From: Bacteroidales bacterium
GTDB lineage: Bacteria > Bacteroidota > Bacteroidia > Bacteroidales > WCHB1-69
Length of the DNA stretch: 61,058 bases
Direction of reading: 5' to 3'
Assembly: GCA_016285145.1 (NCBI GenBank)
Contig: JAEEQE010000013.1
Coordinates: 1-61,058 of the forward strand
In this document: one piece after another, positions 1 through 61,058 of the stretch
How positions within the stretch are numbered: position 1 is the first letter of the stretch
Layout of the letters: each line of letters begins with the position of its first letter
Made by a program: the position numbers and the translations under genes
Notes under the pieces: generated by a model
What the model was told of the DNA's origin: nothing
The model's database searches: none
What the model saw: the letters and a program-made list of their open reading frames with translations, nothing else

Positions 1-158
1 AGATGAACAAGCTCGTGAACGAGCAGAACCGTATGGCCATCGAATTATACACCCCTTTTCATCGTGCCGTCGTTTCGCGGCGGCCCCTTCCCGTTCTCTG
101 TGGCACGCGCCTGCCGCGCCGCGATGATGTGTGTGCGCGCGTTTCTACAGATATGTAA
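1..158 (+). pseudogene. Phage tape-measure N-terminal remnant, left copy (partial at window edge)
   Basis: An open frame enters from the left edge and stops at 156-158. Its first residues (KMNKLVNEQNRM) match the second remnant at 48100-48228. They resemble the conserved start of Bacteroidetes phage tail tape-measure proteins, where a YINGK segment is followed by a coiled coil of the RAEMNKLVNEQ kind. The match ends near base 50. The frame then runs through the GC-rich dispersed repeat, so the last 35 or so residues are not tape-measure sequence. I read it as a truncated gene fused to a repeat. The family call is from memory of the motif and cannot be proved on so few residues. Confidence 0.5.
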
Positions 159-177
159 CGCCTATCGGCGTTTTGGG
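51..177 (+). repeat. Dispersed GC-rich intergenic repeat, copy A
   Basis: This begins with CCCCTTTTCATCGTGCCGTC, passes through a palindromic GCCTGCCGCGCCGC core, and ends with a conserved TTTCTACAGATATGTAACGCC segment followed by a short GGCGTT element. The same order of blocks recurs at 29225-29315 and 42797-43035 (both inverted), in part at 30090-30150, and at 48229-48360. Copies lie only between genes. I see no transposase or obvious terminal target duplication. Confidence 0.75.
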
Positions 178-180
178 GGA

Positions 181-1623
181 TTAGTTTAATGAATCCGTAA
201 TGGATGAATCTTCAATGTTGTAGATGTCAAGCAACTCGGCCACTTCGGGAATGTTGGCCATGTCCTCGTCAATCTCCAGGAAGTCCAGATGGAGCCGGCT
301 GGGATCGCATTGGAGAGCATATTCTAAATAGCGGCATCCTTCAGTGATCATGCCTTTTTTGACAAACAGGGCGGCCATGAAGTAGTGGACACTGGGGCGG
401 AAATCCGGATTGCCCAGATAATCGCTGCAGAGATCGATGATCGGATCGTACATGTTGTTCCGGATGGCGTAGTTGGAAAGGAAAAAGAGAATGTAGAGGA
501 TCGGGGGATCTTCGCGGTGGAGGGCCATGAAGCAGAGGTTGCGGATTTCCGTCTCGTTTTTCCCGGGGTCCAGCAGATCAATCAGGGAAAGGATAGACTC
601 GACATCGCCGGGGTTCCGCAGGATGTTGTTGCGAAGGTAATCGCGCGCCTTGTCGAACTCCCCCTGTGACGTGAATATGCTGACGATGTCGTGGAGTACA
701 AACGGGTAGGTGGGGTCGTCGGGGTCCGCTTTGGTGAGGTTTTTCAAGGCGTTGTCGTAGTCGTGGAGTTTGGCGTAGCAGCGCCCGATCTGAGCGTAGA
801 AATTGAAATGGTCGGTCAGTTTGTTGGCGGTCTGGAAATGGGAGATGGCCTCGCGGTATTTGCCGCCTGCGAACAGGGATTCGGCGAGGTTGACGTAGGC
901 GAAGGGGGCTTCCGGCTCAAGGGATGTCTGGAACTCGAAAGCCTCGGACGCGTTGTCAAACTGTTCGGCTCTCATGTATGCGATGCCCAGTCCGCACCAG
1001 AGCGACTCTTCCATCGGCAGTTCCTCCAGCAGAAGTCGATAGAAGGTGATCAGGTCTTCGTTTTTCGCAATATGATTGGGGAAAGGCTCCTCGTCGATAA
1101 GCGCTTGCAGCTCGAAGAAGATGGAGGGCTCCAGCTGGAATGCCCGGATGGCATGGGGCACGGCCTTGCGTGTTTCCTGCCGCACAATGTATTCGTAGGC
1201 CAGCAGCAAGCGCACTTCCGGCAGCACGTCGTCAATGGCGATGGCCTTTTCCAACAGGAGGATGACATCGACCTCCTTATCGTTTATCAAGGCGGTGATC
1301 GCTCGCTGGTAGTAGGTGTCCGGAATCGGCTCGAAATGGGATTCTATATAGTCCAGTTCCCGTTCCTCCGAGTCAAACTCTTGCTTGAGATGATAGTAAT
1401 GAGCCAAATAAATCCGGAAGTGGGGGTCGTTGGGATATTGGGAAACGGCTTGCCGGATGGCCTTTTGGGCGTAAGGGAGCTGCTCATAATTCAATAAGGA
1501 ACGGATGATGTCTTCCAAGTCATCCCCGTCCAGATAAATGGTCTGATTCTTGTCAACGGCAGAGATGAACCGTTTCACCAACTTCTCCAGATTATTCGCG
1601 TCCCTGTCGTTAAATTCTTCCAT
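181..1623 (-). CDS. Tetratricopeptide repeat protein
   Basis: A cytoplasmic-looking protein of 480 residues made of TPR-like helical pairs, with typical spacing such as GLGIAYMRAEQFDNASEAF and AYVNLAESLFAGGKYREAI. There is no signal peptide and no membrane segment. TPR arrays bind other proteins, but nothing here names the partner. I start it at ATG 1623. The longer TTG start at 1650 would overlap the -7 element of its own promoter (1646-1656). It is transcribed divergently from the hydrogenase-like cluster, and the two promoters lie within about 30 bases of each other. The 3' end stops just short of the dispersed repeat. Confidence 0.85.
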   Translation of the reverse strand: MEEFNDRDANNLEKLVKRFISAVDKNQTIYLDGDDLEDIIRSLLNYEQLPYAQKAIRQAVSQYPNDPHFRIYLAHYYHLKQEFDSEERELDYIESHFEPIPDTYYQRAITALINDKEVDVILLLEKAIAIDDVLPEVRLLLAYEYIVRQETRKAVPHAIRAFQLEPSIFFELQALIDEEPFPNHIAKNEDLITFYRLLLEELPMEESLWCGLGIAYMRAEQFDNASEAFEFQTSLEPEAPFAYVNLAESLFAGGKYREAISHFQTANKLTDHFNFYAQIGRCYAKLHDYDNALKNLTKADPDDPTYPFVLHDIVSIFTSQGEFDKARDYLRNNILRNPGDVESILSLIDLLDPGKNETEIRNLCFMALHREDPPILYILFFLSNYAIRNNMYDPIIDLCSDYLGNPDFRPSVHYFMAALFVKKGMITEGCRYLEYALQCDPSRLHLDFLEIDEDMANIPEVAELLDIYNIEDSSITDSLN

Positions 1624-1645
1624 ATTTTGTCTGTAATTTTTGGGC

Positions 1646-1656
1646 GGCAAAGATAC
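1646..1656 (-). promoter_or_regulatory. Bacteroidota-type promoter of the TPR gene
   Basis: On the minus strand this reads GTATCTTTGCC, matching the TAnnTTTG -7 element of the Bacteroidota primary sigma factor. It places the transcript start a few bases before ATG 1623 and so decides the start codon. Confidence 0.6.
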
Positions 1657-1667
1657 GATTTAATTTG

Positions 1668-1675
1668 TATATTTG
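1668..1675 (+). promoter_or_regulatory. Bacteroidota-type promoter of the DRTGG-hydrogenase operon
   Basis: TATATTTG followed by CC matches the TAnnTTTG -7 element, about 40 bases before ATG 1716. It faces away from the promoter at 1646-1656, forming a compact divergent control region. Confidence 0.6.
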
Positions 1676-1715
1676 CCGCTCAAATTGTTTAACCGTTTTT
1701 AATACAAAAAGCAAA

Positions 1716-2063
1716 ATGACTATCGAGGAAATTTCAACATTGGTACAGGGAGAGTTTGTATGCGGAGAAGCGTATAAAAACCGCGAGGTGGCCAAGGTGT
1801 TCGCCTCCGACCTGATGAGTGACGTACTCACCATCAAGGACACCGAGGGCCTGCTGCTGCTCACCGGATTGTGCAACCTCCAGTCGATACGCACGTGCGA
1901 GATGTCGGACATCCAGTTGATGCTGGTGGTCCGCGGCAAGGTGGTGACCGACGAGATGATCGAGTTGGCGGAGGACAATGACATGGTCATTGTCCGGACC
2001 GCATTCTCCCTGTACAAAACCGCCGGCATACTCTATGGGGCCGGAATACCAGCAATTTATTAA
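1716..2063 (+). CDS. DRTGG domain protein
   Basis: A small protein of 115 residues starting MTIEEISTLVQGEF. It has the layout of stand-alone DRTGG domains: a short helix, a repeated beta-alpha unit with DLMSDVL, then a ligand-type ending LYKTAGILYGAG. DRTGG domains sit beside CBS domains and in phosphotransacetylases, and their ligand is not well defined. Small DRTGG proteins commonly occur next to a HATPase and an iron-only hydrogenase-like protein, as here. ATG 1716 is preferred over an upstream start at 1665 because the promoter overlaps that longer reading. It leads a four-gene run with gaps of 12-33 bases. Confidence 0.75.
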   Translation: MTIEEISTLVQGEFVCGEAYKNREVAKVFASDLMSDVLTIKDTEGLLLLTGLCNLQSIRTCEMSDIQLMLVVRGKVVTDEMIELAEDNDMVIVRTAFSLYKTAGILYGAGIPAIY

Positions 2064-2079
2064 CCAAACCATTGTCAAT

Positions 2080-2496
2080 ATGGATTTTACCTACCATGTA
2101 GAAGGAGGTGACTTCACCAATGCCGGCTCCACCTCCAGCGAAGTCAAGCGAATGCTCAAGAAACTCGGCGTAAGTCCTGATATCGTGAAAAAGACGGTAG
2201 TGGCCTTGTACGAGGCGGAGGTGAACATCGTGGCCCACGCCTACCGGGGCGACATCAACGTTGACCTGGAGGAGGACAAGGTGCGCATCGTGCTCGCCGA
2301 CGAAGGTCCCGGCATCCCCAATATCGAATGGGCCATGCAGAAGGGCAACTCCACCGCTTCCCAGAAGGTGCGCGAGATGGGGTTCGGCGCCGGCATGGGC
2401 CTCCCTAACATCCAGAACAACTCCGACGAGCTGAAAATCAATTCCGTGGTGGGGAAAGGAACCACCATAGAATTCGTCAACTATTTTAATAAATAA
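2080..2496 (+). CDS. Anti-sigma-factor-like HATPase (RsbW family fold)
   Basis: A GHKL-type ATP-binding domain of 138 residues. The N box is in EAEVNIVAHAY, the G1 box is DEGPGIPN, and the G2 region is GFGAGMGLPNI, followed by the conserved GKGTTIEF end. There is no dimerisation or sensor domain, so it resembles single-domain anti-sigma kinases of the RsbW/SpoIIAB type more than a full sensor kinase. In other anaerobes such proteins sit beside DRTGG and hydrogenase-like Fe-S proteins, suggesting a redox signalling module. That role is inferred. I start at ATG 2080; an in-frame ATG at 2035 would overlap the DRTGG gene by 29 bases. Confidence 0.8.
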   Translation: MDFTYHVEGGDFTNAGSTSSEVKRMLKKLGVSPDIVKKTVVALYEAEVNIVAHAYRGDINVDLEEDKVRIVLADEGPGIPNIEWAMQKGNSTASQKVREMGFGAGMGLPNIQNNSDELKINSVVGKGTTIEFVNYFNK

Positions 2497-2508
2497 TATT
2501 GTATCATT

Positions 2509-3891
2509 ATGGCAGTAGCAGATTTCCACCATGCCCTTAAATTCAAGTCCGATCTGTGCATCGGATGCGCACACTGTACCGGCATCTGCCCCACGGGCGC
2601 CATCCACATCGAGGACGGTCACCCGCAGCTGGATCCTAACCGGTGCGTGGACTGCGGCAGATGCTACCAGCATTGCCCCGTCAATGCCATCTACATCGAA
2701 CAAGATGATTTCCAGACGGTTTACAATTGCAAGTACCCCGTACTGCTGCTCCCGTCCATCTTCATTGCCCAGTTCGAGGAGAAGATCAAGGAGAAGACCA
2801 TCCTGTCGGCATTGTACCACATCGGATTCAAACATGTGTTTGAGGTGGAGAAGAGCGTGGATTTCATCAAGGAGGAGATGCAACGTACGGTTGCCGCGAA
2901 CAACGGCTACAAACCGATTATCTCCACCTTCTGTCCGGCCATCGTGCGCCTCATTCAGGTGAAATTCCCCGTCTTGGTGCCCAATCTCTATCTGCTGAAA
3001 CCCCCATTGGACCTTACCGCCCTCTATATCAAGAAACTGCTTACGGAAGAGGACCATATTCCTGCGGAGGACATCGGCATCTTCTATGTGACGCCTTGCG
3101 CCGCCAAGATCGCCGCTATCAAGAGTCCGGCTACGGAAGAGGAATCGTCCGTCAGTCAGGTGATCAATATGAACTTCCTGTACAGCAAGGTGATGCGTGT
3201 CATCAAGCAGGGCGAGTACAAACTGTGCGAGGATTCGCGCACACGCTATCACCGCCTCTCGAAGTCCAGCGTCAACTTCACACTGACCGGCGGGGAGGTG
3301 GGGCTGCTCTCTACCGGCCGCAACTTGGCCATCGACGGCATCCACAATGTGCTGGATTTCTTAGAAAAACTGGAAGATGAAGATATTCAGGATATTGACT
3401 TCCTGGAGCTGCGCGCCTGCGACCAAAGTTGCGCCGGCGGCATCCTTTGCGCCAACAACCGCTTCCTCATGGCTGAACGCCAGCACAAACGGATGCAGAA
3501 GTCGCCGGACGAGGTGGACTCGGAAGACAACGACCTGTTGAACTACGTGGATTACCTCAACGAGCATAAGCGTGTGTTGGGTACGGTGGAGCCTCGGTCG
3601 ATGGACAAGATGGACGACAATATGGCCGTGGCCATGCAGAAGATGCGTCGCGCCTTCGAGATAAACCAGAACTTGCCGCAGGTGGATTGCCGTATCTGTG
3701 GCTACCAGTCGTGCAAGGCCCTGTCGGAGGCTGTCGTCAACGAGAAGGCTTCCGTGGAGCAGTGCATCTTCGTGCAGCGCGCCCTCGAGCATTCCGAAAA
3801 GCTGACCATCCTGGACACGTTGCATATCAACACGAAGATCTGGGGCACGAAAAAGAATGACCCCGCCATTGCCAAGAATCTGAATTTGTAA
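2509..3891 (+). CDS. [Fe] hydrogenase-like Fe-S protein with N-terminal 2x[4Fe-4S] and C-terminal FeS domain
   Basis: A protein of 460 residues in three parts. Residues 12-65 hold two ferredoxin clusters (CIGCAHCTGICP and CVDCGRCYQHCP). The middle is an H-cluster-like domain with single cysteines in STFCPAI (about 143), TPCAAK (about 195) and ACDQSC (about 303-308), which can supply the four [4Fe-4S] ligands. Near residue 394 the CRICGYQSC motif plus a later Cys forms a PF04060-type FeS domain. Catalytic [FeFe] hydrogenases have TSCCP in the first loop; here the proton-shuttle cysteine is replaced (TFCP). That favours a sensory or electron-transfer role over H2 turnover. The HATPase and DRTGG neighbours support this. 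Confidence 0.85.
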   Translation: MAVADFHHALKFKSDLCIGCAHCTGICPTGAIHIEDGHPQLDPNRCVDCGRCYQHCPVNAIYIEQDDFQTVYNCKYPVLLLPSIFIAQFEEKIKEKTILSALYHIGFKHVFEVEKSVDFIKEEMQRTVAANNGYKPIISTFCPAIVRLIQVKFPVLVPNLYLLKPPLDLTALYIKKLLTEEDHIPAEDIGIFYVTPCAAKIAAIKSPATEEESSVSQVINMNFLYSKVMRVIKQGEYKLCEDSRTRYHRLSKSSVNFTLTGGEVGLLSTGRNLAIDGIHNVLDFLEKLEDEDIQDIDFLELRACDQSCAGGILCANNRFLMAERQHKRMQKSPDEVDSEDNDLLNYVDYLNEHKRVLGTVEPRSMDKMDDNMAVAMQKMRRAFEINQNLPQVDCRICGYQSCKALSEAVVNEKASVEQCIFVQRALEHSEKLTILDTLHINTKIWGTKKNDPAIAKNLNL

Positions 3892-3924
3892 CCAATATCC
3901 TCATCCGTGCTGCCGTCATTGACT

Positions 3925-4866
3925 ATGATTCCGGTATTAACCCTTGCCGTTGGCGGGTTGTGGTCTGTGGTGTGGCATGCGCTCACCGCCTCGTTGGAGA
4001 TTACCGGCTGGGTCATCCTGATGATGACACTGATAGAGCTGGTCAACGTCTCCTCCTCGGGGCGACTGATGGAGAAGTTCCGTCATCGGCCTGTCATTCA
4101 GGTGTTCATTGCCGCCCTGCTCGGTGCCATCCCGGGATGTGCCGGAGGCTTCGCCGTGGTGTCGATGTTCACCCACCGCATGGTGACGTTCGGGGCCCTG
4201 ATAGCGGGCATGATCGCCACCTTCGGCGATGAGGCTTTTTACATTTTTGCAACGAGTCCGAAATGGGGACTGATACTCATGTCCATCTTGTTTGTCCTTG
4301 CCGTACTGGTGGGCCTTATGCTTGCTTTTTTGGGTGAAAAATGGGATTTTACGCTGGAACCGCATGAGTTTGAGATACATCAGGATGTGGACGAACATGC
4401 GCACGCGCACGAGCATACGCACGATGAGGAACCACACGCCCAGGCAGAGCCCGAACAAAAAGTGAGGGTGCTCCATTTCTTGAAAGAACACATCTGGAAC
4501 CATGTCATCCGACAGCATCTGCTGAAGGTGTTTCTATGGTCGTTCGGGGTGCTGCTCGTGCTGCAGGGTCTGGAACATTGGTTGGATTTGAATGCCTTGT
4601 TGCAACAGAACCAGTGGGCCCTGTTCGTGCTTCTGTTAGTGGCCGTGGGAGTGGGCTTCATTCCACAGTCCGGCCCGAACCTTGTGTTCATCATCATGTT
4701 CCTGAACGGGAACATACCCTTTGCCATCCTGCTGGCCAACTCTATTGCGCAGAACGGACACGCCGGCCTGCCGCTGTTGGCGCAGTCGCGCAAGAATTTT
4801 TTTATCATGAAGGGTATCACTATGGGGTTGGGATTGCTTTGCGGAGTGCTGTTGTTGGGACTGTGA
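3925..4866 (+). CDS. Putative manganese/heavy-metal transporter (ArsP_2-like membrane protein)
   Basis: An integral membrane protein of 313 residues with about eight to ten hydrophobic segments split by a histidine-rich loop (HAHAHEHTHDEE, about residues 155-175). The two halves each contain a pattern of the kind IPGCAGGF / IPQSGPNL, as in the PF11449 family annotated as putative manganese transporters. The His/Asp loop suggests divalent metal binding; the ion is inferred. I start at ATG 3925; GTG 3907 and TTG 3919 are in-frame alternatives. It follows the hydrogenase-like gene by 33 bases on the same strand and may share its transcript, which could tie metal efflux to redox state. Confidence 0.7.
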   Translation: MIPVLTLAVGGLWSVVWHALTASLEITGWVILMMTLIELVNVSSSGRLMEKFRHRPVIQVFIAALLGAIPGCAGGFAVVSMFTHRMVTFGALIAGMIATFGDEAFYIFATSPKWGLILMSILFVLAVLVGLMLAFLGEKWDFTLEPHEFEIHQDVDEHAHAHEHTHDEEPHAQAEPEQKVRVLHFLKEHIWNHVIRQHLLKVFLWSFGVLLVLQGLEHWLDLNALLQQNQWALFVLLLVAVGVGFIPQSGPNLVFIIMFLNGNIPFAILLANSIAQNGHAGLPLLAQSRKNFFIMKGITMGLGLLCGVLLLGL

Positions 4867-4938
4867 ACAATGACGCGGAACTATGAATTTTGTTGATAAT
4901 ATGGATGTTGACCTATGAGGTCGAATTTCAGTACACCC

Positions 4939-5028
4939 TTACTTCTTCACAAACTTCACAATTTTACTAGTTCCGTCCCAAGATACTAGACGAAGCATAT
5001 ATACTTTTAAGATTATGAAAACCTCGAA
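4939..5028 (-). pseudogene. Orphan T9SS C-terminal sorting tail (remnant 1)
   Basis: The minus strand encodes about 29 residues ending VYMLRLVSWDG...KFVKK and a stop at 4939-4941. This is the usual last strand and basic end of a Bacteroidota type A sorting domain (GVY-hydrophobic-G-KFVK). No open frame extends upstream to a passenger protein. The rest of the 290-base gap (4867-5156) holds only the rpsT promoter. It looks like the tail of a lost exported protein. Confidence 0.6.
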
Positions 5029-5102
5029 AACAGAGCTTCACCGTTTTTGTAGCCTGTTAAATTATTTTTTTCTGCGCCTCTTGAACTTTAATAAAAAAAG
5101 TG

Positions 5103-5110
5103 TACTTTTG
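5103..5110 (+). promoter_or_regulatory. Promoter of rpsT
   Basis: TACTTTTG followed by CAG matches the Bacteroidota -7 element, 46 bases before the rpsT start. Confidence 0.6.
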
Positions 5111-5156
5111 CAGCCCGAAAATTTAAAACGTAAAATATTATAAATCAAAGTTAGAA

Positions 5157-5408
5157 ATGGCAAATCATAAGTCATCCATTAAGAGAATTAGAGCAAACGA
5201 GAGTAAGAGATTGGCTAACCGCTACTATTCCAAAACCATGCGCAACGCCTTGCGCGACATCCGTGCCATCGAGGATAAGAACGAGGCTTCCCAAAAGCTG
5301 TCCGCTATGACCTCCATGATCGACAGACTCGCCAAGAGAGGCATGATCCACAAGAACAAAGCCGCCAACCTCAAGTCTGGCTTGATGAAGAAAATCAACG
5401 CCATGTAA
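5157..5408 (+). CDS. rpsT: 30S ribosomal protein S20
   Basis: A basic protein of 83 residues starting MANHKSSIKRIRANE, the standard S20 opening. The conserved AKRGMIHKNKAANLKSGL helix lies near the end. S20 binds 16S rRNA early in small-subunit assembly. It is monocistronic here: its own promoter lies at 5103-5110 and a terminator-like hairpin at 5511-5534. The roughly 75 bases after its stop are filler of repeated near-identical words (GGGATTTGG, GGAATTGGGAG). Confidence 0.97.
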   Translation: MANHKSSIKRIRANESKRLANRYYSKTMRNALRDIRAIEDKNEASQKLSAMTSMIDRLAKRGMIHKNKAANLKSGLMKKINAM

Positions 5409-5490
5409 TTTGGGATTTGGTGATTAGGAATTGGGAGTTGGTGGTGGATTGAATGCCAAATGCCAATAACCAAAGACCAACAACCAAACA
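5409..5490. repeat. Short-word degenerate filler
   Basis: This runs through loosely repeated 7-9 base words of the GGGATTTGG / GGAATTGGG and CCAATAACC / CCAAAGACC kind. The same style recurs at 29133-29215, 30170-30285, 42660-42796, 44700-44790 and 48361-48428. It is not a perfect tandem repeat and has no coding signal. Confidence 0.55.
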
Positions 5491-5510
5491 TTATAAACAT
5501 AAAAAATAAC

Positions 5511-5534
5511 GGGGAAGCAACATTCCCCTTTTTT
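5511..5534 (+). terminator. Intrinsic-terminator-like hairpin between rpsT and the thioesterase
   Basis: GGGGAA, a six-base loop and TTCCCC, then TTTTTT. It ends three bases before the thioesterase ATG at 5538, so it could terminate rpsT transcripts or act as an attenuator that hides the start codon. Confidence 0.65.
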
Positions 5535-5537
5535 AAT

Positions 5538-5975
5538 ATGCAGACAGACGATTACAAGTTTTCAACTCCTATCCAAGTGAGAATGAGCGATTTGGATCCG
5601 TTTGTACATGTGAACAACGGAGCCCAGTGCAACTATTTCGACTTCGGACGGAGCGCCTATTTCGAGTATGTGTTCCAAAGGCCGATTGATTGGCGCGACA
5701 TGGACATGGTGCTCGTGCATGTGGAGATGGATTTCCGTGAGGGTATCGAATTCCACAACCAGATCGTCTGCGAAACCCGCGTGCTTTCCATCGGAAACAA
5801 AAGCGTCAAGATGATGCAGCAGTTGCGCGACACACGCACCAATGTTGTGAAAACTACATGCTACAGCGTTCTCGCGGGCTTTGACCGTGTCACCCACCAG
5901 TCGATTCCTATCCGGGAAGAGTACAAGAAACTGTTTGGCCAATTCGAACATCTTCCCGATGATCAGCAAGCATAA
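5538..5975 (+). CDS. Acyl-CoA thioesterase, hotdog fold (YbgC/FadM type)
   Basis: A protein of 145 residues with the 4-hydroxybenzoyl-CoA thioesterase signature: IQVRMSDLDPFVHVNN near the N terminus, where the aspartate after SDL is the usual catalytic acid, then YFDFGRSAYFEYV. The family hydrolyses acyl-CoA thioesters in the cytoplasm. The substrate cannot be told from sequence, and a role in lipid or phenylacetyl-CoA turnover is only a family expectation. ATG 5538 gives the normal N-terminal length. It lies directly behind the hairpin at 5511-5534. Its 3' end overlaps the methyltransferase start by 17 bases, suggesting translational coupling. Confidence 0.82.
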   Translation: MQTDDYKFSTPIQVRMSDLDPFVHVNNGAQCNYFDFGRSAYFEYVFQRPIDWRDMDMVLVHVEMDFREGIEFHNQIVCETRVLSIGNKSVKMMQQLRDTRTNVVKTTCYSVLAGFDRVTHQSIPIREEYKKLFGQFEHLPDDQQA

Positions 5976-6705
5976 GATTTCCGATATCCGCAAGTTGCAC
6001 CAGAAGAAATTCCGGGATGCGGAACGCCTTTTCTTAGTGGAGGGCCGGAAGAGTGTGGATATGCTTCTGCAATCCGGTTTTGAGGTGCAGGACATCTTCG
6101 CTACGGAATCTGCCGCGGAAGAGAATCAACAACTGTTGCACAATCGGTCTGTTACAATGGTTTCTTCGGCGGAAATGGAACGTATCAGCACGCTGGCCAC
6201 GCCGCCGGACCTGATGGCCGTGGCCCGTCAGGCATCCCAACCGCAGCCGATTCCCGACAACGAGCCGGTGCTGGTCCTTGACCGTATCGCCGACCCGGGC
6301 AATATGGGCACCATCATCCGCACCGCCGACTGGTTCGATTTCCGGCATGTCGTCTGCTCCTCGGATTGCGTGGAGTTCTACAACCCCAAGACCATCCAGG
6401 CCACAATGGGCTCATTTGCACATCTGGTCCCACATTATACCGATTTGATGCCTTTCCTGCATCGGCAATCCTCCCAACGGCGTATTTTGGGTGCGTTTCT
6501 TGAGGGGGATTCCATCAACACGTTCGCGTTCCAGTCCTCAGACATCATTGTCATCGGCAGCGAATCGAACGGCATCTCGCCGGAAGTGGAAGCAGTAGTC
6601 AGCCATCGGATCACAATCCCATCGCCGGCGCACGGGCGAGCCACCGCCGAGTCGCTGAACGCCGCCATTGCCACGGCCATCATATTGCACCAGTTTGCAC
6701 AGTGA
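5959..6705 (+). CDS. TrmH/SpoU family RNA 2'-O-methyltransferase
   Basis: A protein of 248 residues. The N terminus (MISKHKISDIRKLHQKKFR, then FLVEGRKSV) is the L30-like substrate-binding part. The C-terminal SPOUT knot has LDRIADPGNMGTIIRTADWF, the middle IVIGSESNGIS motif, and the last IPSPAHGRATAESLNAAIA, where the SLN motif contributes to S-adenosylmethionine binding. It transfers a methyl group to a ribose 2'-OH in rRNA or tRNA; the exact nucleotide is not predictable. The start overlaps the thioesterase end by 17 bases. Confidence 0.88.
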   Translation: MISKHKISDIRKLHQKKFRDAERLFLVEGRKSVDMLLQSGFEVQDIFATESAAEENQQLLHNRSVTMVSSAEMERISTLATPPDLMAVARQASQPQPIPDNEPVLVLDRIADPGNMGTIIRTADWFDFRHVVCSSDCVEFYNPKTIQATMGSFAHLVPHYTDLMPFLHRQSSQRRILGAFLEGDSINTFAFQSSDIIVIGSESNGISPEVEAVVSHRITIPSPAHGRATAESLNAAIATAIILHQFAQ

Positions 6706-6718
6706 CGTTTTTGGGGAA

Positions 6719-6865
6719 CTATCTCACCACCTTGCGCGTAACGGGTCCGTTGGACGTATTAGCGTGCACCACATATATGCCGGAGGCGAAATGGGTGATG
6801 CCAATAACGGCGCTGTTTCCCTCAATCCTAACGGTTTTCAGTAATATTTGGAAATGCACAAAATC
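6719..6865 (-). pseudogene. Orphan T9SS C-terminal sorting tail (remnant 2)
   Basis: The minus strand reads 48 codons ending ITHFASGIYVVHANT...VTRKVVR and a stop at 6719-6721. The ASGIYVV strand and final basic KVVR are diagnostic of type A T9SS sorting domains. Upstream, the reading dissolves into AT-rich sequence without a passenger domain. This is the 3' tail of a gene whose body has been lost. It lies only 13 bases beyond the end of the methyltransferase gene on the opposite strand. Confidence 0.7.
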
Positions 6866-6954
6866 TGTTAGTGCTTTTGTGTAGATTGTAAAGTGTCGCG
6901 CTTTATAACACCAAATGTCGCATTTCCTTTGACGGGAATCGGTTTTTCTTGTTG

Positions 6955-6962
6955 TATTTTTG
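6955..6962 (+). promoter_or_regulatory. Promoter of the 7-kb AT-rich islet
   Basis: TATTTTTG followed by CAG matches the -7 element. It drives the short frames at 6987-7133 and 7142-7441. Confidence 0.5.
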
Positions 6963-6986
6963 CAGCAAAAAAAAACGGACTGAAAT

Positions 6987-7133
6987 TTGTTTGGAGATAC
7001 TATTAGAAAAGGAGATACATTGTTGAATTATAGTGATGGGCGTGCTGGGAATGGAGATTTCAGACAAAGGCCAAAATCCGTACTGAATAATAATAACGGA
7101 ATGACTAAATTTAGATATTATGTGCCAAAATAA
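6987..7133 (+). other. Short reading frame of unknown origin (49 codons)
   Basis: A frame opening at TTG 6987, just after the promoter, encodes a polar peptide (FGDTIRKGDTLLNYSDGRAG, ending KFRYYVPK) and stops at 7131-7133. It lies 8 bases before the next start codon. It has no ATG. It could be the tail of a degraded exported protein or toxin, or a leader peptide. I do not recognise a family. Confidence 0.3.
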
Positions 7134-7141
7134 AAGCAATT

Positions 7142-7441
7142 ATGTATTGGGAGTACTATTGGATGTATAGTTGGGAGCAAGATTTGTTTGAAACGATGAC
7201 GCTTCTTCTTTTTCCTGTTCTGATTATCTTAGCGCTTGTTTATCTGTTGTCAAAAAAGAAATTCACTTTAAAAACGCAGAGAGTTGTCAAGAGTGTTTGG
7301 CTGACATTACTTGTGTTGTGGGTTATAAACACAACATTCTCCGTTGCGCCTTACCTTTTGGGCTTCTATGTTGATATAACAGGCTTTCATCGTATTGAAT
7401 TAAGCTATCCAGACAATGACCCGAATGCTGTTGACTATTAA
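7142..7441 (+). CDS. Small hypothetical membrane protein
   Basis: A protein of 99 residues with an aromatic N terminus (MYWEYYWMYSWEQD) and two hydrophobic segments at about residues 18-36 and 50-72, separated by a basic loop (SKKKFTLKTQR). The acidic tail IELSYPDNDPNAVDY would lie outside the second segment. It is markedly AT-rich against its neighbours and has no family I recognise. It sits in a decayed stretch between a T9SS tail remnant and a strong hairpin, so it may be a recent arrival. Coding status is supported only by the open frame and upstream promoter. Confidence 0.45.
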   Translation: MYWEYYWMYSWEQDLFETMTLLLFPVLIILALVYLLSKKKFTLKTQRVVKSVWLTLLVLWVINTTFSVAPYLLGFYVDITGFHRIELSYPDNDPNAVDY

Positions 7442-7635
7442 GAACAACGATATACTCAAGGATCCTATGTGTTCCCATGCCCTTATGATACAGGCCAATT
7501 TTGCTAGAATTGCAAGCAAGTGGCGTGATGACGGCGGTTTCCTCAATCCCGATGTCCCGCAATATCGGATGGGAAAGAGATTACGAACATGTGATCTTGT
7601 TAGTGTTTCAGAATATTGGTAAAACAAAAATAGCA
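7442..7635. other. Intergenic stretch without a convincing gene
   Basis: Short overlapping frames occur on both strands, including one of 68 codons at 7416-7622 that overlaps the previous gene. None shows a family motif or a start signal. Confidence 0.4.
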
Positions 7636-7665
7636 GGGAGGCCGCCCGAACGGGCGGCCTCCCTT
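7636..7665. terminator. Strong bidirectional hairpin between convergent genes
   Basis: A perfect 14-base stem (AGGGAGGCCGCCCG and its complement) with a two-base loop, placed between the plus-strand islet and the minus-strand acetyl-CoA synthetase gene. The T tracts are weak on both sides. Confidence 0.65.
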
Positions 7666-7684
7666 GTCGTATGGATAGTGGGAT

Positions 7685-9757
7685 TTACTTCTCGATCCGG
7701 ATTCTCGCATCCACGGCGGTCACGTAGCGCGGGTTGCCGAGCAGCGGGTTGAGGTCCATCTCCACGATTTCGGGAGCGGCCTGCACCAATGCACTCACAC
7801 GCGCGACCTGATCGGCGTAAAGGTCAATGTTGACGGGTTCCTGGCCGCGCACGCCTTGCAGAATCTTGTAACCGCGCAGCTTCGTGAGCATTTGCTTGGC
7901 TTCGTCAGCCGTGATGGGCGCGAGGGCGGACTGCACGTCTTTCAGCACCTCGATGAAGATGCCGCCCAATCCGAAGAAGATCTGATGCCCGAACTTGTCG
8001 TCGCGGATGGCCCCGATATAGACGTCCGTGCCGTCCAGCATCGGGTACATCTCCACCGCGTAGGTGTCCTTGATGGCCATCAGCCGGTCGAACTCCTTGC
8101 TGACGGTGTCCAAATCCTTGACATTGAGCGTCACGCCGCCCACGTCGGACTTGTGGAGCGGCCCCACGACCTTCATCACCAATGGGGTGTCCTTGCCGCA
8201 GTTCACCTCCTTGGCGAATGCCAGGGCGTCTTCTTTCTTGTCCACCTCCACAGATTTCTTGCGGGAGATACCAGCGGCGTCCAACAGCTCGTTGTAGTCG
8301 GCAATCTCCAGATAGCCGCTCTCGCATTTGTCGATGGTCTTGCGAATGCGGGCCACATCCACCTGCGGCAGTTCCACATGCTCGGGTTGCGGTTTCGGGG
8401 TGTTCCACACTTTGACGAGGGCGTTGCCCAACACGCACTCCTCCGGGAAGTTGATGCGTCCCTTGGCAATGAAGTCCTCAATCTCTTGCTTCACATTGAT
8501 GATGGACGGAAGCACGGGGAAGATGGGCTTCTTGCAAGTCTTCATCTTCTCGTCAAGTAAGTCATAGACTTCTTTGTTGGAGAAGAGGCCCGGCGAGCCG
8601 AAGATGACCACGGAGAAGTCGATGTCGGTGTATTCGTTTTCGACCGTGTCGATGATATAGCCTAACTGTTCGGCGGTGCCGGTGGCAAGGAAGTCGATGG
8701 GGTTGCCCACGGAAGAGCCTCCGAAGAGTTTGGAGAGCAGGGCGGGGCTGGCGGGGTGATCCTTGAGTGGCGGGACTTCCATTCCGCCGTTGCTCAGCAC
8801 GTCGGTAAGCATCACGGCGGGTCCGCCGGCGTGGGTGATGATGGCGCAGCGATTACCCTTCAATTCGGGGTGCATGAACACGGCGCATACGGTGGTGAGT
8901 TCCTGGCGGTTGTGGCAGCGCACGATGCCCGCTTTCTGGAACAGGGCGTCCACGGCGGCGTCGTTGGTGGCTAAGGCGCCGGTATGCGACGAGGCCGCAC
9001 GCGAGCCGGCAGCCGAGCCGCCCGACTTGATGGCCGCAATCTTGCAACCCTTGTTGATGAGGTTGCGGCTGTGCTTCAGCAAACGTTGCGGGTCGCCGAT
9101 TTTCTCCATGTAGAGCATGATGACATGACTCGATTTCTCCGGGTCGAAAGTCTCGTCCAGATGTTCGAGCACATCCTCGATGCCGAGTTGTGCGCTGTTG
9201 CCAACGGCCCATACACTATTGAATTTCAAGCCATTACTCATGCCGTATTCCTTGATAAACACGGCGGTGGCACCGCTTCCCGTAATGAAATCCACCCCCT
9301 TGGGATCCAGTCTCGGAATCGGCGTGTCGAAGCAGCCGCTGTAGTTGGTGTTGAGGAAACCGGTGCAATTGGGGCCGATGAGCGAGCCGCCCACGGCGTT
9401 GATGGAGTCCACGATGTGCTTCTCAATGGCAGCGCCCTCGGCGTTCTCCTCCGAGAATCCCGCACTGACGATGATGAAGCCTTGGGTGCCTTTCTGTTGC
9501 GTCAGCACGTCCACCGTATGGGCGCAGAACTTGGCCGCGATGCAGAGGATGGCGCAATCAACTTGCGGCAGATCTTCCACCTGTTTGTAACATTTGATGC
9601 CCTGTACCTCGTCTTCCTTGGGGTTAACGGCATATACTTCGCCTTTGAAGGCGCTCTCCAACAGATTTTTCAGGGCTTTGCCGCCCGGCTTGTGGATGTC
9701 ACTGGATGCACCGCACACCACGATGCTCTTGGGATTTATCAGCTTGTTGTTTATCAT
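7685..9757 (-). CDS. Acetate--CoA ligase (ADP-forming), fused alpha-beta subunits
   Basis: A protein of 690 residues that converts acyl-CoA, ADP and phosphate to acid, CoA and ATP, a substrate-level ATP step in peptide fermenters. The N-terminal CoA-binding domain starts INPKSIVVCGAS. A succinyl-CoA-synthetase-like ligase domain follows, with the phosphohistidine motif SSHTGALA (His258). The C-terminal part, from about residue 460, is an ATP-grasp domain with VMKVVGPLHKSDVGGV. Both halves are in one chain, the usual bacterial arrangement, and the length is normal. Substrate range (acetate against branched or aryl acids) cannot be read. No -7 motif stands out before the ATG. It lies downstream of the phosphoglucomutase on the same strand. 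Confidence 0.88.
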   Translation of the reverse strand: MINNKLINPKSIVVCGASSDIHKPGGKALKNLLESAFKGEVYAVNPKEDEVQGIKCYKQVEDLPQVDCAILCIAAKFCAHTVDVLTQQKGTQGFIIVSAGFSEENAEGAAIEKHIVDSINAVGGSLIGPNCTGFLNTNYSGCFDTPIPRLDPKGVDFITGSGATAVFIKEYGMSNGLKFNSVWAVGNSAQLGIEDVLEHLDETFDPEKSSHVIMLYMEKIGDPQRLLKHSRNLINKGCKIAAIKSGGSAAGSRAASSHTGALATNDAAVDALFQKAGIVRCHNRQELTTVCAVFMHPELKGNRCAIITHAGGPAVMLTDVLSNGGMEVPPLKDHPASPALLSKLFGGSSVGNPIDFLATGTAEQLGYIIDTVENEYTDIDFSVVIFGSPGLFSNKEVYDLLDEKMKTCKKPIFPVLPSIINVKQEIEDFIAKGRINFPEECVLGNALVKVWNTPKPQPEHVELPQVDVARIRKTIDKCESGYLEIADYNELLDAAGISRKKSVEVDKKEDALAFAKEVNCGKDTPLVMKVVGPLHKSDVGGVTLNVKDLDTVSKEFDRLMAIKDTYAVEMYPMLDGTDVYIGAIRDDKFGHQIFFGLGGIFIEVLKDVQSALAPITADEAKQMLTKLRGYKILQGVRGQEPVNIDLYADQVARVSALVQAAPEIVEMDLNPLLGNPRYVTAVDARIRIEK

Positions 9758-9809
9758 ATATATAATTGTATTAAAATAATTGCGTGTTTGTCAGGTTAGA
9801 ATGCGTGGA

Positions 9810-11546
9810 TTATTGCACCATCTCTTTTTTCATTTGTTCTATCTTCTCCGTCAGCTTGGCTTCTTCTTCAGCAATGTTGGCGCGTTTCTTGATGGGGTTG
9901 ACCACGCTGAAGTAAAACTTGATCTTCGGCTCGGTGCCGGAGGGGCGCACCGTGACCTTGCTGCCATCGGCGGTGAAGAACTGGAGCACGTTGGACGTTG
10001 GCAGGTTGATGATGCTGTTGGTGTTGTAGGTGAAGTCGTAAGTTTTGGAGACGGCGTAGTCCTTCATCATCACAACCGGCTGTCCACCCAAGGTCTTGGG
10101 CGGGTTGCTGCGGTAATCGGCCATCATCTGCTGGATCTCTTCCACGCCAGCCTTGCCCTTCTTGGTGAGGGAGAGCAGGTCTTCCTTGAAAAATCCGTAT
10201 GAACGGTAGATGTCGTGCAGGATCTCGATGAGCAGTTTGTGATTCGGCTTGCCAAAGGCGTGGTAGAAGGCGGCCATTTCAGCAATGAGGCAGCAGGCCG
10301 ACACGGCATCCTTGTCGCGCACGAAGTCGCCCACTAAATAGCCGTAGCTTTCCTCGCCGCCCACAATGAAATGCTGTTTGCCCTCGTTGCGCAGGATGTC
10401 CTCGGCGATGTATTTGAATCCGGTGAGCACATCGTCGCAAGCCACGTTGAAGTCCATCGCGATGCGATTGATGAGGTCGGTGGTGACAATGGTCTTCACC
10501 ACAAACGGGTTTTCGGGCATCTTTTTCTTGCTTTGCAGTTGGGAAAGCATGTAATGGAAGAGCAGGGTGCCTGTCTGGTTGCCGTTGAGCAGTTTCATGG
10601 TGCCGTCGGTGTCGCGCACGGCGATGCCCACGCGGTCGGCGTCAGGGTCGGTGGCGAGGATGAGGTCGGCGTTGACTTCATCGGCTTTTTTCAAGGCGAG
10701 CTCCAGCGCGGATTTTTCCTCGGGGTTCGGCGATTTCACCGTCGGGAAATTGCCGTCGGGAATGGCCTGTTGTTCTTCGATGATGATGTTGTTGAAACCA
10801 TACATCTCCAAAGCCTTGGGCACCATGGTGATACCTGTCCCGTGCAGTGGTGTATAGACGATCTTGAGGCTCTTGGCTTTCTTGACGGCGGCGGGGTTGA
10901 CCGACAGACGGAGGATGTTTTTGAGGTACGCCTTGTCCACCTGCTCGCCGATGATGTGGATGAGGCGTTTGTTGCCGGTCCATTTCACCTGTTGGATAGA
11001 GGTGATCTTGTTGACTTCTTGTATCACGTTTTTGTCGTGCGGGGGCACCAACTGGCCGCCGTCCTGCCAATAGACCTTGTAGCCGTTGTATTCTCTGGGG
11101 TTGTGGGAGGCGGTGATCATGATGCCGGCGTTGCATTTCAGATGCCGCACGGCGAAGGAGAGCTCCGGTGTGGGACGGAGGTCCTCAAAGAGGTAAACCT
11201 TGATCTTGTTGGCCGACAGGATGTCGGCGGCAATCTCGGCGAACTGGCGGCTGTTCAGACGTGAGTCGTGCGAGATGACCACGCTGACCTTCGTGTCGCG
11301 GAAACATTCTGTCAGGTAGTTTGCCAGGCCTTGGGTGGCGAATCCGACCGTGTATTTGTTCATGCGGTTGGTACCCACGCCCATGATGCCGCGCAGGCCG
11401 CCCGTGCCGAATTCAAGATTGCGGTAGAAGGCCTCCACCAGCTCCTGGGGGTTCTCTTTTTGCAGTTTGAGAATTTCGTCTTTAGTTTCTTGGTCATAAT
11501 TCTCGTTTAACCAAGTGTTGATTCTTTGTTCAGTTGATGCTTCCAT
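9810..11546 (-). CDS. Phosphoglucomutase/phosphomannomutase
   Basis: An alpha-D-phosphohexomutase of 578 residues with all four active-site loops: the phosphoserine TASHNP (Ser147), the Mg loop DPDADRVG, the sugar-binding loop GEESYG, and the phosphate-binding RPSGTEPK near the C terminus. It interconverts hexose 1- and 6-phosphates, linking glycolysis to cell-wall and glycan sugars. The length fits the large PgcA-type group. I start at ATG 11546, not the upstream in-frame start at 11576, because the -7 element at 11566-11573 overlaps the longer form. Transcribed alone or with the downstream ADP-forming synthetase (52-base gap). Confidence 0.92.
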   Translation of the reverse strand: MEASTEQRINTWLNENYDQETKDEILKLQKENPQELVEAFYRNLEFGTGGLRGIMGVGTNRMNKYTVGFATQGLANYLTECFRDTKVSVVISHDSRLNSRQFAEIAADILSANKIKVYLFEDLRPTPELSFAVRHLKCNAGIMITASHNPREYNGYKVYWQDGGQLVPPHDKNVIQEVNKITSIQQVKWTGNKRLIHIIGEQVDKAYLKNILRLSVNPAAVKKAKSLKIVYTPLHGTGITMVPKALEMYGFNNIIIEEQQAIPDGNFPTVKSPNPEEKSALELALKKADEVNADLILATDPDADRVGIAVRDTDGTMKLLNGNQTGTLLFHYMLSQLQSKKKMPENPFVVKTIVTTDLINRIAMDFNVACDDVLTGFKYIAEDILRNEGKQHFIVGGEESYGYLVGDFVRDKDAVSACCLIAEMAAFYHAFGKPNHKLLIEILHDIYRSYGFFKEDLLSLTKKGKAGVEEIQQMMADYRSNPPKTLGGQPVVMMKDYAVSKTYDFTYNTNSIINLPTSNVLQFFTADGSKVTVRPSGTEPKIKFYFSVVNPIKKRANIAEEEAKLTEKIEQMKKEMVQ

Positions 11547-11565
11547 ATCTAAGATTTTATGGCTG

Positions 11566-11573
11566 CAAAAGTA
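11566..11573 (-). promoter_or_regulatory. Promoter of the phosphoglucomutase gene
   Basis: On the minus strand TACTTTTG then CAG, 20 bases before ATG 11546. It settles the start codon. Confidence 0.6.
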
Positions 11574-11649
11574 CAAAAATTACAGGACGATGTCAAGGTG
11601 TGTTAAACATATAATTTTGAAAAAAATAACGGATGCTTTTTTGCATCCG

Positions 11650-12399
11650 TTATTCCGTCGGGCCGATGGTGACGGGCAATTTGTATCTGCTATATATGGG
11701 CTTACCGTCCTTTTGGGCAGGTATCCATTGTGGCATCTTTCTGACAACACGCAATATTTCTTCGTCAATGGGCGGGAAAAGGGAACTGACAATGGTGGGC
11801 CGGCGCACAAAGCCATTCTTGTCCACGTTGAATGAAACGACCACGGTGCCTGCGATTTGGTATTTGTTGATCTCCTCAAAGTCGAGGTTGCGCTTCAAGT
11901 ATTGTTGGAGCGCAATATCGTCTCCCACAAATCGGGGAGGGGTGTCATAGCTGCTGGGAGAGACTTCTTCGGCTGCTTCATCGAAGACAGGTGGCGCATA
12001 CCCCACTATTTCAAAAGTCGAGGTCTCAGGAGGGATTATGCGCTGCCCATCCACCACTGTTTGCGAGCCCCCGACATTTCCGCGGACAGTCGTTTGGGAT
12101 TGCTGTTCCGTTTTTGGGGCGGCCGGTTCGCAGCCGTTGTTCACTTGGGCGGACAAACCGATGGGCAGGGCGGACATCAACCCCACGGAGAGTCCCGCCA
12201 CAATGGCGGTCTTGCCCAACTGCTGCCGTTCGCGCAGCTTCTGTTCGAGGTAGCGCACCTCGGCCTCGCACGCCGGGCAGGTGCCGGCACAGTCGCCCTT
12301 GTGGCGACACTCCTTCGTGACGAATGCAATGTCGTTCTTCTCCGCGATTTGCTTGCGGATCTCCTTGAGGATTTTGCAGGTTTGTTTGCCGTGGGTCAT
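11650..12399 (-). CDS. TonB C-terminal domain protein with N-terminal Cys-rich domain
   Basis: A protein of 249 residues in three parts. Residues 1-60 form a cytosolic helix-plus-cysteine module with Cys8, 31, 37, 41 and 44 (CRHKGDCAGTCPAC), which looks able to bind a metal or Fe-S cluster. About 65-86 is one membrane segment (GLSVGLMSALPIGLSAQ). After a proline-rich linker, residues 150-249 are a TonB-type C-terminal domain (AGTVVVSFNVDKNGFVRRP...WIPA). TonB domains contact outer-membrane receptors or act as partner-binding modules. The cysteine module is common in this phylum but of unknown role. It is the last gene of a three-gene operon with a radical SAM protein 10 bases upstream, so the cysteines may serve that enzyme. 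ATG 12399 is chosen for normal length. Confidence 0.72.
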   Translation of the reverse strand: MTHGKQTCKILKEIRKQIAEKNDIAFVTKECRHKGDCAGTCPACEAEVRYLEQKLRERQQLGKTAIVAGLSVGLMSALPIGLSAQVNNGCEPAAPKTEQQSQTTVRGNVGGSQTVVDGQRIIPPETSTFEIVGYAPPVFDEAAEEVSPSSYDTPPRFVGDDIALQQYLKRNLDFEEINKYQIAGTVVVSFNVDKNGFVRRPTIVSSLFPPIDEEILRVVRKMPQWIPAQKDGKPIYSRYKLPVTIGPTE

Positions 12400-12409
12400 A
12401 AGAGTGTGT

Positions 12410-13027
12410 TTATTTATGGATGTCTGTTCTGTACGTGAAAAAGTCAAAGTGCTCCACGCCCATTGCGCGGAGCTTTTCGGTGCTCCGCTCAATGTCCTCT
12501 TGGGTGTTATAGCCCTCGATGAGCGGGAGCCGCACGATGAGGTCGTCGCCGCGCCCCTCTTTCAGGAGTTCTTGCAGATTGTCGAGCACGCGCCGGCTGC
12601 TGAGGCCGGTGTAGTGTCGGTAAATCTCGTCGTTGGTCTCCTTGATGTCGATGATGAACTGGTTGATGACGGAGGATAAACGGCGGATGTTGTCGGCAGG
12701 GACGTTGAGGGAGGTTTCGAGCGTGAGGTTCCATTCCGGGCCGCAAATCTCACGGAAGTCAGTGATGAAGTCGGGGTACATGGCGGGTTCGCCGCCGCCG
12801 AAGGTGATGCCGCCGCCGGTGGCGAGGAAGTAAAGCTGGTCGATCTTCACCTTTTCATAGAGGCTTTCGGGCGTGAAGGTGCGCCAGACGCCCTCGCTGT
12901 GACATTGCGGGTTGAGGCAGTACCGGCAGCGCAGGGGACAACCGTAGAAGGCCGCGAGTGTGCTCACCCCCTTGCCGTCGGTCTGTATCCGGTGCCGAAC
13001 GATGCCGATAAAGGGAGCCTCTTCCAT
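12410..13027 (-). CDS. Radical SAM protein, activase-like
   Basis: A protein of 205 residues with the radical SAM triad Cys30, Cys34 and Cys37 (CPLRCRYC), followed by NPQC. GGGEP is the S-adenosylmethionine-binding turn. The size and opening GIVRHRIQTDGKGVSTLAAF resemble glycyl-radical-enzyme activases and related small radical SAM proteins, but no glycyl radical enzyme is next to it. There are no additional ferredoxin cysteine clusters within the chain. It sits 9 bases after the ROK kinase gene and 10 before the Cys-rich TonB-type gene. The substrate is unknown. Confidence 0.8.
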   Translation of the reverse strand: MEEAPFIGIVRHRIQTDGKGVSTLAAFYGCPLRCRYCLNPQCHSEGVWRTFTPESLYEKVKIDQLYFLATGGGITFGGGEPAMYPDFITDFREICGPEWNLTLETSLNVPADNIRRLSSVINQFIIDIKETNDEIYRHYTGLSSRRVLDNLQELLKEGRGDDLIVRLPLIEGYNTQEDIERSTEKLRAMGVEHFDFFTYRTDIHK

Positions 13028-13036
13028 TGCGTGGGA

Positions 13037-14155
13037 TTATTGGGGAGTGTTATCGAGTTGGTGCAGGGCGAAGCAGTAGGCGCCTATGGAGGTGGCGGTA
13101 CTGGTGCCGATGCGGGAGGTGATGATGCCGAGGCGTTTGCGGGTGTCGCAAAGGATTGTCTCCTCGGATCCGAATATGGGTATGGAGCGTGTCTCGCCGC
13201 GGGTGAACTCGGCGAATTCCGTCTCGTCTTCCAGATTATAGACGTACGAGGGCACGCGCGGGATGGCGATGCCGGAGCGGGTGTGCTGCACCGCGCGTAG
13301 CTCCCGTAGCATGGCGGGCATGAAATATTTGTGCGCCTTGGACAGGCCGCCGCCCAGCACGATGATGCCGTCGAGGATGCAGGCAATCTGCGCGATGGTG
13401 TAGCCGGCGGCCTCGCCGAAGGTGGCGAAGGCCCGCTGGGCGGCTTCGCGGTCGCCGGGGATCTCGCCCTCCGCAATGCGGAAGATGTCGTAGCTGTCGG
13501 TGTAGCTGCCGGCCTTCGGATCGTTTTTGCAATATATATTATAATAATGTAAGACGGCCCGAAGTGAAACTCCTTCTTCGGCGATAAGGTCAGGTTCCAG
13601 CTTGGCGGGCACGCAGTAGGTCTCCGAGCAGCAATTGTCACCGATGTAGAGGTTCTGGTGGGAGGTCAGGCCGATGCCGAAGCCAGTGCCAAGGATGAAG
13701 CCGATGAGGTTTTGGTATTCTTTCACGCTGCCGGCATCGCGGAGCCGCTGGTTGACGTAGGGTAGGGCGCCGGCCAGTGCTTCGCCGTAGGTGAACAAAT
13801 CGGCGTCGTTGTTGATGAAGACGGGCAGATGGAAGCGGCGTTGCAGGAAGGGGCCGAGGGCCACGCCTCCCTCGAAGGCCGGGAAGTTGGTGAGGCGGGT
13901 GGGAAAGATGCCGTTGGGGTAGTCGGCAGGACCCGGAAAGGCGAAGCTGATGGCGGCGGGCGGCTCGGGGAGCTGGTTGATGACGGTCTCGAACCCGCGC
14001 ACGAGGTTGGCCATGCACCGGTCGAGGTCATGGGCCTCGGAGGGGAGTTCGAGGGTGTTGAGGATGAAGCGGTTGCCGCGCATGGCGTTGAACCGGAAGT
14101 GGGTGCCGCCGGCATCCAGCGTGATGACGGTGCGGGGGTCGTTCTGATACTGCAT
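13037..14155 (-). CDS. ROK family sugar kinase
   Basis: A protein of 372 residues with the actin-like ATPase fold. The phosphate-1 motif is ITLDAGGTHFRFN, the phosphate-2 region is LGTGFGIGL, and the adenosine region is IIVLGGGLSKAH. FINNDADLFTYGEA holds the catalytic aspartate area. The ROK zinc cluster CxCGxxGC is not visible, although CCSETYC lies in the equivalent loop. It would phosphorylate a hexose or an amino sugar; which one is unclear. ATG 14155 is set by a promoter at 14173-14180. The upstream in-frame start at 14203 precedes the promoter. It is the first gene of the ROK / radical SAM / TonB-type operon. Confidence 0.8.
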   Translation of the reverse strand: MQYQNDPRTVITLDAGGTHFRFNAMRGNRFILNTLELPSEAHDLDRCMANLVRGFETVINQLPEPPAAISFAFPGPADYPNGIFPTRLTNFPAFEGGVALGPFLQRRFHLPVFINNDADLFTYGEALAGALPYVNQRLRDAGSVKEYQNLIGFILGTGFGIGLTSHQNLYIGDNCCSETYCVPAKLEPDLIAEEGVSLRAVLHYYNIYCKNDPKAGSYTDSYDIFRIAEGEIPGDREAAQRAFATFGEAAGYTIAQIACILDGIIVLGGGLSKAHKYFMPAMLRELRAVQHTRSGIAIPRVPSYVYNLEDETEFAEFTRGETRSIPIFGSEETILCDTRKRLGIITSRIGTSTATSIGAYCFALHQLDNTPQ

Positions 14156-14172
14156 GGTGTAGAAATTTCCGA

Positions 14173-14180
14173 CAAAGATA
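14173..14180 (-). promoter_or_regulatory. Promoter of the ROK operon
   Basis: Reads TATCTTTG on the minus strand, 17 bases before ATG 14155. It lies about 130 bases from the divergent ribosomal operon promoter. Confidence 0.6.
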
Positions 14181-14305
14181 CAAAAATATTTCGGGATGGC
14201 CATGGAGGGGTGACGAAACTTCGCGACGCGGGGTGTCCGAATCTAACTAACTGATTTTATTTAAAAAAAATAATTATGAACAGCGGATTGTATAAAAAAA
14301 TTTAT

Positions 14306-14313
14306 TACTTTTG
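14306..14313 (+). promoter_or_regulatory. Promoter of the rplV-rpsE operon
   Basis: TACTTTTG then CCGCC, a strong -7 match in an AT-rich stretch. The leader to rplV is about 90 bases and AT-rich. Confidence 0.6.
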
Positions 14314-14410
14314 CCGCCAATTTGATAGGAAAAGGCGAATAGAGGCGATTGGGTTATTTAATGAGTTGAATATCAGACAAATAAAAAATAAATAAAGAGT
14401 ATATAAAGCA

Positions 14411-14851
14411 ATGAAGAAAAGCAAGAAAGACGCATTAAATGAGCGAAAAGAAGCTAAAAAAACGGTGTACATGGCCCGATTAGTGGATAATCCGACCTCA
14501 CCGCGCAAGACCCGGATCATGGCGAATGTGATTCGCGGCAAGAATGTGGACTATGCCATGAACGTGCTGAAATACAGCCATCGCGAGTCCGCCGAGAAAT
14601 TGTTGAAACTCCTGAAGTCCGCCGTGGCGAACTGGCAGGTGAAGAATGAGGGCGCCCGTCTGGAGAACGCCGACCTGTACGTGAAGACGATCATGGTGGA
14701 CGGCGGCCGCATGCTGAAGCGCATCCGCACGGCCCCGCAGGGTCGCGCCAACCGCATCCGCAAGCGCTCCAACCACGTCACGCTGATCATTGCAGACCGC
14801 AACGCTGAAAATATCAATACAGAAATAACAACAGAAGAATCACAAAATTAA
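14411..14851 (+). CDS. rplV: 50S ribosomal protein L22
   Basis: A protein of 146 residues containing the L22 core ([20 protein letters not shown]) and the exit-tunnel hairpin ending [17 protein letters not shown]. The N terminus is lysine-rich, as in other Bacteroidota L22. In most bacteria rpsS, rplB and other S10-operon genes come directly before it. Here it is the first gene, behind its own promoter, with a sugar-kinase operon diverging upstream. The C-terminal tail ([11 protein letters not shown]) is acidic and variable. Confidence 0.96.
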
Positions 14852-14861
14852 TTTATTAAGT

Positions 14862-15605
14862 ATGGGTCAGAAAGTTAATCCGGTAGGCTTACGCCTTGGT
14901 ATTGTAAGAGGCTGGGATTCTAATTGGTACGGCGGCAAAAATTTCGCCGGTAAGATTGTCGAGGACGACAAAATTAGAAAATACCTGAACGCAAAGTTCT
15001 CCAAAGCCGGTATCTCCAAAATTTACATTGAAAGAACATTGAAACTGGTCACCGTCACCATCAGCACGGCCCGTCCGGGTCTCATCATCGGCAAGGGTGG
15101 TACGGAAGTTGACAAAGTGAAAGAAGAATTGAAGGTGATCACCAACAAGGAAATCCAGATCAACATCGTGGAAGTGAAGCGTCCGGACTTGGATGCTCAG
15201 TTGGTGGCCCAGAACATAGCCAAGCAGATTGAAGGCCGTGTGGCCTACAAGAAGGCGATCAAGACGGCGGTGGCCTCCACGATGCGTGCCAACGCCGAGG
15301 GTATCAAGGTGACGGCAGCCGGCCGTCTCGGTGGCGCCGAAATGGCCCGTTCCGAGCACTTCAAAGAGGGCCGTATCCCGTTGCACACCCTGAGAGCCGA
15401 TATCGACTACGCTCCGGTGGAAGCCCATACGACATACGGATGCATCGGTATCAAGGTGTGGATCTGCCGTGGTATCGTCTATGGCAAGCGCGACCTGTTC
15501 GCCATCAACGAGGCGGGCAAGGACCAGAAGGCTCCTGCCAAGCGCAATTTCAGCCGCGGACCCCGCAAGGGTGGCGCCCCGCGCAACAACAGAACAAATA
15601 ATTAA
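14862..15605 (+). CDS. rpsC: 30S ribosomal protein S3
   Basis: A protein of 247 residues opening [14 protein letters not shown]. The KH domain has [14 protein letters not shown], and the C-terminal domain has [21 protein letters not shown]3 lines the mRNA entry channel. The end is a basic, Gly/Arg-rich tail. It follows rplV by 10 bases. Confidence 0.98.
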
Positions 15606-15657
15606 TACCGACGCCAAGATGCCGGTTATACAATAATAATTAAAAACATTAAAAGCA

Positions 15658-16083
15658 ATGTTACAACCGAAAAAGACTAGATACAGAAGGCCGCAGAAGG
15701 GCAGAATGAAATCCATCACCAAACGTGGTGCTGAAATCGCATTCGGCTCATTCGCATTGAAATCACTGGACCAGTTCTGGATCAGTGCCCGCCAAATCGA
15801 GGCCGCCCGTCAGGCTATCACCCGTGAGATGAAGCGTCAGGGCCAGCTTTGGATCCGCATTTTCCCGGATCGTCCCGTAACCGCCAAGGGTTTGGGTGTA
15901 CGTATGGGTAAAGGTAAAGGTACTCCCGAGTCCTGGGCCGCCCGCGTCAGCCCGGGCCGCATCCTCTTCGAAGCCGACGGCATCCCATTGGAAGTCGCCA
16001 AAGAAGCTATGAGACTGGGTGCGCAGAAGTTGCCGGTTCATACGAAGTTCATCGTGAGAAGAGATTATTCAGCAGAAATTTAA
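15658..16083 (+). CDS. rplP: 50S ribosomal protein L16
   Basis: A protein of 141 residues opening [18 protein letters not shown], with the conserved [20 protein letters not shown] motif next to the peptidyl transferase centre. Full length for the family. Its 52-base gap to rpsC is the widest but one in the operon. Confidence 0.98.
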
Positions 16084-16094
16084 TTAGAAGAGTT

Positions 16095-16295
16095 ATGAAA
16101 CAGACAGTTATAAACGAACTTACCACTGCCGAAGTCAAGGAACGTCTCGCAGTAGAAAAAGACAATCTGGTTAAAATGAGACTTAACCACGCCATCTCTC
16201 CTCTCGAAAATCCGCAACTGATCAAGGCCCAGCGCAGAACCATCGCTCGTCTGATGACCGAACTGCGCAAGCGCGAATTAAACGAAAATAAATAA
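16095..16295 (+). CDS. rpmC: 50S ribosomal protein L29
   Basis: A two-helix protein of 66 residues with the signature [20 protein letters not shown] and the ending [12 protein letters not shown]. It sits near the tunnel exit beside L23. Position between rplP and rpsQ is canonical. Confidence 0.96.
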
Positions 16296-16312
16296 TTTAT
16301 CACCTGATTATT

Positions 16313-16567
16313 ATGGAAAGAAACAATAGAAAAGTGAGAGAAGGTGTCGTAGTAAGCGACAAAATGGACAAATCTATCGTGATTCTGGTCGAGCGCAAGA
16401 TGAAACACCCCATTTACGGAAAGTTCCTGAAACGTTCCACCAAGTTCATGGCACATGACGAGAACAATGACTGCCATATCGGTGATAGAGTAAGAATAAT
16501 GGAAACCAGACCGCTGAGCAAGAACAAATGCTGGCGTTTAGTAGAAATCATTGAAAGAGCTAAATAG
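16313..16567 (+). CDS. rpsQ: 30S ribosomal protein S17
   Basis: An OB-fold protein of 84 residues with [20 protein letters not shown] and [20 protein letters not shown], both diagnostic of S17. It is a primary 16S rRNA binder. Order and length are normal. Confidence 0.97.
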
Positions 16568-16569
16568 TT

Positions 16570-16938
16570 ATGATACAACAAGAATCAAGATTAGCAGTAG
16601 CAGACAACAGCGGCGCTAAGGAAGTGCTCTGTATCCGCGTTTTGGGCGGCACCAAGAAACGTTATGCCGGCGTGGGCGACAAGATCGTCGTGGCCATCAA
16701 GAGTGCCATCCCTTCCGGTCAGGTGAAGGCCGGTACCGTATCCAAGGCTGTCGTGGTCCGCACGAAAAGACACGTGCGCCGCAACGACGGGTCCTACATC
16801 AAGTTCGATGACAACGCCGTCGTCCTCCTCACAGCGAACGACGAGTTGCGCGGTACCCGTATCTTCGGACCTGTTGCACGTGAGTTGCGTGAGAAACAGT
16901 TCATGAAAATCGTGTCTTTGGCCCCGGAAGTATTGTAG
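16570..16938 (+). CDS. rplN: 50S ribosomal protein L14
   Basis: A protein of 122 residues opening [20 protein letters not shown], with [17 protein letters not shown] and the ending [11 protein letters not shown]. All are standard for L14, which sits at the subunit interface. It begins two bases after the rpsQ stop. Confidence 0.98.
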
Positions 16939-17005
16939 TCGATAATTATTATTCAAATACAATTGACAAAGACCAATTGGTAAAACATTAAAAAAAGAAA
17001 AAGCA

Positions 17006-17320
17006 ATGAAACTGAAAATCAAGAAAGGCGACATGGTGAAAGTCATTACCGGCGAGTCCAAGGGTTCGCAAGGTAAGGTGCTTGAAGTCATCCCCGATGC
17101 CAACAAGGCGCTGGTGGAGGGTTGCAATCTGGTCTCTAAGGCCACAAAGCCCAACGCCAAGAACCCGAACGGCGGCATCATCAAGAAAGAGGCCCCGATC
17201 CACATTTCAAACCTGATGGTTGTTGACGCTAAAGGAAACGCTACCCGCGTGGGAAGACGTTTGAACGACAAAGGCAAATTAGTTAGATATTCCAAAAAAT
17301 CTGGAGAGGAGATCAAGTAA
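17006..17320 (+). CDS. rplX: 50S ribosomal protein L24
   Basis: A protein of 104 residues with a KOW motif ([20 protein letters not shown]), which initiates large-subunit assembly. Its last base overlaps the start of rplE (TAATG), so the two are likely coupled in translation. Confidence 0.97.
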
Positions 17321-17874
17321 TGTACACACCGAGATATAAAGAAAAATACCAGAAAGAGGTGCTTCCCGCCCTCAAGGAACAGTTCGGATTCAAATCCGTG
17401 ATGCGTGTTCCCAGAATCACGAAGATATGCCTGAACCAGGGCCTCGGCAAATTCGGCATCGCCGACAAGAAGCTCATTGACATCGGCGTTCAGGAAATGA
17501 CGATGATCGCCGGCCAGAAGGCCGTCGCGACCAAGTCCAAGAAGGATATCTCCAACTTCAAATTGAGAAGAGGCATGCCCATCGGCGTGCGCGTGACCCT
17601 GCACGGCAACCGCATGTACGAATTCCTCGACCGCCTTGTGTCTGTCTCCATCCCGCGTATCCGCGACTTCAGAGGCATCAGCGACAAGGGCTTCGACGGC
17701 AGAGGAAACTACACGCTCGGTATTCCCGAACAAATCATCTTCCCGGAAATCGATATCGACAAGGTGGCTAAAATCAACGGTATGGATATCACGTTCGTGA
17801 CCACAGCTCAGAATGACAAAGAATGTCTTGCATTATTGAAAGAATTTGGCTTACCCTTTAAAAATCAAAAGTAG
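17320..17874 (+). CDS. rplE: 50S ribosomal protein L5
   Basis: A protein of 184 residues with [37 protein letters not shown] and [17 protein letters not shown]. It contacts 5S rRNA and the P-site tRNA. The start overlaps the rplX stop by one base. Confidence 0.98.
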
Positions 17875-17876
17875 TT

Positions 17877-18176
17877 ATGGCAAAAGAATCTTTAAAAGCG
17901 AAAGAAAGAAAAAGAGCAAAGTTAGTTGCTAAATATAGTGCAAAACGTGCTGAGTTGAAGAAAATCATGAAAGGTGATGACTACGACGCCAAGAAAGCCG
18001 CCGATATCGCCCTCCAGAAATTACCCCCCAACTCCAATCCTATCCGGATGCACAACCGCTGTCAGCTGACCGGCCGTCCGAAAGGCTATATCCGTCAGTT
18101 CGGCCTCTCCCGTATCAATTTCCGCGAGATGGCTATGAAAGGCTTACTGCCCGGCGTTAAAAAAGCAAGTTGGTAA
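17877..18176 (+). CDS. rpsN: 30S ribosomal protein S14, cysteine-free type
   Basis: A protein of 99 residues ending [25 protein letters not shown]. Only one cysteine is present ([10 protein letters not shown]), so the zinc ribbon of the C+ form is absent. This is the longer C- form found in many Bacteroidota. Confidence 0.97.
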
Positions 18177-18200
18177 CATTTTAATTAAGAAGATTACAGT

Positions 18201-18599
18201 ATGAATACCGATCCAATATCAGATTATTTGACTCGTTTGAGAAACGCTATCCGCGCGAATCACAAGGTGGTGGAAATGCCCGCCTCCAACGAGAAAAGAG
18301 CTATCACCAAGATTCTCTTTGAAAAAGGTTATATTCTCAATTACAAGTTCGTCGATGATGTTCACCCCAAGATGATCAAGATCGCCTTGAAATATCATCC
18401 GGCAACCAAACAGTCTGCCATCACGACCCTGCAGCGCGTCAGCCGTCCCGGTTTGCGTAAGTATGTCGGTGTGGATGAGATGCCCTCCGTGCTTAACGGC
18501 CTCGGCATTGCCATCATCTCCACCTCCCACGGCATGATGACCGACAAGGAAGCAAAGGCCCAGAATGTCGGCGGCGAAGTTATTTGTTACATTAGTTAA
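18201..18599 (+). CDS. rpsH: 30S ribosomal protein S8
   Basis: A protein of 132 residues opening MNTDPISDYLTRLRNAIRA and ending with the ISTSHGMMTDKEAKAQNVGG motif. It binds helix 21 of 16S rRNA. In Escherichia coli S8 also represses the spc operon. No equivalent mRNA target site was looked for here. Confidence 0.98.
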   Translation: MNTDPISDYLTRLRNAIRANHKVVEMPASNEKRAITKILFEKGYILNYKFVDDVHPKMIKIALKYHPATKQSAITTLQRVSRPGLRKYVGVDEMPSVLNGLGIAIISTSHGMMTDKEAKAQNVGGEVICYIS

Positions 18600-18613
18600 T
18601 AGGAGGAACTGCC

Positions 18614-19174
18614 ATGTCAAGAATAGGAAAATTACAGATCGCCATCCCTTCCGGCGTAGAAATCAAGAGAGATGAGAAGTCCAACGTGGTCACCGTCAAG
18701 GGACCCAAGGGCGAACTCAAGCAGTATGTGGATCCCCGCATCGAACTCAACATCGAAGACGGCAACCTCCATCTCACCCGTCCTACCGACAGCAAGCGCG
18801 ACAAGGCCATGCACGGCCTCTACAGAGCTCTGATCAACAATATGGTCACGGGCGTGTCGCAAGGTTTCCAGATCAAGATGGAAGTCATCGGCGTCGGCTA
18901 CAAGGCGGAAGCCAAGGGTGCCCACCAGCTCGATATGGGACTGGGTTACTCCCACAACATTCTGTTCGACTTCCCGGAGGAAATCAGTGTCGAGACCATC
19001 AACGAGAAAGGTAAGAGCCCGATCGTGATCCTCAAGGGCATTGACAAACAGCTCCTCGGACAAGTCGCCAATAAGATCCGTTCTTACAGAAAGCCTGAAC
19101 CGTACAAAGGCAAGGGTATCCGCTTCGAAGGCGAGATTGTACGTAAGAAAGCCGGTAAATCAGCAGAAAAATAA
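18614..19174 (+). CDS. rplF: 50S ribosomal protein L6
   Basis: A protein of 186 residues with MSRIGKLQIAIPSGVEIK, GVSQGFQIKMEVIGVGYKAE and the C-terminal RKPEPYKGKGIRFEGE. It lies near the GTPase centre. An AGGAGG stretch 8-13 bases before its ATG is one of the few Shine-Dalgarno-like sites in the window. Confidence 0.98.
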   Translation: MSRIGKLQIAIPSGVEIKRDEKSNVVTVKGPKGELKQYVDPRIELNIEDGNLHLTRPTDSKRDKAMHGLYRALINNMVTGVSQGFQIKMEVIGVGYKAEAKGAHQLDMGLGYSHNILFDFPEEISVETINEKGKSPIVILKGIDKQLLGQVANKIRSYRKPEPYKGKGIRFEGEIVRKKAGKSAEK

Positions 19175-19192
19175 TCTTGTAAATTTATTATT

Positions 19193-19552
19193 ATGGCTAA
19201 CAATAGAAAAGCATATAGAAGAAATAGGATTAAAAACCGCATACGCAAGATCGTCAGCGGTACGCCTACCCGTCCCAGACTGTCCGTTTTCAGAAGCAAT
19301 CGTGACATCTATGTCCAGTTGATTGATGATGTTGCTGGTGTCACGCTGGTTTCGGCCTCTTCCAAATTGCCGGGTATTGCGGATCAGAAAGTCACCAAAT
19401 GTGAGAAGTCAGCTCTCGTAGGCAAGGAGATCGCCCAGCGCGCTATCAATGCCGGCATCAACGAGGTTGTATTCGACCGTAACGGATATTTGTATCATGG
19501 TAGAGTAAAATCTTTAGCAGATGCCGCTAGAGAAGGTGGACTTAAATTTTAA
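19193..19552 (+). CDS. rplR: 50S ribosomal protein L18
   Basis: A protein of 119 residues with [19 protein letters not shown] and [20 protein letters not shown]. It binds 5S rRNA. Position between rplF and rpsE is canonical. Confidence 0.97.
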
Positions 19553-19563
19553 ACAGTAGAATT

Positions 19564-20082
19564 ATGGCTAACGAGAATATTCAAAAAGTGAAGGCCGCCG
19601 ACCTCAAGCTCACGGAGAAGATGGTTGCGGTGAACAGAGTAACGAAAGTCACCAAGGGTGGTCGTATCTTCAGCTTTGCTGCCATCATGGTGGTGGGCAA
19701 CGAGAACGGTGTTGTCGGCTACGGTCTGGGTAAAGCCAGGGAAGTTTCCACGGCTATCTCCAAGGGTACCGAGGATGCCAAGAAGAACCTCATCCATGTG
19801 CCGATCCTCAAGGGTACGATTCCACATGCTCAGGAAGGTAAGTACAGTGGTGCCACCGTCTTTATGAAGCCCGCCGCTCCTGGTACCGGTGTCATCGCCG
19901 GTGGTGCTATGCGTGCCGTGCTCGAAAGCGTTGGCGTGAAGAACGTGTTGGCTAAGTCCAAAGGTTCCTCCAACCCGCACAGCGTGGTGAAAGCCACAAT
20001 CGATGCCCTCTCCAAGATGCGCGATGCCTACACCGTGGCTACGGTGCGTGGCGTCAGCCTTGACAAAGTCTTCAACGGCTAA
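19564..20082 (+). CDS. rpsE: 30S ribosomal protein S5
   Basis: A protein of 172 residues with the double-stranded-RNA-binding start [16 protein letters not shown], then [15 protein letters not shown] and the fidelity-region [17 protein letters not shown]. In nearly all relatives rpmD, rplO and secY follow. Here a terminator lies 25 bases after the stop and an unrelated gene comes next, so the spc cluster is cut at this point. Confidence 0.98.
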
Positions 20083-20107
20083 TATGGCCGTATTCATACA
20101 CATGAAG

Positions 20108-20136
20108 GGAGTGCCGTGAGGTGCTCCTTTTTTTTT
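20108..20136 (+). terminator. Terminator closing the rplV-rpsE operon
   Basis: The stem GGAGTGCC pairs with GGTGCTCC (two G-U pairs) around a GTGA loop, followed by nine T. A textbook intrinsic terminator placed directly after rpsE. Confidence 0.8.
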
Positions 20137-20216
20137 GCTCTGTCGGATGATGGCTTTTGACCGTTGATTGTCCGGATTTGGGAGTTGGATATCTTGTGTC
20201 TTGCTTTTTGGAGTTT

Positions 20217-20240
20217 ATTTTAACAATTAATTGTTAAAAT
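20217..20240. promoter_or_regulatory. Perfect 24-bp palindrome, possible operator
   Basis: ATTTTAACAATT is followed directly by its exact reverse complement, with no loop. It lies 45 bases before the -7 element at 20285-20292, in the 5' region of the coiled-coil/PD-(D/E)XK gene. It could be a repressor site or a chance AT-rich palindrome. Confidence 0.4.
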
Positions 20241-20284
20241 ACAAAATAAATTTATTTTATATTGTGTTGTATTGAAATTTTTGT

Positions 20285-20292
20285 TATTTTTG
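20285..20292 (+). promoter_or_regulatory. Promoter of the coiled-coil/PD-(D/E)XK gene
   Basis: TATTTTTG then CGG in a strongly AT-rich stretch, about 70 bases before ATG 20363. Confidence 0.55.
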
Positions 20293-20362
20293 CGGTGTGA
20301 TAATGCTTCGTGATGTAAGCATTTTATCAATTCATAACTATTAACTATTGAAACTCCACCCT

Positions 20363-21076
20363 ATGACACCAACCAATTTTCAATCCCAAGAGTTGTTCTG
20401 GACCGAACTCAAGAACATAGTCTTTGCAGTTTCGGAACAGGTGAAGGAAAATTCCAAAGAGATGAAGGAAAATTCCAAAGAGATGAAGGAAAATTCCAAA
20501 GAGATGAAGGAAAATTCCAAACAGATTAAGGAGTCCTTACGCGAGATGCGGGAGAACGCAGACCATATTCTGAAGGAGACCTCCGAGCAGATTAAACGGA
20601 CTGACTTGCAGATAGAGGAGACCAACAGGAAATACAAGGAATTGGCTACGGCATTCACCTCAACCATCGGCAATCTCACCGAAGGATTGCTGGACCCTTC
20701 CGCCGTGTGCATATTCCAAAAGGCGGGATTCGACGTGAACCGTTACTTTGCCGATATGAAGAAGAGGGATAAAAATAAGAAACTGGAGATGCAGATAGAC
20801 CAATTTATGGTGAACGGTTCGACGGCCATCGCGATGGAGATTAAGACTACCTGCACGCCAGAGAAGATCGATTATTTTATCAAAAAGATGGACAGGTTCA
20901 AGGATTTGTTCCCGGAATACGGCGATAAGACCATATATTTAGCCATAGCGGCTATCAAGTACGAGAAGGAGAGCGACAGCTACGCGCACGAAAAGGGACT
21001 GATGGTGGTGCGCGCCACGCCCGACAATATCTTCTCCCTCGACTCCACGGAGGGCGATACACTGCTAACCTTCTAA
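20363..21076 (+). CDS. Coiled-coil protein with PD-(D/E)XK nuclease-like domain
   Basis: A protein of 237 residues. Residues 20-95 form a long charged coiled coil with four near-identical 7-residue units (KENSKEM). From about residue 100 a globular domain carries IDQFMVNGSTAIAMEIKTTC, with the D...ExK spacing of PD-(D/E)XK nucleases, followed by a FIKKMDRFKDLFPEYGDKTIYLAIAAI core. Similar proteins are widespread in bacteria and archaea as DUF3782-like families with expanded coiled coils. Whether it cuts DNA is not known. ATG 20363 is preferred to TTG 20348. It stands alone between the ribosomal operon and a convergent nuclease gene. Confidence 0.65.
   Translation: MTPTNFQSQELFWTELKNIVFAVSEQVKENSKEMKENSKEMKENSKEMKENSKQIKESLREMRENADHILKETSEQIKRTDLQIEETNRKYKELATAFTSTIGNLTEGLLDPSAVCIFQKAGFDVNRYFADMKKRDKNKKLEMQIDQFMVNGSTAIAMEIKTTCTPEKIDYFIKKMDRFKDLFPEYGDKTIYLAIAAIKYEKESDSYAHEKGLMVVRATPDNIFSLDSTEGDTLLTF
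20444..20527 (+). repeat. Four 21-bp tandem repeats inside the coiled-coil gene
   Basis: The unit AAGGAAAATTCCAAAGAGAT plus G occurs three times exactly and a fourth time with changes at the end. Each unit adds seven residues, one heptad, so copy-number change keeps frame and coiled-coil register. Confidence 0.9.
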
Positions 21077-21122
21077 AAGGTATAGAGTTTATGGAAAGGT
21101 CTCTTTGGAAAGAGGCTCGGTA

Positions 21123-21938
21123 TTACCTCATCCCCCACGCCTGCACGTCATAGGCGGCTTCGATACGGTTCTCGATGCTGTCGTCTAACGGGGCGAAGAA
21201 GTCCATGCCGGTAAGCTTCTCCATCTCGTCAATGCTCTTGCAATATTCGCGCAGCGGCTTGTGCCCCGGTTTGTTGTCGAAGTAGAATCCGACGGCGTTC
21301 CATTCCCCCCTGATTTTGCAAAGGATTACCTTGAAGAACCCATCCGGCACGGCCACGTTGTGCCGCCCGATGGTCTGTGGATGGTCGGATACGATCGGGC
21401 CGCAGACAATGTAGATGCTTTGGTACTGCTTCGCCCACCCACGGATGCGCTCTTCCAGGATGCGCCAGTCACCGCTGTTGAGGTCGTGGTCCTGCGGGCA
21501 GATGTTGGAAAGGTAGAAGCATTCATCCATGGCCTGGTGGTCCCATTTCATGTCACCAGCTGGAGCCATGTGGCCGTGGTCGTAGCCCGATTCCTTGTAG
21601 TCGTAATATTGCGCGGTGGCCCCTTTCACATCAGGGTCCGGCACGAAAATGTGTCCGCGCGGCAGCGTGCCGGAAGCCTCTTCGCGCGTGAGCTCGTAGG
21701 CAACCCAGTTGGGAATGCGCCATTTTTCGTTGTAGCTGACCGTGTAGGCGCAGTGCTCGATGGTCTGACCTGTGCGGGTAGTAGTGAACACCGGAATCTC
21801 CAGCATGTCCGGATCGGTAGGAAGTTGCTGTCTGCCGATCGATTTGGCGTTGCCTTGGGAATGCCGGCTGATAATCAGCGTGATTATGCAGAGTATGATG
21901 ACGGTGCCTATGACGAGGATGTATTTGTTTTTTCTCAT
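21123..21938 (-). CDS. DNA/RNA non-specific endonuclease (NUC family), membrane-anchored or exported
   Basis: A protein of 271 residues. Residues 5-24 are a hydrophobic export or anchor segment (YILVIGTVIILCIITLII). The nuclease domain has the beta-beta-alpha-Me signature YDHGHMAPAGD, where the histidine is the general base, and the Mg-ligand asparagine in LSNICPQDHDLNSGDW. IYIVCGPI and GFYFDNKPG are further family blocks. It likely degrades nucleic acid outside the cytoplasm, for nutrition or biofilm DNA. ATG 21938 gives a normal signal sequence. Its promoter is divergent from the next gene's. Confidence 0.85.
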   Translation of the reverse strand: MRKNKYILVIGTVIILCIITLIISRHSQGNAKSIGRQQLPTDPDMLEIPVFTTTRTGQTIEHCAYTVSYNEKWRIPNWVAYELTREEASGTLPRGHIFVPDPDVKGATAQYYDYKESGYDHGHMAPAGDMKWDHQAMDECFYLSNICPQDHDLNSGDWRILEERIRGWAKQYQSIYIVCGPIVSDHPQTIGRHNVAVPDGFFKVILCKIRGEWNAVGFYFDNKPGHKPLREYCKSIDEMEKLTGMDFFAPLDDSIENRIEAAYDVQAWGMR

Positions 21939-21986
21939 TTTAAAAGACGGTTTGTGGCGATGATGGCCATGTGAAATTGGACCGTA

Positions 21987-21994
21987 CAAAAATA
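21987..21994 (-). promoter_or_regulatory. Promoter of the NUC endonuclease gene
   Basis: Minus strand TATTTTTG, 48 bases before ATG 21938. It is back to back with the promoter at 22007-22014, with 12 bases between the two elements. Confidence 0.6.
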
Positions 21995-22006
21995 ATCTTT
22001 TTTCCG

Positions 22007-22014
22007 TATTTTTG
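22007..22014 (+). promoter_or_regulatory. Promoter of the BadF-type kinase gene
   Basis: TATTTTTG followed by CTG, 23 bases before ATG 22038. Confidence 0.6.
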
Positions 22015-22037
22015 CTGTCTGTTTAAAATGTGTTGAT

Positions 22038-22886
22038 ATGGAGATAATAATCGATGCGGGGGCCACCAAGACGGCGTTCATCTTGCTATATGACAGAGGA
22101 CAGGAGCAGGGTGGATTCACGGGGGCAGGCATCAACCCGAACTATACGGAGACGAGTGAAATCCTGCGGGTGTTCGCCCGGTTTGTGAAACAATATCCCG
22201 AGTCGGCGCATACGGACCGTGTCCGCTATTACGGGGCAGGTTGCGCTTCGGATGCCAACAAGCAGCGCATGACGGAGCTGATTTCGTCGTTTTTCCCGTT
22301 GGCAGAGGTTTATGTGTATTCCGATCTGATGGCGGTGTGCCACGCGCTTAGTTCCGGCAAGCGTTCCATCGTCGGCATTTTGGGCACGGGTGCGGCATCC
22401 TGCCTGTATGATGGAGAAAAGATAGTGACCATCGCCCCGTCGTTGGGCTATATGCTTGGCGATGAGGGTAGTGGCACTAACTTGGGCAAGCGTCTGTTGA
22501 CAGTCTATCTTACAGGTATGTTGGATGCTGGATTGCGGGTGCAGCTGGAGACGGAACACAGACTTTCGCGCCAGAGTGTCATCGACCGCCTCTACCGTCA
22601 ACCTTCTCCGAACGCCTTCATGGCCTCGTTGGCCCCGTTTGTGCGTCAACATCTGGACGATGCCGGAATGTACGCATTAGCTTTGCAAGCCTTCGAGGAT
22701 TTTTTCGCGTCACAGAAGTATCATTTTGCGGATGCGGAGATGTTGGATTGGAATCTCTCCGGTTCGGTGGCCTACCATTTTCAGGATGTTGTGCGCGAGG
22801 CAGCGGCGCGACAACACTGTTGCATCGGGGAGATTGTGGACGCGCCGCTGCCGAAGCTGGCAGGGGCGGGGAGACGCGGGGTTTAA
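22038..22886 (+). CDS. BadF/BadG/BcrA/BcrD-type ATPase, N-acetylglucosamine kinase-like
   Basis: A protein of 282 residues with an actin-like fold. The opening MEIIIDAGATKTAFILL is the phosphate-1 loop, GILGTGAASCLYDG is the phosphate-2 loop, and LGYMLGDEGSGTNLGKRLL is the BadF family signature. GSVAYHFQDVVREAA is the adenosine-site region. Such proteins in Bacteroidales phosphorylate amino sugars from peptidoglycan or host glycans; the substrate is inferred. The last dozen residues (LPKLAGAGRRGV) are basic and unlike the family's usual end, so a small 3' frameshift is possible. Confidence 0.8.
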   Translation: MEIIIDAGATKTAFILLYDRGQEQGGFTGAGINPNYTETSEILRVFARFVKQYPESAHTDRVRYYGAGCASDANKQRMTELISSFFPLAEVYVYSDLMAVCHALSSGKRSIVGILGTGAASCLYDGEKIVTIAPSLGYMLGDEGSGTNLGKRLLTVYLTGMLDAGLRVQLETEHRLSRQSVIDRLYRQPSPNAFMASLAPFVRQHLDDAGMYALALQAFEDFFASQKYHFADAEMLDWNLSGSVAYHFQDVVREAAARQHCCIGEIVDAPLPKLAGAGRRGV

Positions 22887-23054
22887 GGATAATAGTTGAG
22901 AGATCAGCGCTAAGAATTCAGAGAAAAGGATGATGGATTCCGGCCAATGGATAGCGGCCATGATATGTGCAGGATGGGGGCTCAGCCTAATGTTTTTTTG
23001 ATTATCTTTGCCGGCTCATATTTTTTGCATTATTTACTAAAAAACGCATTGCAA
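22887..23054. other. Spacer with C25 gene promoter only
   Basis: A frame of 22 codons at 22933-22998 (MDSGQWIAAM...LMFF) ends at the promoter and may be the remnant of a small membrane protein. No other signal is seen. Confidence 0.3.
23003..23010 (+). promoter_or_regulatory. Promoter of the C25 peptidase gene
   Basis: TATCTTTG then CCGG, 44 bases before ATG 23055. It rules out the longer frame that begins at 22947. Confidence 0.6.
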
Positions 23055-26000
23055 ATGAAGAAAATACACAGCCTTTTGGTGTGCCTTATGCTGACCCTGA
23101 TTGGAGCCAATGCCCAATCATATCAGGTGGTTGAGAACTCGTACCAACAAGTGAAAATCTCTTTTGAAACGCCTGCCATTCAGACTCAGGATGTCAAGGT
23201 GGAACAGGGTTTTTACACCCGTCTAATCATGGATGACTATATCTATTCTCAGGAGGTGGGTGCCCCGCAGTTACCGGTTTTCTCCAGACTGATAGAAATT
23301 CCCCTGTGCGATTCCGTCCTGGTCAGCGTGACAGCCAGCGACTATGTGGATATGGACGCATCGGAACTCGGCGTGAACCATGCCGTCATCCCCGTGCAAC
23401 CGTCTTATCCCAAATCATACCGGGGTGAGAAACCCTTCGTGAAGAATGCAGACCTTTATGCAAGGAACGCTTTTTACACCCAGCCCTTGGTGCAGGTGGA
23501 GAAGAGCGGTATCATGCGTGATGTTTGTATGGCCAACATAACCTTTTCTCCGGTGTCCTACAATCCGGTGACCGGCAAATTCCGGATTTACCGTCATGTG
23601 GAGGTGGAGGTTTCGTATCTCAATGCCAACATTCCGGCCACCATGGAGATGAAGGCCCGCTATGGCAGCCCTCTGTTCAATGTGGCCGAGCAGACGGTGA
23701 TGAACCCCATGCCCCGCACCCGTGACGAGTTCACCCAGACGCGCATCAAATACCTCATTATCGCAAATTCCATGTTCGCCAACAACGATAACCTGCTTGC
23801 GTATGCCAACTGGAAGAAGCGTATCGGCTATGATGTGGTGATAGCCTACACCGGCGATCCGAATGTGGGTACAACAGCCACCTCTATCAAGAATTACATT
23901 ATGACCCATTATAACAACGCCACCGCGGATGATCCCGCCCCGTCGTTCCTCTTGTTCGTGGGTGACGTGGCGCAAGTGCCGGCGTTCAATACCCAGGTCA
24001 GCGGCGAAAGCCACGTCACCGACCTGTATTATGCCACTTGGACCTCCGGCGACTACATTCCGGATTGTTATTACAGCCGTTTCTCTGCGCAGAATGTCAA
24101 CCAGCTGATTCCACAGATTGAAAAGAACCTCATGTACGAGCAATACACCATGTCCGACCCTTCATACCTTGGCAAGGCTGTATTGATTGCCGGTACTGAC
24201 GAAAACTGGTCAGAAAATTATGCCAATGGGCAAGTCAATTACATCACTAACAATTATATCAATACGAATACATCCACCCACACCTATACGACGGTGTATG
24301 CGCATCTGTACCCGTGCACAAACCAGGCTGCCACTATCCGCAGTGAGATTGGCGCTGGTGTGGGTTGGGCCAACTACACGGCACATGGTTCGGAAGACGG
24401 CTGGTATAAGCCGGAATTTGTTAATTCGCAAGTGCCTAATATGGCTAATGAGGGCAAATATGGCGTGATGATCGGCAACTGTTGCGTCAGCGGCAAGTTT
24501 GACGAGAGCACTTGCTTTGGCGAAGCGCTGCTCCGGGCCGCCAACAAAGGGGCAATGGCTTACATCGGAGCCTCCAACAACAGCTTATGGTACGAGGACT
24601 TTTATTGGGCTGTGGGCTTGCGCTCCAATGTTACGCCCAACGTTTCCTACAACGCGTCCAATCTGGGGGCATACGATCGGATATTCCATACGCATAGCGA
24701 GAATCACAACAAATGGGTGACCACATTAGGCGGTATGGTCATGGCCGGCAATTCGGCTGTGGAGTCCTCCACATCCGGTAGCAAGCGCTATTATTGGGAA
24801 ATCTACCATGTGTTCGGCGATGCTTCCATCCGTCCCTATCTGGGTATCCCTTCCACCATGATTGTGTCATGTCAGGATGAGATGTTGGCAGGAACCACTT
24901 CCTTGGCCGTGCAAGCTCCGGCATACGCTTATGTGGCCCTCACGTATCAGAACAATGTGGTGGCGGCGGGCTTTGCCGATGCTTCCGGTAACATCACGCT
25001 GTCGTTTGATCCACTGCTGGTGGGTACGTATGAGTTGGCCGTGGGTGCACAGAATTATGTCCAGTATTTTAAAACCATCAGTGTCATTGTGTCCGAAGGA
25101 CCCTATGTGCTGGCCAGTCAGCTCACCCCGCACAACAATGTTGACCCCGAGGCCGGTAAACCGCTGTCTCTGGATCTCACTTTGGAAAATGTGGGCATTT
25201 CATCTGCCTCGAACATCACCGTGACTTTAAGCTCGCTCACAGATGGTGTTACCGTCCCGAATGCCACCTATACGTGCAACGCGTTGGCCCCGAACACACC
25301 TTCCGATGTAAGCAATGCTTTCACTGTCAATATCCCGGAAACAATCAAGGACGGTGACAAAATAAGCCTTAAACTGATAGTTAGTTGGAACGGCGGACAG
25401 AATGAGCGCACCATGATGTATGTTGTTACTGCTCCGATATTCCAACGCGCCAATTTGATTATCAAGAACCAGAATGGTTCCAATACCATCAATCCTGGCG
25501 ATTTGGCTACCGTGACGATTGTCTGCGAGAATGTCGGTCATGCGACCCTTACCGATGCAGTGGTTTCTCTCACTTCCAAATACAGTGGCGCCACGGTCAA
25601 CACGTCTCCCTATTCCATTTCGCAGCTGCAACCAGGTTATTCTTGTACCCATGCGTTTCAGGTGCAGGTGGGCAATGACGTGCCGGACGGTTCGTTGATT
25701 CCGCTCTATTTCCATAAAGTGATTGCCAACCATGACAAGGTGGATACGCTGCACATGTTGGTTGGCTCAGCCATAGAGACGTTTGAAACGGGCGACTTTT
25801 CCGCTAGCGCATGGCAGAATGCAGGCGCCAATCGTTGGATAATCACTTCGAATCAGCCGTTTGCCGGCTCCTATTGCGCCCGTTCCGCACAGAATCTTAG
25901 TGATCGTCAGAGTTCGGAGATGCAAATCACACTGAAAGCGTTCAACGATGGAGTGGTTTCCTACTATCGGAAGGTCTCCTCGGAAAGCAATTATGATTTC

Positions 26001-26468
26001 TTCTATTTCTATATTGATGGGGAACAAAAGGAGAAGAAATCCGGTACAGTAGCCTGGGGCCTTTCTTCATTTCCAGTATCTGCCGGGACCCACACTTATA
26101 AGTTTGTATATGAGAAAGATTATTCTACTGCTAACGGCAGCGATTGCGCTTGGATTGACAATGTGACCCTCCCCGGAGCCGGCACCCTGGTGACGGAGGA
26201 TATGAATGGCAATTCGGGTGTTGATGTCCGGGAAGCCGCACAGGTGCATGTGTTCCCCAACCCGGTCACCAACCGCGTGACCGTTTCCGCTGAAGCTCCG
26301 ATAGACCGTATTATGCTTTATGGCATGGACGGCCGCCTGCTGGGAACCCAGATTGGCGACGGCGATACGCATCAAGTGGATGTACATCAACTTGCTTCGG
26401 GTATCTACCTTCTGAAAATCTGTCTGAAAGACGGTGAAATGGTGAACACTAAAATCATCAAACGGTAA
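23055..26468 (+). CDS. Gingipain-type C25 cysteine peptidase with T9SS sorting domain
   Basis: An exported protein of 1137 residues. Order: signal peptide (MKKIHSLLVCLMLTLIGANA), C25 propeptide to about 230, peptidase C25 catalytic region about 250-620, CARDB/Ig-like modules about 690-910, a cleaved-adhesin/MAM-like jelly roll about 910-1050, and a type A T9SS sorting domain ending MVNTKIIKR. The catalytic dyad is visible as His444 (YTAHGSEDGW) and Cys477 (GNCCVSGKF), 33 residues apart as in RgpB. It probably degrades proteins at the cell surface. Specificity (Arg or Lys) cannot be read. ATG 23055 follows its promoter. The stop overlaps the DUF1599 start by one base. Confidence 0.88.
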   Translation: MKKIHSLLVCLMLTLIGANAQSYQVVENSYQQVKISFETPAIQTQDVKVEQGFYTRLIMDDYIYSQEVGAPQLPVFSRLIEIPLCDSVLVSVTASDYVDMDASELGVNHAVIPVQPSYPKSYRGEKPFVKNADLYARNAFYTQPLVQVEKSGIMRDVCMANITFSPVSYNPVTGKFRIYRHVEVEVSYLNANIPATMEMKARYGSPLFNVAEQTVMNPMPRTRDEFTQTRIKYLIIANSMFANNDNLLAYANWKKRIGYDVVIAYTGDPNVGTTATSIKNYIMTHYNNATADDPAPSFLLFVGDVAQVPAFNTQVSGESHVTDLYYATWTSGDYIPDCYYSRFSAQNVNQLIPQIEKNLMYEQYTMSDPSYLGKAVLIAGTDENWSENYANGQVNYITNNYINTNTSTHTYTTVYAHLYPCTNQAATIRSEIGAGVGWANYTAHGSEDGWYKPEFVNSQVPNMANEGKYGVMIGNCCVSGKFDESTCFGEALLRAANKGAMAYIGASNNSLWYEDFYWAVGLRSNVTPNVSYNASNLGAYDRIFHTHSENHNKWVTTLGGMVMAGNSAVESSTSGSKRYYWEIYHVFGDASIRPYLGIPSTMIVSCQDEMLAGTTSLAVQAPAYAYVALTYQNNVVAAGFADASGNITLSFDPLLVGTYELAVGAQNYVQYFKTISVIVSEGPYVLASQLTPHNNVDPEAGKPLSLDLTLENVGISSASNITVTLSSLTDGVTVPNATYTCNALAPNTPSDVSNAFTVNIPETIKDGDKISLKLIVSWNGGQNERTMMYVVTAPIFQRANLIIKNQNGSNTINPGDLATVTIVCENVGHATLTDAVVSLTSKYSGATVNTSPYSISQLQPGYSCTHAFQVQVGNDVPDGSLIPLYFHKVIANHDKVDTLHMLVGSAIETFETGDFSASAWQNAGANRWIITSNQPFAGSYCARSAQNLSDRQSSEMQITLKAFNDGVVSYYRKVSSESNYDFFYFYIDGEQKEKKSGTVAWGLSSFPVSAGTHTYKFVYEKDYSTANGSDCAWIDNVTLPGAGTLVTEDMNGNSGVDVREAAQVHVFPNPVTNRVTVSAEAPIDRIMLYGMDGRLLGTQIGDGDTHQVDVHQLASGIYLLKICLKDGEMVNTKIIKR

Positions 26469-27037
26469 TGTCGAACACATCGCAACAATACGACGAAATC
26501 ATCCGGCAGTGTCTGGATGTCTTTTCCAAGAAGGCCATTGACTATGGCACGGCTTGGCGCATCCTGCGCACGCCGTCGCTGACGGACCAGATTTACATTA
26601 AGGCTAACCGCATCCGCAGCATCCAGGAGAAGGGCGAGGCCAAAATCGCGGAGGGCATTATTCCCGAATTTGTGGGCATCGTCAACTACTCCGTCATGGC
26701 CCTGATACAGTTGGAAATGGGTGTGGCCGAAAACGCCGATCAGCTCGAAATGGAGCCCAGCAAGGTGGTGGATCTCTACACGAAATTCATCAATCAAGCC
26801 AAAAGCCTGATGATGAACAAAAACCACGATTATGACGAAGCCTGGCGCCAGATGCGCATCAGCTCTTTGGACGACATTATCCTGATGAAAATCTTCCGCA
26901 TCAAGTCCATAGAGGATCATAAAGGCGAGACTCTTGTGTCGGAAGGCCTGGATGCCAACTATTACGACATCATCAATTATGCGATGTTCGCGCTGATTCG
27001 GTTAGTGTTGGAAGAAGAGGATTCAGAAAACAAGTAA
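26468..27037 (+). CDS. DUF1599 domain protein
   Basis: A cytosolic helical protein of 189 residues with two similar halves. The first holds KKAIDYGTAWRILRTPSLTDQIYIKANRIRSI and the second KNHDYDEAWRQMRISSLDDIILMKIFRIKSI. Each half repeats the D-Y-x-A-W and I-K-x-x-R-I-x-S-I pattern of DUF1599. The arrangement of acidic and basic residues is reminiscent of all-alpha NTP pyrophosphatases, but that is inference. Its ATG overlaps the C25 peptidase stop (TAATG). In relatives it usually precedes the MauE/DoxX-like gene, as here. Confidence 0.82.
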   Translation: MSNTSQQYDEIIRQCLDVFSKKAIDYGTAWRILRTPSLTDQIYIKANRIRSIQEKGEAKIAEGIIPEFVGIVNYSVMALIQLEMGVAENADQLEMEPSKVVDLYTKFINQAKSLMMNKNHDYDEAWRQMRISSLDDIILMKIFRIKSIEDHKGETLVSEGLDANYYDIINYAMFALIRLVLEEEDSENK

Positions 27038-27068
27038 CACACATTTTTAAAAATATAAATTCAAAAAA

Positions 27069-28244
27069 ATGAGAAATAAAGAACCGATCTGGTTGAAAAT
27101 CATCCGAATACTGTTAGCTTGCCTATTCTTGTTCTCCAGCTTCACCAAGGCGGTGGATCCGGTGAATTTCGGCATCACGATGAACGACTACTTCGTCTCC
27201 TTCGGCATGGGATTCCTGCACCCGCTGGCTCAGTTTGCGGCCGTGTGTGCCATCCTGTGCGAGTTCGTGCTGGGATGTATGATGCTGTTCCGCATACGGG
27301 TGAATCTGGCGTCGTGGGGCTATCTGCTCTTCATGTCGTTTTTCTTCCTGCTTACCCTTTGGTTAGCTGTCGCGGAGTATCTTGAAGTACACCATATCCA
27401 TGATTTCGGCGTGGTCAAGGACTGCGGATGCTTCGGCCAGGCGGTCAAGATGTCCAACCTGCAGACCTTCCTGAAGAATGTCGTCCTCATCATCCCGACC
27501 ATCATCGTGTTCGTGAACCGCAAGAAGATCCCCGACAGTCGCCTGACCATTCTTGGTCAGTGGATAGCCGTCGCCGTCTTCGCCGCGATTGCCGTGCTGT
27601 TCCAGCTGCACTGCATCCGCCATCTGCCGCTGATCGATTTCACCGATTGGAAAAAAGGCAACGATGTGGTGGCCTTCATTGAACAACCCGCCCAGAAGGA
27701 GGTGATGTTCATTTATCGCAACAAGGTGGACAACACGGAGGTGAAACTCACGCAGGACGAACTGATGAGCCAGAGCGACGATTTCTACGAGAACTACGAT
27801 TATGTGGACCGCATTGACAGCATCATCAAAGATATTGTAAGAGCTAAAATCGATGGTTTCAATATGTTGGATGAAAATGGCGCCGACCATGCCTTCGAGT
27901 TGATCAGTCACGACAACGACCAGCCTCTGTATGTGCTGTATATGCATGATTTGAGCGAGACCAAGGCGAAGGGTGTGGAGAAAGCCAAAAAACTGGCTGC
28001 CGATTGCGCCGCCAAGGATGTTGCTTTTGTGGCGGTGTCCAATTCCTCTCCGGAAGAGATAGCCGCATTTGTAGAAGCTAATGGTCTTGATTTTCCGGTC
28101 TATTACAATCCTATTGACCCGATAAAGGGACCGTTCATGGTGCGCGATGCCGTGCGCTCCAATCCGGGCATCATCCTGTTTGAAAAGGGTGTTGTGAAGG
28201 ATAAATGGGCATGGCGGGATTTTCCGGAGACCTGTGTGAAATAG
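27069..28244 (+). CDS. BT_3928 family membrane protein (MauE/DoxX-like, thioredoxin-like C terminus)
   Basis: A protein of 391 residues. Residues 1-190 hold four or five membrane segments and the MauE/DoxX motif VKDCGCFGQAVKM, whose vicinal cysteines could pass electrons. Residues 280-391 form a periplasmic thioredoxin-like domain (YVLYMHDLSETKAKGVEKAK, then FPVYYN and a PGIILFEKG strand) lacking a CxxC pair. By family analogy it may deliver reducing equivalents across the inner membrane. The job is unproven. It lies 31 bases after DUF1599 and 24 before prmC, probably one transcript. Confidence 0.8.
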   Translation: MRNKEPIWLKIIRILLACLFLFSSFTKAVDPVNFGITMNDYFVSFGMGFLHPLAQFAAVCAILCEFVLGCMMLFRIRVNLASWGYLLFMSFFFLLTLWLAVAEYLEVHHIHDFGVVKDCGCFGQAVKMSNLQTFLKNVVLIIPTIIVFVNRKKIPDSRLTILGQWIAVAVFAAIAVLFQLHCIRHLPLIDFTDWKKGNDVVAFIEQPAQKEVMFIYRNKVDNTEVKLTQDELMSQSDDFYENYDYVDRIDSIIKDIVRAKIDGFNMLDENGADHAFELISHDNDQPLYVLYMHDLSETKAKGVEKAKKLAADCAAKDVAFVAVSNSSPEEIAAFVEANGLDFPVYYNPIDPIKGPFMVRDAVRSNPGIILFEKGVVKDKWAWRDFPETCVK

Positions 28245-28268
28245 CAGCACACCACATCTCTTTTTATC

Positions 28269-29132
28269 ATGCTGGTTCGCGAGTTTGCGGATACGATGAA
28301 GCAAAGCCTCCTTCTGTTGTATGATGAGCGGGAGGCTTTGGCTATTGTGCGGTCGTATCTGTCACAGCGTCTGCATGTTGCTCCCTATCAGCTGGCTTTG
28401 ATGGGAAATGATCCGTTGCCGGAGGCGCTGCAAAAGCTGTTTTCACAGGATTTGGAGCAGTTGAAGAATGCCAGTCCGCTGCAATATGTGTTGGGCGAGA
28501 CGGAGTTTTACGGATGCAGGATTGCTGTGAATCCTTCCGTCCTGATTCCCCGCCCGGAGACGGAGGAGTTAGTGGCGTTGGCGGTGGAACAGGCCAAGAT
28601 ACGGGAGGAAGGTGTGTCTCTCAATGTTTGGGATGTGGGCACGGGTAGCGGCTGCATTGCGGTGGCGCTGGCCAAACGGCTTCCCCAGGCGCGGGTTTTC
28701 GCCTCCGATGTGTCGGAAGCGGCGTTGCATACGGCCCGGACCAATGCCGAAGACAACAGTGTGCAGGTCAAATTCGCCTGCCATGACATGACGGATGCGG
28801 AAAAACTTCCATTCGGCGAGTGCCGTTTTGACATAATAGTGAGCAATCCGCCCTATATCCCCGAATCCGGGCGTGCACAGATGCATGGCAATGTGTTGGA
28901 TTTCGAGCCGCACGGGGCCTTGTTCGTTCCGGACGACGACCCGCTGGTGTTTTACCGGGCGTTGGCTGTCCTCGGGTGCAAATGCCTGAAGCGAGAGGGC
29001 GTTATACTTGCGGAGACGTATGAGGATTTCCATCCGCAACTGGAGAAAATGTTCTCGGAAATGGGTTATGGACGTTTCCAATCCTTGTGCGACATCAATG
29101 GGCGGAAGAGGATGGTGTTGGCGGCGAGGTGA
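28269..29132 (+). CDS. prmC: Peptide chain release factor N5-glutamine methyltransferase
   Basis: A protein of 287 residues with an N-terminal helical substrate-binding domain (PLQYVLGETEFYG), the substrate loop LIPRPETEELV, the S-adenosylmethionine loop VWDVGTGSGCIAVALAKRLP and the catalytic NPPY (IVSNPPYIPES). It methylates the GGQ glutamine of release factors RF1 and RF2. Length and motifs are complete. It ends the DUF1599 / BT_3928 / prmC run. Confidence 0.93.
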   Translation: MLVREFADTMKQSLLLLYDEREALAIVRSYLSQRLHVAPYQLALMGNDPLPEALQKLFSQDLEQLKNASPLQYVLGETEFYGCRIAVNPSVLIPRPETEELVALAVEQAKIREEGVSLNVWDVGTGSGCIAVALAKRLPQARVFASDVSEAALHTARTNAEDNSVQVKFACHDMTDAEKLPFGECRFDIIVSNPPYIPESGRAQMHGNVLDFEPHGALFVPDDDPLVFYRALAVLGCKCLKREGVILAETYEDFHPQLEKMFSEMGYGRFQSLCDINGRKRMVLAAR

Positions 29133-29215
29133 TTTTCGGTTTGCGATTTTCGATTTACGGTTAACGATTGGCCGTTGGCTTTTGTGGACTGTACCCTGAC
29201 TACTGTTTACTGACC
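29133..29215. repeat. Short-word degenerate filler
   Basis: Words such as TTTGCGATTTTCGATTTACGG and variants follow directly on the prmC stop. The style matches the fillers elsewhere in the window. No coding signal. Confidence 0.5.
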
Positions 29216-29224
29216 ACTGTACAG

Positions 29225-29315
29225 GGTAGAAACGGGGCCTTCGCACACACCATCGCGGCGCGGCAGGCGCGTGCCACGGAGAGAAGGTTTGCACGCCGCG
29301 AAACGGAAATGATAA
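29225..29315 (-). repeat. Dispersed GC-rich repeat, copy B (inverted, partial)
   Basis: Contains TAGAAACG, the ATCGCGGCGCGGCAGGCGCG core and GTGCCACGGAGA, then GCCGCGAAACG, in the reverse orientation to copy A. Part of the right arm is missing. Confidence 0.65.
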
Positions 29316-29384
29316 CCGATGACGGGGGAATAACAACGTTTTTCATCAAAATAAATCTTTTTGGGGAAGCAATCGGATATTTTG

Positions 29385-29392
29385 TATTTTTG
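29385..29392 (+). promoter_or_regulatory. Promoter of the islet gene at 29.4 kb
   Basis: TATTTTTG then CCC, 32 bases before ATG 29425. Confidence 0.55.
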
Positions 29393-29424
29393 CCCTCGTA
29401 AAGGATTACCGTTTTTATTAAGCA

Positions 29425-30051
29425 ATGGGGAAAGAGACATTTATTGTTAGCATCTTGGTACTAATGCTGTGTTTGCAATCATTACAAGCCCAATTCTCTT
29501 GGCAATCAATAGAGCGAGAACTCGGGCTTTGCGAGGTGGATTCCCTTATTATATCCAATCCCCAATATTACTCGTTGTTAGATACGATTGAGCACCATTG
29601 GTCAGAATGTGAAATCGATAAAAAACCTTGCTATGCTGTCATTCAGTTTGTGGACACCAATCGCCTCTTGGTTTCAGTAAAACAGCTGGTTGAGATTTGG
29701 GGGCTGGCGACAAAATGCTATTTGAATATGATTTATGGAGCATTTTATTACCAAAGCCACCCATATTTTGTTCTTACAGCGAATAAGCCATTGATTAATC
29801 AGGATGCAATAGAAAAGTCAACAACATTTATTCCCCCATATTTTTCATCCCAAATATATGACAGTTTGAGATTTGTTAGTAATTTTCTTGTCAGAAAAGA
29901 AAATAAAGAGGAGTTTTTATCGTATCCACCGTCTCCATTTGATCATGAATGGGATGGGGAAAGATACGATGATCTTGAACTGGAATTGATTTTAACGGAT
30001 GATAAAATTGTTTGTAGGGAATTGGAGGGCTGTTTGAAGATAGTACGATAA
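29425..30051 (+). CDS. Exported protein of unknown function, possible orphan immunity protein
   Basis: A protein of 208 residues with a signal peptide (about 1-22, ending SLQAQFSW) and no family I recognise. It is aromatic-rich and contains YAVIQFVDTNRLLVSVK and a run of acidic residues (ERYDDLELELILTDD). Base composition is AT-rich against prmC and rnfB. It resembles the exported partners of the RHS genes at 44-48 kb in size, signal peptide and composition, not in detectable motif. It is flanked by inverted copies of the dispersed repeat (29225-29315 and 30090-30150), which suggests a transferred islet. Confidence 0.55.
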   Translation: MGKETFIVSILVLMLCLQSLQAQFSWQSIERELGLCEVDSLIISNPQYYSLLDTIEHHWSECEIDKKPCYAVIQFVDTNRLLVSVKQLVEIWGLATKCYLNMIYGAFYYQSHPYFVLTANKPLINQDAIEKSTTFIPPYFSSQIYDSLRFVSNFLVRKENKEEFLSYPPSPFDHEWDGERYDDLELELILTDDKIVCRELEGCLKIVR

Positions 30052-30089
30052 AAATGAACGCTGTTTCTACCAAGCTTTCGTCCCTGTTG

Positions 30090-30150
30090 GGAGGTGGGGG
30101 CATACGGCGGCCCCATTCCTACTGATATGTAACGTCTAACGGCGTTAGAG
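30090..30150 (+). repeat. Dispersed GC-rich repeat, copy C (partial)
   Basis: CGGCGGCCCCATTCC is followed by the conserved end CTGATATGTAACGTCTAACG, in the same orientation as copy A. The middle block is deleted. Confidence 0.55.
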
Positions 30151-30169
30151 ACAGGGACAAAAATTAGAG

Positions 30170-30285
30170 AACTGAGAACCGTAAACCGCAAATCCTAATT
30201 CCCAAATCCCAACCCCCAAAGACTAACCGCCTTAACTCCTTAGTTTCTTAGTTTCTTAACTATAACCCCAACCGCAAATCGACGA
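30170..30285. repeat. Short-word degenerate filler
   Basis: Consists of near-repeats of AACCGCAAATC, CCTAATTCCCAAATCCC and CTTAGTTTCTTAGTTTC. It fills the gap before the rnf promoter. Confidence 0.5.
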
Positions 30286-30322
30286 CTGTGAATTTTTTTT
30301 TGCGTGTTCCATCCTTTTTTAC

Positions 30323-30330
30323 TATCTTTG
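30323..30330 (+). promoter_or_regulatory. Promoter of rnfBC
   Basis: TATCTTTG then CCG. It lies inside the longer possible reading frame of rnfB and therefore favours the GTG start at 30357. Confidence 0.6.
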
Positions 30331-30356
30331 CCGACTGTAATAAAAACTACAACAAA

Positions 30357-31244
30357 GTGGCAACAACAACTATTTTTTATGCGGCGCTCACCATCGGTTT
30401 GATTGGTATAATTGCCGCCGTGATTCTCTATTTTGTATCCAAGATTTTCCATGTGGAGGAGGACCCGCGCATCGATGCGGTGCAGGCCTGTCTGCCCGGT
30501 GCCAACTGCGGCGGCTGCGGCTTTGCCGGCTGCCGTGCCATGGCGGAGGCGATGGTTTCCTCCATGGATCTGAAAATCGCCTACTGTCCCGGAGGCGACT
30601 ATGACAAGATTGGCGAGATCCTGGGCATCAAGGCCGAAGCCCGCGACCCGCAGGTGTGCGTGGTGCGCTGCAACGGCACGTGCGAGAACGCCCCCTCCAA
30701 GGTGCATTACGATTCTGCGATGACGTGCGCCTTCGCCAACTCGCTCTATGCGGGCGAGAGTGCTTGTCCGTTCGGGTGCCTTGGCTGTGGCGACTGTGTG
30801 GCGGCATGCTCCTTCGATGCCATCCATATCAACCCGGAGACGCATCTCCCCGAGGTGGATGAAGACAAGTGCGTGGGCTGTAAGGCTTGTGCAAAGGCTT
30901 GTCCGCGCGGTGTGCTCGAAATCCGCAACAAGGGCAAGAACAACCGCCGCGTGTATGTGGCCTGCAACAACAAGGAGAAGGGCGCCGTGGCACGCAAGAA
31001 CTGCACCGCCGCCTGTATCGGCTGCGGCAAATGCGCCAAAACCTGTCCGTTTGAGGCCATCACGGTGACTGACAACCTCGCCTATATCGACTATCTGAAG
31101 TGCAAGGCCTGCCGCAAGTGTGTGGCCGAATGCCCGACAGGTGCCATCCACGCCGTGAACTTCCCCGAGAAGAAAGCTCCGGTGGCTGTGGAAACCCCTG
31201 CAACCGAAACAGCTAACACCAATGCCAATCCTGTAGAATCATAA
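30357..31244 (+). CDS. rnfB: Rnf electron transport complex subunit B
   Basis: A protein of 295 residues: an N-terminal membrane anchor (FYAALTIGLIGIIAAVILYF), the PF04060 FeS domain (CLPGANCGGCGFAGC), then several [4Fe-4S] ferredoxin motifs (CPFGCLGCGDCVAAC, CVGCKACAKACP, CIGCGKCAKTCP and CKACRKCVAECP). The Rnf complex passes electrons from ferredoxin to NAD and pumps Na+ or H+. GTG 30357 is chosen since no ATG precedes the anchor and the promoter excludes the longer GTG frame at 30288. It is followed by rnfC after 4 bases. Confidence 0.92.
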   Translation: MATTTIFYAALTIGLIGIIAAVILYFVSKIFHVEEDPRIDAVQACLPGANCGGCGFAGCRAMAEAMVSSMDLKIAYCPGGDYDKIGEILGIKAEARDPQVCVVRCNGTCENAPSKVHYDSAMTCAFANSLYAGESACPFGCLGCGDCVAACSFDAIHINPETHLPEVDEDKCVGCKACAKACPRGVLEIRNKGKNNRRVYVACNNKEKGAVARKNCTAACIGCGKCAKTCPFEAITVTDNLAYIDYLKCKACRKCVAECPTGAIHAVNFPEKKAPVAVETPATETANTNANPVES

Positions 31245-31248
31245 AATT

Positions 31249-32670
31249 ATGAACGATAGAATACCCCAACTGGCCGGCGAACTGGCCACCGAAATCACGA
31301 AAGAACTGAAATCGGATATCAAGAAATTAGGCCGTAAGACTTTCCGTCTGGGCGGCGTGCACCCAGAAGCCAACAAGTTCGCCCATGCGGCAGACGTGGA
31401 GACCTTCCCGTTGCCCGATCAGGCAGTGGTCTATATGACGCAGCATCTCGGCGCCCCCGCCACCCCCATCGTGAAAAAGGGTGACAAGGTAAAGGTGGGC
31501 CAACTTATCGGCGAGGCTCAAACCTTCATGTGCGCCAATATCCATGCCCCCATCTCCGGCACTGTCAACCGCATTGACATGATCGCCGACATCTCCGGTT
31601 ACAAAAAACCGGCTATTGTCATCGACCGCGAAGGCGACGAATGGGACGAGAGCATTGACACCACGCCCGACATTATCCGCGACATCAAACTCAGTAAGGA
31701 GGAGATCATTGCCCGCATGAAGTCCTGCGGTATCGTGGGATTGGGCGGCGCCTGTTTCCCCACGCACATCAAATACATGCTCAAACCAGAGCAGAAATGC
31801 GAGTACCTCATCGTCAACGCTGCTGAATGCGAGCCCTATATCTCCACAGATAACCGTGTGATTCTGGAACGTACAGAACAGTGCATGATTGGCATTGAGG
31901 CCGCCCTTATCGCATCGGGAGCCTCTAAAGCTGTGATCGGCATTGAGAACAACAAACCGGAAGCTATTGCCGCTCTTGTGGAAATGGCGAAAAAATTCAC
32001 CAATATAGAGGTTCAGCCCTTGGAGATGAAATATCCTCAGGGTGCTGAAAAACAGTTGATTAAGGCTATTACGGGTCGGAGTGTGCCCAACGGCGCGCTT
32101 CCCATTTCCGTGGGTTGTATTGTGAACAATATCACCACGATGTATGTCTTGTATCAGGCTGTGCAGAAAAACAAGCCTATCGTGCAGGCCTACACCACCG
32201 TTTCCGGCAAATCCATTCCAAAGGAGCAGTGCAAGATTTTCCGTTTGCGTCTTGGAACCTCTATTCGTGATGTGCTGAACGCCGTAGGCATTCCCGAAGA
32301 TACGGGCAAGATCATCTCAGGCGGCCCGATGATGGGCAAGGCCATTGCTAATTTGGATGCCTACATCGCCAAGGGTATGGGCAGCCTGCTGTTCATGAAT
32401 GAGAAGGAAAGTGTGCGTGGTGAGACGCGTCCGTGCCTCCGCTGCGGCAAGTGTGTGAGCGCATGCCCGATGGGTCTGCAGCCCTATATGCTGCACGCCT
32501 TCTCCGATCTGAAACGCTATGAGGACTGCGAGCGTTACGGCATTATGAATTGCATCGAATGCGGTTGCTGCTCGTTCTCATGCCCGTCGTTCCGCCCGCT
32601 GGTGGACATGATCCGCGTGGGCAAGGCCAAAACCGGTGCCATGATCCGCGCCCGCAATGCGGCCAAATAG
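31249..32670 (+). CDS. rnfC: Rnf electron transport complex subunit C
   Basis: A protein of 473 residues with the RnfC N-terminal barrel (TFRLGGVHPEANK, APISGTVNRID), the NADH/FMN region (GIVGLGGACFPTHIKYM, VNAAECEPYISTD), a SLBB-like region and two [4Fe-4S] motifs near 395-445 (CLRCGKCVSACP, CIECGCCSFSCP). It is the NADH-binding arm of the complex. Relatives continue with rnfD, G, E and A. Here the next gene is a YfcC carrier, so the four membrane subunits must be elsewhere or missing. Confidence 0.93.
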   Translation: MNDRIPQLAGELATEITKELKSDIKKLGRKTFRLGGVHPEANKFAHAADVETFPLPDQAVVYMTQHLGAPATPIVKKGDKVKVGQLIGEAQTFMCANIHAPISGTVNRIDMIADISGYKKPAIVIDREGDEWDESIDTTPDIIRDIKLSKEEIIARMKSCGIVGLGGACFPTHIKYMLKPEQKCEYLIVNAAECEPYISTDNRVILERTEQCMIGIEAALIASGASKAVIGIENNKPEAIAALVEMAKKFTNIEVQPLEMKYPQGAEKQLIKAITGRSVPNGALPISVGCIVNNITTMYVLYQAVQKNKPIVQAYTTVSGKSIPKEQCKIFRLRLGTSIRDVLNAVGIPEDTGKIISGGPMMGKAIANLDAYIAKGMGSLLFMNEKESVRGETRPCLRCGKCVSACPMGLQPYMLHAFSDLKRYEDCERYGIMNCIECGCCSFSCPSFRPLVDMIRVGKAKTGAMIRARNAAK

Positions 32671-32719
32671 AGCATTATAGCCCCACTCCTGTTGATTCTT
32701 CTTTGATTTTTATTCTTTT

Positions 32720-34327
32720 ATGACAAAACCCAAATTCAAAATCCCGCACACCTTCACGATTGTGTTCTCCATCATCGTGGTGTGCGCGGTTCTCACGTGG
32801 ATTATCCCCGGTGGCGAGTTTGAACGGCAGACCGTCATGGTGGACGGTCACGCGCGCAATGTGGTGGTGAGCGATTCGTACCATCATGTGCAGAACCAGC
32901 CCCAAACTTGGCAGGTGTTCACCGCCTTTTTCAAAGGCTTTGAGCGTACCGCCAATATCATCGTGTTCATCCTGATGATTGGTGGCGCGTTCTGGATCAT
33001 GAACGAGACCAATGCCATCAACAAAGGCATCTATCTTTTCTTGGACAGGACGCAGAAAATGCAGAAACACAAGTTCTTCCGTGCTGTCGGGGTGAATAAT
33101 CTCCTGATTATTGCCATCATGTTGATGTTCAGCCTCTTTGGTTCGGTGTTCGGCATGAGTGAGGAGACCATTGCCTTTATTGTCATTTTTGTGCCGTTGG
33201 CTATCTCCATGGGTTACGACTCTATTACGGGTGTGCTGATGTGCTATGTGGCCGCGCATGTGGGTTTTGCGGGCGCCATGCTCAATCCTTTCACCATCGG
33301 CATTGCGCAGGGCTTGTCTGGCTTGCCCACCTTCTCCGGCATCGGATACCGCCTCTTCTGTTGGATTCTGCTAACTGTAGTGGCTATCGTTTTTACTTTG
33401 ATATACGCTGATTGGGTGAAAAAAAATCCGCAGAAATCCATCATGTACGGGTTGGACCAGTATTGGCGCGACAAGACCGACGAGGTGAGCACCGACCAGT
33501 CGGTTACCAAGTCGTCGCTCTCCACGTGGATTGTGTATGCCCTTGTGGCTGCCGTGCTGGTTTTCTGCGCCGTAAAAATGCCCCGAACCGACATCACGGT
33601 GGGCATGGGTACGCGCTCGGTGATTCTGTTCCCCGTCATTGCTGCTTGCTACGTCATATTGGGCTTCTTTGCTGTCCGCAAGTCGGTGCACCATTACATC
33701 TTGGTTTTGCTGTTGCTCACCATTGTCTCTTTAGTGACGGGTGTGTTGGGCTACGGCTGGTATGTGATGGAGATTGCAGGACTCTTTTTTGCCATGGGCA
33801 TTGCCGCCGGCTTCGCGTTCAACCTGAAGTTGGACCGCATCGTGCGACTGTTTTTGGAGGGCTGCAAGGATATCATGGTGGCCGCTTTGGTGGTGGGACT
33901 TGCCGGCGGCATCATTGTGGTTTTGGAAGACGGTAAGATAATAGATACGATATTATATGCCATCTCGCAGGGTTTCGGCGACGCGGGACGAATTGGTACC
34001 ACTGGAGTGATGTATGTGGTTCAGAATCTGCTCAATCTGATTATCCCGTCCGGCTCTGCCAAGGCCGCACTTACCATCCCGATGATGGCCGAATGGTCGG
34101 ATTTGATGGGCGTGTCGCGTCAACTTACGGTGTTGGCCTTCCAGTTCGGCGACGGATTCACCAATATGATTACGCCTACCTCCGGCGTGCTGATTGGTGT
34201 GTTGGGTGTGGCCCGGATTCCGTATGCCAAGTGGTTCAAGTTCGTCTGGAAATTCCTGCTCGCCCTCATCATCCTCGGCTTCTTACTGTTACTGCCGCCG
34301 CTGTTTATGCCGTTCGCAGGATTCTGA
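32720..34327 (+). CDS. YfcC family membrane carrier (DcuC-type)
   Basis: An integral membrane protein of 535 residues with about twelve hydrophobic segments. It opens with a basic KPKFKIPHTFTIVFSIIV and contains the family blocks LTWIIPGGEFER, GSVFGMSEETIAF, and LNLIIPSGSAKAALTIPMMA. The last block is typical of PF03606 carriers. The family moves C4-dicarboxylates or basic amino acids; the solute cannot be told. It follows rnfC by 49 bases on the same strand and might share the Na+ or H+ gradient Rnf makes, but that is only an inference from position. Confidence 0.85.
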   Translation: MTKPKFKIPHTFTIVFSIIVVCAVLTWIIPGGEFERQTVMVDGHARNVVVSDSYHHVQNQPQTWQVFTAFFKGFERTANIIVFILMIGGAFWIMNETNAINKGIYLFLDRTQKMQKHKFFRAVGVNNLLIIAIMLMFSLFGSVFGMSEETIAFIVIFVPLAISMGYDSITGVLMCYVAAHVGFAGAMLNPFTIGIAQGLSGLPTFSGIGYRLFCWILLTVVAIVFTLIYADWVKKNPQKSIMYGLDQYWRDKTDEVSTDQSVTKSSLSTWIVYALVAAVLVFCAVKMPRTDITVGMGTRSVILFPVIAACYVILGFFAVRKSVHHYILVLLLLTIVSLVTGVLGYGWYVMEIAGLFFAMGIAAGFAFNLKLDRIVRLFLEGCKDIMVAALVVGLAGGIIVVLEDGKIIDTILYAISQGFGDAGRIGTTGVMYVVQNLLNLIIPSGSAKAALTIPMMAEWSDLMGVSRQLTVLAFQFGDGFTNMITPTSGVLIGVLGVARIPYAKWFKFVWKFLLALIILGFLLLLPPLFMPFAGF

Positions 34328-34365
34328 AAAGAATGCACTCCATTTTACATAATACAACATTTTGC

Positions 34366-35796
34366 ATGAGAAAAGAAAATCCATTTTACTTTGTTTATAG
34401 AGCCACTATTGCGATTTTTACCATGCTGGCTGTTGCAACAGGTGTTGATGGACAATCCTATTCTGTAGTCGTGAAAGCTGTGGACAGAGATGACAGGCCT
34501 GTGCGGTTAGAAAAACTAACCGTTCAAAATCTGAGCAAGCAGTGGATGGACACCATTGTGAATCCGGATTCCGCAATAATTTTTACAAATACAACAGGCA
34601 TTGAAGAACTGGATGTCGATGATGTCGCTATAGTGAATCCGATGCCAAATCCGTTTCATGGTATAACGCAGGTTTGTGTCCGGCATGTGGTGTCAGGTTC
34701 CCTTAAGCTGGTAATAACTGATATGCGTGGTCGGGTTGTGATGACACATGCGCTCGAATGTATGCATAGTGGGGATTATCTATTCCGTGTCTCGTTGGAA
34801 GAAACAGGTGTCCATGTCCTTACAGTGAGACAAAAAGGGAAAAAACATTCAGTAAAATTGCTAAATACGGGTAAGGGAAATGGTAATTCCATTTTACACT
34901 TGGGAATGAAAAGTGATGGAGATACACCTCGAAATGTGAAATCCGCATCCAGAAGTTCCATTGTAAGACCGATAGACGCCACGGATCGCATTCGCTACAT
35001 CGGATATTTTACGCATAATGGAGAGTTGGTGGAGAGTTTGCCAGTTACGCAGATTTTAACTGCCAACTATCCTGTCATGTTGCATTTCATTACTACACAA
35101 ACGGGTACTCCGTGCGACGGAATACCAACGGTGATGGATGTTGATGGAAATGTGTATAATACGGTGCAGGTGGGAGACCAATGTTGGATGAGAGAGAATA
35201 TGCGTGTTACGCACTTTGCCAACGGGGACACCATACCCATGAAATCGGACGCTTATGGCTGGTGGTACTACCGCTACCCACCCAATGGCGATACAGCTAA
35301 TGTGTCCATGTTTGGATATCTTTACGACTGGAATGCTGCCTTGTACAATTTCTCCGGCAGTAATCCGTGTCAGGGTGTTTGTCCTACCGGGTGGCATGTT
35401 CCCACGTATGACGAATTGAACACCATGTTGAATTTCGTAAAAAGTAAAAACTGGTTCTGGTGTGACAATAATGGCCTGTTTTATGCCAAGGCTTTGGCTG
35501 ATAGTGTAGGTTGGGCAGAATCATCTCAAGAATGTGCTCCAGGAGCATCCACAGGACCGTACAACATGAGCGGTTTCTCAGCTCGACCCGCCGGTATGTT
35601 CAATGCTTCCAATACGTATGCCTCCTTTGGGTCATCTGCTTTTTTTTGGAGTTCCACAAAGGTTCCTTCCCAATATCCATATCAGTCGAGTCATAGCGCC
35701 TATTACCGCAGGATTGACAATATCCCAATAGTGTCAAATCCTGTTGGCGGCTCCGGAGAGTCGTGTGCACATTCTGTACGATGCCTGCGGGATTAA
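34366..35796 (+). CDS. FISUMP domain protein, exported
   Basis: A protein of 476 residues. A signal peptide (about 1-30, ending ATGVDGQSY) leads to a short beta domain. Residues 80-160 look like a sorting-type module, NPMPNPFHGITQVCVRH with DMRGRVVMTHAL and GVHVLTVRQKGKKHSVKLL. The FISUMP domain (PF09603, Fibrobacter succinogenes major paralogous domain) runs from about 245 to the end: MDVDGNVYNTVQVGDQCWM, WMRENMRVTHFANGD, CPTGWHVPTYDELN. It is probably a surface protein of unknown function. ATG 34366 is preferred over ATG 34333, which adds 11 residues before the signal. There is no C-terminal sorting tail. Confidence 0.75.
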   Translation: MRKENPFYFVYRATIAIFTMLAVATGVDGQSYSVVVKAVDRDDRPVRLEKLTVQNLSKQWMDTIVNPDSAIIFTNTTGIEELDVDDVAIVNPMPNPFHGITQVCVRHVVSGSLKLVITDMRGRVVMTHALECMHSGDYLFRVSLEETGVHVLTVRQKGKKHSVKLLNTGKGNGNSILHLGMKSDGDTPRNVKSASRSSIVRPIDATDRIRYIGYFTHNGELVESLPVTQILTANYPVMLHFITTQTGTPCDGIPTVMDVDGNVYNTVQVGDQCWMRENMRVTHFANGDTIPMKSDAYGWWYYRYPPNGDTANVSMFGYLYDWNAALYNFSGSNPCQGVCPTGWHVPTYDELNTMLNFVKSKNWFWCDNNGLFYAKALADSVGWAESSQECAPGASTGPYNMSGFSARPAGMFNASNTYASFGSSAFFWSSTKVPSQYPYQSSHSAYYRRIDNIPIVSNPVGGSGESCAHSVRCLRD

Positions 35797-35879
35797 CCGA
35801 CAACCCGCATCATAAAATCTGTGAAAGAGTGAAATGCAAATGTGGTTGAAAGGCTCCAATAGGTTTGTTTTCACCCTAC

Positions 35880-35964
35880 ATTCGTTCCTCTCGTTGCATT
35901 CGAATATTACTGGTTATTCAAATACGTAGGTGCCCATGGACAGGTAGTTTTCCAGAATCCGGTT
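35880..35964 (-). pseudogene. Degenerate duplicate of the alpha-2-macroglobulin gene 3' part
   Basis: The minus strand reads LENYLSMGTYVFE and then a stop. The intact macroglobulin gene has IDYLPKGTYVFEYTL at 36300-36345. The DNA match covers about 30 bases around ACGTAGGTGCC and CAGGTAGT. The rest of 35797-35965 holds nothing else I can support. Confidence 0.5.
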
Positions 35965-35965
35965 C

Positions 35966-36157
35966 TCACAACTTCTTCCCTACAATCCTTTGCATCACCA
36001 CCGCGCAAGAGGCATCGCCGGTGATTGACATGACGGTGCGCCCCATGTCGAAGGTGCGGTCAATGCCCGCGGCCACGGCCACACACTCCACGGGAATCCC
36101 TGCCGAGGCGAACACGAGAGCGATGCCGATTTGGGCGGTGAGGGAGATTTTTTTCAT
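35966..36157 (-). pseudogene. Internally deleted Na+/dicarboxylate symporter (SDF family) remnant
   Basis: A frame of 63 residues joins what looks like the very start of a DAACS/SDF symporter (MKKISLTAQIGIALV) straight to its C-terminal part (SAGIPVECVAVAAGIDRTFD, then MGRTVMSITGDASCAVVM). In intact SDF proteins, such as glutamate or C4-dicarboxylate symporters, roughly 350 residues separate these pieces, including most membrane helices. The aspartate-rich D-R-x-x-D-M-x-R-T and N/S-x-T-G-D motifs of the last helices are still recognisable. It stays in frame, so the deletion is probably recent. It lies just after the macroglobulin gene on the same strand. Confidence 0.65.
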
Positions 36158-36182
36158 AGTGATCTTCTCTATGCGATGATTA

Positions 36183-39100
36183 TCATTCCACCTTCACCCG
36201 TATTCCTTCGCTGTGCGAGGTGAACTCCGGCGCGTACATGCACTGGATGGTCGTGAGTCCGTTGCTGTAAGTGCCTGCCATGGTGGCCATCAGCGTGTAT
36301 TCGAACACGTAGGTGCCTTTGGGCAGGTAGTCGATGAAGAAGTTGGTGGAGGCATCTTTCGTGGCTTCGTAGTACCACAACCCGTCCTGATGGCGGTAGC
36401 CCGACAGCACGTTCACCGGTTCAAAGCACGATGCACGCATGTCCTTCAGATGCACATACTCCATGTCGCGGTCGGTGCGGATCTCCACCCGCACGCGTAC
36501 CTTGTCGCCCACCTGCAGCGGAGATTCTTCCGTGATGGCGGTAAGCACCTCGCCGCGGTCGCCGACTTTCACTTTGTACAGCTGCTTTTGTATGTTGAAA
36601 TCGCCGTCCTGACTGTGGTCCACCTTGTCCAGGTTCTCTAAATATTGCCAGTAGAGGCCGCCCCATGCCGGGCCGGAAGACTGTTTCTCGATTTTCAGTG
36701 TGGCCATGTCGGCGGTCACGTCGCCGCCCTTCCAGCTCTTTTTGATATAGCCGGTACCGGCCTCCGCCTGCATGGATCCGTCGCCTTCAGTATAGCTCCA
36801 GTGGTCGCCTAACGATAACCGTACGCCGCTGGTGTTTTCTATCTGGTCGTTGTTCAGCAGCAGGGCGTAGATGGCCTCTGTGGTCGATTTGGTGGTGGGC
36901 CAGCTTTGCGTCTGCTTCTGCTTCAGCAGCCACAGCTGCATCTTCTCCACGGATTCCGTGTCATGGGTGATGGTGTTGAAGGCCTCGATGAGCAGGACCT
37001 GCCGTTCAATGGGTGCTTCGTACCAGAAATAGCCATAGCCTGCTTTTTTCCAGTACATGCCCAGTTCTTCAGAATACTGCGCCATGGATTTGATGTGGGC
37101 GATAATCTCTTTGGCGGTCTGTGTGTCGCCGTTGCGATGGCAGATGAGCGCGATCATGCCCTGCATGTAGATGGACTGCTTCTTCCAGTTTTTCTTGATG
37201 TTGGCCAGATTGTAGTTGTAGGCTTCCTGATGGGCCGCAATCACCTTCTGACTCAGGAAGAAACTGCGGGCATACAGGTAGTGGATGTCGCCCCAGCTGC
37301 TAGTCTGGTTCTGTTTCTGCCATTTCTGGTAGTATTCATTCATCTTCTTGTCAATGAAGTTGATAGCCTTTTGAATGGTGTTCGATTTTAAGTCGGATTT
37401 CACGTGCAGTGCCTGCAGATGGCCTACACCTGCCACGATGTGTTCGGTGATGTAGGTGCTGCTTTGTCCGCCGGAAAACCACGACCAACCGCCGTCGCCG
37501 TTCTGCTGGTCTTCCAACTTCTTGCAGGCGTTCTTGCCCTCTTTGGCCATGCGTTGCAGGTCGAAGAGCAAGGCTACATTCTGTTTGCGGGCGGATTCGT
37601 TCTGCGCATCTAATACCCATGGGGTCTCCTCCAGCAGGACGGATTTGAGCTCCTGGTTTTTCTCTAATTGCGAGCAGAAGGCGTCCGGGGTGGAATTGAG
37701 CCATTCGTCGAAGACCTTCTTGACGCGCGGGTGGCTGTTTACGATGTTGGTAGCCAGCGTATTGGCATAATAACGACTGAAAATCTGCTCGTTACATTCG
37801 TAAGGATATTCCATCAGGTAGGGCATGGCCTGGATGGCGTACCATATCGGGTTGGGGGTGAACTCCAGCGTGAGGGATTGCGTGGTCAGGGTTTTACTGG
37901 CGGTGGCGGCGAAGCTATTCTTCAACCGGTCGAAGGTGAAACTCTTGCTGCCCTTGCCGGAGATGTGCAGCGGCAGGCTCTCCGTTATCAGGATGCGGTT
38001 GGTGAGGATGGGCAGCGTGCGCTCCTCGCCGTCGGTGAAGGCGGGTGTCTCCAAGTTGCGGGCCTCGATACGGCAGGTGACGGCACCGAGGTTCTGCGGC
38101 ACGCGTACGCGGAAATGCACCTCCTGAGATGCACCTGGTTTCACCTCAAACGGTTGCGCGTTTTCACCATCAACAATACGTAAATCGGCATTGTTGAATG
38201 GGTTGCGGACTGTGAGCGTGACGTTGCCGCATTGGGTGACGCTGTCCATATTGACTACCTTGGCCGACAGAATCAGCATGTCGCCCTCGCGTAGGAAGCG
38301 CGGCGTGTTGGGTACCACCATCAGCTTCTTGTAGGTCTGCACATACTTCTCGAAACTGCCGGTCATCAGGTCCGTGTTGTGCGCAAAGCCTAACAGTTTC
38401 CAGCGTGTCAGCGATTCCGGCATGGTGAAGGTGATGAGCACATCGCCGTTGCTGTCGGTGTGCAGGTCGGGGTAGAAGAAGGCCGTTTCGTTGAAATTGG
38501 TGCGGATGCCGCCCTGCTCCTGCGGCTCTTCCGAGGAACCCGCTGCCGCCTCTTTGCCGTCGTTTGACCAGGAATAGGTTTGGCCTATCATAGTTTCCAT
38601 ATCAATGCCTGCAGCGTCTTCTATAATAACTTCATCCTCCACAAAATCTATATCCGTTGAAACTTTGAGGTTGTCTTCCACGACGTTGAGAATAACCTCT
38701 TGTTGTCTCGGACTTTTATAAACCCTCCCCATATACCTGTGTGAATACCAGTCATTGAGGAATTCAAGTCGGGGATATTCGCGATCTTTCAGGTATGACG
38801 GTTGCTTTTTAGTTATTGGGGTGTTATGATTGGATGAGAAGTAGGCACAGGAATTATTAAACGAATATTGGTATAAATTGTTATTCCACCATTGAACGAT
38901 GTTTTTGTTGAAATAATTAGGTGAGGCGAAAGCATCTAAAGAGGCATCGTACATGGAACAAAGCACTTCGGCGGCCACCTTGTCGCCATTCTTGTTTTTC
39001 AGGCGGATCTGGTACTGTTCGGCGCTTCCCGGCATCGTCTTGTCGCGGAAGGTGATGAACTCGAAGTCGATATCCTTGTGCGAATGGGGCACATAGATGG

Positions 39101-42100
39101 TGAGGTTTTCATCGTATTGGTTGTTGTTCTGAGCCGTGAAAGCGTGGAATACAACGTTGCCAAGGTCTTTCTCTGTGAGGTTGTAGGTGAAGGATGTCTT
39201 GCCGCGATTGAGATTTACCCACTTGGATTCAATCACGCGATTGTTGGAGATGATCTCGCAAAGCACGTAGGCGTTTTTCAAATAGCTCTCCACGGTGACA
39301 TGAACGGTTTGTCCCACCTCGTTGATGTCGCCCTTTTCCTGATGAATCCAAAGAGGCTTGTAGATGACGGATTTTTTGCTCTCCTTCTGATAAACGGTGA
39401 TGTATGATTCCTCCCGTATTTCGTTGTTGTCTTTATCCTGTGTGATAAAGGTGATCTTGTAAGTGCCTTCATTGAAATTGGCCAGATTGGGGATGGCGAA
39501 GGTGTTCTTTCCATCTGTTTCAAAATCCCCGCTGCAGACGCTCTTCATCACCTTCCAGTTTTCGGGACGCTTGTCGTTTTGCAGGTTCAGATAGGGCAGG
39601 GCCTTCATCATGGTGGCGGAGTCGGAAAGATAATAGTCGTGGCGTGGGCAGCCGTACTTGTACTCGGATGGTGTCTGCAACGCCTCAATGGTGTATCGGA
39701 GCGTGCTCTTCTGTGCTTCGCCGGCTAAGTTGGTGGCCCTCACAAGGAAGCTGTTCTTGTCGGTGGTGGCTATCTGCTGAGGAATGTCCGCATCAATGAG
39801 CAGACTTTTTTTGCTGATGCGTACGCTGCTGTTGGCGGAATGTGTCTCTCCGGTGATGTCGGTGACATCCACGGAGATCTTGAAGTTGTAGAGCGGGTCG
39901 TGCCGCTGGTTCTCCAGGTCGGGAAGGGCCGTGAAGCGGATGCGGAAGGTCCCGTCCGCCTCAGAGACGACTTCGCCGGAGGCTATCTGCTGAGTAGGGC
40001 TGCTCGGAGTCCACCACCAGCACCGCCACCAGGGGAAGGTGGCCTCGCGCACAACCTTGTATTTGACGGTGGCCCCCTCTAAGGCGTAGCCGGCGTAGGC
40101 TTTCACGTTACCGGTGACCTCCACCTCCTGGTCAATCTTGAACTGCTCCTTGGGCTGCTCCATCGTCACCTCAAAGGTGGGACGCTTGTACTCCTCTACG
40201 GAGATGTACTTGACACCATGCTTGCAGTCGATGGAAAAACGTCCGGTAAGACCTGTGGTGGGCAGTACGAAACTGCCGGAGAACGAACCGTATTCGTTGG
40301 TGGTCTTGGTGACCCGTTCTAAAATCTGGAAGTTGGCATCCCGGAAGGAAACCTCTTCTTGCACATCCGCCATCACGCGGTTTTCCATTTTGGAAGATTG
40401 TAGCCCGGGATCGCGCGTCTCCATGACAATACCCTTGTAATAGACGGTCTGCCCGGGACGGTAGATGTTACGGTCGGTGAAGATGTATGTTTTGCGGTCG
40501 GTGGAACTCCAATCGTTCAGGGTGTATATCCGTTTGTTCTGGATGAGGGTGAGTTCATCCCCGTTTTTGGTAACGACCACATCCAAGTAAGTGTTGCCCT
40601 GTTTGTTTGTGAAAGTATAGTTGCATCGTCCCTCTTTGTCCGTGGTCAGTTTTTCTTGGCTGGTGAGATGCCGGTGCCGGTAGTCGTCATAGCATTTGAT
40701 GGACACGGATGCCCCGCTGATGGGCTGTCCAGTCACCCGATCGAAGACGAAAAAGTCGTATTGGTTGGTGTTTTGCCGATAGGTGGCCGCCAGACCGGTC
40801 ATCTGTACAAAAGTGAACGCAAACTCCTTTTGATTGGTGTTGTCGAAGGGACCGTTGGAGGCCAGCAGAAGATAGCTCCCCTTTCCGATCGGTGGCAGCA
40901 GGAAATGTCCCTGCTTTGTGCGGTAATCCCCCTCATTGGGTGCGGGGATGGTGGTCTCATAGACGTGCTTCCGGGCAATGAACAGCGGGAAGGGGGTGTT
41001 TGACGATAAGATTCTGCTGTATTCATCCTTTGTCATCGGAATCACGCGGAGACGGATGATATCGCTATTCTTATAGGAGAAGTTGATGAGGTTGGGCTGG
41101 TTGGCGGGCATGGTGCCTATCACGGAGAATTGGATGGAACGTGCTTGGATGTTGTCCAGGGCAATTTGGGCATTGTTGGCCTCTATGGATTTCGGGGCCG
41201 CTGCTAATGTTTTCTTGTACCACTCGATGGCCGTGATGAAGTCGGTGCGGTACTCCGGATGCTGTTCTTCGTTATAGGAATCCGCCCTGTTTTGATAATA
41301 TTCTCCTAACTTGTAGGCGATCATCTCGTAGCCCTTCTTCCCACGATAATGTTCTTCCAGTTTCAGAAGCTCCTTCAAAAGGGTTTCCTGGGCATTGTCC
41401 AGATTGGTCTTTTCCGACAGATACTCGTAGCGGCGCAGGGTGACATCCAATAGGGCGTACGGTTCCGCATCGCGCAGGTGCAGGCGCGTGAGCGTCTGCA
41501 TGATTTTCAGGGAAAGATAGGAGAAGGAGTACTCGTCCGGCGAGTTGATCAGCATATTGGTGAAAACCTCGTTCTCGGACCAGTATTTCCCGTTGTTGGC
41601 ATCGAACGGCGTGACGGGGATAGGCATCTGCTTGATGCGGTTGGAGAAAAAATCCAGTGCGCGGTTCGCTAACAGGTCGTACAAGGTGGGGCGGTATGGC
41701 TCAGTGGGCGGCATGTCCAGTATCGCCGCATAGTCTTTCATGGGAATCTGGATCAGCAGGTCCGCATCACGGAGCGACTGCTGGTAGTGGAATACAATCT
41801 GCTTCACTATCGTTTGCAAATCCCATACGTTGAGGTCGTTCGGCAGCTCGCCCTCAACAGGGGTGCGGTCCAGGATGCGGTAGCTGTTGTTGTGGTAGTA
41901 ACGGGTGAGCAGGCTGGCCATGCAGCTGTGCCATACGGCTCGGTTGGCGGGATGGCTCTCCTGCTGCTGTATCTGTTGCCCGATGGCCCGATAGACCTGT
42001 TCGAAACCGTTGTCGTCCCGTTGGAGCATCAGCTCATAGTCGTTCAGCTTGTTTTTGATTTCAGCGGGTGTCTGTTGAGCAAAATTGTTGTTCATAATGC

Positions 42101-42140
42101 CAATGAATAAAAGTGGAAGCAGAATGTGGATTTTTTTCAT
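36183..42140 (-). CDS. Alpha-2-macroglobulin family protein
   Basis: An exported protein of 1985 residues with a signal peptide (MKKIHILLPLLFIGIMNNNFA) and no lipobox. A helical N-terminal region (about 25-340) leads to MG1-type beta domains with the MG2 motif TDRNIYRPGQTVYYKGIVM, a bait-like region, and the alpha-2-macroglobulin domain (FPDLHTDSNGDVLITFTMPE, FYPDL). The thioester motif is CNEQ at about 1449 (YPYECNEQIFSRYY), so Cys and Gln are conserved. Alpha-alpha toroid and receptor-type ends follow. It would trap and crosslink attacking peptidases. The usual partner pbpC is not adjacent. The last gene-like signals downstream are two remnants. Confidence 0.9.
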   Translation of the reverse strand: MKKIHILLPLLFIGIMNNNFAQQTPAEIKNKLNDYELMLQRDDNGFEQVYRAIGQQIQQQESHPANRAVWHSCMASLLTRYYHNNSYRILDRTPVEGELPNDLNVWDLQTIVKQIVFHYQQSLRDADLLIQIPMKDYAAILDMPPTEPYRPTLYDLLANRALDFFSNRIKQMPIPVTPFDANNGKYWSENEVFTNMLINSPDEYSFSYLSLKIMQTLTRLHLRDAEPYALLDVTLRRYEYLSEKTNLDNAQETLLKELLKLEEHYRGKKGYEMIAYKLGEYYQNRADSYNEEQHPEYRTDFITAIEWYKKTLAAAPKSIEANNAQIALDNIQARSIQFSVIGTMPANQPNLINFSYKNSDIIRLRVIPMTKDEYSRILSSNTPFPLFIARKHVYETTIPAPNEGDYRTKQGHFLLPPIGKGSYLLLASNGPFDNTNQKEFAFTFVQMTGLAATYRQNTNQYDFFVFDRVTGQPISGASVSIKCYDDYRHRHLTSQEKLTTDKEGRCNYTFTNKQGNTYLDVVVTKNGDELTLIQNKRIYTLNDWSSTDRKTYIFTDRNIYRPGQTVYYKGIVMETRDPGLQSSKMENRVMADVQEEVSFRDANFQILERVTKTTNEYGSFSGSFVLPTTGLTGRFSIDCKHGVKYISVEEYKRPTFEVTMEQPKEQFKIDQEVEVTGNVKAYAGYALEGATVKYKVVREATFPWWRCWWWTPSSPTQQIASGEVVSEADGTFRIRFTALPDLENQRHDPLYNFKISVDVTDITGETHSANSSVRISKKSLLIDADIPQQIATTDKNSFLVRATNLAGEAQKSTLRYTIEALQTPSEYKYGCPRHDYYLSDSATMMKALPYLNLQNDKRPENWKVMKSVCSGDFETDGKNTFAIPNLANFNEGTYKITFITQDKDNNEIREESYITVYQKESKKSVIYKPLWIHQEKGDINEVGQTVHVTVESYLKNAYVLCEIISNNRVIESKWVNLNRGKTSFTYNLTEKDLGNVVFHAFTAQNNNQYDENLTIYVPHSHKDIDFEFITFRDKTMPGSAEQYQIRLKNKNGDKVAAEVLCSMYDASLDAFASPNYFNKNIVQWWNNNLYQYSFNNSCAYFSSNHNTPITKKQPSYLKDREYPRLEFLNDWYSHRYMGRVYKSPRQQEVILNVVEDNLKVSTDIDFVEDEVIIEDAAGIDMETMIGQTYSWSNDGKEAAAGSSEEPQEQGGIRTNFNETAFFYPDLHTDSNGDVLITFTMPESLTRWKLLGFAHNTDLMTGSFEKYVQTYKKLMVVPNTPRFLREGDMLILSAKVVNMDSVTQCGNVTLTVRNPFNNADLRIVDGENAQPFEVKPGASQEVHFRVRVPQNLGAVTCRIEARNLETPAFTDGEERTLPILTNRILITESLPLHISGKGSKSFTFDRLKNSFAATASKTLTTQSLTLEFTPNPIWYAIQAMPYLMEYPYECNEQIFSRYYANTLATNIVNSHPRVKKVFDEWLNSTPDAFCSQLEKNQELKSVLLEETPWVLDAQNESARKQNVALLFDLQRMAKEGKNACKKLEDQQNGDGGWSWFSGGQSSTYITEHIVAGVGHLQALHVKSDLKSNTIQKAINFIDKKMNEYYQKWQKQNQTSSWGDIHYLYARSFFLSQKVIAAHQEAYNYNLANIKKNWKKQSIYMQGMIALICHRNGDTQTAKEIIAHIKSMAQYSEELGMYWKKAGYGYFWYEAPIERQVLLIEAFNTITHDTESVEKMQLWLLKQKQTQSWPTTKSTTEAIYALLLNNDQIENTSGVRLSLGDHWSYTEGDGSMQAEAGTGYIKKSWKGGDVTADMATLKIEKQSSGPAWGGLYWQYLENLDKVDHSQDGDFNIQKQLYKVKVGDRGEVLTAITEESPLQVGDKVRVRVEIRTDRDMEYVHLKDMRASCFEPVNVLSGYRHQDGLWYYEATKDASTNFFIDYLPKGTYVFEYTLMATMAGTYSNGLTTIQCMYAPEFTSHSEGIRVKVE

Positions 42141-42430
42141 GCTATAATGGGTATAATATGGAAAATATAAAACGGGCTATCGATGTGGAATATTGTTGTT
42201 GGTTTAATTTTTACAGTAATATACTTTTGCTACAATAATTTCGAAATTCTGTCAAGTAAGAAAAATAATAAACACCCTTGTTGTCAGTAAGTTTGCGCTG
42301 TTTTGTTCCGTCCAATTCCGGCATTCCACCATGCGTCTGCGCGGGCGGCGTGGGAAACGCACGACGGGAGGTGGTGGGGCTATATGTGCGGGAACGGTTC
42401 ATTGCGGGGGCAAAGGTAGTGATTTTTCTC

Positions 42431-42463
42431 CAACTTTCTTTTTCAGGCAAAAAAAGAAAGTTG
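42431..42463. terminator. Perfect hairpin with A/T-rich arms
   Basis: CAACTTTCTTTTT pairs exactly with AAAAAGAAAGTTG around a short CAGGCAA loop. It may be an intrinsic terminator or the outer part of the structured element that follows. It lies about 290 bases upstream of the macroglobulin start codon, so it does not end that gene. Confidence 0.5.
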
Positions 42464-42480
42464 CAAAGAAAAGTTGCCTT

Positions 42481-42654
42481 CGCCGCTGAATTTTGTTTTG
42501 CTAAAAAAACGGCCATCGTACGCTAAAAAATCGAAACTTGCAACACTGCACTACGTTCCGTGTTGCTTCGGACAGTCGATTTTTCTTAACGCTTCACGAT
42601 GGCGCGTTTTTGGAATCCGCCATGCGTTTTCCACGCAAAACAAAATAAGGCGGC
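42481..42654. repeat. 174-bp nested imperfect inverted repeat
   Basis: Four arm pairs lie in nested order. GCCGCTGAATTTTGTTTTGC (42482-42501) faces its near complement at 42635-42654. GCCATCGT (42512) faces ACGATGGC (42596). AAAAATCGA (42526) faces TCGATTTTT (42576). CAACAC (42541) faces GTGTTG (42560). This could be a structured RNA, a MITE-like element or a cruciform. No reading frame fits. Confidence 0.65.
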
Positions 42655-42659
42655 ATTTT

Positions 42660-42796
42660 CCAATGAGGATTTTGATTGGTTTTTGGGTGTTGGAAATTGG
42701 AATTTGCGGTTTCGGTTCCCGATTCTATGTTCTCGGTTCTTAGGTCTCCGTTCTATGTTCTATGTTCTATGTTCTTTGTTCTTCGTTCTTTATCTC
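42660..42796. repeat. Short-word degenerate filler
   Basis: Runs such as GGAAATTGGAATTTGCGG followed by TTCTATGTTC / TTCTTTGTTC words. No coding signal. Confidence 0.5.
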
Positions 42797-43035
42797 CCAA
42801 AACGCCGTAGGCGTTTCATATCTGTAGAAACGCGCGCACACACACATCCTCGCGGCGCGGCAGGCGCGTGCAATGTCTCGAAGAGACATCCTCTCAATAA
42901 CCCCGCATAAGCGAGCGTAGCGAGCGCAATGTGGGGGCTGGGCTGCGCGCCACGCAAGTCGCGGCGCGGCAGGCGCGTGCCACGGAGAACGGGAAGGGGC
43001 CGCCGCGAAACGACGGCACGATAGAAAGGGGCTGG
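42797..43035 (-). repeat. Dispersed GC-rich repeat, copy D (inverted, with a duplicated core)
   Basis: Begins with AAAACGCCGTAGGCGTTTC and ATCTGTAGAAACGCGCGCAC. The GCGGCGCGGCAGGCGCGTG core occurs twice (about 42855 and 42960), separated by an insert with two small hairpins (ATGTCTCGAAGAGACAT; CCCCGCAT...ATGTGGGG). It ends with CCGCCGCGAAACGACGGCAC and GAAAGGGG. It lies directly before the RHS array promoter. Confidence 0.7.
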
Positions 43036-43073
43036 CGCAAAAATAGCCTTTTCACGGTTTTTGAAAAATTCAT

Positions 43074-43081
43074 TACCTTTG
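43074..43081 (+). promoter_or_regulatory. Promoter of the RHS cassette array
   Basis: TACCTTTG then CACCG, 20 bases before ATG 43101. It is the only convincing -7 element I see for the six co-directional genes to 47914. Confidence 0.6.
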
Positions 43082-43100
43082 CACCGTCAAACAACAGGAT

Positions 43101-44012
43101 ATGAGCCAGCGTTTTACATACCACATCCGGCCATCCGCCACCCCTTTTGCGCAGACGCACACCTTCTCCGCAAAAGAAAAGGACTCCGAAACGGGCCTAT
43201 CAGTTACCTCGCTCCGCTCGGTTTCCTCCTTTTCGCTCAGCCAAATCCAAACAAGTTTGGTTTGGCATTCGCTCATGCGTCGGTTTGGCTCACGCTATTA
43301 CAGCTCCGATTTGAGCATTTGGCTCAGCGTCGATCCGATGAGTGACAAATATCCGTCGTTGAGCCCGTATGTTTATTGTGCGGATAATCCTATTGAACTT
43401 GTGGACCCCAATGGGGAGGAGATAGTTCTTTTCGTAAATAAAACCAAATACTCATATAATGGGAAAAACTTTGTAGATAAAGACGGAAATATCGCCTCTT
43501 TCAGACAAAACTCTTTCGAATCCCGCGTTCTTTCTGATTTAAATAAATTATACAATTCAGAAAGCAATATTATACGTGGTAAATTAAATGACATGATGAA
43601 GAGCAAACACCAACATTCTATAGTCCGTAGTACAGTATCTGGGGGCATCGGTTATAACAAAGCCTTGGATACTGATCATGCAGGAAAATATGGTGAAGGT
43701 TCCGATACGGAAATAGGTTATAATCCTTTTGCTACGAAAAGTGTATGTGCTGATGGAGGTTATATATCGTGCGCAACGTTGGCTCATGAATTACTAGGAC
43801 ACGGTTGGAATAACGACCAAGGTCTTCATGAATCTGATAATCATACAACGGAAAATGGCATTAAGTTCGAAGAAGTCAATGCTGTAAATATTCAGAATAA
43901 AGTATTGGTAGAGCATCATCAACTACCACGTTCATTAGTAGGTTCCCCTAATGATGCTAAACAAATCCCAGTAGAATTGATAAACCATTATTATACGACT
44001 AAACCCAAATGA
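43101..44012 (+). CDS. RHS-core/toxin gene 1, metallopeptidase-like C terminus
   Basis: A protein of 303 residues. Residues 22-105 are the end of the RHS repeat-associated core (FSAKEKDSETGL..., RYYSSDLSIWLSVDP, SLSPYVYCADNPIELVDPNG), broken by a 26-residue insert. The variable C terminus has ATLAHELLGHGWNND and, 30 residues on, FEEVNAVNIQNKV. The His-Glu...His and later Glu pattern looks like a zinc-metallopeptidase toxin, although the spacing is HExxxH, not HExxH. It has no signal peptide and no long RHS barrel, so it cannot be delivered alone. It either serves as a recombination donor or is an orphan. An exported protein follows after 10 bases. Confidence 0.7.
   Translation: MSQRFTYHIRPSATPFAQTHTFSAKEKDSETGLSVTSLRSVSSFSLSQIQTSLVWHSLMRRFGSRYYSSDLSIWLSVDPMSDKYPSLSPYVYCADNPIELVDPNGEEIVLFVNKTKYSYNGKNFVDKDGNIASFRQNSFESRVLSDLNKLYNSESNIIRGKLNDMMKSKHQHSIVRSTVSGGIGYNKALDTDHAGKYGEGSDTEIGYNPFATKSVCADGGYISCATLAHELLGHGWNNDQGLHESDNHTTENGIKFEEVNAVNIQNKVLVEHHQLPRSLVGSPNDAKQIPVELINHYYTTKPK
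43155..43420 (+). repeat. RHS core DNA repeat, copy 1 (with 78-bp insert)
   Basis: From ACGCACACCTTCTCCGCAAA to GACCCCAATGGGGAG. Closely related copies lie at 44804-44990 and 46500-46760. Between the copies the toxin parts are unrelated. The 78-bp in-frame insert spans about 43203-43283. Confidence 0.85.
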
Positions 44013-44022
44013 ACAATCATTT

Positions 44023-44604
44023 ATGAAAAATAAAATCAAACTTTATGCTTTATTCACGATAGCTTTGACTGCTTTTGGATCCCTTTCTTTGGTTGCTCAA
44101 CCACTTCTCGGACGGGCTATTTCGTATCATAAATATGTCAGACAAAACAACCATCGCAGCCGAGAAGATGTTGTTAAAAAAGCGGTACTTTCTGATGCTT
44201 TTTTATATGTTACCATAAAGGATGGTGATTTTCAGGGAAAAGTAATGATGTCAAACGGGAATCTCATAAACTATTATCGTAACTGGATACCGGATAGCAT
44301 TCGTCAAAACAATCCCAATTATAAAGATTGGGCCAGCAATTTAATAATCAATGAAATACAAATTGATGTGACCGGCACTAAACTGACATATCATAAAATT
44401 GACAGCATTATAGATTGGAAAGGACCAAAATATAAATTGTTGGAAAAATGCATCGAATTATGCGATAAGTCTATTGTTGACTACAATATGTTAGCTACCT
44501 TGTTTCAGTGGAACATCGTATTGGATACTGTTTACGAGGAGCTCCTATATTTTTATCCCTTAGAATTTAGATCTTATGGGCTGGAGCCCCCTCCATCAAA
44601 ATAA
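44023..44604 (+). CDS. Exported protein, candidate immunity partner of RHS gene 1
   Basis: A protein of 193 residues with a signal peptide (about 1-25, ending SLVAQPLLG). No family recognised. The mature part is basic and AT-coded. It begins 10 bases after the toxin stop, the position of an immunity gene in RHS and CDI systems. An exported immunity protein would fit a toxin acting in the periplasm or at the membrane. That role is inferred from position only. Confidence 0.5.
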   Translation: MKNKIKLYALFTIALTAFGSLSLVAQPLLGRAISYHKYVRQNNHRSREDVVKKAVLSDAFLYVTIKDGDFQGKVMMSNGNLINYYRNWIPDSIRQNNPNYKDWASNLIINEIQIDVTGTKLTYHKIDSIIDWKGPKYKLLEKCIELCDKSIVDYNMLATLFQWNIVLDTVYEELLYFYPLEFRSYGLEPPPSK

Positions 44605-44606
44605 AG

Positions 44607-45599
44607 ATGTTTGTTCCCCGAACATATTATCCGATGATTGCGTCCCTCGCGCCGCCCGCACAAGCGTACACGCCCGCAGGCAGGGCGCAGAGGCGCGGGT
44701 GTAACCAAAAGCCAATAGCTAACGGCCAAAGGCCAATAGCCAAAATCCAACACCCAAATCCCAATCCCCAATTCCCAATAACCTCCCACACCCCTACCCG
44801 CTGGACGCACACCTTCTCCGCAAAAGAGAAGGACACCGAAACCGGCCTATCTTACTTTGGCGCACGCTATTACAGCTCCGATTTGAGCATCTGGCTCAGT
44901 ATGGATCCACAAGCCTCAAAATATCCCTCTTTAAGTCCTTATGTTTATTGTGCGAACAACCCGATTAAGTTGGTTGATCCGAATGGGGAAGATTGGTATG
45001 AAAAGGACGGCGAGATGCATTACACCACAGAGCATACTAGTCAAAAAGCATTTAAAGAATCAGGTATAGAGGGGGAGTATAAAGGAAAAACATATACAAA
45101 AGACGGGACATACTATAGCCTTTTCGGTGACAAAATAAAAGCGAATTCATTAAAAGGGAAGTTGACAATAAAAATTGATGAAGCATTTGACAAATATGCA
45201 AACTATCTAAAAAAATGTGAACAAACAGAGGGCACCTATCCCGAGTATCAAAGTTCAGATTACACCAATTTTAATGATATAATAAGCTACAACGATAAAT
45301 TTGGTACCACTTATGAAAATGTCCATGATGAAGATCCGAAAACAGGTGCAACTTTAAGATACGCATATGGTTCAACTATTAGATTTACTGTGACAGGAAC
45401 ACGAGATAAAATGTTTGGTCGTTTTAGGGGATTTTCAACAGGGAATAGTCAAACAACATTCGGAAGTGGAATGTTGGCGAAAACAGGTTATAATATTTAT
45501 ATTGTAAATGGGAAGAATAAAATAGTTGGCCTTACATTTAGCCAAAAAAACTTTAATGCTTTTAGAAATCATTTTAACAAACTTTATGGTCTAAAATAA
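44607..45599 (+). CDS. RHS-core/toxin gene 2, C terminus of unknown function
   Basis: A protein of 330 residues if translated from ATG 44607. Residues 1-65 are encoded by the GC-rich and filler DNA (e.g. NQKPIANGQRPIAK), so the real start is uncertain. Residues 68-128 are the intact RHS core (FSAKEKDTETGLSYFGARYY... LVDPNGEDW). The C terminus from about 130 is AT-rich with no family I know; it contains ATLRYAYGSTIRFTVTGTRD and FSTGNSQTTFGSGMLAKTGY. It starts two bases after the previous stop and is followed after 10 bases by another exported protein. Confidence 0.6.
   Translation: MFVPRTYYPMIASLAPPAQAYTPAGRAQRRGCNQKPIANGQRPIAKIQHPNPNPQFPITSHTPTRWTHTFSAKEKDTETGLSYFGARYYSSDLSIWLSMDPQASKYPSLSPYVYCANNPIKLVDPNGEDWYEKDGEMHYTTEHTSQKAFKESGIEGEYKGKTYTKDGTYYSLFGDKIKANSLKGKLTIKIDEAFDKYANYLKKCEQTEGTYPEYQSSDYTNFNDIISYNDKFGTTYENVHDEDPKTGATLRYAYGSTIRFTVTGTRDKMFGRFRGFSTGNSQTTFGSGMLAKTGYNIYIVNGKNKIVGLTFSQKNFNAFRNHFNKLYGLK
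44700..44790. repeat. Filler inside the reading frame of RHS gene 2
   Basis: Words CCAATAGC, CCAAAGGCCAATAGCC, CCAAATCCC and CCAATTCCC follow one another just before the core. They give the repetitive peptide QKPIANGQRPIAK. Confidence 0.55.
44804..44990 (+). repeat. RHS core DNA repeat, copy 2 (without insert)
   Basis: Same core as at 43155 and 46500 but with the normal GGCCTATCTTACTTTGGCGC junction, that is, no 78-bp insert. It is the reference form for defining the insert. Confidence 0.85.
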
Positions 45600-45609
45600 A
45601 AACGATATC

Positions 45610-46347
45610 ATGAAAAAAATCTTTCAATTGTTGCTGATTATTTTTCTCGTCAACTACAGTTTCTCTCAAGAAAATAGAATGCTGTCGTACAAAGAGATGA
45701 TGAAGATGGATTCTGTTTTCAATAATGAGATTCAAAATCATTTGTATTTAGCTTCGTATGAATACTATTATGCTTACTTTCAATTTCCTTCAAATATTGA
45801 CACTTTTTTCAGTTTCGCTTTCAAAAGTTTATCTATCTATACAAAACGACATCCTTTTCCAAAAAATATTCGGCAATTATTAACGGACAACAAGTTTTCT
45901 TTTTCATTGAGTTACAATCGGGATACATTAGCTGTTTTATATGAGGATATGGTGTTTTTATCATTTGTCAAACCATTTTCATGTGCGGAGTTCAATGAAA
46001 TTGGTTCTTATGCCGGTTTTATAAAAAACGGCACCATTTGTAATGGCAATTACGCAAGCAAGTTAGAAAACCTTTTTTGTCATAAAATATGGAAATTATA
46101 TCATCATTCTGTTTCAGATTTGTCTGGTCATCATATTATAAGTGATGAGAGCCCCGCTTTAGTTCATATAGGTATGACATACGATTTTTTTCAAGACTCG
46201 TTAATTGTTCACAATATTTGTCCTTTAACTGCAGAATTATACCAACCATATTATACATCCTTAAAAAAGTTGTCTATACATTTTTGTCGCAAATATGGAT
46301 ATGATGGTTTGTTTTTCTCAGCTCCATTTATTACAGAGAAAAAATAA
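45610..46347 (+). CDS. Exported protein, candidate immunity partner of RHS gene 2
   Basis: A protein of 245 residues with a signal peptide (MKKIFQLLLIIFLVNYSFSQ) and very high Phe/Tyr content (ASYEYYYAYFQFPSN). No family recognised. It begins 10 bases after the RHS gene 2 stop and 27 bases before the next RHS gene. AT content is high, as for the toxin part before it. The immunity role is inferred from position. Confidence 0.5.
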   Translation: MKKIFQLLLIIFLVNYSFSQENRMLSYKEMMKMDSVFNNEIQNHLYLASYEYYYAYFQFPSNIDTFFSFAFKSLSIYTKRHPFPKNIRQLLTDNKFSFSLSYNRDTLAVLYEDMVFLSFVKPFSCAEFNEIGSYAGFIKNGTICNGNYASKLENLFCHKIWKLYHHSVSDLSGHHIISDESPALVHIGMTYDFFQDSLIVHNICPLTAELYQPYYTSLKKLSIHFCRKYGYDGLFFSAPFITEKK

Positions 46348-46374
46348 GTATGAGCTAAAACCTACACCTTCGCC

Positions 46375-47334
46375 ATGGAGCTTGAATATGACAGTCGGAA
46401 AAATTGCGCAAGCCGGATGAAAAGAGAACAATTCTTTTCCGGGGCACACTTTGCCATCTCCCTTCCAACTGTCAGCTGTAACCTGTCACCTGTCCCCCGG
46501 ACTTTCACCTTCTCCGCAAAAGAACGCGACGCAGAAACCGACCTATCAGTTACCTCGCTCCGCTCGGTTTCCTCCTTTTCGCTCAGCCAAATCCAAACAA
46601 GTTTGGTTTGGCATTCGCTCATGCGTCGGTTTGGCTCACGGTATTACAGCAGTGATTTAAGCATCTGGCTCAGCGTCGATCCGCAGGCCTCGAAATATCC
46701 CTCCTTAAGCCCGTATGTTTATTGCGCGAATAACCCGGTGAAGTTGGTGGATCCAGAGGGTATGGAAATTGGAGGACATCCCCAAAGGAAAAAACATAAT
46801 AATACGCCTCCATTTTTAAAATATATTGGATTCTCTGTAAGACATCCTTCTGCTGCTATCAATATAGGGAAAGTAACACATAATTCCTCTAATATTTCTA
46901 CAGTTGCAACTAGGTTTGCAACTAGAGGGGAAATTCTTTCGGGTTCTGCAGAAAATCAAGATGACCGGGGAAGCCAAAATGGAGCATTTAGACACACTTT
47001 GTGGCAAGCTGCTATCACCTCAATGTATGGAGAAAGTATAGCAGAACAAGCCGGAAATGCTCATGAAAAAAATCCATCAGTGGACTTGTCCCAACGTTAT
47101 TTTTCGAATTTAGATGAAGCTGATCAAGTCGTTGATTTGTTAAACAATCAAATAGGAAGAAGAATAGGTAAACAAAATATGGGTGCCAATATGAATGAGT
47201 TAGCTCAAATCGTTCTTTCGGAATTCGTATCAAATGGTTTATACACTGCCACACAAATGGCTGAAGACAAGTATGTAATAGCGTTAACTAGAATTCCTGA
47301 ATCAAAGTATATTCAATTAAAAAACATAGTTTGA
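46375..47334 (+). CDS. RHS-core/toxin gene 3, DUF6973-like C terminus
   Basis: A protein of 319 residues. About 43 leading residues of unclear origin precede the RHS core (FTFSAKERDAETDL... RYYSSDLSIWLSVDP), which carries the same 26-residue insert as gene 1. The C terminus has SQNGAFRHTLWQAAITSMYG, EQAGNAHEKNP and DLLNNQIGRRIG. The R-H-x-x-W, A-x-x-H-E and N-N-x-x-G-R blocks resemble the DUF6973 family of toxin-associated domains. The activity is unknown. The next gene, a lipoprotein, is 130 bases downstream. Confidence 0.65.
   Translation: MELEYDSRKNCASRMKREQFFSGAHFAISLPTVSCNLSPVPRTFTFSAKERDAETDLSVTSLRSVSSFSLSQIQTSLVWHSLMRRFGSRYYSSDLSIWLSVDPQASKYPSLSPYVYCANNPVKLVDPEGMEIGGHPQRKKHNNTPPFLKYIGFSVRHPSAAINIGKVTHNSSNISTVATRFATRGEILSGSAENQDDRGSQNGAFRHTLWQAAITSMYGESIAEQAGNAHEKNPSVDLSQRYFSNLDEADQVVDLLNNQIGRRIGKQNMGANMNELAQIVLSEFVSNGLYTATQMAEDKYVIALTRIPESKYIQLKNIV
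46500..46760 (+). repeat. RHS core DNA repeat, copy 3 (with 78-bp insert)
   Basis: Core as at 43155, with the insert at about 46549-46628. The inserted bases are the same as those in copy 1 over the whole stretch I compared, while the flanking core has several differences. Confidence 0.85.
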
Positions 47335-47464
47335 AAATCTTAATTGCTATGGAAGAACGCCAAAAGAGCAAGAAAATATTAATCAACAGAACAAAGAGAA
47401 ATAGAAAGATATCAATAAACATAGAATGGAATACAAGTAATAAGTAAATAGGATAGACATTATT

Positions 47465-47914
47465 ATGAAAAAAATCACTGTGACATCATTGGTATGCATT
47501 ATTACAATGCTGATAGGGTGTTCTCAACCACGAGATATAGATCGTGCTGTCTCTCACGCATATAAACAATGCGTTAGAAGCAACAACTATATAATAGATT
47601 TTTCTACATTGTTGCCTTTTGAATGGGACACTATGTGCTATTATTCAGGTGCATATGATTTGGAATACATACTTGAAGATCTACATAAAGACCTGCAAGC
47701 AATAACATATTCCGATGTTGGTCCAAAGATCTATTTTCTACATCAAGGTCATATTGTTTATCAAAAGGGATGGTTCCCATATCCGGAACCGGAAAAGAAT
47801 ACCATATACTTTGACACTCCTCTTAAAAAATTTAGAGTTGGCAAAGCTAATGCAAGATTTGCAGTAGCAAAAGTTGGTGATTGTTATAGTTTATCGTTTA
47901 TACAAGAAGAATAG
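47465..47914 (+). CDS. Lipoprotein, candidate immunity partner of RHS gene 3
   Basis: A protein of 149 residues with a lipobox (IITMLIGCSQ, Cys19), so it is exported and lipid-anchored. The mature part contains FEWDTMCYYSGAYDLEYI, a pattern I have met in small Bacteroidota lipoproteins near toxin genes, but without an assigned function. It is the last of the six co-directional genes of the array. The 130-base gap before it is AT-rich and contains no clear promoter. Confidence 0.5.
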   Translation: MKKITVTSLVCIITMLIGCSQPRDIDRAVSHAYKQCVRSNNYIIDFSTLLPFEWDTMCYYSGAYDLEYILEDLHKDLQAITYSDVGPKIYFLHQGHIVYQKGWFPYPEPEKNTIYFDTPLKKFRVGKANARFAVAKVGDCYSLSFIQEE

Positions 47915-48099
47915 TGTTTGTTTTCTTTGATATTGGATTGCTTTTCTATTCCTATCCGTAACAAACTCTGAACCATGTATGCCGTATGTTATAGGTTAGT
48001 GTCAGTGAAATAGTTCTCTCAAGGTGACAAAATTGTGGTTTTCTTATGCTGTCCCATACCATGACGGGCATTAGTCCATCTATGCCAAAACATCAGTCT
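47915..48099. other. Intergenic spacer after the RHS array
   Basis: No promoter, terminator or coding signal seen. It ends at the start of the tape-measure remnant. Confidence 0.3.
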
Positions 48100-48228
48100 A
48101 TGGCAAAGAGCAGCACCCGCAGGGTAATCATCTACATCAACGGCAAGAAGGCGGAGGTCTTCATTAAGCAGATACGTTCCAAGATGAACAAGTTTGTCAA
48201 CGAGCAGAACCGCAAGGTCATCAGATAA
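48100..48228 (+). pseudogene. Phage tape-measure N-terminal remnant, right copy
   Basis: A frame of 42 residues from ATG 48100: MAKSSTRRVIIYINGKKAEV, then IKQIRSKMNKFVNEQNRK. The R-x-V-x-I-Y-I-N-G-K opening and following coiled coil match the start of Bacteroidetes phage tail tape-measure proteins, which normally exceed 600 residues. It is cut at the same place as the left copy at window position 50 and joins the same dispersed repeat. No other phage gene is nearby. Confidence 0.6.
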
Positions 48229-48360
48229 GACACCTCTTTTCAGCGTGCCGTCGTTTCGCGGCGGAATCATCCCGTTCTTCGTGGCACACGCCTTCTGCGC
48301 CGCGATATTGTGTGCACACGCACGTTTCTACAGATATGCAACGCCTACGGCGTTAGGAGT
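48229..48360 (+). repeat. Dispersed GC-rich repeat, copy E
   Basis: Same orientation and block order as copy A: CTTTTCAGCGTGCCGTCG, TTTCGCGGCGG, the CGCCTTCTGCGCCGCG core, and TTTCTACAGATATGCAACGCC with a GGCGTT end. It follows the tape-measure remnant exactly as copy A does. Confidence 0.75.
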
Positions 48361-48428
48361 GGGAATAAAGACCCGAGATCAAAAACCTGAGAACAAAGAA
48401 CAAAAAACCGCAAACCGTAAATCGTAAT
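48361..48428. repeat. Short-word degenerate filler
   Basis: Near-repeats of GAACAAAGAACAAAAAACCG and CGCAAACCGTAAATCG between repeat copy E and the minus-strand genes. Confidence 0.5.
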
Positions 48429-48467
48429 TATACGTACTTTGTGGAAATCAGAGGGATAGAACGAATG

Positions 48468-49322
48468 TTAATCCTCCTTCCGCTGGTTGTTCTTGCGGTA
48501 CTCGTCGGCGTATTGGTAGAACTTCCGGGCCATCTCCATGTTGTGGCGTCGTTCGGCCTCGCGGGCGATGGCAAGGTATGACTCGTACACGCCCTCGCGC
48601 GAGAGCAGGATGCCATGATAGTAGTCGTCGTTGCAGTAGCCCGATGGCATGTTGCTGCAGAACTGCTCCAGGGCCAAGAACACCTCCAGCGCGTCGGCTG
48701 ACTGCCCCGATTGGATGTAGGCGCTGCCGATGCTGTACAACTTGTCGTACAGTTGGAGCGAGAAGTCCGAGACGGCCCGCTCCTGTTCCTCGGTCAGCTC
48801 CGATTTCGTGTAGAGCAGGTGTATAAGCTCCACACTCTCCTTGTAATGGCTCTGCCGAAGACGCAGCTGGGCCTTGAGCAGCAGCGCGTCAGGGTTGTAT
48901 TTGTTGAACTGTAGGGCGCGGTCCAGGTTGTAAAGGGCGGCACCCGTGTCGGAAAAGGCCATCTCCTCCTGCGCCCGCAGGTAGAACAGATGGTCCACCT
49001 GCTGCTTCTGCACCGTAAGGATCTCGTTCAGACGGTCCGACTTGTTGGCGATGCGGTTGAACTGCGCGCGCGTCTGGTAATAGTCCGTCTGAAGGCATTT
49101 GACCAGATGGGGTAGGGTGGTGGTTCGGAAACGGTCCATCTCCTTCCGGATGTCCTGCAGGAAATAGTAGTGCAGGGTGATGATCTCCGGGTCCTCGGTG
49201 TTGAGCTTTTCCAAGCGCGCATTCCATTGCCGGAACTGCGATCCGATGGAGTCGCACGGTATCTGCGCATGCAGCCCCATGAGGCAACAGCATAACCCGA
49301 TGACGGCGCAGAGTCTCTTCAA
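48468..49322 (-). CDS. Exported TPR-like protein
   Basis: A protein of 284 residues with a signal peptide (MKRLCAVIGLCCCLMGLHAQ) and a helical body. LYNLDRALQFNKYNPDALLLKAQ and IGSAYIQSGQSADALEVFLALEQ look like TPR units. The C terminus is charged (YRKNNQRKED). It is probably periplasmic, and no partner is evident. It starts 6 bases after the thioredoxin lipoprotein gene and is the last gene of the murD / thioredoxin / TPR run. Confidence 0.65.
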   Translation of the reverse strand: MKRLCAVIGLCCCLMGLHAQIPCDSIGSQFRQWNARLEKLNTEDPEIITLHYYFLQDIRKEMDRFRTTTLPHLVKCLQTDYYQTRAQFNRIANKSDRLNEILTVQKQQVDHLFYLRAQEEMAFSDTGAALYNLDRALQFNKYNPDALLLKAQLRLRQSHYKESVELIHLLYTKSELTEEQERAVSDFSLQLYDKLYSIGSAYIQSGQSADALEVFLALEQFCSNMPSGYCNDDYYHGILLSREGVYESYLAIAREAERRHNMEMARKFYQYADEYRKNNQRKED

Positions 49323-49328
49323 GGATGG

Positions 49329-49862
49329 CTATTTTAAGAAATCACGGATGGCGTTTTCCATTTCCGTCTCGGACGGTGCCCCGACCATCTTGCGAGGCTG
49401 GTCGGAGGTGTTGAAGAACATCAGCGTCGGGATGTTCTGGATGCCGAAGGCGGCGCACACGTCCTGGGCGCGGTCCACATTGATCTTGTAGATGATGAGC
49501 TGCCCCTTGTATTTTTTCGCCATCTTTTCCATCATGGGCTTGATGCTTATGCAGGGCCGGCACCAGTCGGCGTAAAAGTCCACAATACAGGGCGTTTGGC
49601 TCTTGTAGCGGAAGCCCTGCGGATTGTCAATGTCAGTGATGCGCTGTGTGAACTCGCTGGCGGTCAGTGCGATGACGTTGCCGGAAAGGTCCTCTTCCAA
49701 CGTGGGGGTCTCTTCGGCCTGGTTGTCGGAGATGTAGGGGTTGCCGGATTCCGTCGTGGTTGCCGGGGCGTTCTCGTCGGCATCCTTCTGACGGTTGCCG
49801 TTCCATTGGCAGGCTCCAAACAGCAGGAGCGAGGCGGATAGGAGAAGGGTGATTCTATTCAT
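49329..49862 (-). CDS. Thioredoxin-fold lipoprotein
   Basis: A protein of 177 residues with a lipobox signal (LLLFGAC, Cys17) and a thioredoxin domain from about 70: FYADWCRPCISIKPMMEKMA with the CRPC active site, then FGIQNIPTLMFF with the cis-proline. It likely handles disulfides or redox transfer in the periplasm. I start at ATG 49862, which overlaps the end of murD by 8 bases. The in-frame start at 49889 would lengthen the overlap and precede the signal sequence. Confidence 0.85.
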   Translation of the reverse strand: MNRITLLLSASLLLFGACQWNGNRQKDADENAPATTTESGNPYISDNQAEETPTLEEDLSGNVIALTASEFTQRITDIDNPQGFRYKSQTPCIVDFYADWCRPCISIKPMMEKMAKKYKGQLIIYKINVDRAQDVCAAFGIQNIPTLMFFNTSDQPRKMVGAPSETEMENAIRDFLK

Positions 49863-51249
49863 GTGTCTGTTTTTGATTGTATTCAACAATAAGGTTCTTG
49901 AAAATGCGGCCGCGCTCCTCGAAGTTCTTGAATTGGTCGTAGCTGGCGGCAGCGGGCGAGAGCAGCACCATGCGGCCCTCCGGCGTGTGCTTGAACGCGA
50001 AGGCGACGATCTGGCGGAAATCCTGCTCGTGGATAACGTTCTCCGGCAGCGGATATTGTGCCTGCCACTCGTGCATCATGCGCTCGCCCGCGGGACCGGT
50101 GAAGGCGATGTTGGGGACAGGGCTCTCATGCAAGTGCTTATATAATATATTGTATTCGATACCCCGGTCAAAGCCGCCGAGGATGAGCGTGTCCACCTTC
50201 TTCAGCGCCTTCAGTGCCGCAATGGTCGCCTCCGGGATCGTGGAGATGCTGTCGTTGTAGAAGTCGATGCCCTGGAACCGCCCCACATATTCGATGCGGT
50301 TTGGAAGTCCGCGGAAACTCCGAAGCCCTTTGGCGATGTCGTCGTGCGACACCTTCAGATGCCGGCACACTGCCATGGCCGCCATGATGTTGTAGTAGTT
50401 GTGCGTGCCCGGCAGGTTGTAGTAGTCCGTGAGGTCATACTCGTCTTCCACATGGCCGGAGATGGCGAAGTGGATTTTCCGGTCGCGGCAGCAGGCGTAA
50501 GGTCCCTCCTGCGGCTCGGTGCCGAAAATCACACGGTCGCGGTTCAGGTGGTACGACTTGATGAGGCCCGGGATGTGCTCGTCGTCGCCGTTATAGACTA
50601 AGAACTGCCGTTCGTCCTGGAAACGGGTGATGTTCAGCTTGGCGATCTGGTAGGTGTTGAAGGAATTGAAATGGTCGAGGTGCTCCTGGTAGAGGTTGAG
50701 CAGCACGGCGTAGTCGGGCGAGCGGCGCACGAACTCTAATTGGTGTGCCGACAGCTCGGCCACCACGATGGTCTTAGGGGTCATCTGCTCGATGATGTCG
50801 AAGAAGGGGGTGCCGATGTTGCCGGCCAGGATGGTGTCGCGGCCTGCCGTCTTCAGGATATGGTAGATGAGCGATGAGGTGGTGCTCTTGCCCTTGGTGC
50901 CGGTCACGCCTACCACTTGCTTGTGATATGCTTCCAGGAAAAGATTGGTCTGCGAGGTGATTTTCTCCGTCTCGATCCAGTAGTTGACGTGGTTGAAACT
51001 GATGCCCGGAGTCTTGAAAATCAGGTCGTATTCGTTCAGGCCTTGGTCGTATCCGGCCCCTTTGACGACCGTCAGGTGCGGGTCGTCGATGTCATCGGTC
51101 TTCAGGGCTTCGCTGCGGTCAGCCACCGTGAGCGGCATGTCCGGGAAATGGCGGCGGATGAAGCGGTAGGTGGAAACACCCTCCCGCCCGAAGCCGAGGA
51201 TGACGATTTTCTTGCCTCGGATCTGATCCAGTATGTAGTCAGGGTTCAT
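49855..51249 (-). CDS. murD: UDP-N-acetylmuramoyl-L-alanine--D-glutamate ligase
   Basis: A Mur ligase of 464 residues. The N-terminal Rossmann part has KKIVILGFGREGVSTYRF, the ATP loop is VVGVTGTKGKSTTSSLI, and the C-terminal domain has NDSISTIPEATIAAL, LGGFDRGIEY and LSPAAASYDQFKNFEERG, the last diagnostic of MurD. It adds D-glutamate to UDP-MurNAc-L-Ala. It stands outside any mra/mur cluster here, so another MurD may exist elsewhere and this could be a paralogue. ATG 51249 follows the promoter at 51291-51298; the longer frame to 51372 does not. Confidence 0.85.
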   Translation of the reverse strand: MNPDYILDQIRGKKIVILGFGREGVSTYRFIRRHFPDMPLTVADRSEALKTDDIDDPHLTVVKGAGYDQGLNEYDLIFKTPGISFNHVNYWIETEKITSQTNLFLEAYHKQVVGVTGTKGKSTTSSLIYHILKTAGRDTILAGNIGTPFFDIIEQMTPKTIVVAELSAHQLEFVRRSPDYAVLLNLYQEHLDHFNSFNTYQIAKLNITRFQDERQFLVYNGDDEHIPGLIKSYHLNRDRVIFGTEPQEGPYACCRDRKIHFAISGHVEDEYDLTDYYNLPGTHNYYNIMAAMAVCRHLKVSHDDIAKGLRSFRGLPNRIEYVGRFQGIDFYNDSISTIPEATIAALKALKKVDTLILGGFDRGIEYNILYKHLHESPVPNIAFTGPAGERMMHEWQAQYPLPENVIHEQDFRQIVAFAFKHTPEGRMVLLSPAAASYDQFKNFEERGRIFKNLIVEYNQKQTHE

Positions 51250-51290
51250 AAGTGTGAAAGTGTATTGTATGCTACAAAAAAAACAAGATG

Positions 51291-51298
51291 CAAAAATA
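51291..51298 (-). promoter_or_regulatory. Promoter of murD
   Basis: Minus strand TATTTTTG then CATC, 41 bases before ATG 51249. Confidence 0.55.
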
Positions 51299-51334
51299 CA
51301 CAAATTATCGTTTCCGAGCACGTGGAAAATGATT

Positions 51335-51359
51335 GATGCGCCCTTGAGACAGGCGCATC
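51335..51359 (-). terminator. Hairpin after the tRNA operon
   Basis: GATGCGCC pairs exactly with GGCGCATC around a nine-base loop, then AATCATTTT on the minus strand. The T tract is weak, so termination may be partial. Confidence 0.55.
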
Positions 51360-51412
51360 CGGAACAAAACAAATGTAAAATAAATCTATAATGAAATGAT
51401 ATGGAAAATGTG

Positions 51413-51485
51413 AGCGGAAAACGGGGCTCGAACCCGCCACCTACAGCTTGGAAGGCTGTCGCTCTACCAAATGAGCTACTTCCGC
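51413..51485 (-). tRNA. tRNA-Gly (anticodon TCC)
   Basis: The acceptor stem GCGGAAG pairs with TTTCCGC. The D loop has TAGCTCATTTGGTAGAGC, the anticodon loop is CTTCCAA, and the T arm is GGTTCGAGCC. CCA is not encoded. Third and last of three tRNAs in one operon. Confidence 0.95.
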
Positions 51486-51497
51486 GGGTGAAAAAAG

Positions 51498-51579
51498 TGG
51501 GAGAGGAAGGATTCGAACCTCCGAAGGCTTAGCCAGCAGATTTACAGTCTGTCCCATTTGACCGCTCTGGAACTCTCCC
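51498..51579 (-). tRNA. tRNA-Tyr (anticodon GTA)
   Basis: A class II tRNA of 82 bases. The acceptor GGGAGAG pairs with CTCTCCC, the anticodon loop is CTGTAAA, and the long variable arm has GGCTAAGCCTTC. The T loop is GGTTCGAATCC. Confidence 0.95.
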
Positions 51580-51604
51580 ATCATGTTTCTCTAGTGCCGT
51601 AAAG

Positions 51605-51677
51605 AGCCGATAGAGGGACTTGAACCCACGACCGGCTGATTACAAATCAGCTGCTCTACCAACTGAGCTATATCGGC
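51605..51677 (-). tRNA. tRNA-Thr (anticodon TGT)
   Basis: The acceptor GCCGATA pairs with TATCGGC. TAGCTCAGTTGGTAGAGC is the D arm, TTTGTAA the anticodon loop and GGTTCAAGTCC the T arm. First tRNA behind the promoter at 51724-51731. Confidence 0.95.
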
Positions 51678-51723
51678 ACTAACGATTTTTTCTTTCAAAG
51701 AACTCCTCTTTGTTTTGAGGCCG

Positions 51724-51731
51724 CAAAAATA
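51724..51731 (-). promoter_or_regulatory. Promoter of the Thr-Tyr-Gly tRNA operon
   Basis: Minus strand TATTTTTG then CGGCC, 47 bases before the tRNA-Thr 5' end. Confidence 0.6.
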
Positions 51732-51998
51732 GTCTTTTTTTTATATCACGCACCTATTGTAACCTATTTTTTCTTTATTTTTGTTATAATAAATTGAATG
51801 TCAGTAAAATAATTTTATCGTGTAATGATGATCCATGTGTTTTTCAGGGCGAGAATGACTGTTTGTCGTTGCTGTTTTCTTTCTGTTTTGGGAGAAAATC
51901 GGTACTGGATGTAAAAATATGCGAATTCTGAGCATAAGGTGTCAACCGTCTAATCTGATTGGAAAAAAATCAGGGAATCGCTGTATTTATATTTTTTG
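51732..51998. other. AT-rich divergent spacer
   Basis: Lies between the tRNA operon and acpP promoters. T-rich runs are present but no conserved RNA, palindrome or reading frame I can support. Confidence 0.3.
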
Positions 51999-52006
51999 TA
52001 TTTTTG
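51999..52006 (+). promoter_or_regulatory. Promoter of acpP-fabF-rnc
   Basis: TATTTTTG then CCGCCG, 26 bases before ATG 52032. Confidence 0.65.
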
Positions 52007-52031
52007 CCGCCGATTTTAAAAACTCATTCTT

Positions 52032-52274
52032 ATGACAGAAGTAGAAATTTTAGAAAAAGTACAATCCATAATTGCAGAAAAACTCAGCGTAGATGCTGCC
52101 GACGTGATGCCGGAGAAGAGTTTCACCAACGATCTCGGTGCCGATTCTTTGGACACTGTTGAGTTGATTATGGAATTTGAGAACGTATTTGGCGTTTCCA
52201 TTCCCGATGAGGATGCTGAGAAGATCCAAACGGTGGGTGACGCTGTTGCCTATATCCAAGGCCATATCAAATAA
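52032..52274 (+). CDS. acpP: Acyl carrier protein
   Basis: An acidic protein of 80 residues with the phosphopantetheine site [16 protein letters not shown] (Ser39). It carries growing acyl chains in fatty acid synthesis. It heads the conserved acpP-fabF-rnc order, with fabF 36 bases downstream. Confidence 0.97.
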
Positions 52275-52310
52275 TAGCGAAACACTCTCTACTACCGTTT
52301 CATTTGTTTG

Positions 52311-53564
52311 ATGGAGCTCAAACGAGTTGTCGTTACAGGTTTGGGTGCTTTAACGCCGATTGGTCTCGGCGTGGAGTCGTATTGGCATGCCCTGTTGCAG
52401 GGTGTGTCGGGTGCGGGTCCTATCACCCATTTTGATCCTGAGAAGTTCAAAACCCGCTTTGCTTGCGAGCTGAAGGGTTTTGATGTGGATAACTATATGC
52501 CGCGCAAGGAGGCCCAGCGCATGGACCCCTGCGCGCAATACGCCCTTGCGTCCACCATGGAGGCACTGGCGGATTCCGGCTTGGATGTGGAGCATATAGA
52601 CAAAGACCGCGTGGGGGTCATCATCGGCACCGGCGTGGGCGGCTTCACCGCCATGATGGAGACGGCCAACGTCTTTGTGGAGAACGGACGCACCCCGAGG
52701 TTCAGCCCCTATTTGCTTTTGAAAGTGCTTGCCGACATGGTTTCCGGATACATATCGCTGCGATATGGATTCCGGGGACCTAATTATGTGACCTCGGCGG
52801 CGTGTGCCTCGGCGGGCAATGCCATCGGCGATGCCATGAATCTCATACGCCTTGGCAAGGCCGACGTGATTGTGTCGGGCGGCACGGAGGCGGCCATCGT
52901 GGAGGCGGCCGTCGGCGGCTTCGACGCCATGCGCGCCCTCTCCGTGCGCAACGACGACCCGCAGCACGCCTCCCGCCCCTTCGACAAGGACCGTGACGGC
53001 TTTGTGATGGGGGAGGGCTCGGGCATTCTGATCCTCGAGGAAATGGAACACGCTTTGGCACGTGGGGCCAGAATCTATGCCGAACTTGCCGGCGTGGGCA
53101 TGTCGGCCGACGCTTCCAATGCCACCGCTCCCGACCCGAACGGCGGCGGGGCCGTGCACTCCATGCACAACGCCCTTGACGATGCCGGCCTGTCGCCACT
53201 CGACGTGGACTATATCAATATGCATGGCACCTCCACCCAACTCGGCGATGTGGCCGAGTGCCGTGCCATCCAGACACTCTTTGGCGATCATGCTTTGGAT
53301 ATGGTGATGAACTCCACCAAATCCATGATCGGGCACCTGCTCGGCGCCGGACCGGCGGTGGAAAGCATCGCCATCCTGATGTCGATGCGCGACAACATCG
53401 TCCATCCCACCATCAACCTGCAACATCTGGATCCCGCCCTGCCGCAAAATTGGAACTATGCCGCCAACACGACGGTGCAGAAAGTGGTTGATGTGGCCAT
53501 CTCCAACTCCTTCGGCTTCGGCGGCCATAATGTCACCCTGTTGTACAAGCGCTTCCAACCGTGA
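52311..53564 (+). CDS. fabF: 3-oxoacyl-[acyl-carrier-protein] synthase II
   Basis: A condensing enzyme of 417 residues with the catalytic triad Cys165 (TSAACASAGN), His305 (NMHGTSTQLGD) and His342 (MIGHLLGAG). The N-terminal VVVTGLGALTPIGLGVESYW and C-terminal SNSFGFGGHNVTL are typical. It extends acyl-ACP with malonyl-ACP. ATG 52311 is preferred over TTG 52308. The stop overlaps the rnc start (TGATG). Confidence 0.96.
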   Translation: MELKRVVVTGLGALTPIGLGVESYWHALLQGVSGAGPITHFDPEKFKTRFACELKGFDVDNYMPRKEAQRMDPCAQYALASTMEALADSGLDVEHIDKDRVGVIIGTGVGGFTAMMETANVFVENGRTPRFSPYLLLKVLADMVSGYISLRYGFRGPNYVTSAACASAGNAIGDAMNLIRLGKADVIVSGGTEAAIVEAAVGGFDAMRALSVRNDDPQHASRPFDKDRDGFVMGEGSGILILEEMEHALARGARIYAELAGVGMSADASNATAPDPNGGGAVHSMHNALDDAGLSPLDVDYINMHGTSTQLGDVAECRAIQTLFGDHALDMVMNSTKSMIGHLLGAGPAVESIAILMSMRDNIVHPTINLQHLDPALPQNWNYAANTTVQKVVDVAISNSFGFGGHNVTLLYKRFQP

Positions 53565-54244
53565 TGAACAGGACTGACAAGGAGATACGATGCTATTTTA
53601 AGAATATTTTTGGCTTCCATATCCGCCATCTGGATCCTTATCGCATTGCTCTGACCCACAAGTCGGCATCGATGCGCGATTCGGTGTGCGGGCGACTCAA
53701 CAACGAGCGTCTCGAATACCTCGGCGACGCCATTCTGGGCTCCGTGGTGGCCGACTTCCTCTATCACAAATACCCGTTGGAGGCGGAGGGTGTGCTCACC
53801 CGTATGCGCTCCAAACTTGTCAACCGGGCACGGCTGAACACGCTGTCGCGGAAGCTGGGCCTTCATGAACTTCTTGAATCCCAGGGCTGCGACAAATCCC
53901 TCTCCGCCGACGGCAATGCCTTTGAGGCCGTGGTGGGGGCCATCTACTTGGACCAGGGTTATCGCAAGACATATAGAATTGTCATTAACAACATCATTTG
54001 CACCCATCTTGACATAGACCAGATTTTCGGGGAGGATGATGATTACAAGAGCCGTATCCTGATCTGGGCGCAGCATAACCATCATAAGATTCAGTTTGAA
54101 AGTTCCACAACGGACAATGACCGCAATGCGCCTTATAAGGTTGTGTTGAAGATAGATGGACAGGTGAGTGCCGAGGGGTTGGGCCGTTCGGTGAAGATGG
54201 CCGAGCAGGCCGCATCGGAAAAGGCATTGGCACAAGTGGTATGA
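53564..54244 (+). CDS. rnc: Ribonuclease III
   Basis: A protein of 226 residues. The catalytic domain has NNERLEYLGDAILGSVVADF, with the acidic residues of the signature, and a second metal-site region FEAVVGAIYLDQGY. The C-terminal double-stranded-RNA-binding domain ends SEGLGRSVKMAEQ-like (AEGLGRSVKMAEQAASEKAL). It processes rRNA and structured RNAs. The start overlaps fabF by one base. Confidence 0.95.
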   Translation: MNRTDKEIRCYFKNIFGFHIRHLDPYRIALTHKSASMRDSVCGRLNNERLEYLGDAILGSVVADFLYHKYPLEAEGVLTRMRSKLVNRARLNTLSRKLGLHELLESQGCDKSLSADGNAFEAVVGAIYLDQGYRKTYRIVINNIICTHLDIDQIFGEDDDYKSRILIWAQHNHHKIQFESSTTDNDRNAPYKVVLKIDGQVSAEGLGRSVKMAEQAASEKALAQVV

Positions 54245-54299
54245 TTGTCTTTTTTTTCCTGTCTTTTGCTGTTTTGTATGTGAGGGATTGTTTTTTTTT

Positions 54300-54307
54300 T
54301 ATTTTTG
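54300..54307 (+). promoter_or_regulatory. Promoter of the Omp28-like gene
   Basis: TATTTTTG then CAG, after a run of T and 44 bases before ATG 54351. Confidence 0.6.
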
Positions 54308-54350
54308 CAGCTTCAAAAAAAATCAGATTGTACCAATTAATTGTAGCAAT

Positions 54351-56078
54351 ATGAAAAAATCTTTACTGTTTTTATTGATTGCGTTTGCGGGGATGATGCT
54401 TTCCGCTCAAGTGACCGACACTGTTGTGTCGAAGGTTCCATCAAACAAAAATGTCATTCTGGAGGAATATACAGGTGTTGGCTGCGGCTATTGTCCGATT
54501 GCCCATCAGCTTGGTAACCAGCTGATGGCGGCACACCCGAATCGTTTCTTTGCGATTAATATCCATACAGGTGGTTATGCCACCCAGTTCCAGACCTCGT
54601 TCGGGGCTGCGCTGGCCAATCAGACGGGTCTTGACGGCTATCCTGCGGGCACGCTGAACAGACATGTCTTCTCCGGTAGCACTACGGATGACTCATACAC
54701 CTCATGGACCGCCCATACCAATCTTTTGTTGGCGCAGCCGTCACCCGTCAATATGGCCGCGTTTGGTACGCTGGACTACGCAGCACGTAAACTGACGCTT
54801 ACTGTGCAATTGTATTATACGGCCAACTCCGCTGTGAGTACGAATATGTTGAATGTGGCCATTATACAAGACAATGTGCTGGGGCCCCAGACTGACTACG
54901 GCAACTACAATCCTGACCAGTGGGTGGGAAGCCAATACAACCACATGCACATGCTCCGTCATTTGATAACTGGACAGTGGGGAGCCACCATTGAAAGCAC
55001 TACGGCTGGAACGTTTGTGGAGAAGACATATACCTATAACATACCAGCACAGTTCGGTATCAACGGACAGAAAGTGGACGCCATTTTGGACGATCTCTCC
55101 TTTATATGTTTTGTGGCTGAGGGACATCAGGAGATTCTGACGGGTGTGGAGGCTGAAATCACAAGAGTGAACCAGCCTGCAAACAACGCTCGCCTTATTT
55201 CTGTCACCGACAACAAGAAAGGCGGATGTAATGACCTGGCTTCTGCAGATCTTGCCGTCAAGAACAACGGATCTGCCCCGGTGAAAACCCTTTCGGTGAA
55301 ATACAAGGTCGGAGGCGGTGCTTATGAGACTTTCACTTGGGAAGGCAATATCGAGCCGGGTGAGACCGGTACCGTGACGATGCCGGGTTTCCCTGTCACA
55401 GTGAATACTGCCCAAACCGTGTATGCCTTCCTTACCACTGTCAATGGGGAAGATGTGGTTTCTCAAGAGGTTAGTGGCAAGGTGACCAAGTACTATTTTA
55501 AGACCTGGGGCCCGATGATGTTCAAGCTCACGACCGACCGTTATGCCTCTCAGACCTCGTTCAAGATTTTCGACTCCGACGGGAATGTGGTCCTCGAGGA
55601 TGGCGGATTCCAGAATCTTTCGTCCAATGGCACCACCGTACACGAATACCCGTTCCAGCCTGCAGAGGCCGGATGTTATTTCTTGGAGGTTTACGACACA
55701 GGAGGTGATGGTATCAATGCCGGCTATGGCTCCGGCAGTTTCAAACTCTATCGTCAAGACGGAATCACACTCTGGTTCAGTAATAATGGCAAATTTGGCT
55801 CCATGGCCCGTTATGCCATCAATGCGATGAATCCCACGGACGTGGAGAATCATAGCCAAGAGATGAATGTGTACCCATCGCCGGTTTCATCCACTCTTTA
55901 TGTGGAGTCCAGCCAGCCTGTGCTTCGTGCCGATATCTATAATCTTCAGGGACAGCTGGTGCGCACCGTGAAAGGCGACGTCCATAGCGTGTCCGTGTCC
56001 GACCTTTCCGCCGGTATCTACACCCTGAAACTTGCGACGGAACAGGGCGTGACGGTCAAGAAAATTGTCAAACAATAA
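54351..56078 (+). CDS. Omp28-related protein with T9SS sorting domain
   Basis: An exported protein of 575 residues with a signal peptide (MKKSLLFLLIAFAGMMLSAQ). Residues 35-250 are the Omp28 domain, a thioredoxin-like fold with VILEEYTGVGCGYCPIAHQL (CGYC pair). A CARDB/Ig-like region and a pre-peptidase-type beta domain (FLEVYDTGGDGINAGYGSGS) follow. The type A sorting tail starts MNVYPSPVSSTLYV and ends GVTVKKIVKQ. Omp28 of Porphyromonas is a surface fimbria-like protein; the function here is not known. A terminator follows after 18 bases. Confidence 0.88.
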   Translation: MKKSLLFLLIAFAGMMLSAQVTDTVVSKVPSNKNVILEEYTGVGCGYCPIAHQLGNQLMAAHPNRFFAINIHTGGYATQFQTSFGAALANQTGLDGYPAGTLNRHVFSGSTTDDSYTSWTAHTNLLLAQPSPVNMAAFGTLDYAARKLTLTVQLYYTANSAVSTNMLNVAIIQDNVLGPQTDYGNYNPDQWVGSQYNHMHMLRHLITGQWGATIESTTAGTFVEKTYTYNIPAQFGINGQKVDAILDDLSFICFVAEGHQEILTGVEAEITRVNQPANNARLISVTDNKKGGCNDLASADLAVKNNGSAPVKTLSVKYKVGGGAYETFTWEGNIEPGETGTVTMPGFPVTVNTAQTVYAFLTTVNGEDVVSQEVSGKVTKYYFKTWGPMMFKLTTDRYASQTSFKIFDSDGNVVLEDGGFQNLSSNGTTVHEYPFQPAEAGCYFLEVYDTGGDGINAGYGSGSFKLYRQDGITLWFSNNGKFGSMARYAINAMNPTDVENHSQEMNVYPSPVSSTLYVESSQPVLRADIYNLQGQLVRTVKGDVHSVSVSDLSAGIYTLKLATEQGVTVKKIVKQ

Positions 56079-56096
56079 TCACGTATAGAATCATTT

Positions 56097-56133
56097 AAGA
56101 AGGCTATCCCAATTCGGACAGCCTTCTTTGTTT
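56097..56133 (+). terminator. Terminator after the Omp28-like gene
   Basis: AAGAAGGCTATCC pairs with GGACAGCCTTCTT around CAATTC with one mismatch; a short T-rich stretch follows. Confidence 0.75.
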
Positions 56134-56154
56134 ATATAATCTCGTTTGTTGAAT

Positions 56155-57108
56155 ATGGACAAGAAAGTTCTTCGGGTTGGAGATTATCTCTGGCAGGTTG
56201 TTTTGAACCCTAACGCGCATGACGGGCATTGCTATGACGACTGGCCTGCCATCAGTGCCGCTCTGGATGCTGTCGGCATCCGGCATGAACTCCATACGGC
56301 GGATGTTTGTGGCAGCGGCATTGGGATGGCACGGCGTATTTGCGAGCAAGGGGGACGGCATATCATGGTCATCGGCGGCGATGGCACCATCAACGAGGTG
56401 GTGAACGGCATCTTCCTCTCAGGTGTGGATACAAAAGAGGTCTTCCTCGCGGTGTTGCCGCTTGGTCGGGGCAACGATTGGGCCCGCGCACACAAGTTTC
56501 CCACAGATCTTGAACATGTGATGGAGGTCTTCCGCCGCGGGCAGTTCCTTTGCCACGACATAGGGCGGGTTACCTCCGTTCGGGAGAATGAAGAGCCCTT
56601 CCACCGCTATTTCATCAATATCGCCGGCTTCGGCTTCGATGCGGAGGTGATTTACGATGTGACCTACAACAAACCCCATTTTGCCGGTATCTCCGTTTAT
56701 ATGCTGAGTCTGGCCCGTATGCTTTTCCGCTACAAGAGCCAGCCTCTGCGCGTGCAGTCGCCGGACTTTTCCTTTGATGGGAAAACTTTCCTGATGGTGG
56801 CGGCCATCGGCAAATACAACGGCGGCGGCATGTGCCAGGCTCCTGAATCCATCGCCGATGACGGACTTTTTGATGTTGTGATAATTCCAAAAGTCAGCAA
56901 CCTGAAAGTGATTGCCAACGTCAAGAACCTGTCTGATGGCTCGCATATACATAAGATAAAAGGTATTCAGAGTTTCCGAACGGCCTCGCTGTCCATTTCA
57001 TCAAATCAAATCTTGCGTGGCGAAGTGGAGGGCGAATTGCTCCCGCTGGGCAAATATGAGATTGACATGCTGCCCAACTCCCTGAATGTGCTGACGAATC
57101 TTCCCTGA
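56155..57108 (+). CDS. Diacylglycerol kinase family lipid kinase
   Basis: A protein of 317 residues. The catalytic domain has VIGGDGTINEVVNGIF, with the nucleotide-binding GGDGT loop, then LPLGRGNDWARAHKFP. The C-terminal beta sandwich carries AAIGKYNGGGMCQAP and DDGLFDVVII. It phosphorylates a lipid such as diacylglycerol or a sphingoid base; Bacteroidota do make sphingolipids, but the substrate is inferred. ATG 56155 is chosen over TTG 56146. It sits 21 bases after the terminator without a clear own promoter. Confidence 0.88.
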   Translation: MDKKVLRVGDYLWQVVLNPNAHDGHCYDDWPAISAALDAVGIRHELHTADVCGSGIGMARRICEQGGRHIMVIGGDGTINEVVNGIFLSGVDTKEVFLAVLPLGRGNDWARAHKFPTDLEHVMEVFRRGQFLCHDIGRVTSVRENEEPFHRYFINIAGFGFDAEVIYDVTYNKPHFAGISVYMLSLARMLFRYKSQPLRVQSPDFSFDGKTFLMVAAIGKYNGGGMCQAPESIADDGLFDVVIIPKVSNLKVIANVKNLSDGSHIHKIKGIQSFRTASLSISSNQILRGEVEGELLPLGKYEIDMLPNSLNVLTNLP

Positions 57109-57134
57109 CCGTTGTCAGGTGCGGATTGTAAAAC

Positions 57135-57890
57135 CTACCCTTTGATTTGGATGGTGAAGCCCTCGTCGATCAGCGGCTCCACAAGGGCGCGCATCTCTTC
57201 CGCGGTGAATTTCTGCAACTGTTCCGCTGGCGTGGGGCGGTCGATGGTATAGACCATGACCTCACGCGGCTTCAGCGTGCGCACGATGTCCATCCAGCCG
57301 TTTAACACATCCGGGGAAGAAGAATCGAAGTCGTTGCTTTTCAAGAACATCGTCTGCAGGACAAAGTTGCCCTCGAAGCCTTTGAGTGCCTCTACCACGG
57401 AAGCCACGTCGTACCCGGGGGCTGGATGGTTGATCCGTTCGGCCAGCTCGTTGGTCGGGGCGTCGATTTTCATGATGGGGTTGTCCACGCGCTTGAGGGC
57501 GGCCAGAATTTCTGGCCGGTGCACGCGCGTGGCGTTCGACAGGACGGACACCTTGGCGTTAGGGTAGTACTGGTCGCGCAGGCGCAGCGTGTCGTCGATG
57601 ATTTGCGGGAATTCGGGGTTCAAGGTCGGCTCCCCATCGCCGGAGAAGGTGATGGAATCCACGGGTATGTCCTTGTACGACAACTGCTTCAACATGGCTT
57701 CCAAGTCATGGCGAACTTTTTCAGCGGTGGGCAGTACGGTGTCGTCGCGGCCATCCTTGTTCCAGCCGCATTCGCAGTAGATGCAGTCGAAGGTGCAGAT
57801 TTTGCCGTTTTCCGGCAGCAGGTTGATGCCTAATGAGCTGCCTAAACGGCGGCTGTGTATGGGTCCGAAGACGGTTTTCTCTCGTAGCAT
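57135..57890 (-). CDS. Radical SAM protein, COG0731-like
   Basis: A protein of 251 residues with GPIHSRRLGSSLGINLLP and the radical SAM cysteines CTFDCIYCECGWN. The SAM-binding turn is FSGDGEPTLNPEF. The opening and the CxxxCxxC-E pattern are typical of the Fe-S oxidoreductases grouped with tRNA-wybutosine-like proteins. The true substrate is unknown. Its promoter (57921-57928) lies in the gap to the nitroreductase, so it can be expressed separately. Confidence 0.82.
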   Translation of the reverse strand: MLREKTVFGPIHSRRLGSSLGINLLPENGKICTFDCIYCECGWNKDGRDDTVLPTAEKVRHDLEAMLKQLSYKDIPVDSITFSGDGEPTLNPEFPQIIDDTLRLRDQYYPNAKVSVLSNATRVHRPEILAALKRVDNPIMKIDAPTNELAERINHPAPGYDVASVVEALKGFEGNFVLQTMFLKSNDFDSSSPDVLNGWMDIVRTLKPREVMVYTIDRPTPAEQLQKFTAEEMRALVEPLIDEGFTIQIKG

Positions 57891-57920
57891 GATGTTCTGT
57901 GGTTTTCAGTTTTTGGGCGG

Positions 57921-57928
57921 CAAAGGTA
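57921..57928 (-). promoter_or_regulatory. Promoter of the radical SAM gene
   Basis: Minus strand TACCTTTG then CCGCC, 30 bases before ATG 57890. Confidence 0.55.
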
Positions 57929-57954
57929 ATGATTTTGCCGATACGGCGGGACGC

Positions 57955-58590
57955 TTACAGCAGCAAGTCGGCCAATGCTACTTTGGGTACGTAATGTACG
58001 CCGTTTTCGCGGTAGTATCGGTGGCTTTCCCCTTCCCGGATTTCTGTCAGGCGGATGGCCTCCGACCCTTTGCCGATGGCAAGGATCAGCAAAGGCTCGC
58101 AGGGTAGCACAAGTGCTTCCGTGATGGCACTCTTGTTGAAAGCCCCGATCATAAGACCGTTCAAGCCTAAGTCCACGGCTTTCAGCAACATGCTCTGCGC
58201 GGCAATGCCTAAGTCGATGTCCACGAGCTTGTTTTCGGGTACGGTGCTGCACACGATGATGAACGCTTCAGGCTCGGTGCCCTCAAAAGGCAAGTGCAGC
58301 TCCGGCAGGGCCCCGCCCATCTTGATGTTGGCCAGCACTTTGTCGGCTCCGCTGTCGCGGGTGACGAGCTTGAAGCGCAGCACCTGTTGGTTGCGAGCGG
58401 AGGGAATCTTGGTGGTTGCCGCCACGATCTTTTCCAGCGTGGACATGCCTACCACTACTTTCTTGTCGTATCCCCGGTAACTGCGGTTGCGGGCCAGTAG
58501 GGTGTCCAGGGTGTGCGTCTTGCGCGGGGCGGGATGGTTGGCGCGGTCCCGAAGCTCATCGAATTTGTTCTCTAAATAGTTGTCTGCCAT
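57955..58590 (-). CDS. Nitroreductase family protein
   Basis: An FMN-dependent reductase of 211 residues. The flavin-binding start is LLARNRSYRGYD, and TKIPSARNQQVLRFKLV is the conserved S-x-x-N-x-Q segment. IDLGIAAQSMLLKAVDLGLNGLMIGAF is the central helix pair, and ILAIGKGSE the end of the core. The substrate may be quinones, nitro compounds or other small acceptors. It follows the 58.6 kb gene by 29 bases on the same strand and is likely co-transcribed with it. Confidence 0.88.
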   Translation of the reverse strand: MADNYLENKFDELRDRANHPAPRKTHTLDTLLARNRSYRGYDKKVVVGMSTLEKIVAATTKIPSARNQQVLRFKLVTRDSGADKVLANIKMGGALPELHLPFEGTEPEAFIIVCSTVPENKLVDIDLGIAAQSMLLKAVDLGLNGLMIGAFNKSAITEALVLPCEPLLILAIGKGSEAIRLTEIREGESHRYYRENGVHYVPKVALADLLL

Positions 58591-58619
58591 TTTTCTATAG
58601 GAAAGATTGTTATGTCGGT

Positions 58620-60290
58620 TTAAAACTTGAAATTGGACAGCTCCTTACGGATTTTTGTGACCTCTTCCACAATGGACTTCACCAGCTCATACATAAGACT
58701 ATGCGTCAGCCCATCAACGGCATTTGCCTCCATGGTCATGGTGTTGTCCTGTGTTTGGATGACCATGTCGCGCAGGGGGATGATGCCTTCTTCCCTTATC
58801 TCATGGAAGAGGGTGTTCAGGTCCACGCGGGCATACAACGGGTCCTGGGTGCGGATGCCCGCTGGCACGGATTTGGTGGGATTCAGGATGTTTTGCATGA
58901 GCTCGGCCTCCTTGAAGAGAAACAGCATGTTGTCTTTTGTCATTATATAACAAGTGGTGTCATATTTATATACCCATGTAAAGGTCTCATAATCCAAATC
59001 CTTCTTATACGTGGTGAGGATGTAAAGGTCGTGCCCGTCCGCATGGGTGTGTGTGAGCTGCTTGTGGTTCACTAACGAATCCTCGGCGGAAGGTTTGTAG
59101 GGTGCCTCTTCGACAAGCTCTTTGTCATCTCCGGACTCTTCATCGGCAACGACTTCAACAACAGCAGCCTCCTCGTTCAACTGGCTGGCTTTGAAGGCAG
59201 AGTCCAATGCCTGGTTGCGGAGGGTTACATATTGTTCCAATGCCGGTTGCACGGCTTTGGGATCATCAAGGGTGGTGCAAAGAAGATAACCGTTGTCCGA
59301 ATCCAGGGAGCCTATGAATGGGTGGTTGAGCAACGGGGCTAACGCCTGGAAATCCGGGCGGGAGGTGAGAAATGGTGCAAGTGAGTCGCCGAGGCCGATT
59401 ACATTGCAGGAGATGACGGCAATCGGATTCTTCAGCGTGTACGGCAGCAAAGGGACCGTCCCTTCGGAAGAGAGATTTGTCGTGGAAATAGGCTCCAACC
59501 CTTTCGGGGTGGACCGGTATAACTCCGTTTTGCTCCAAAATTTGTTTTTTTCGGCCTCGCCTGTGCTGAACATGATCAGGTTCAACTTGTCCAGACTGGA
59601 GGAGAGGGACGTGTTCTGCTTCCTGATGATGCCGCTCAGCATTTTCAAGTCGGGGTGTTGGGCGTTATAGGCTACAAACGAGTTGACACCCTTTGTGACG
59701 ATCATCTGTCCTGTTTCGCTGGTGAGGAAAGAGGACTTTTGCATTTTCCCCCAGTTCTGTAGGATAGCCTTCTGGAGTTCGTTGGGGGATGTCTCAACAT
59801 CGTCATCGATTCGGTTGTTCAAATATAAATAGGCTATGTCGTCCGTGCAGAGGATAGCTCCGGAACCGGAAGCATCAAGTAGGAGCCTGAAATTCTGACC
59901 GTTGTCTGTGATGGACTTAAAAGAGGCTTTCTCGCCCATCTTCCGGACCGTCTTTTCGAAATTCTTTTCGTTGTTGAGCGGGATGAGAAAACAGTTGTTG
60001 TTTATAAATGCGGCTGTTGTCGAGAAGTCAATCCCGGACTTGTCATCCATTTGTATCCAGCTGTGTACAAAATTCTTGATGATTTTTTTCTCTTTGTATA
60101 ATGGGTTCAGAATCTTGTCATTGTCCAATGCTGCCAATTCGAAGCTGGTTGCCAGTTCGGGCCATTCAATCAGTTGGAGCTGGTAGCAGTTGTCGGGCAC
60201 CAGGTTGAGCACGCGGGGTGTTGGTGCGTTTTGTCCGATGATGGTGCAGAAGGAAAAACAAAACAGGAAAAATAATAGTCTTTTATTCAT
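58620..60290 (-). CDS. Exported protein of unknown function
   Basis: A protein of 556 residues with a signal peptide (MNKRLLFFLFCFSFCTIIGQ). The pattern of alternating short hydrophobic strands (LNLVPDNCYQLQLIEWPELA, AAFINNNCFLIPL, PIAVISCNVIGLGDSLAP) recalls the DUF4836 type of periplasmic proteins, but I would not assign it. An acidic linker (VEVVADEESGDDKELVEEA) lies near residue 385. Its promoter diverges from that of the fucosidase gene. Confidence 0.6.
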   Translation of the reverse strand: MNKRLLFFLFCFSFCTIIGQNAPTPRVLNLVPDNCYQLQLIEWPELATSFELAALDNDKILNPLYKEKKIIKNFVHSWIQMDDKSGIDFSTTAAFINNNCFLIPLNNEKNFEKTVRKMGEKASFKSITDNGQNFRLLLDASGSGAILCTDDIAYLYLNNRIDDDVETSPNELQKAILQNWGKMQKSSFLTSETGQMIVTKGVNSFVAYNAQHPDLKMLSGIIRKQNTSLSSSLDKLNLIMFSTGEAEKNKFWSKTELYRSTPKGLEPISTTNLSSEGTVPLLPYTLKNPIAVISCNVIGLGDSLAPFLTSRPDFQALAPLLNHPFIGSLDSDNGYLLCTTLDDPKAVQPALEQYVTLRNQALDSAFKASQLNEEAAVVEVVADEESGDDKELVEEAPYKPSAEDSLVNHKQLTHTHADGHDLYILTTYKKDLDYETFTWVYKYDTTCYIMTKDNMLFLFKEAELMQNILNPTKSVPAGIRTQDPLYARVDLNTLFHEIREEGIIPLRDMVIQTQDNTMTMEANAVDGLTHSLMYELVKSIVEEVTKIRKELSNFKF

Positions 60291-60338
60291 TAACAGTTGG
60301 TCTTAAATGTGTTATAATGATATGCGATAAATAATTTG

Positions 60339-60346
60339 CAAAAATA
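60339..60346 (-). promoter_or_regulatory. Promoter of the 58.6-60.3 kb gene
   Basis: Minus strand TATTTTTG then CAAA, 48 bases before the ATG at 60290. It lies 21 bases from the divergent fucosidase promoter. Confidence 0.6.
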
Positions 60347-60367
60347 GTTGTTTTAGGTTTTATTTCT

Positions 60368-60375
60368 TATTTTTG
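60368..60375 (+). promoter_or_regulatory. Promoter of the fucosidase gene
   Basis: TATTTTTG then CAAAA, ending only 11 bases before ATG 60387. The transcript leader would be a few bases long at most. Confidence 0.55.
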
Positions 60376-60386
60376 CAAAAAAAAAT

Positions 60387-61058
60387 ATGAAAAAGAGGTC
60401 GGCGTTGTTCCTGTTTCTTGTTCTGCTCGGTCTTGTCGTGCAGGCGCAGAAGTATGCTCCGAAGCCGAAACCGGCAGCCCCGCCGAAGCCCTACGGCCCT
60501 GTGCCCACACCTGCGCAGGTGGCCTGGCAGCGGATGGAGATGAACATGTTCTGCCATTTCGGGCCCAACACCTTCACTGGATTGGAGTGGGGCGAAGGCA
60601 CAGAGCCAGAGGATATTTTCAACCCCACCGCCCTCGACTGCAACCAGTGGGTGGATGTGGCGAAGAAGGCTGGTTTTCAGGGAATTATCCTTACGGCCAA
60701 GCACCATGATGGCTTCTGTTTGTGGCCCAATCCCATGAGCACACACACCGTGCGTGAGAGCGCGTGGCGCAACGGCCGAGGCGATGTGTTGCGCGAGCTT
60801 GCCGACGCTTGCCAGCGGGGTGGGGTGAAGTTTGGGATTTACATCTCCCCGTGGGACCGCAACGCGCCCACATACGGCACCCCCGAATACAACAAAGTGT
60901 TCCTCAAGACTTTACGACATGCGCACACCCGTTACGGCCCTATCTTCGAGCAATGGTTCGACGGGGCCAACGGCGAGGGTCCGAACGGCAAGAAGCAGGT
61001 CTATGACTGGAAGAAGTTCAACGGGCAGACGAAGAAGTTGCAGCCCAATGCGGTGATT
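60387..61058 (+). CDS. Alpha-L-fucosidase, GH29 (5' part, runs off the window)
   Basis: The first 224 codons of a larger gene. Signal peptide MKKRSALFLFLVLLGLVVQA, a proline-rich linker (PKPKPAAPPKPYGPVP), then the GH29 barrel: MFCHFGPNTFTGLEWGEG, the strand FQGIILTAKHHDGFCLWPNP with the conserved HHDG, and FGIYISPWD. PIFEQWFDGANGEG holds the aspartate that should be the nucleophile in FEQWFDG. It removes terminal L-fucose from glycans. Family members have about 450-600 residues, so more than half is outside the window. Confidence 0.9.
   Translation, partial: MKKRSALFLFLVLLGLVVQAQKYAPKPKPAAPPKPYGPVPTPAQVAWQRMEMNMFCHFGPNTFTGLEWGEGTEPEDIFNPTALDCNQWVDVAKKAGFQGIILTAKHHDGFCLWPNPMSTHTVRESAWRNGRGDVLRELADACQRGGVKFGIYISPWDRNAPTYGTPEYNKVFLKTLRHAHTRYGPIFEQWFDGANGEGPNGKKQVYDWKKFNGQTKKLQPNAVI

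What the first reader, a model, noticed from the sequence alone, without database searches (positions are those of the whole stretch)
43074..47914. Three RHS-core/toxin genes with exported partners in one tight array
Behind a single promoter lie six genes in alternating order: RHS-core plus unique C terminus, then an exported protein, three times. Gaps are 10, 2, 10, 27 and 130 bases. Each RHS gene keeps only the last 60-80 residues of the core and lacks the barrel and any export signal. All three partners have a signal peptide or lipobox. This looks like a store of C-terminal toxin-immunity modules for a full RHS gene elsewhere, or a self-contained family that reuses the core as a cap. Orphan RHS modules are known in enterobacteria; immunity proteins that are all exported would point to toxins acting outside the cytoplasm.
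Basis: partly seen in the sequence, partly recalled or inferred. Interest (0 to 1): 0.72.

Follow-up and report, generated by a model that had tools for sequence, protein, structure and literature searches.

The report
Orphan RHS toxin-immunity cassette array
Three spare toxin tails, each with its own exported protector protein, sit in one small operon of a gut-type Bacteroidales bacterium; they belong to a genus-wide stock of swappable cassettes, a known kind of system with some unusual features here.

Summary
The array is real: six intact genes, the stated gaps, one Bacteroidetes-type promoter site. It is one of several orphan RHS arrays in this genome: 27 core hits, one in a long frame, and that one has a different core. 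Full-length carriers (2,519-3,126-residue frames) sharing the array's core occur in 7 sister genomes; here the likely carrier is cut by a contig end. Of 12 cassette pairs compared, 7 share blocks starting at the core edge and 2 part at its end. Tails look selected. Partners look exported in 86 of 92 cases, the RHS orphans in 4 of 80. Tail 1 is an M91-like zincin, tail 3 matches a Bacteroides fragilis T6SS effector; 24 of 101 tails have HExxH. Best reading: an expressed orphan module array against envelope-acting toxins, an immunity bank and slow reservoir; expression and protection are inferred. Not in the finding: many orphans have their own start element, a tyrosine recombinase lies divergent to orphans in 9 other loci, and RHS genes 1 and 3 carry an 82-bp hairpin insert. 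New variant of a known kind.

The parts
43033..43039 (+). TGGCGCA box upstream of the head promoter; 2-3 copies stand in the recombinase-head interval of six own or relatives' loci
   Evidence: function not tested
43074..43081 (+). TACCTTTG, Bacteroidetes-type -7 promoter element, 27 nt before the start codon of RHS gene 1
   Evidence: same spacing (-26/-27) in 14 of the 80 closed orphans
43101..44012 (+). RHS gene 1: 21-aa leader, core 43164-43415, toxin tail 43416-44009 (M91-like zincin)
43202..43283 (+). 82-bp in-frame insert with a hairpin in the core of RHS gene 1
44023..44604 (+). partner 1, signal-peptide-like N terminus, predicted immunity
   Evidence: homologue beside the homologous tail in L099
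44607..45599 (+). RHS gene 2: leader, core 44814-44987, toxin tail 44988-45596 of no known family
   Evidence: 54% identical homologue in L091
45610..46347 (+). partner 2, signal-peptide-like N terminus, predicted immunity
46375..47334 (+). RHS gene 3: leader, core 46510-46761, toxin tail 46762-47331 (DUF6973)
46548..46629 (+). second copy of the 82-bp insert, identical to the first, in the core of RHS gene 3
47465..47914 (+). partner 3, lipobox protein, predicted immunity
42801..43031 (.). left flanking dispersed repeat (42 hits in the genome)
48233..48354 (.). right flanking dispersed repeat, inverted relative to the left one

Best explanation
The array is an operon of three orphan RHS toxin-tail/immunity cassettes. 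Each cassette is a piece (core, variable tail, exported immunity protein) of the kind that recombination at the conserved core moves between RHS loci. One promoter transcribes the operon, so the three immunity proteins reach the envelope and should protect the cell from neighbours whose full-length RHS carriers bear such tails. The mini-RHS proteins have no export signal; because the tails act outside the cytoplasm they can be made without harm, and they stay available for rare recombination back onto a carrier. Shown by sequence: anatomy, carriers in the genus, breakpoints, low dN/dS of tails, export-type partners. Inferred: expression, protection, site of action, and delivery by the carrier, perhaps through the type IX system.
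For: 27 core hits in the genome, 26 in short frames, some cut by contig ends. Of 12 cassette pairs that I chose for similarity, 7 share a block that starts 4-9 nt before the core, 3 start inside the core right after the insert that one partner carries, and 2 share leader and core and part 5-9 nt past the core end. dN/dS 0.10-0.44 in 8 of 11 tail pairs; dS saturated in two, tail 1 among them, one pair dropped. 86 of 92 partners with hydrophobic N terminus against 106 of 234 other ORFs and 4 of 80 orphans. 24 of 101 tails with HExxH, 0.75 expected, at most 4 in 500 shuffles; Pfam names JAB toxin in 10, M91 in 6. Tail 3 matches chain 9uu0_A, a B. fragilis T6SS effector fusion, at 1.8e-35. Pairs kept: tail 1 and partner 1 in L099, tail 2 and partner 2 in L091. 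Precedents: functional orphan modules and expressed orphan immunity (passages in PMC3150448); orphans transcribed in S. alvi (passage in PMC5727410).
Against: No transcript or protein data. Of the own carrier only 28 codons at the end of contig C5 are in the assembly. None of the three window tails was found on a full-length carrier in the loci held, nor tails 1 and 2 in 393 genomes of the order; tail 3 was not searched beyond the loci held. Same-genome cores are only slightly closer than cores of different genomes (0.789 against 0.762), and in G013 the carrier is nearer to foreign orphans (0.790 against 0.748). Tail 1 has a zinc-peptidase-like motif of unusual spacing in all three close homologues, so its activity cannot be assumed. 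Some orphans elsewhere are decayed or cut, as plain remnants would be. Low dN/dS could date from time spent on a carrier.
Confidence: 0.62

Rival explanations
1. Passive remnants of C-terminal displacement: tails pushed off a carrier and shunted downstream, now drifting, with no present function.
For: This is the published model for enterobacterial rhs (passages in PMC2935791). Decayed neighbours exist: a start element on the minus strand at 42378-42427, cores stopped after RYY in L043, L138, L129.
Against: All six window ORFs are intact; tails of orphan pairs between species have low dN/dS; 14 of 80 closed orphans keep the promoter element at -26/-27; 48 of 80 have the start element against 27 of 315 other ORFs, a control that contains orphan pieces.
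Confidence: 0.2
2. Integron-like store: the tyrosine recombinase beside array heads moves cassettes into and out of the head position.
For: Recombinase divergent to an orphan in 9 loci: own C5 (L039), L082, L099, L106, L109, L112, L119, L120, L121. Start-to-start distance 228-244 bp in 7, 284 in L119, 375 in L120. TGGCGCA two or three times in the interval of the six loci looked at, and once upstream of the window head.
Against: The recombinase is truncated in 5 of the 9; 8 of the 14 heads aligned, the window's included, have none beside them in the stretch held; breakpoints sit at the core, which homologous recombination explains; no recombination site was shown.
Confidence: 0.12
3. Self-contained secreted mini-RHS toxins: the leader and core replace the barrel as an export or folding device.
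For: A shared start motif, about M-x-x-x-(R)-T/P-Y-x-P, in many orphans and in orphans of two other RHS core types.
Against: Only 4 of 80 closed orphans have a hydrophobic N terminus; the leader before the core varies from 3 to 268 residues and much of it looks by eye like translated repeat.
Confidence: 0.06

Closest known systems
Orphan rhs-CT/rhsI and cdiA-CT/cdiI modules of enterobacteria (PMC3150448, PMC3967940, PMC2935791; passages seen)
   Same: Core fragment plus variable toxin tail plus immunity gene, in tandem arrays, exchanged at the core boundary
   Different: Those orphans mostly lack translation starts; the passages I saw do not speak of exported immunity. Here many orphans have starts, the head has a promoter element, and partners nearly all look exported
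Salmonella rhs orphan expressed from an internal promoter as a toxin-antitoxin module (PMC7043789; passages seen)
   Same: Orphan tail and immunity expressed inside the cell
   Different: Toxin-antitoxin action inside the cell there; here the immunity looks exported
Snodgrassella alvi RHS loci of bee gut (PMC5727410; passages seen)
   Same: Many orphans per genome, expressed orphans, an integrase-like gene near RHS genes
   Different: T6SS delivery there; here carriers are SpvB/TcB-like with an upstream type IX sorting-domain protein, and the recombinase has a fixed divergent place beside orphans
TANFOR polymorphic toxins of Bacteroidetes (PMC7073777; passages seen)
   Same: Polymorphic toxin encoded beside type IX CTD proteins
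   Different: Here the carrier is of the SpvB/RHS kind; no search for a TANFOR model was made; orphan arrays
Imm65 lipoprotein immunity of Tox-JAB-1 (PMC3482391; passages seen)
   Same: Exported immunity in Bacteroidetes; JAB toxin tails occur in this set
   Different: Called exceptional in 2012; here 86 of 92 partners look exported. Whether any partner here is Imm65 was not tested

Membership tests
Orphan RHS toxin-immunity module | RHS core fragment without delivery part, fused to a variable tail | tested here: met
   TIGR03696 over the later part of the core only, proteins of 303-330 aa
Orphan RHS toxin-immunity module | Full-length RHS gene with the same core in the same lineage | tested here: met
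   7 genus genomes with core-bearing frames of 2,519 residues or more; the own one is cut by a contig end
Orphan RHS toxin-immunity module | Linked immunity gene that travels with the tail | tested here: met
   Pairs 1 and 2 recur in L099 and L091; pair 3 has no homologue in the loci held
Orphan RHS toxin-immunity module | Tail toxic and neutralised by its partner | not testable with these tools
   needs bench work
Orphan RHS toxin-immunity module | Same tail found on a full-length carrier (said to be frequent, not strictly defining) | tested here: not met
   Not for the window tails in the loci held, nor for tails 1 and 2 in 393 genomes; five orphan-carrier tail matches exist elsewhere in the set
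Integron | Integrase gene beside the array head | tested here: not met
   Not beside the window array; present in 9 other loci
Integron | Recombination site at each cassette end | tested here: inconclusive
   TGGCGCA repeats and the 82-bp hairpin insert are candidates only
Type IX secreted toxin | Type IX translocon in the genome | tested here: met
   SprA, 2458.6 bits; other components not searched
Type IX secreted toxin | Sorting domain on the toxin itself | tested here: not met
   No sorting domain in carrier L106, which ends in a TseH tail; TIGR04183 is on the protein upstream (31 bits, cut-off 23; Pfam model 23.1 bits, under its cut-off 27)

The most novel reading that the evidence does not exclude
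A dedicated, integron-like toxin-cassette system: a tyrosine recombinase encoded just upstream of the carrier genes acts on the head interval and on the RHS core to load cassettes, each a start-capped toxin tail with an exported immunity protein; the hairpin insert at one fixed core site marks or blocks such a site.
Probability: 0.12. Interest if true: 0.82.

Novelty: new variant of a known kind. Interest (0 to 1): 0.52.

Why it matters
If the array is expressed, it shows a gut bacterium keeping many ready immunity proteins in its envelope, and it offers a reason why orphan toxins can be transcribed safely: they act only outside the cytoplasm. Jackson et al. [quoted passage not shown] a recombinase in a fixed place beside RHS orphans makes the question of how tails are moved directly testable.

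Full report
Observation. The six genes stand as described, with gaps 10, 2, 10, 27 and 130. The RHS genes hit TIGR03696 with the later part of the core and no barrel family. A TAnnTTTG site lies 27 nt before RHS gene 1 and none lies within 120 nt of the other starts. The finding missed one feature: RHS genes 1 and 3 carry the same 82-bp insert in the core.

The genome. TIGR03696 gives 27 hits in the 2.73-Mb draft, 25 over the cut-off; 26 lie in frames of 90 to 575 residues and one in a frame of 2,041. Several lie at contig ends, where the assembly breaks. The long one (C38) has a signal-peptide-like start, an Ntox23 tail and another core. Contig C5 holds a head orphan, a tyrosine recombinase, a protein with a type IX-like end, and then 28 codons of a carrier start before the contig ends. 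A search with 871 residues of a relative's carrier finds only a weak match in C38. So the own carrier is there in part but cannot be read.

The genus. With pre-core and core as query, 45 of 60 genomes match, own included; 33 of the 36 of this genus. Seven of them have core-bearing frames of 2,519 to 3,126 residues; an eighth (G001) is cut before the core. Carrier L106 shows SpvB, FG-GAP, TcdB-mid, RHS and a TseH tail. In the carriers whose upstream side I hold (L102, L106, L110, L112, L114, and L118 for its start) a protein of 506-542 residues with a similar C-terminal end precedes it; I scanned only the L106 one, where TIGR04183 is over its cut-off and the Pfam model under its own. SprA is present in the own genome.

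Cassettes. A pattern collected 105 RHS genes from 52 stretches and the window. Tails are mostly 190-225 residues. Twelve pairs were compared at DNA level: 7 share a block that starts 4-9 nt before the core and runs through the tail, 3 start inside the core after the insert, and 2 share leader and core but not the tail (L099/L109 and L036/L106). Some tails are nearly identical between species (98.6% and 100%). Five orphan-carrier tail matches exist, the best at 44.7%. dN/dS is 0.10-0.44 in 8 of 11 tail pairs.

Partners. Of 92 partners that my rule found, 86 have a hydrophobic N terminus, against 106 of 234 other ORFs of 140 residues or more, a loose control that contains spurious ORFs. In the own genome it is 18 of 19. 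By the same rule 4 of 80 closed RHS orphans have one.

Tails. Of 101 tails (7 of them on carriers), 24 have HExxH against 0.75 in shuffles. Pfam names JAB toxin in 10, M91 in 6 and fourteen other families once or twice, Ntox21 and Ntox44 among them. Tail 1 is M91-like (1.4e-6); its model is confident and zincin-like, but its motif has unusual spacing in all three close homologues. A distant M91 match (4.9e-5) stands behind what looks by eye like another RHS core in another family, followed by a lipobox-type protein. Tail 2 has a homologue only in G004 among the loci held and none but itself in 393 genomes of the order. Tail 3 is DUF6973 and matches the B. fragilis T6SS effector chain 9uu0_A over residues 23-188; I saw no paper on that structure among those listed.

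Starts. In 14 of 80 closed orphans TAnnTTTG stands 26 or 27 nt before the ATG. Inner orphans often start with an element ending in ATG and a CATAT box; 48 of 80 have the ATG-box spacing, against 27 of 315 other ORFs. A sequence model built from 32 examples, 7 of them from this genome, was run on the own genome. Its best 9 hits are 5 of those examples, three further orphan or decayed-orphan starts (C58, C4, C61), and one leader without a core (C39). Below about 28 bits come other places and then plain promoters, so the element is not proved exclusive to RHS orphans. RHS gene 2 keeps the ATG-box part without the promoter; RHS gene 3 does not show it.

Recombinase. It is a Phage_integrase protein. 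Nine loci have it divergent to an orphan, at 228-244 bp in seven; five of the nine are truncated. The window array has none.

Insert. 17 hits in 10 of 60 genomes, all in this genus. Of 14 copies read in context, 13 sit at the same place in an RHS core and one weak match (L136) does not; 8 of the 13 leave the core open, 5 are followed by a stop, a truncation or a frameshift. The central inverted repeat pairs in 94.4% of cells; 1 of 500 shuffles reaches this and the covariation score, but 298 reach the two pairs changed on both sides and 494 the number of further pair types, so support is moderate. One old insertion spread by core exchange would explain the fixed site.

Verdict. Ordinary in kind, unusual in three respects: nearly all immunity looks exported, many orphans are capped with starts, and a recombinase stands beside orphans in nine loci. 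The seven papers cited were read as passages only; all others were seen only in listings.

Noticed in passing
window 42378-42427, minus strand: Decayed start element of another orphan (reading MNRSRTYSPTTSRRAFPTPP), divergent from the array head.
   Followed up: partly
window 48046-48228: Small ORF holding MAKSSTRRVIIYINGKK; a like reading stands in L101, and ORFs that I take for its other strand stand near array ends in L036 and L103. It reminds me of a phage tape-measure start, recalled only.
   Followed up: no
L035:4051-4497: 148-aa protein with a YD-like stretch and a type IX sorting domain (TIGR04183, 52.4 bits) directly before the C38 full-length RHS gene.
   Followed up: partly
L032:2032-8436: Second orphan array type (core with TDHLGNVM), with partners that look exported by eye.
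   Followed up: no
L043, L138, L129: In three genomes a core with the insert stops after RYY and is followed by an exported-looking partner: immunity-only cassettes.
   Followed up: partly
L108:4406-5077: Homologue of partner 2 (46%) with no homologue of tail 2 in the 6 kb held: orphan immunity.
   Followed up: no
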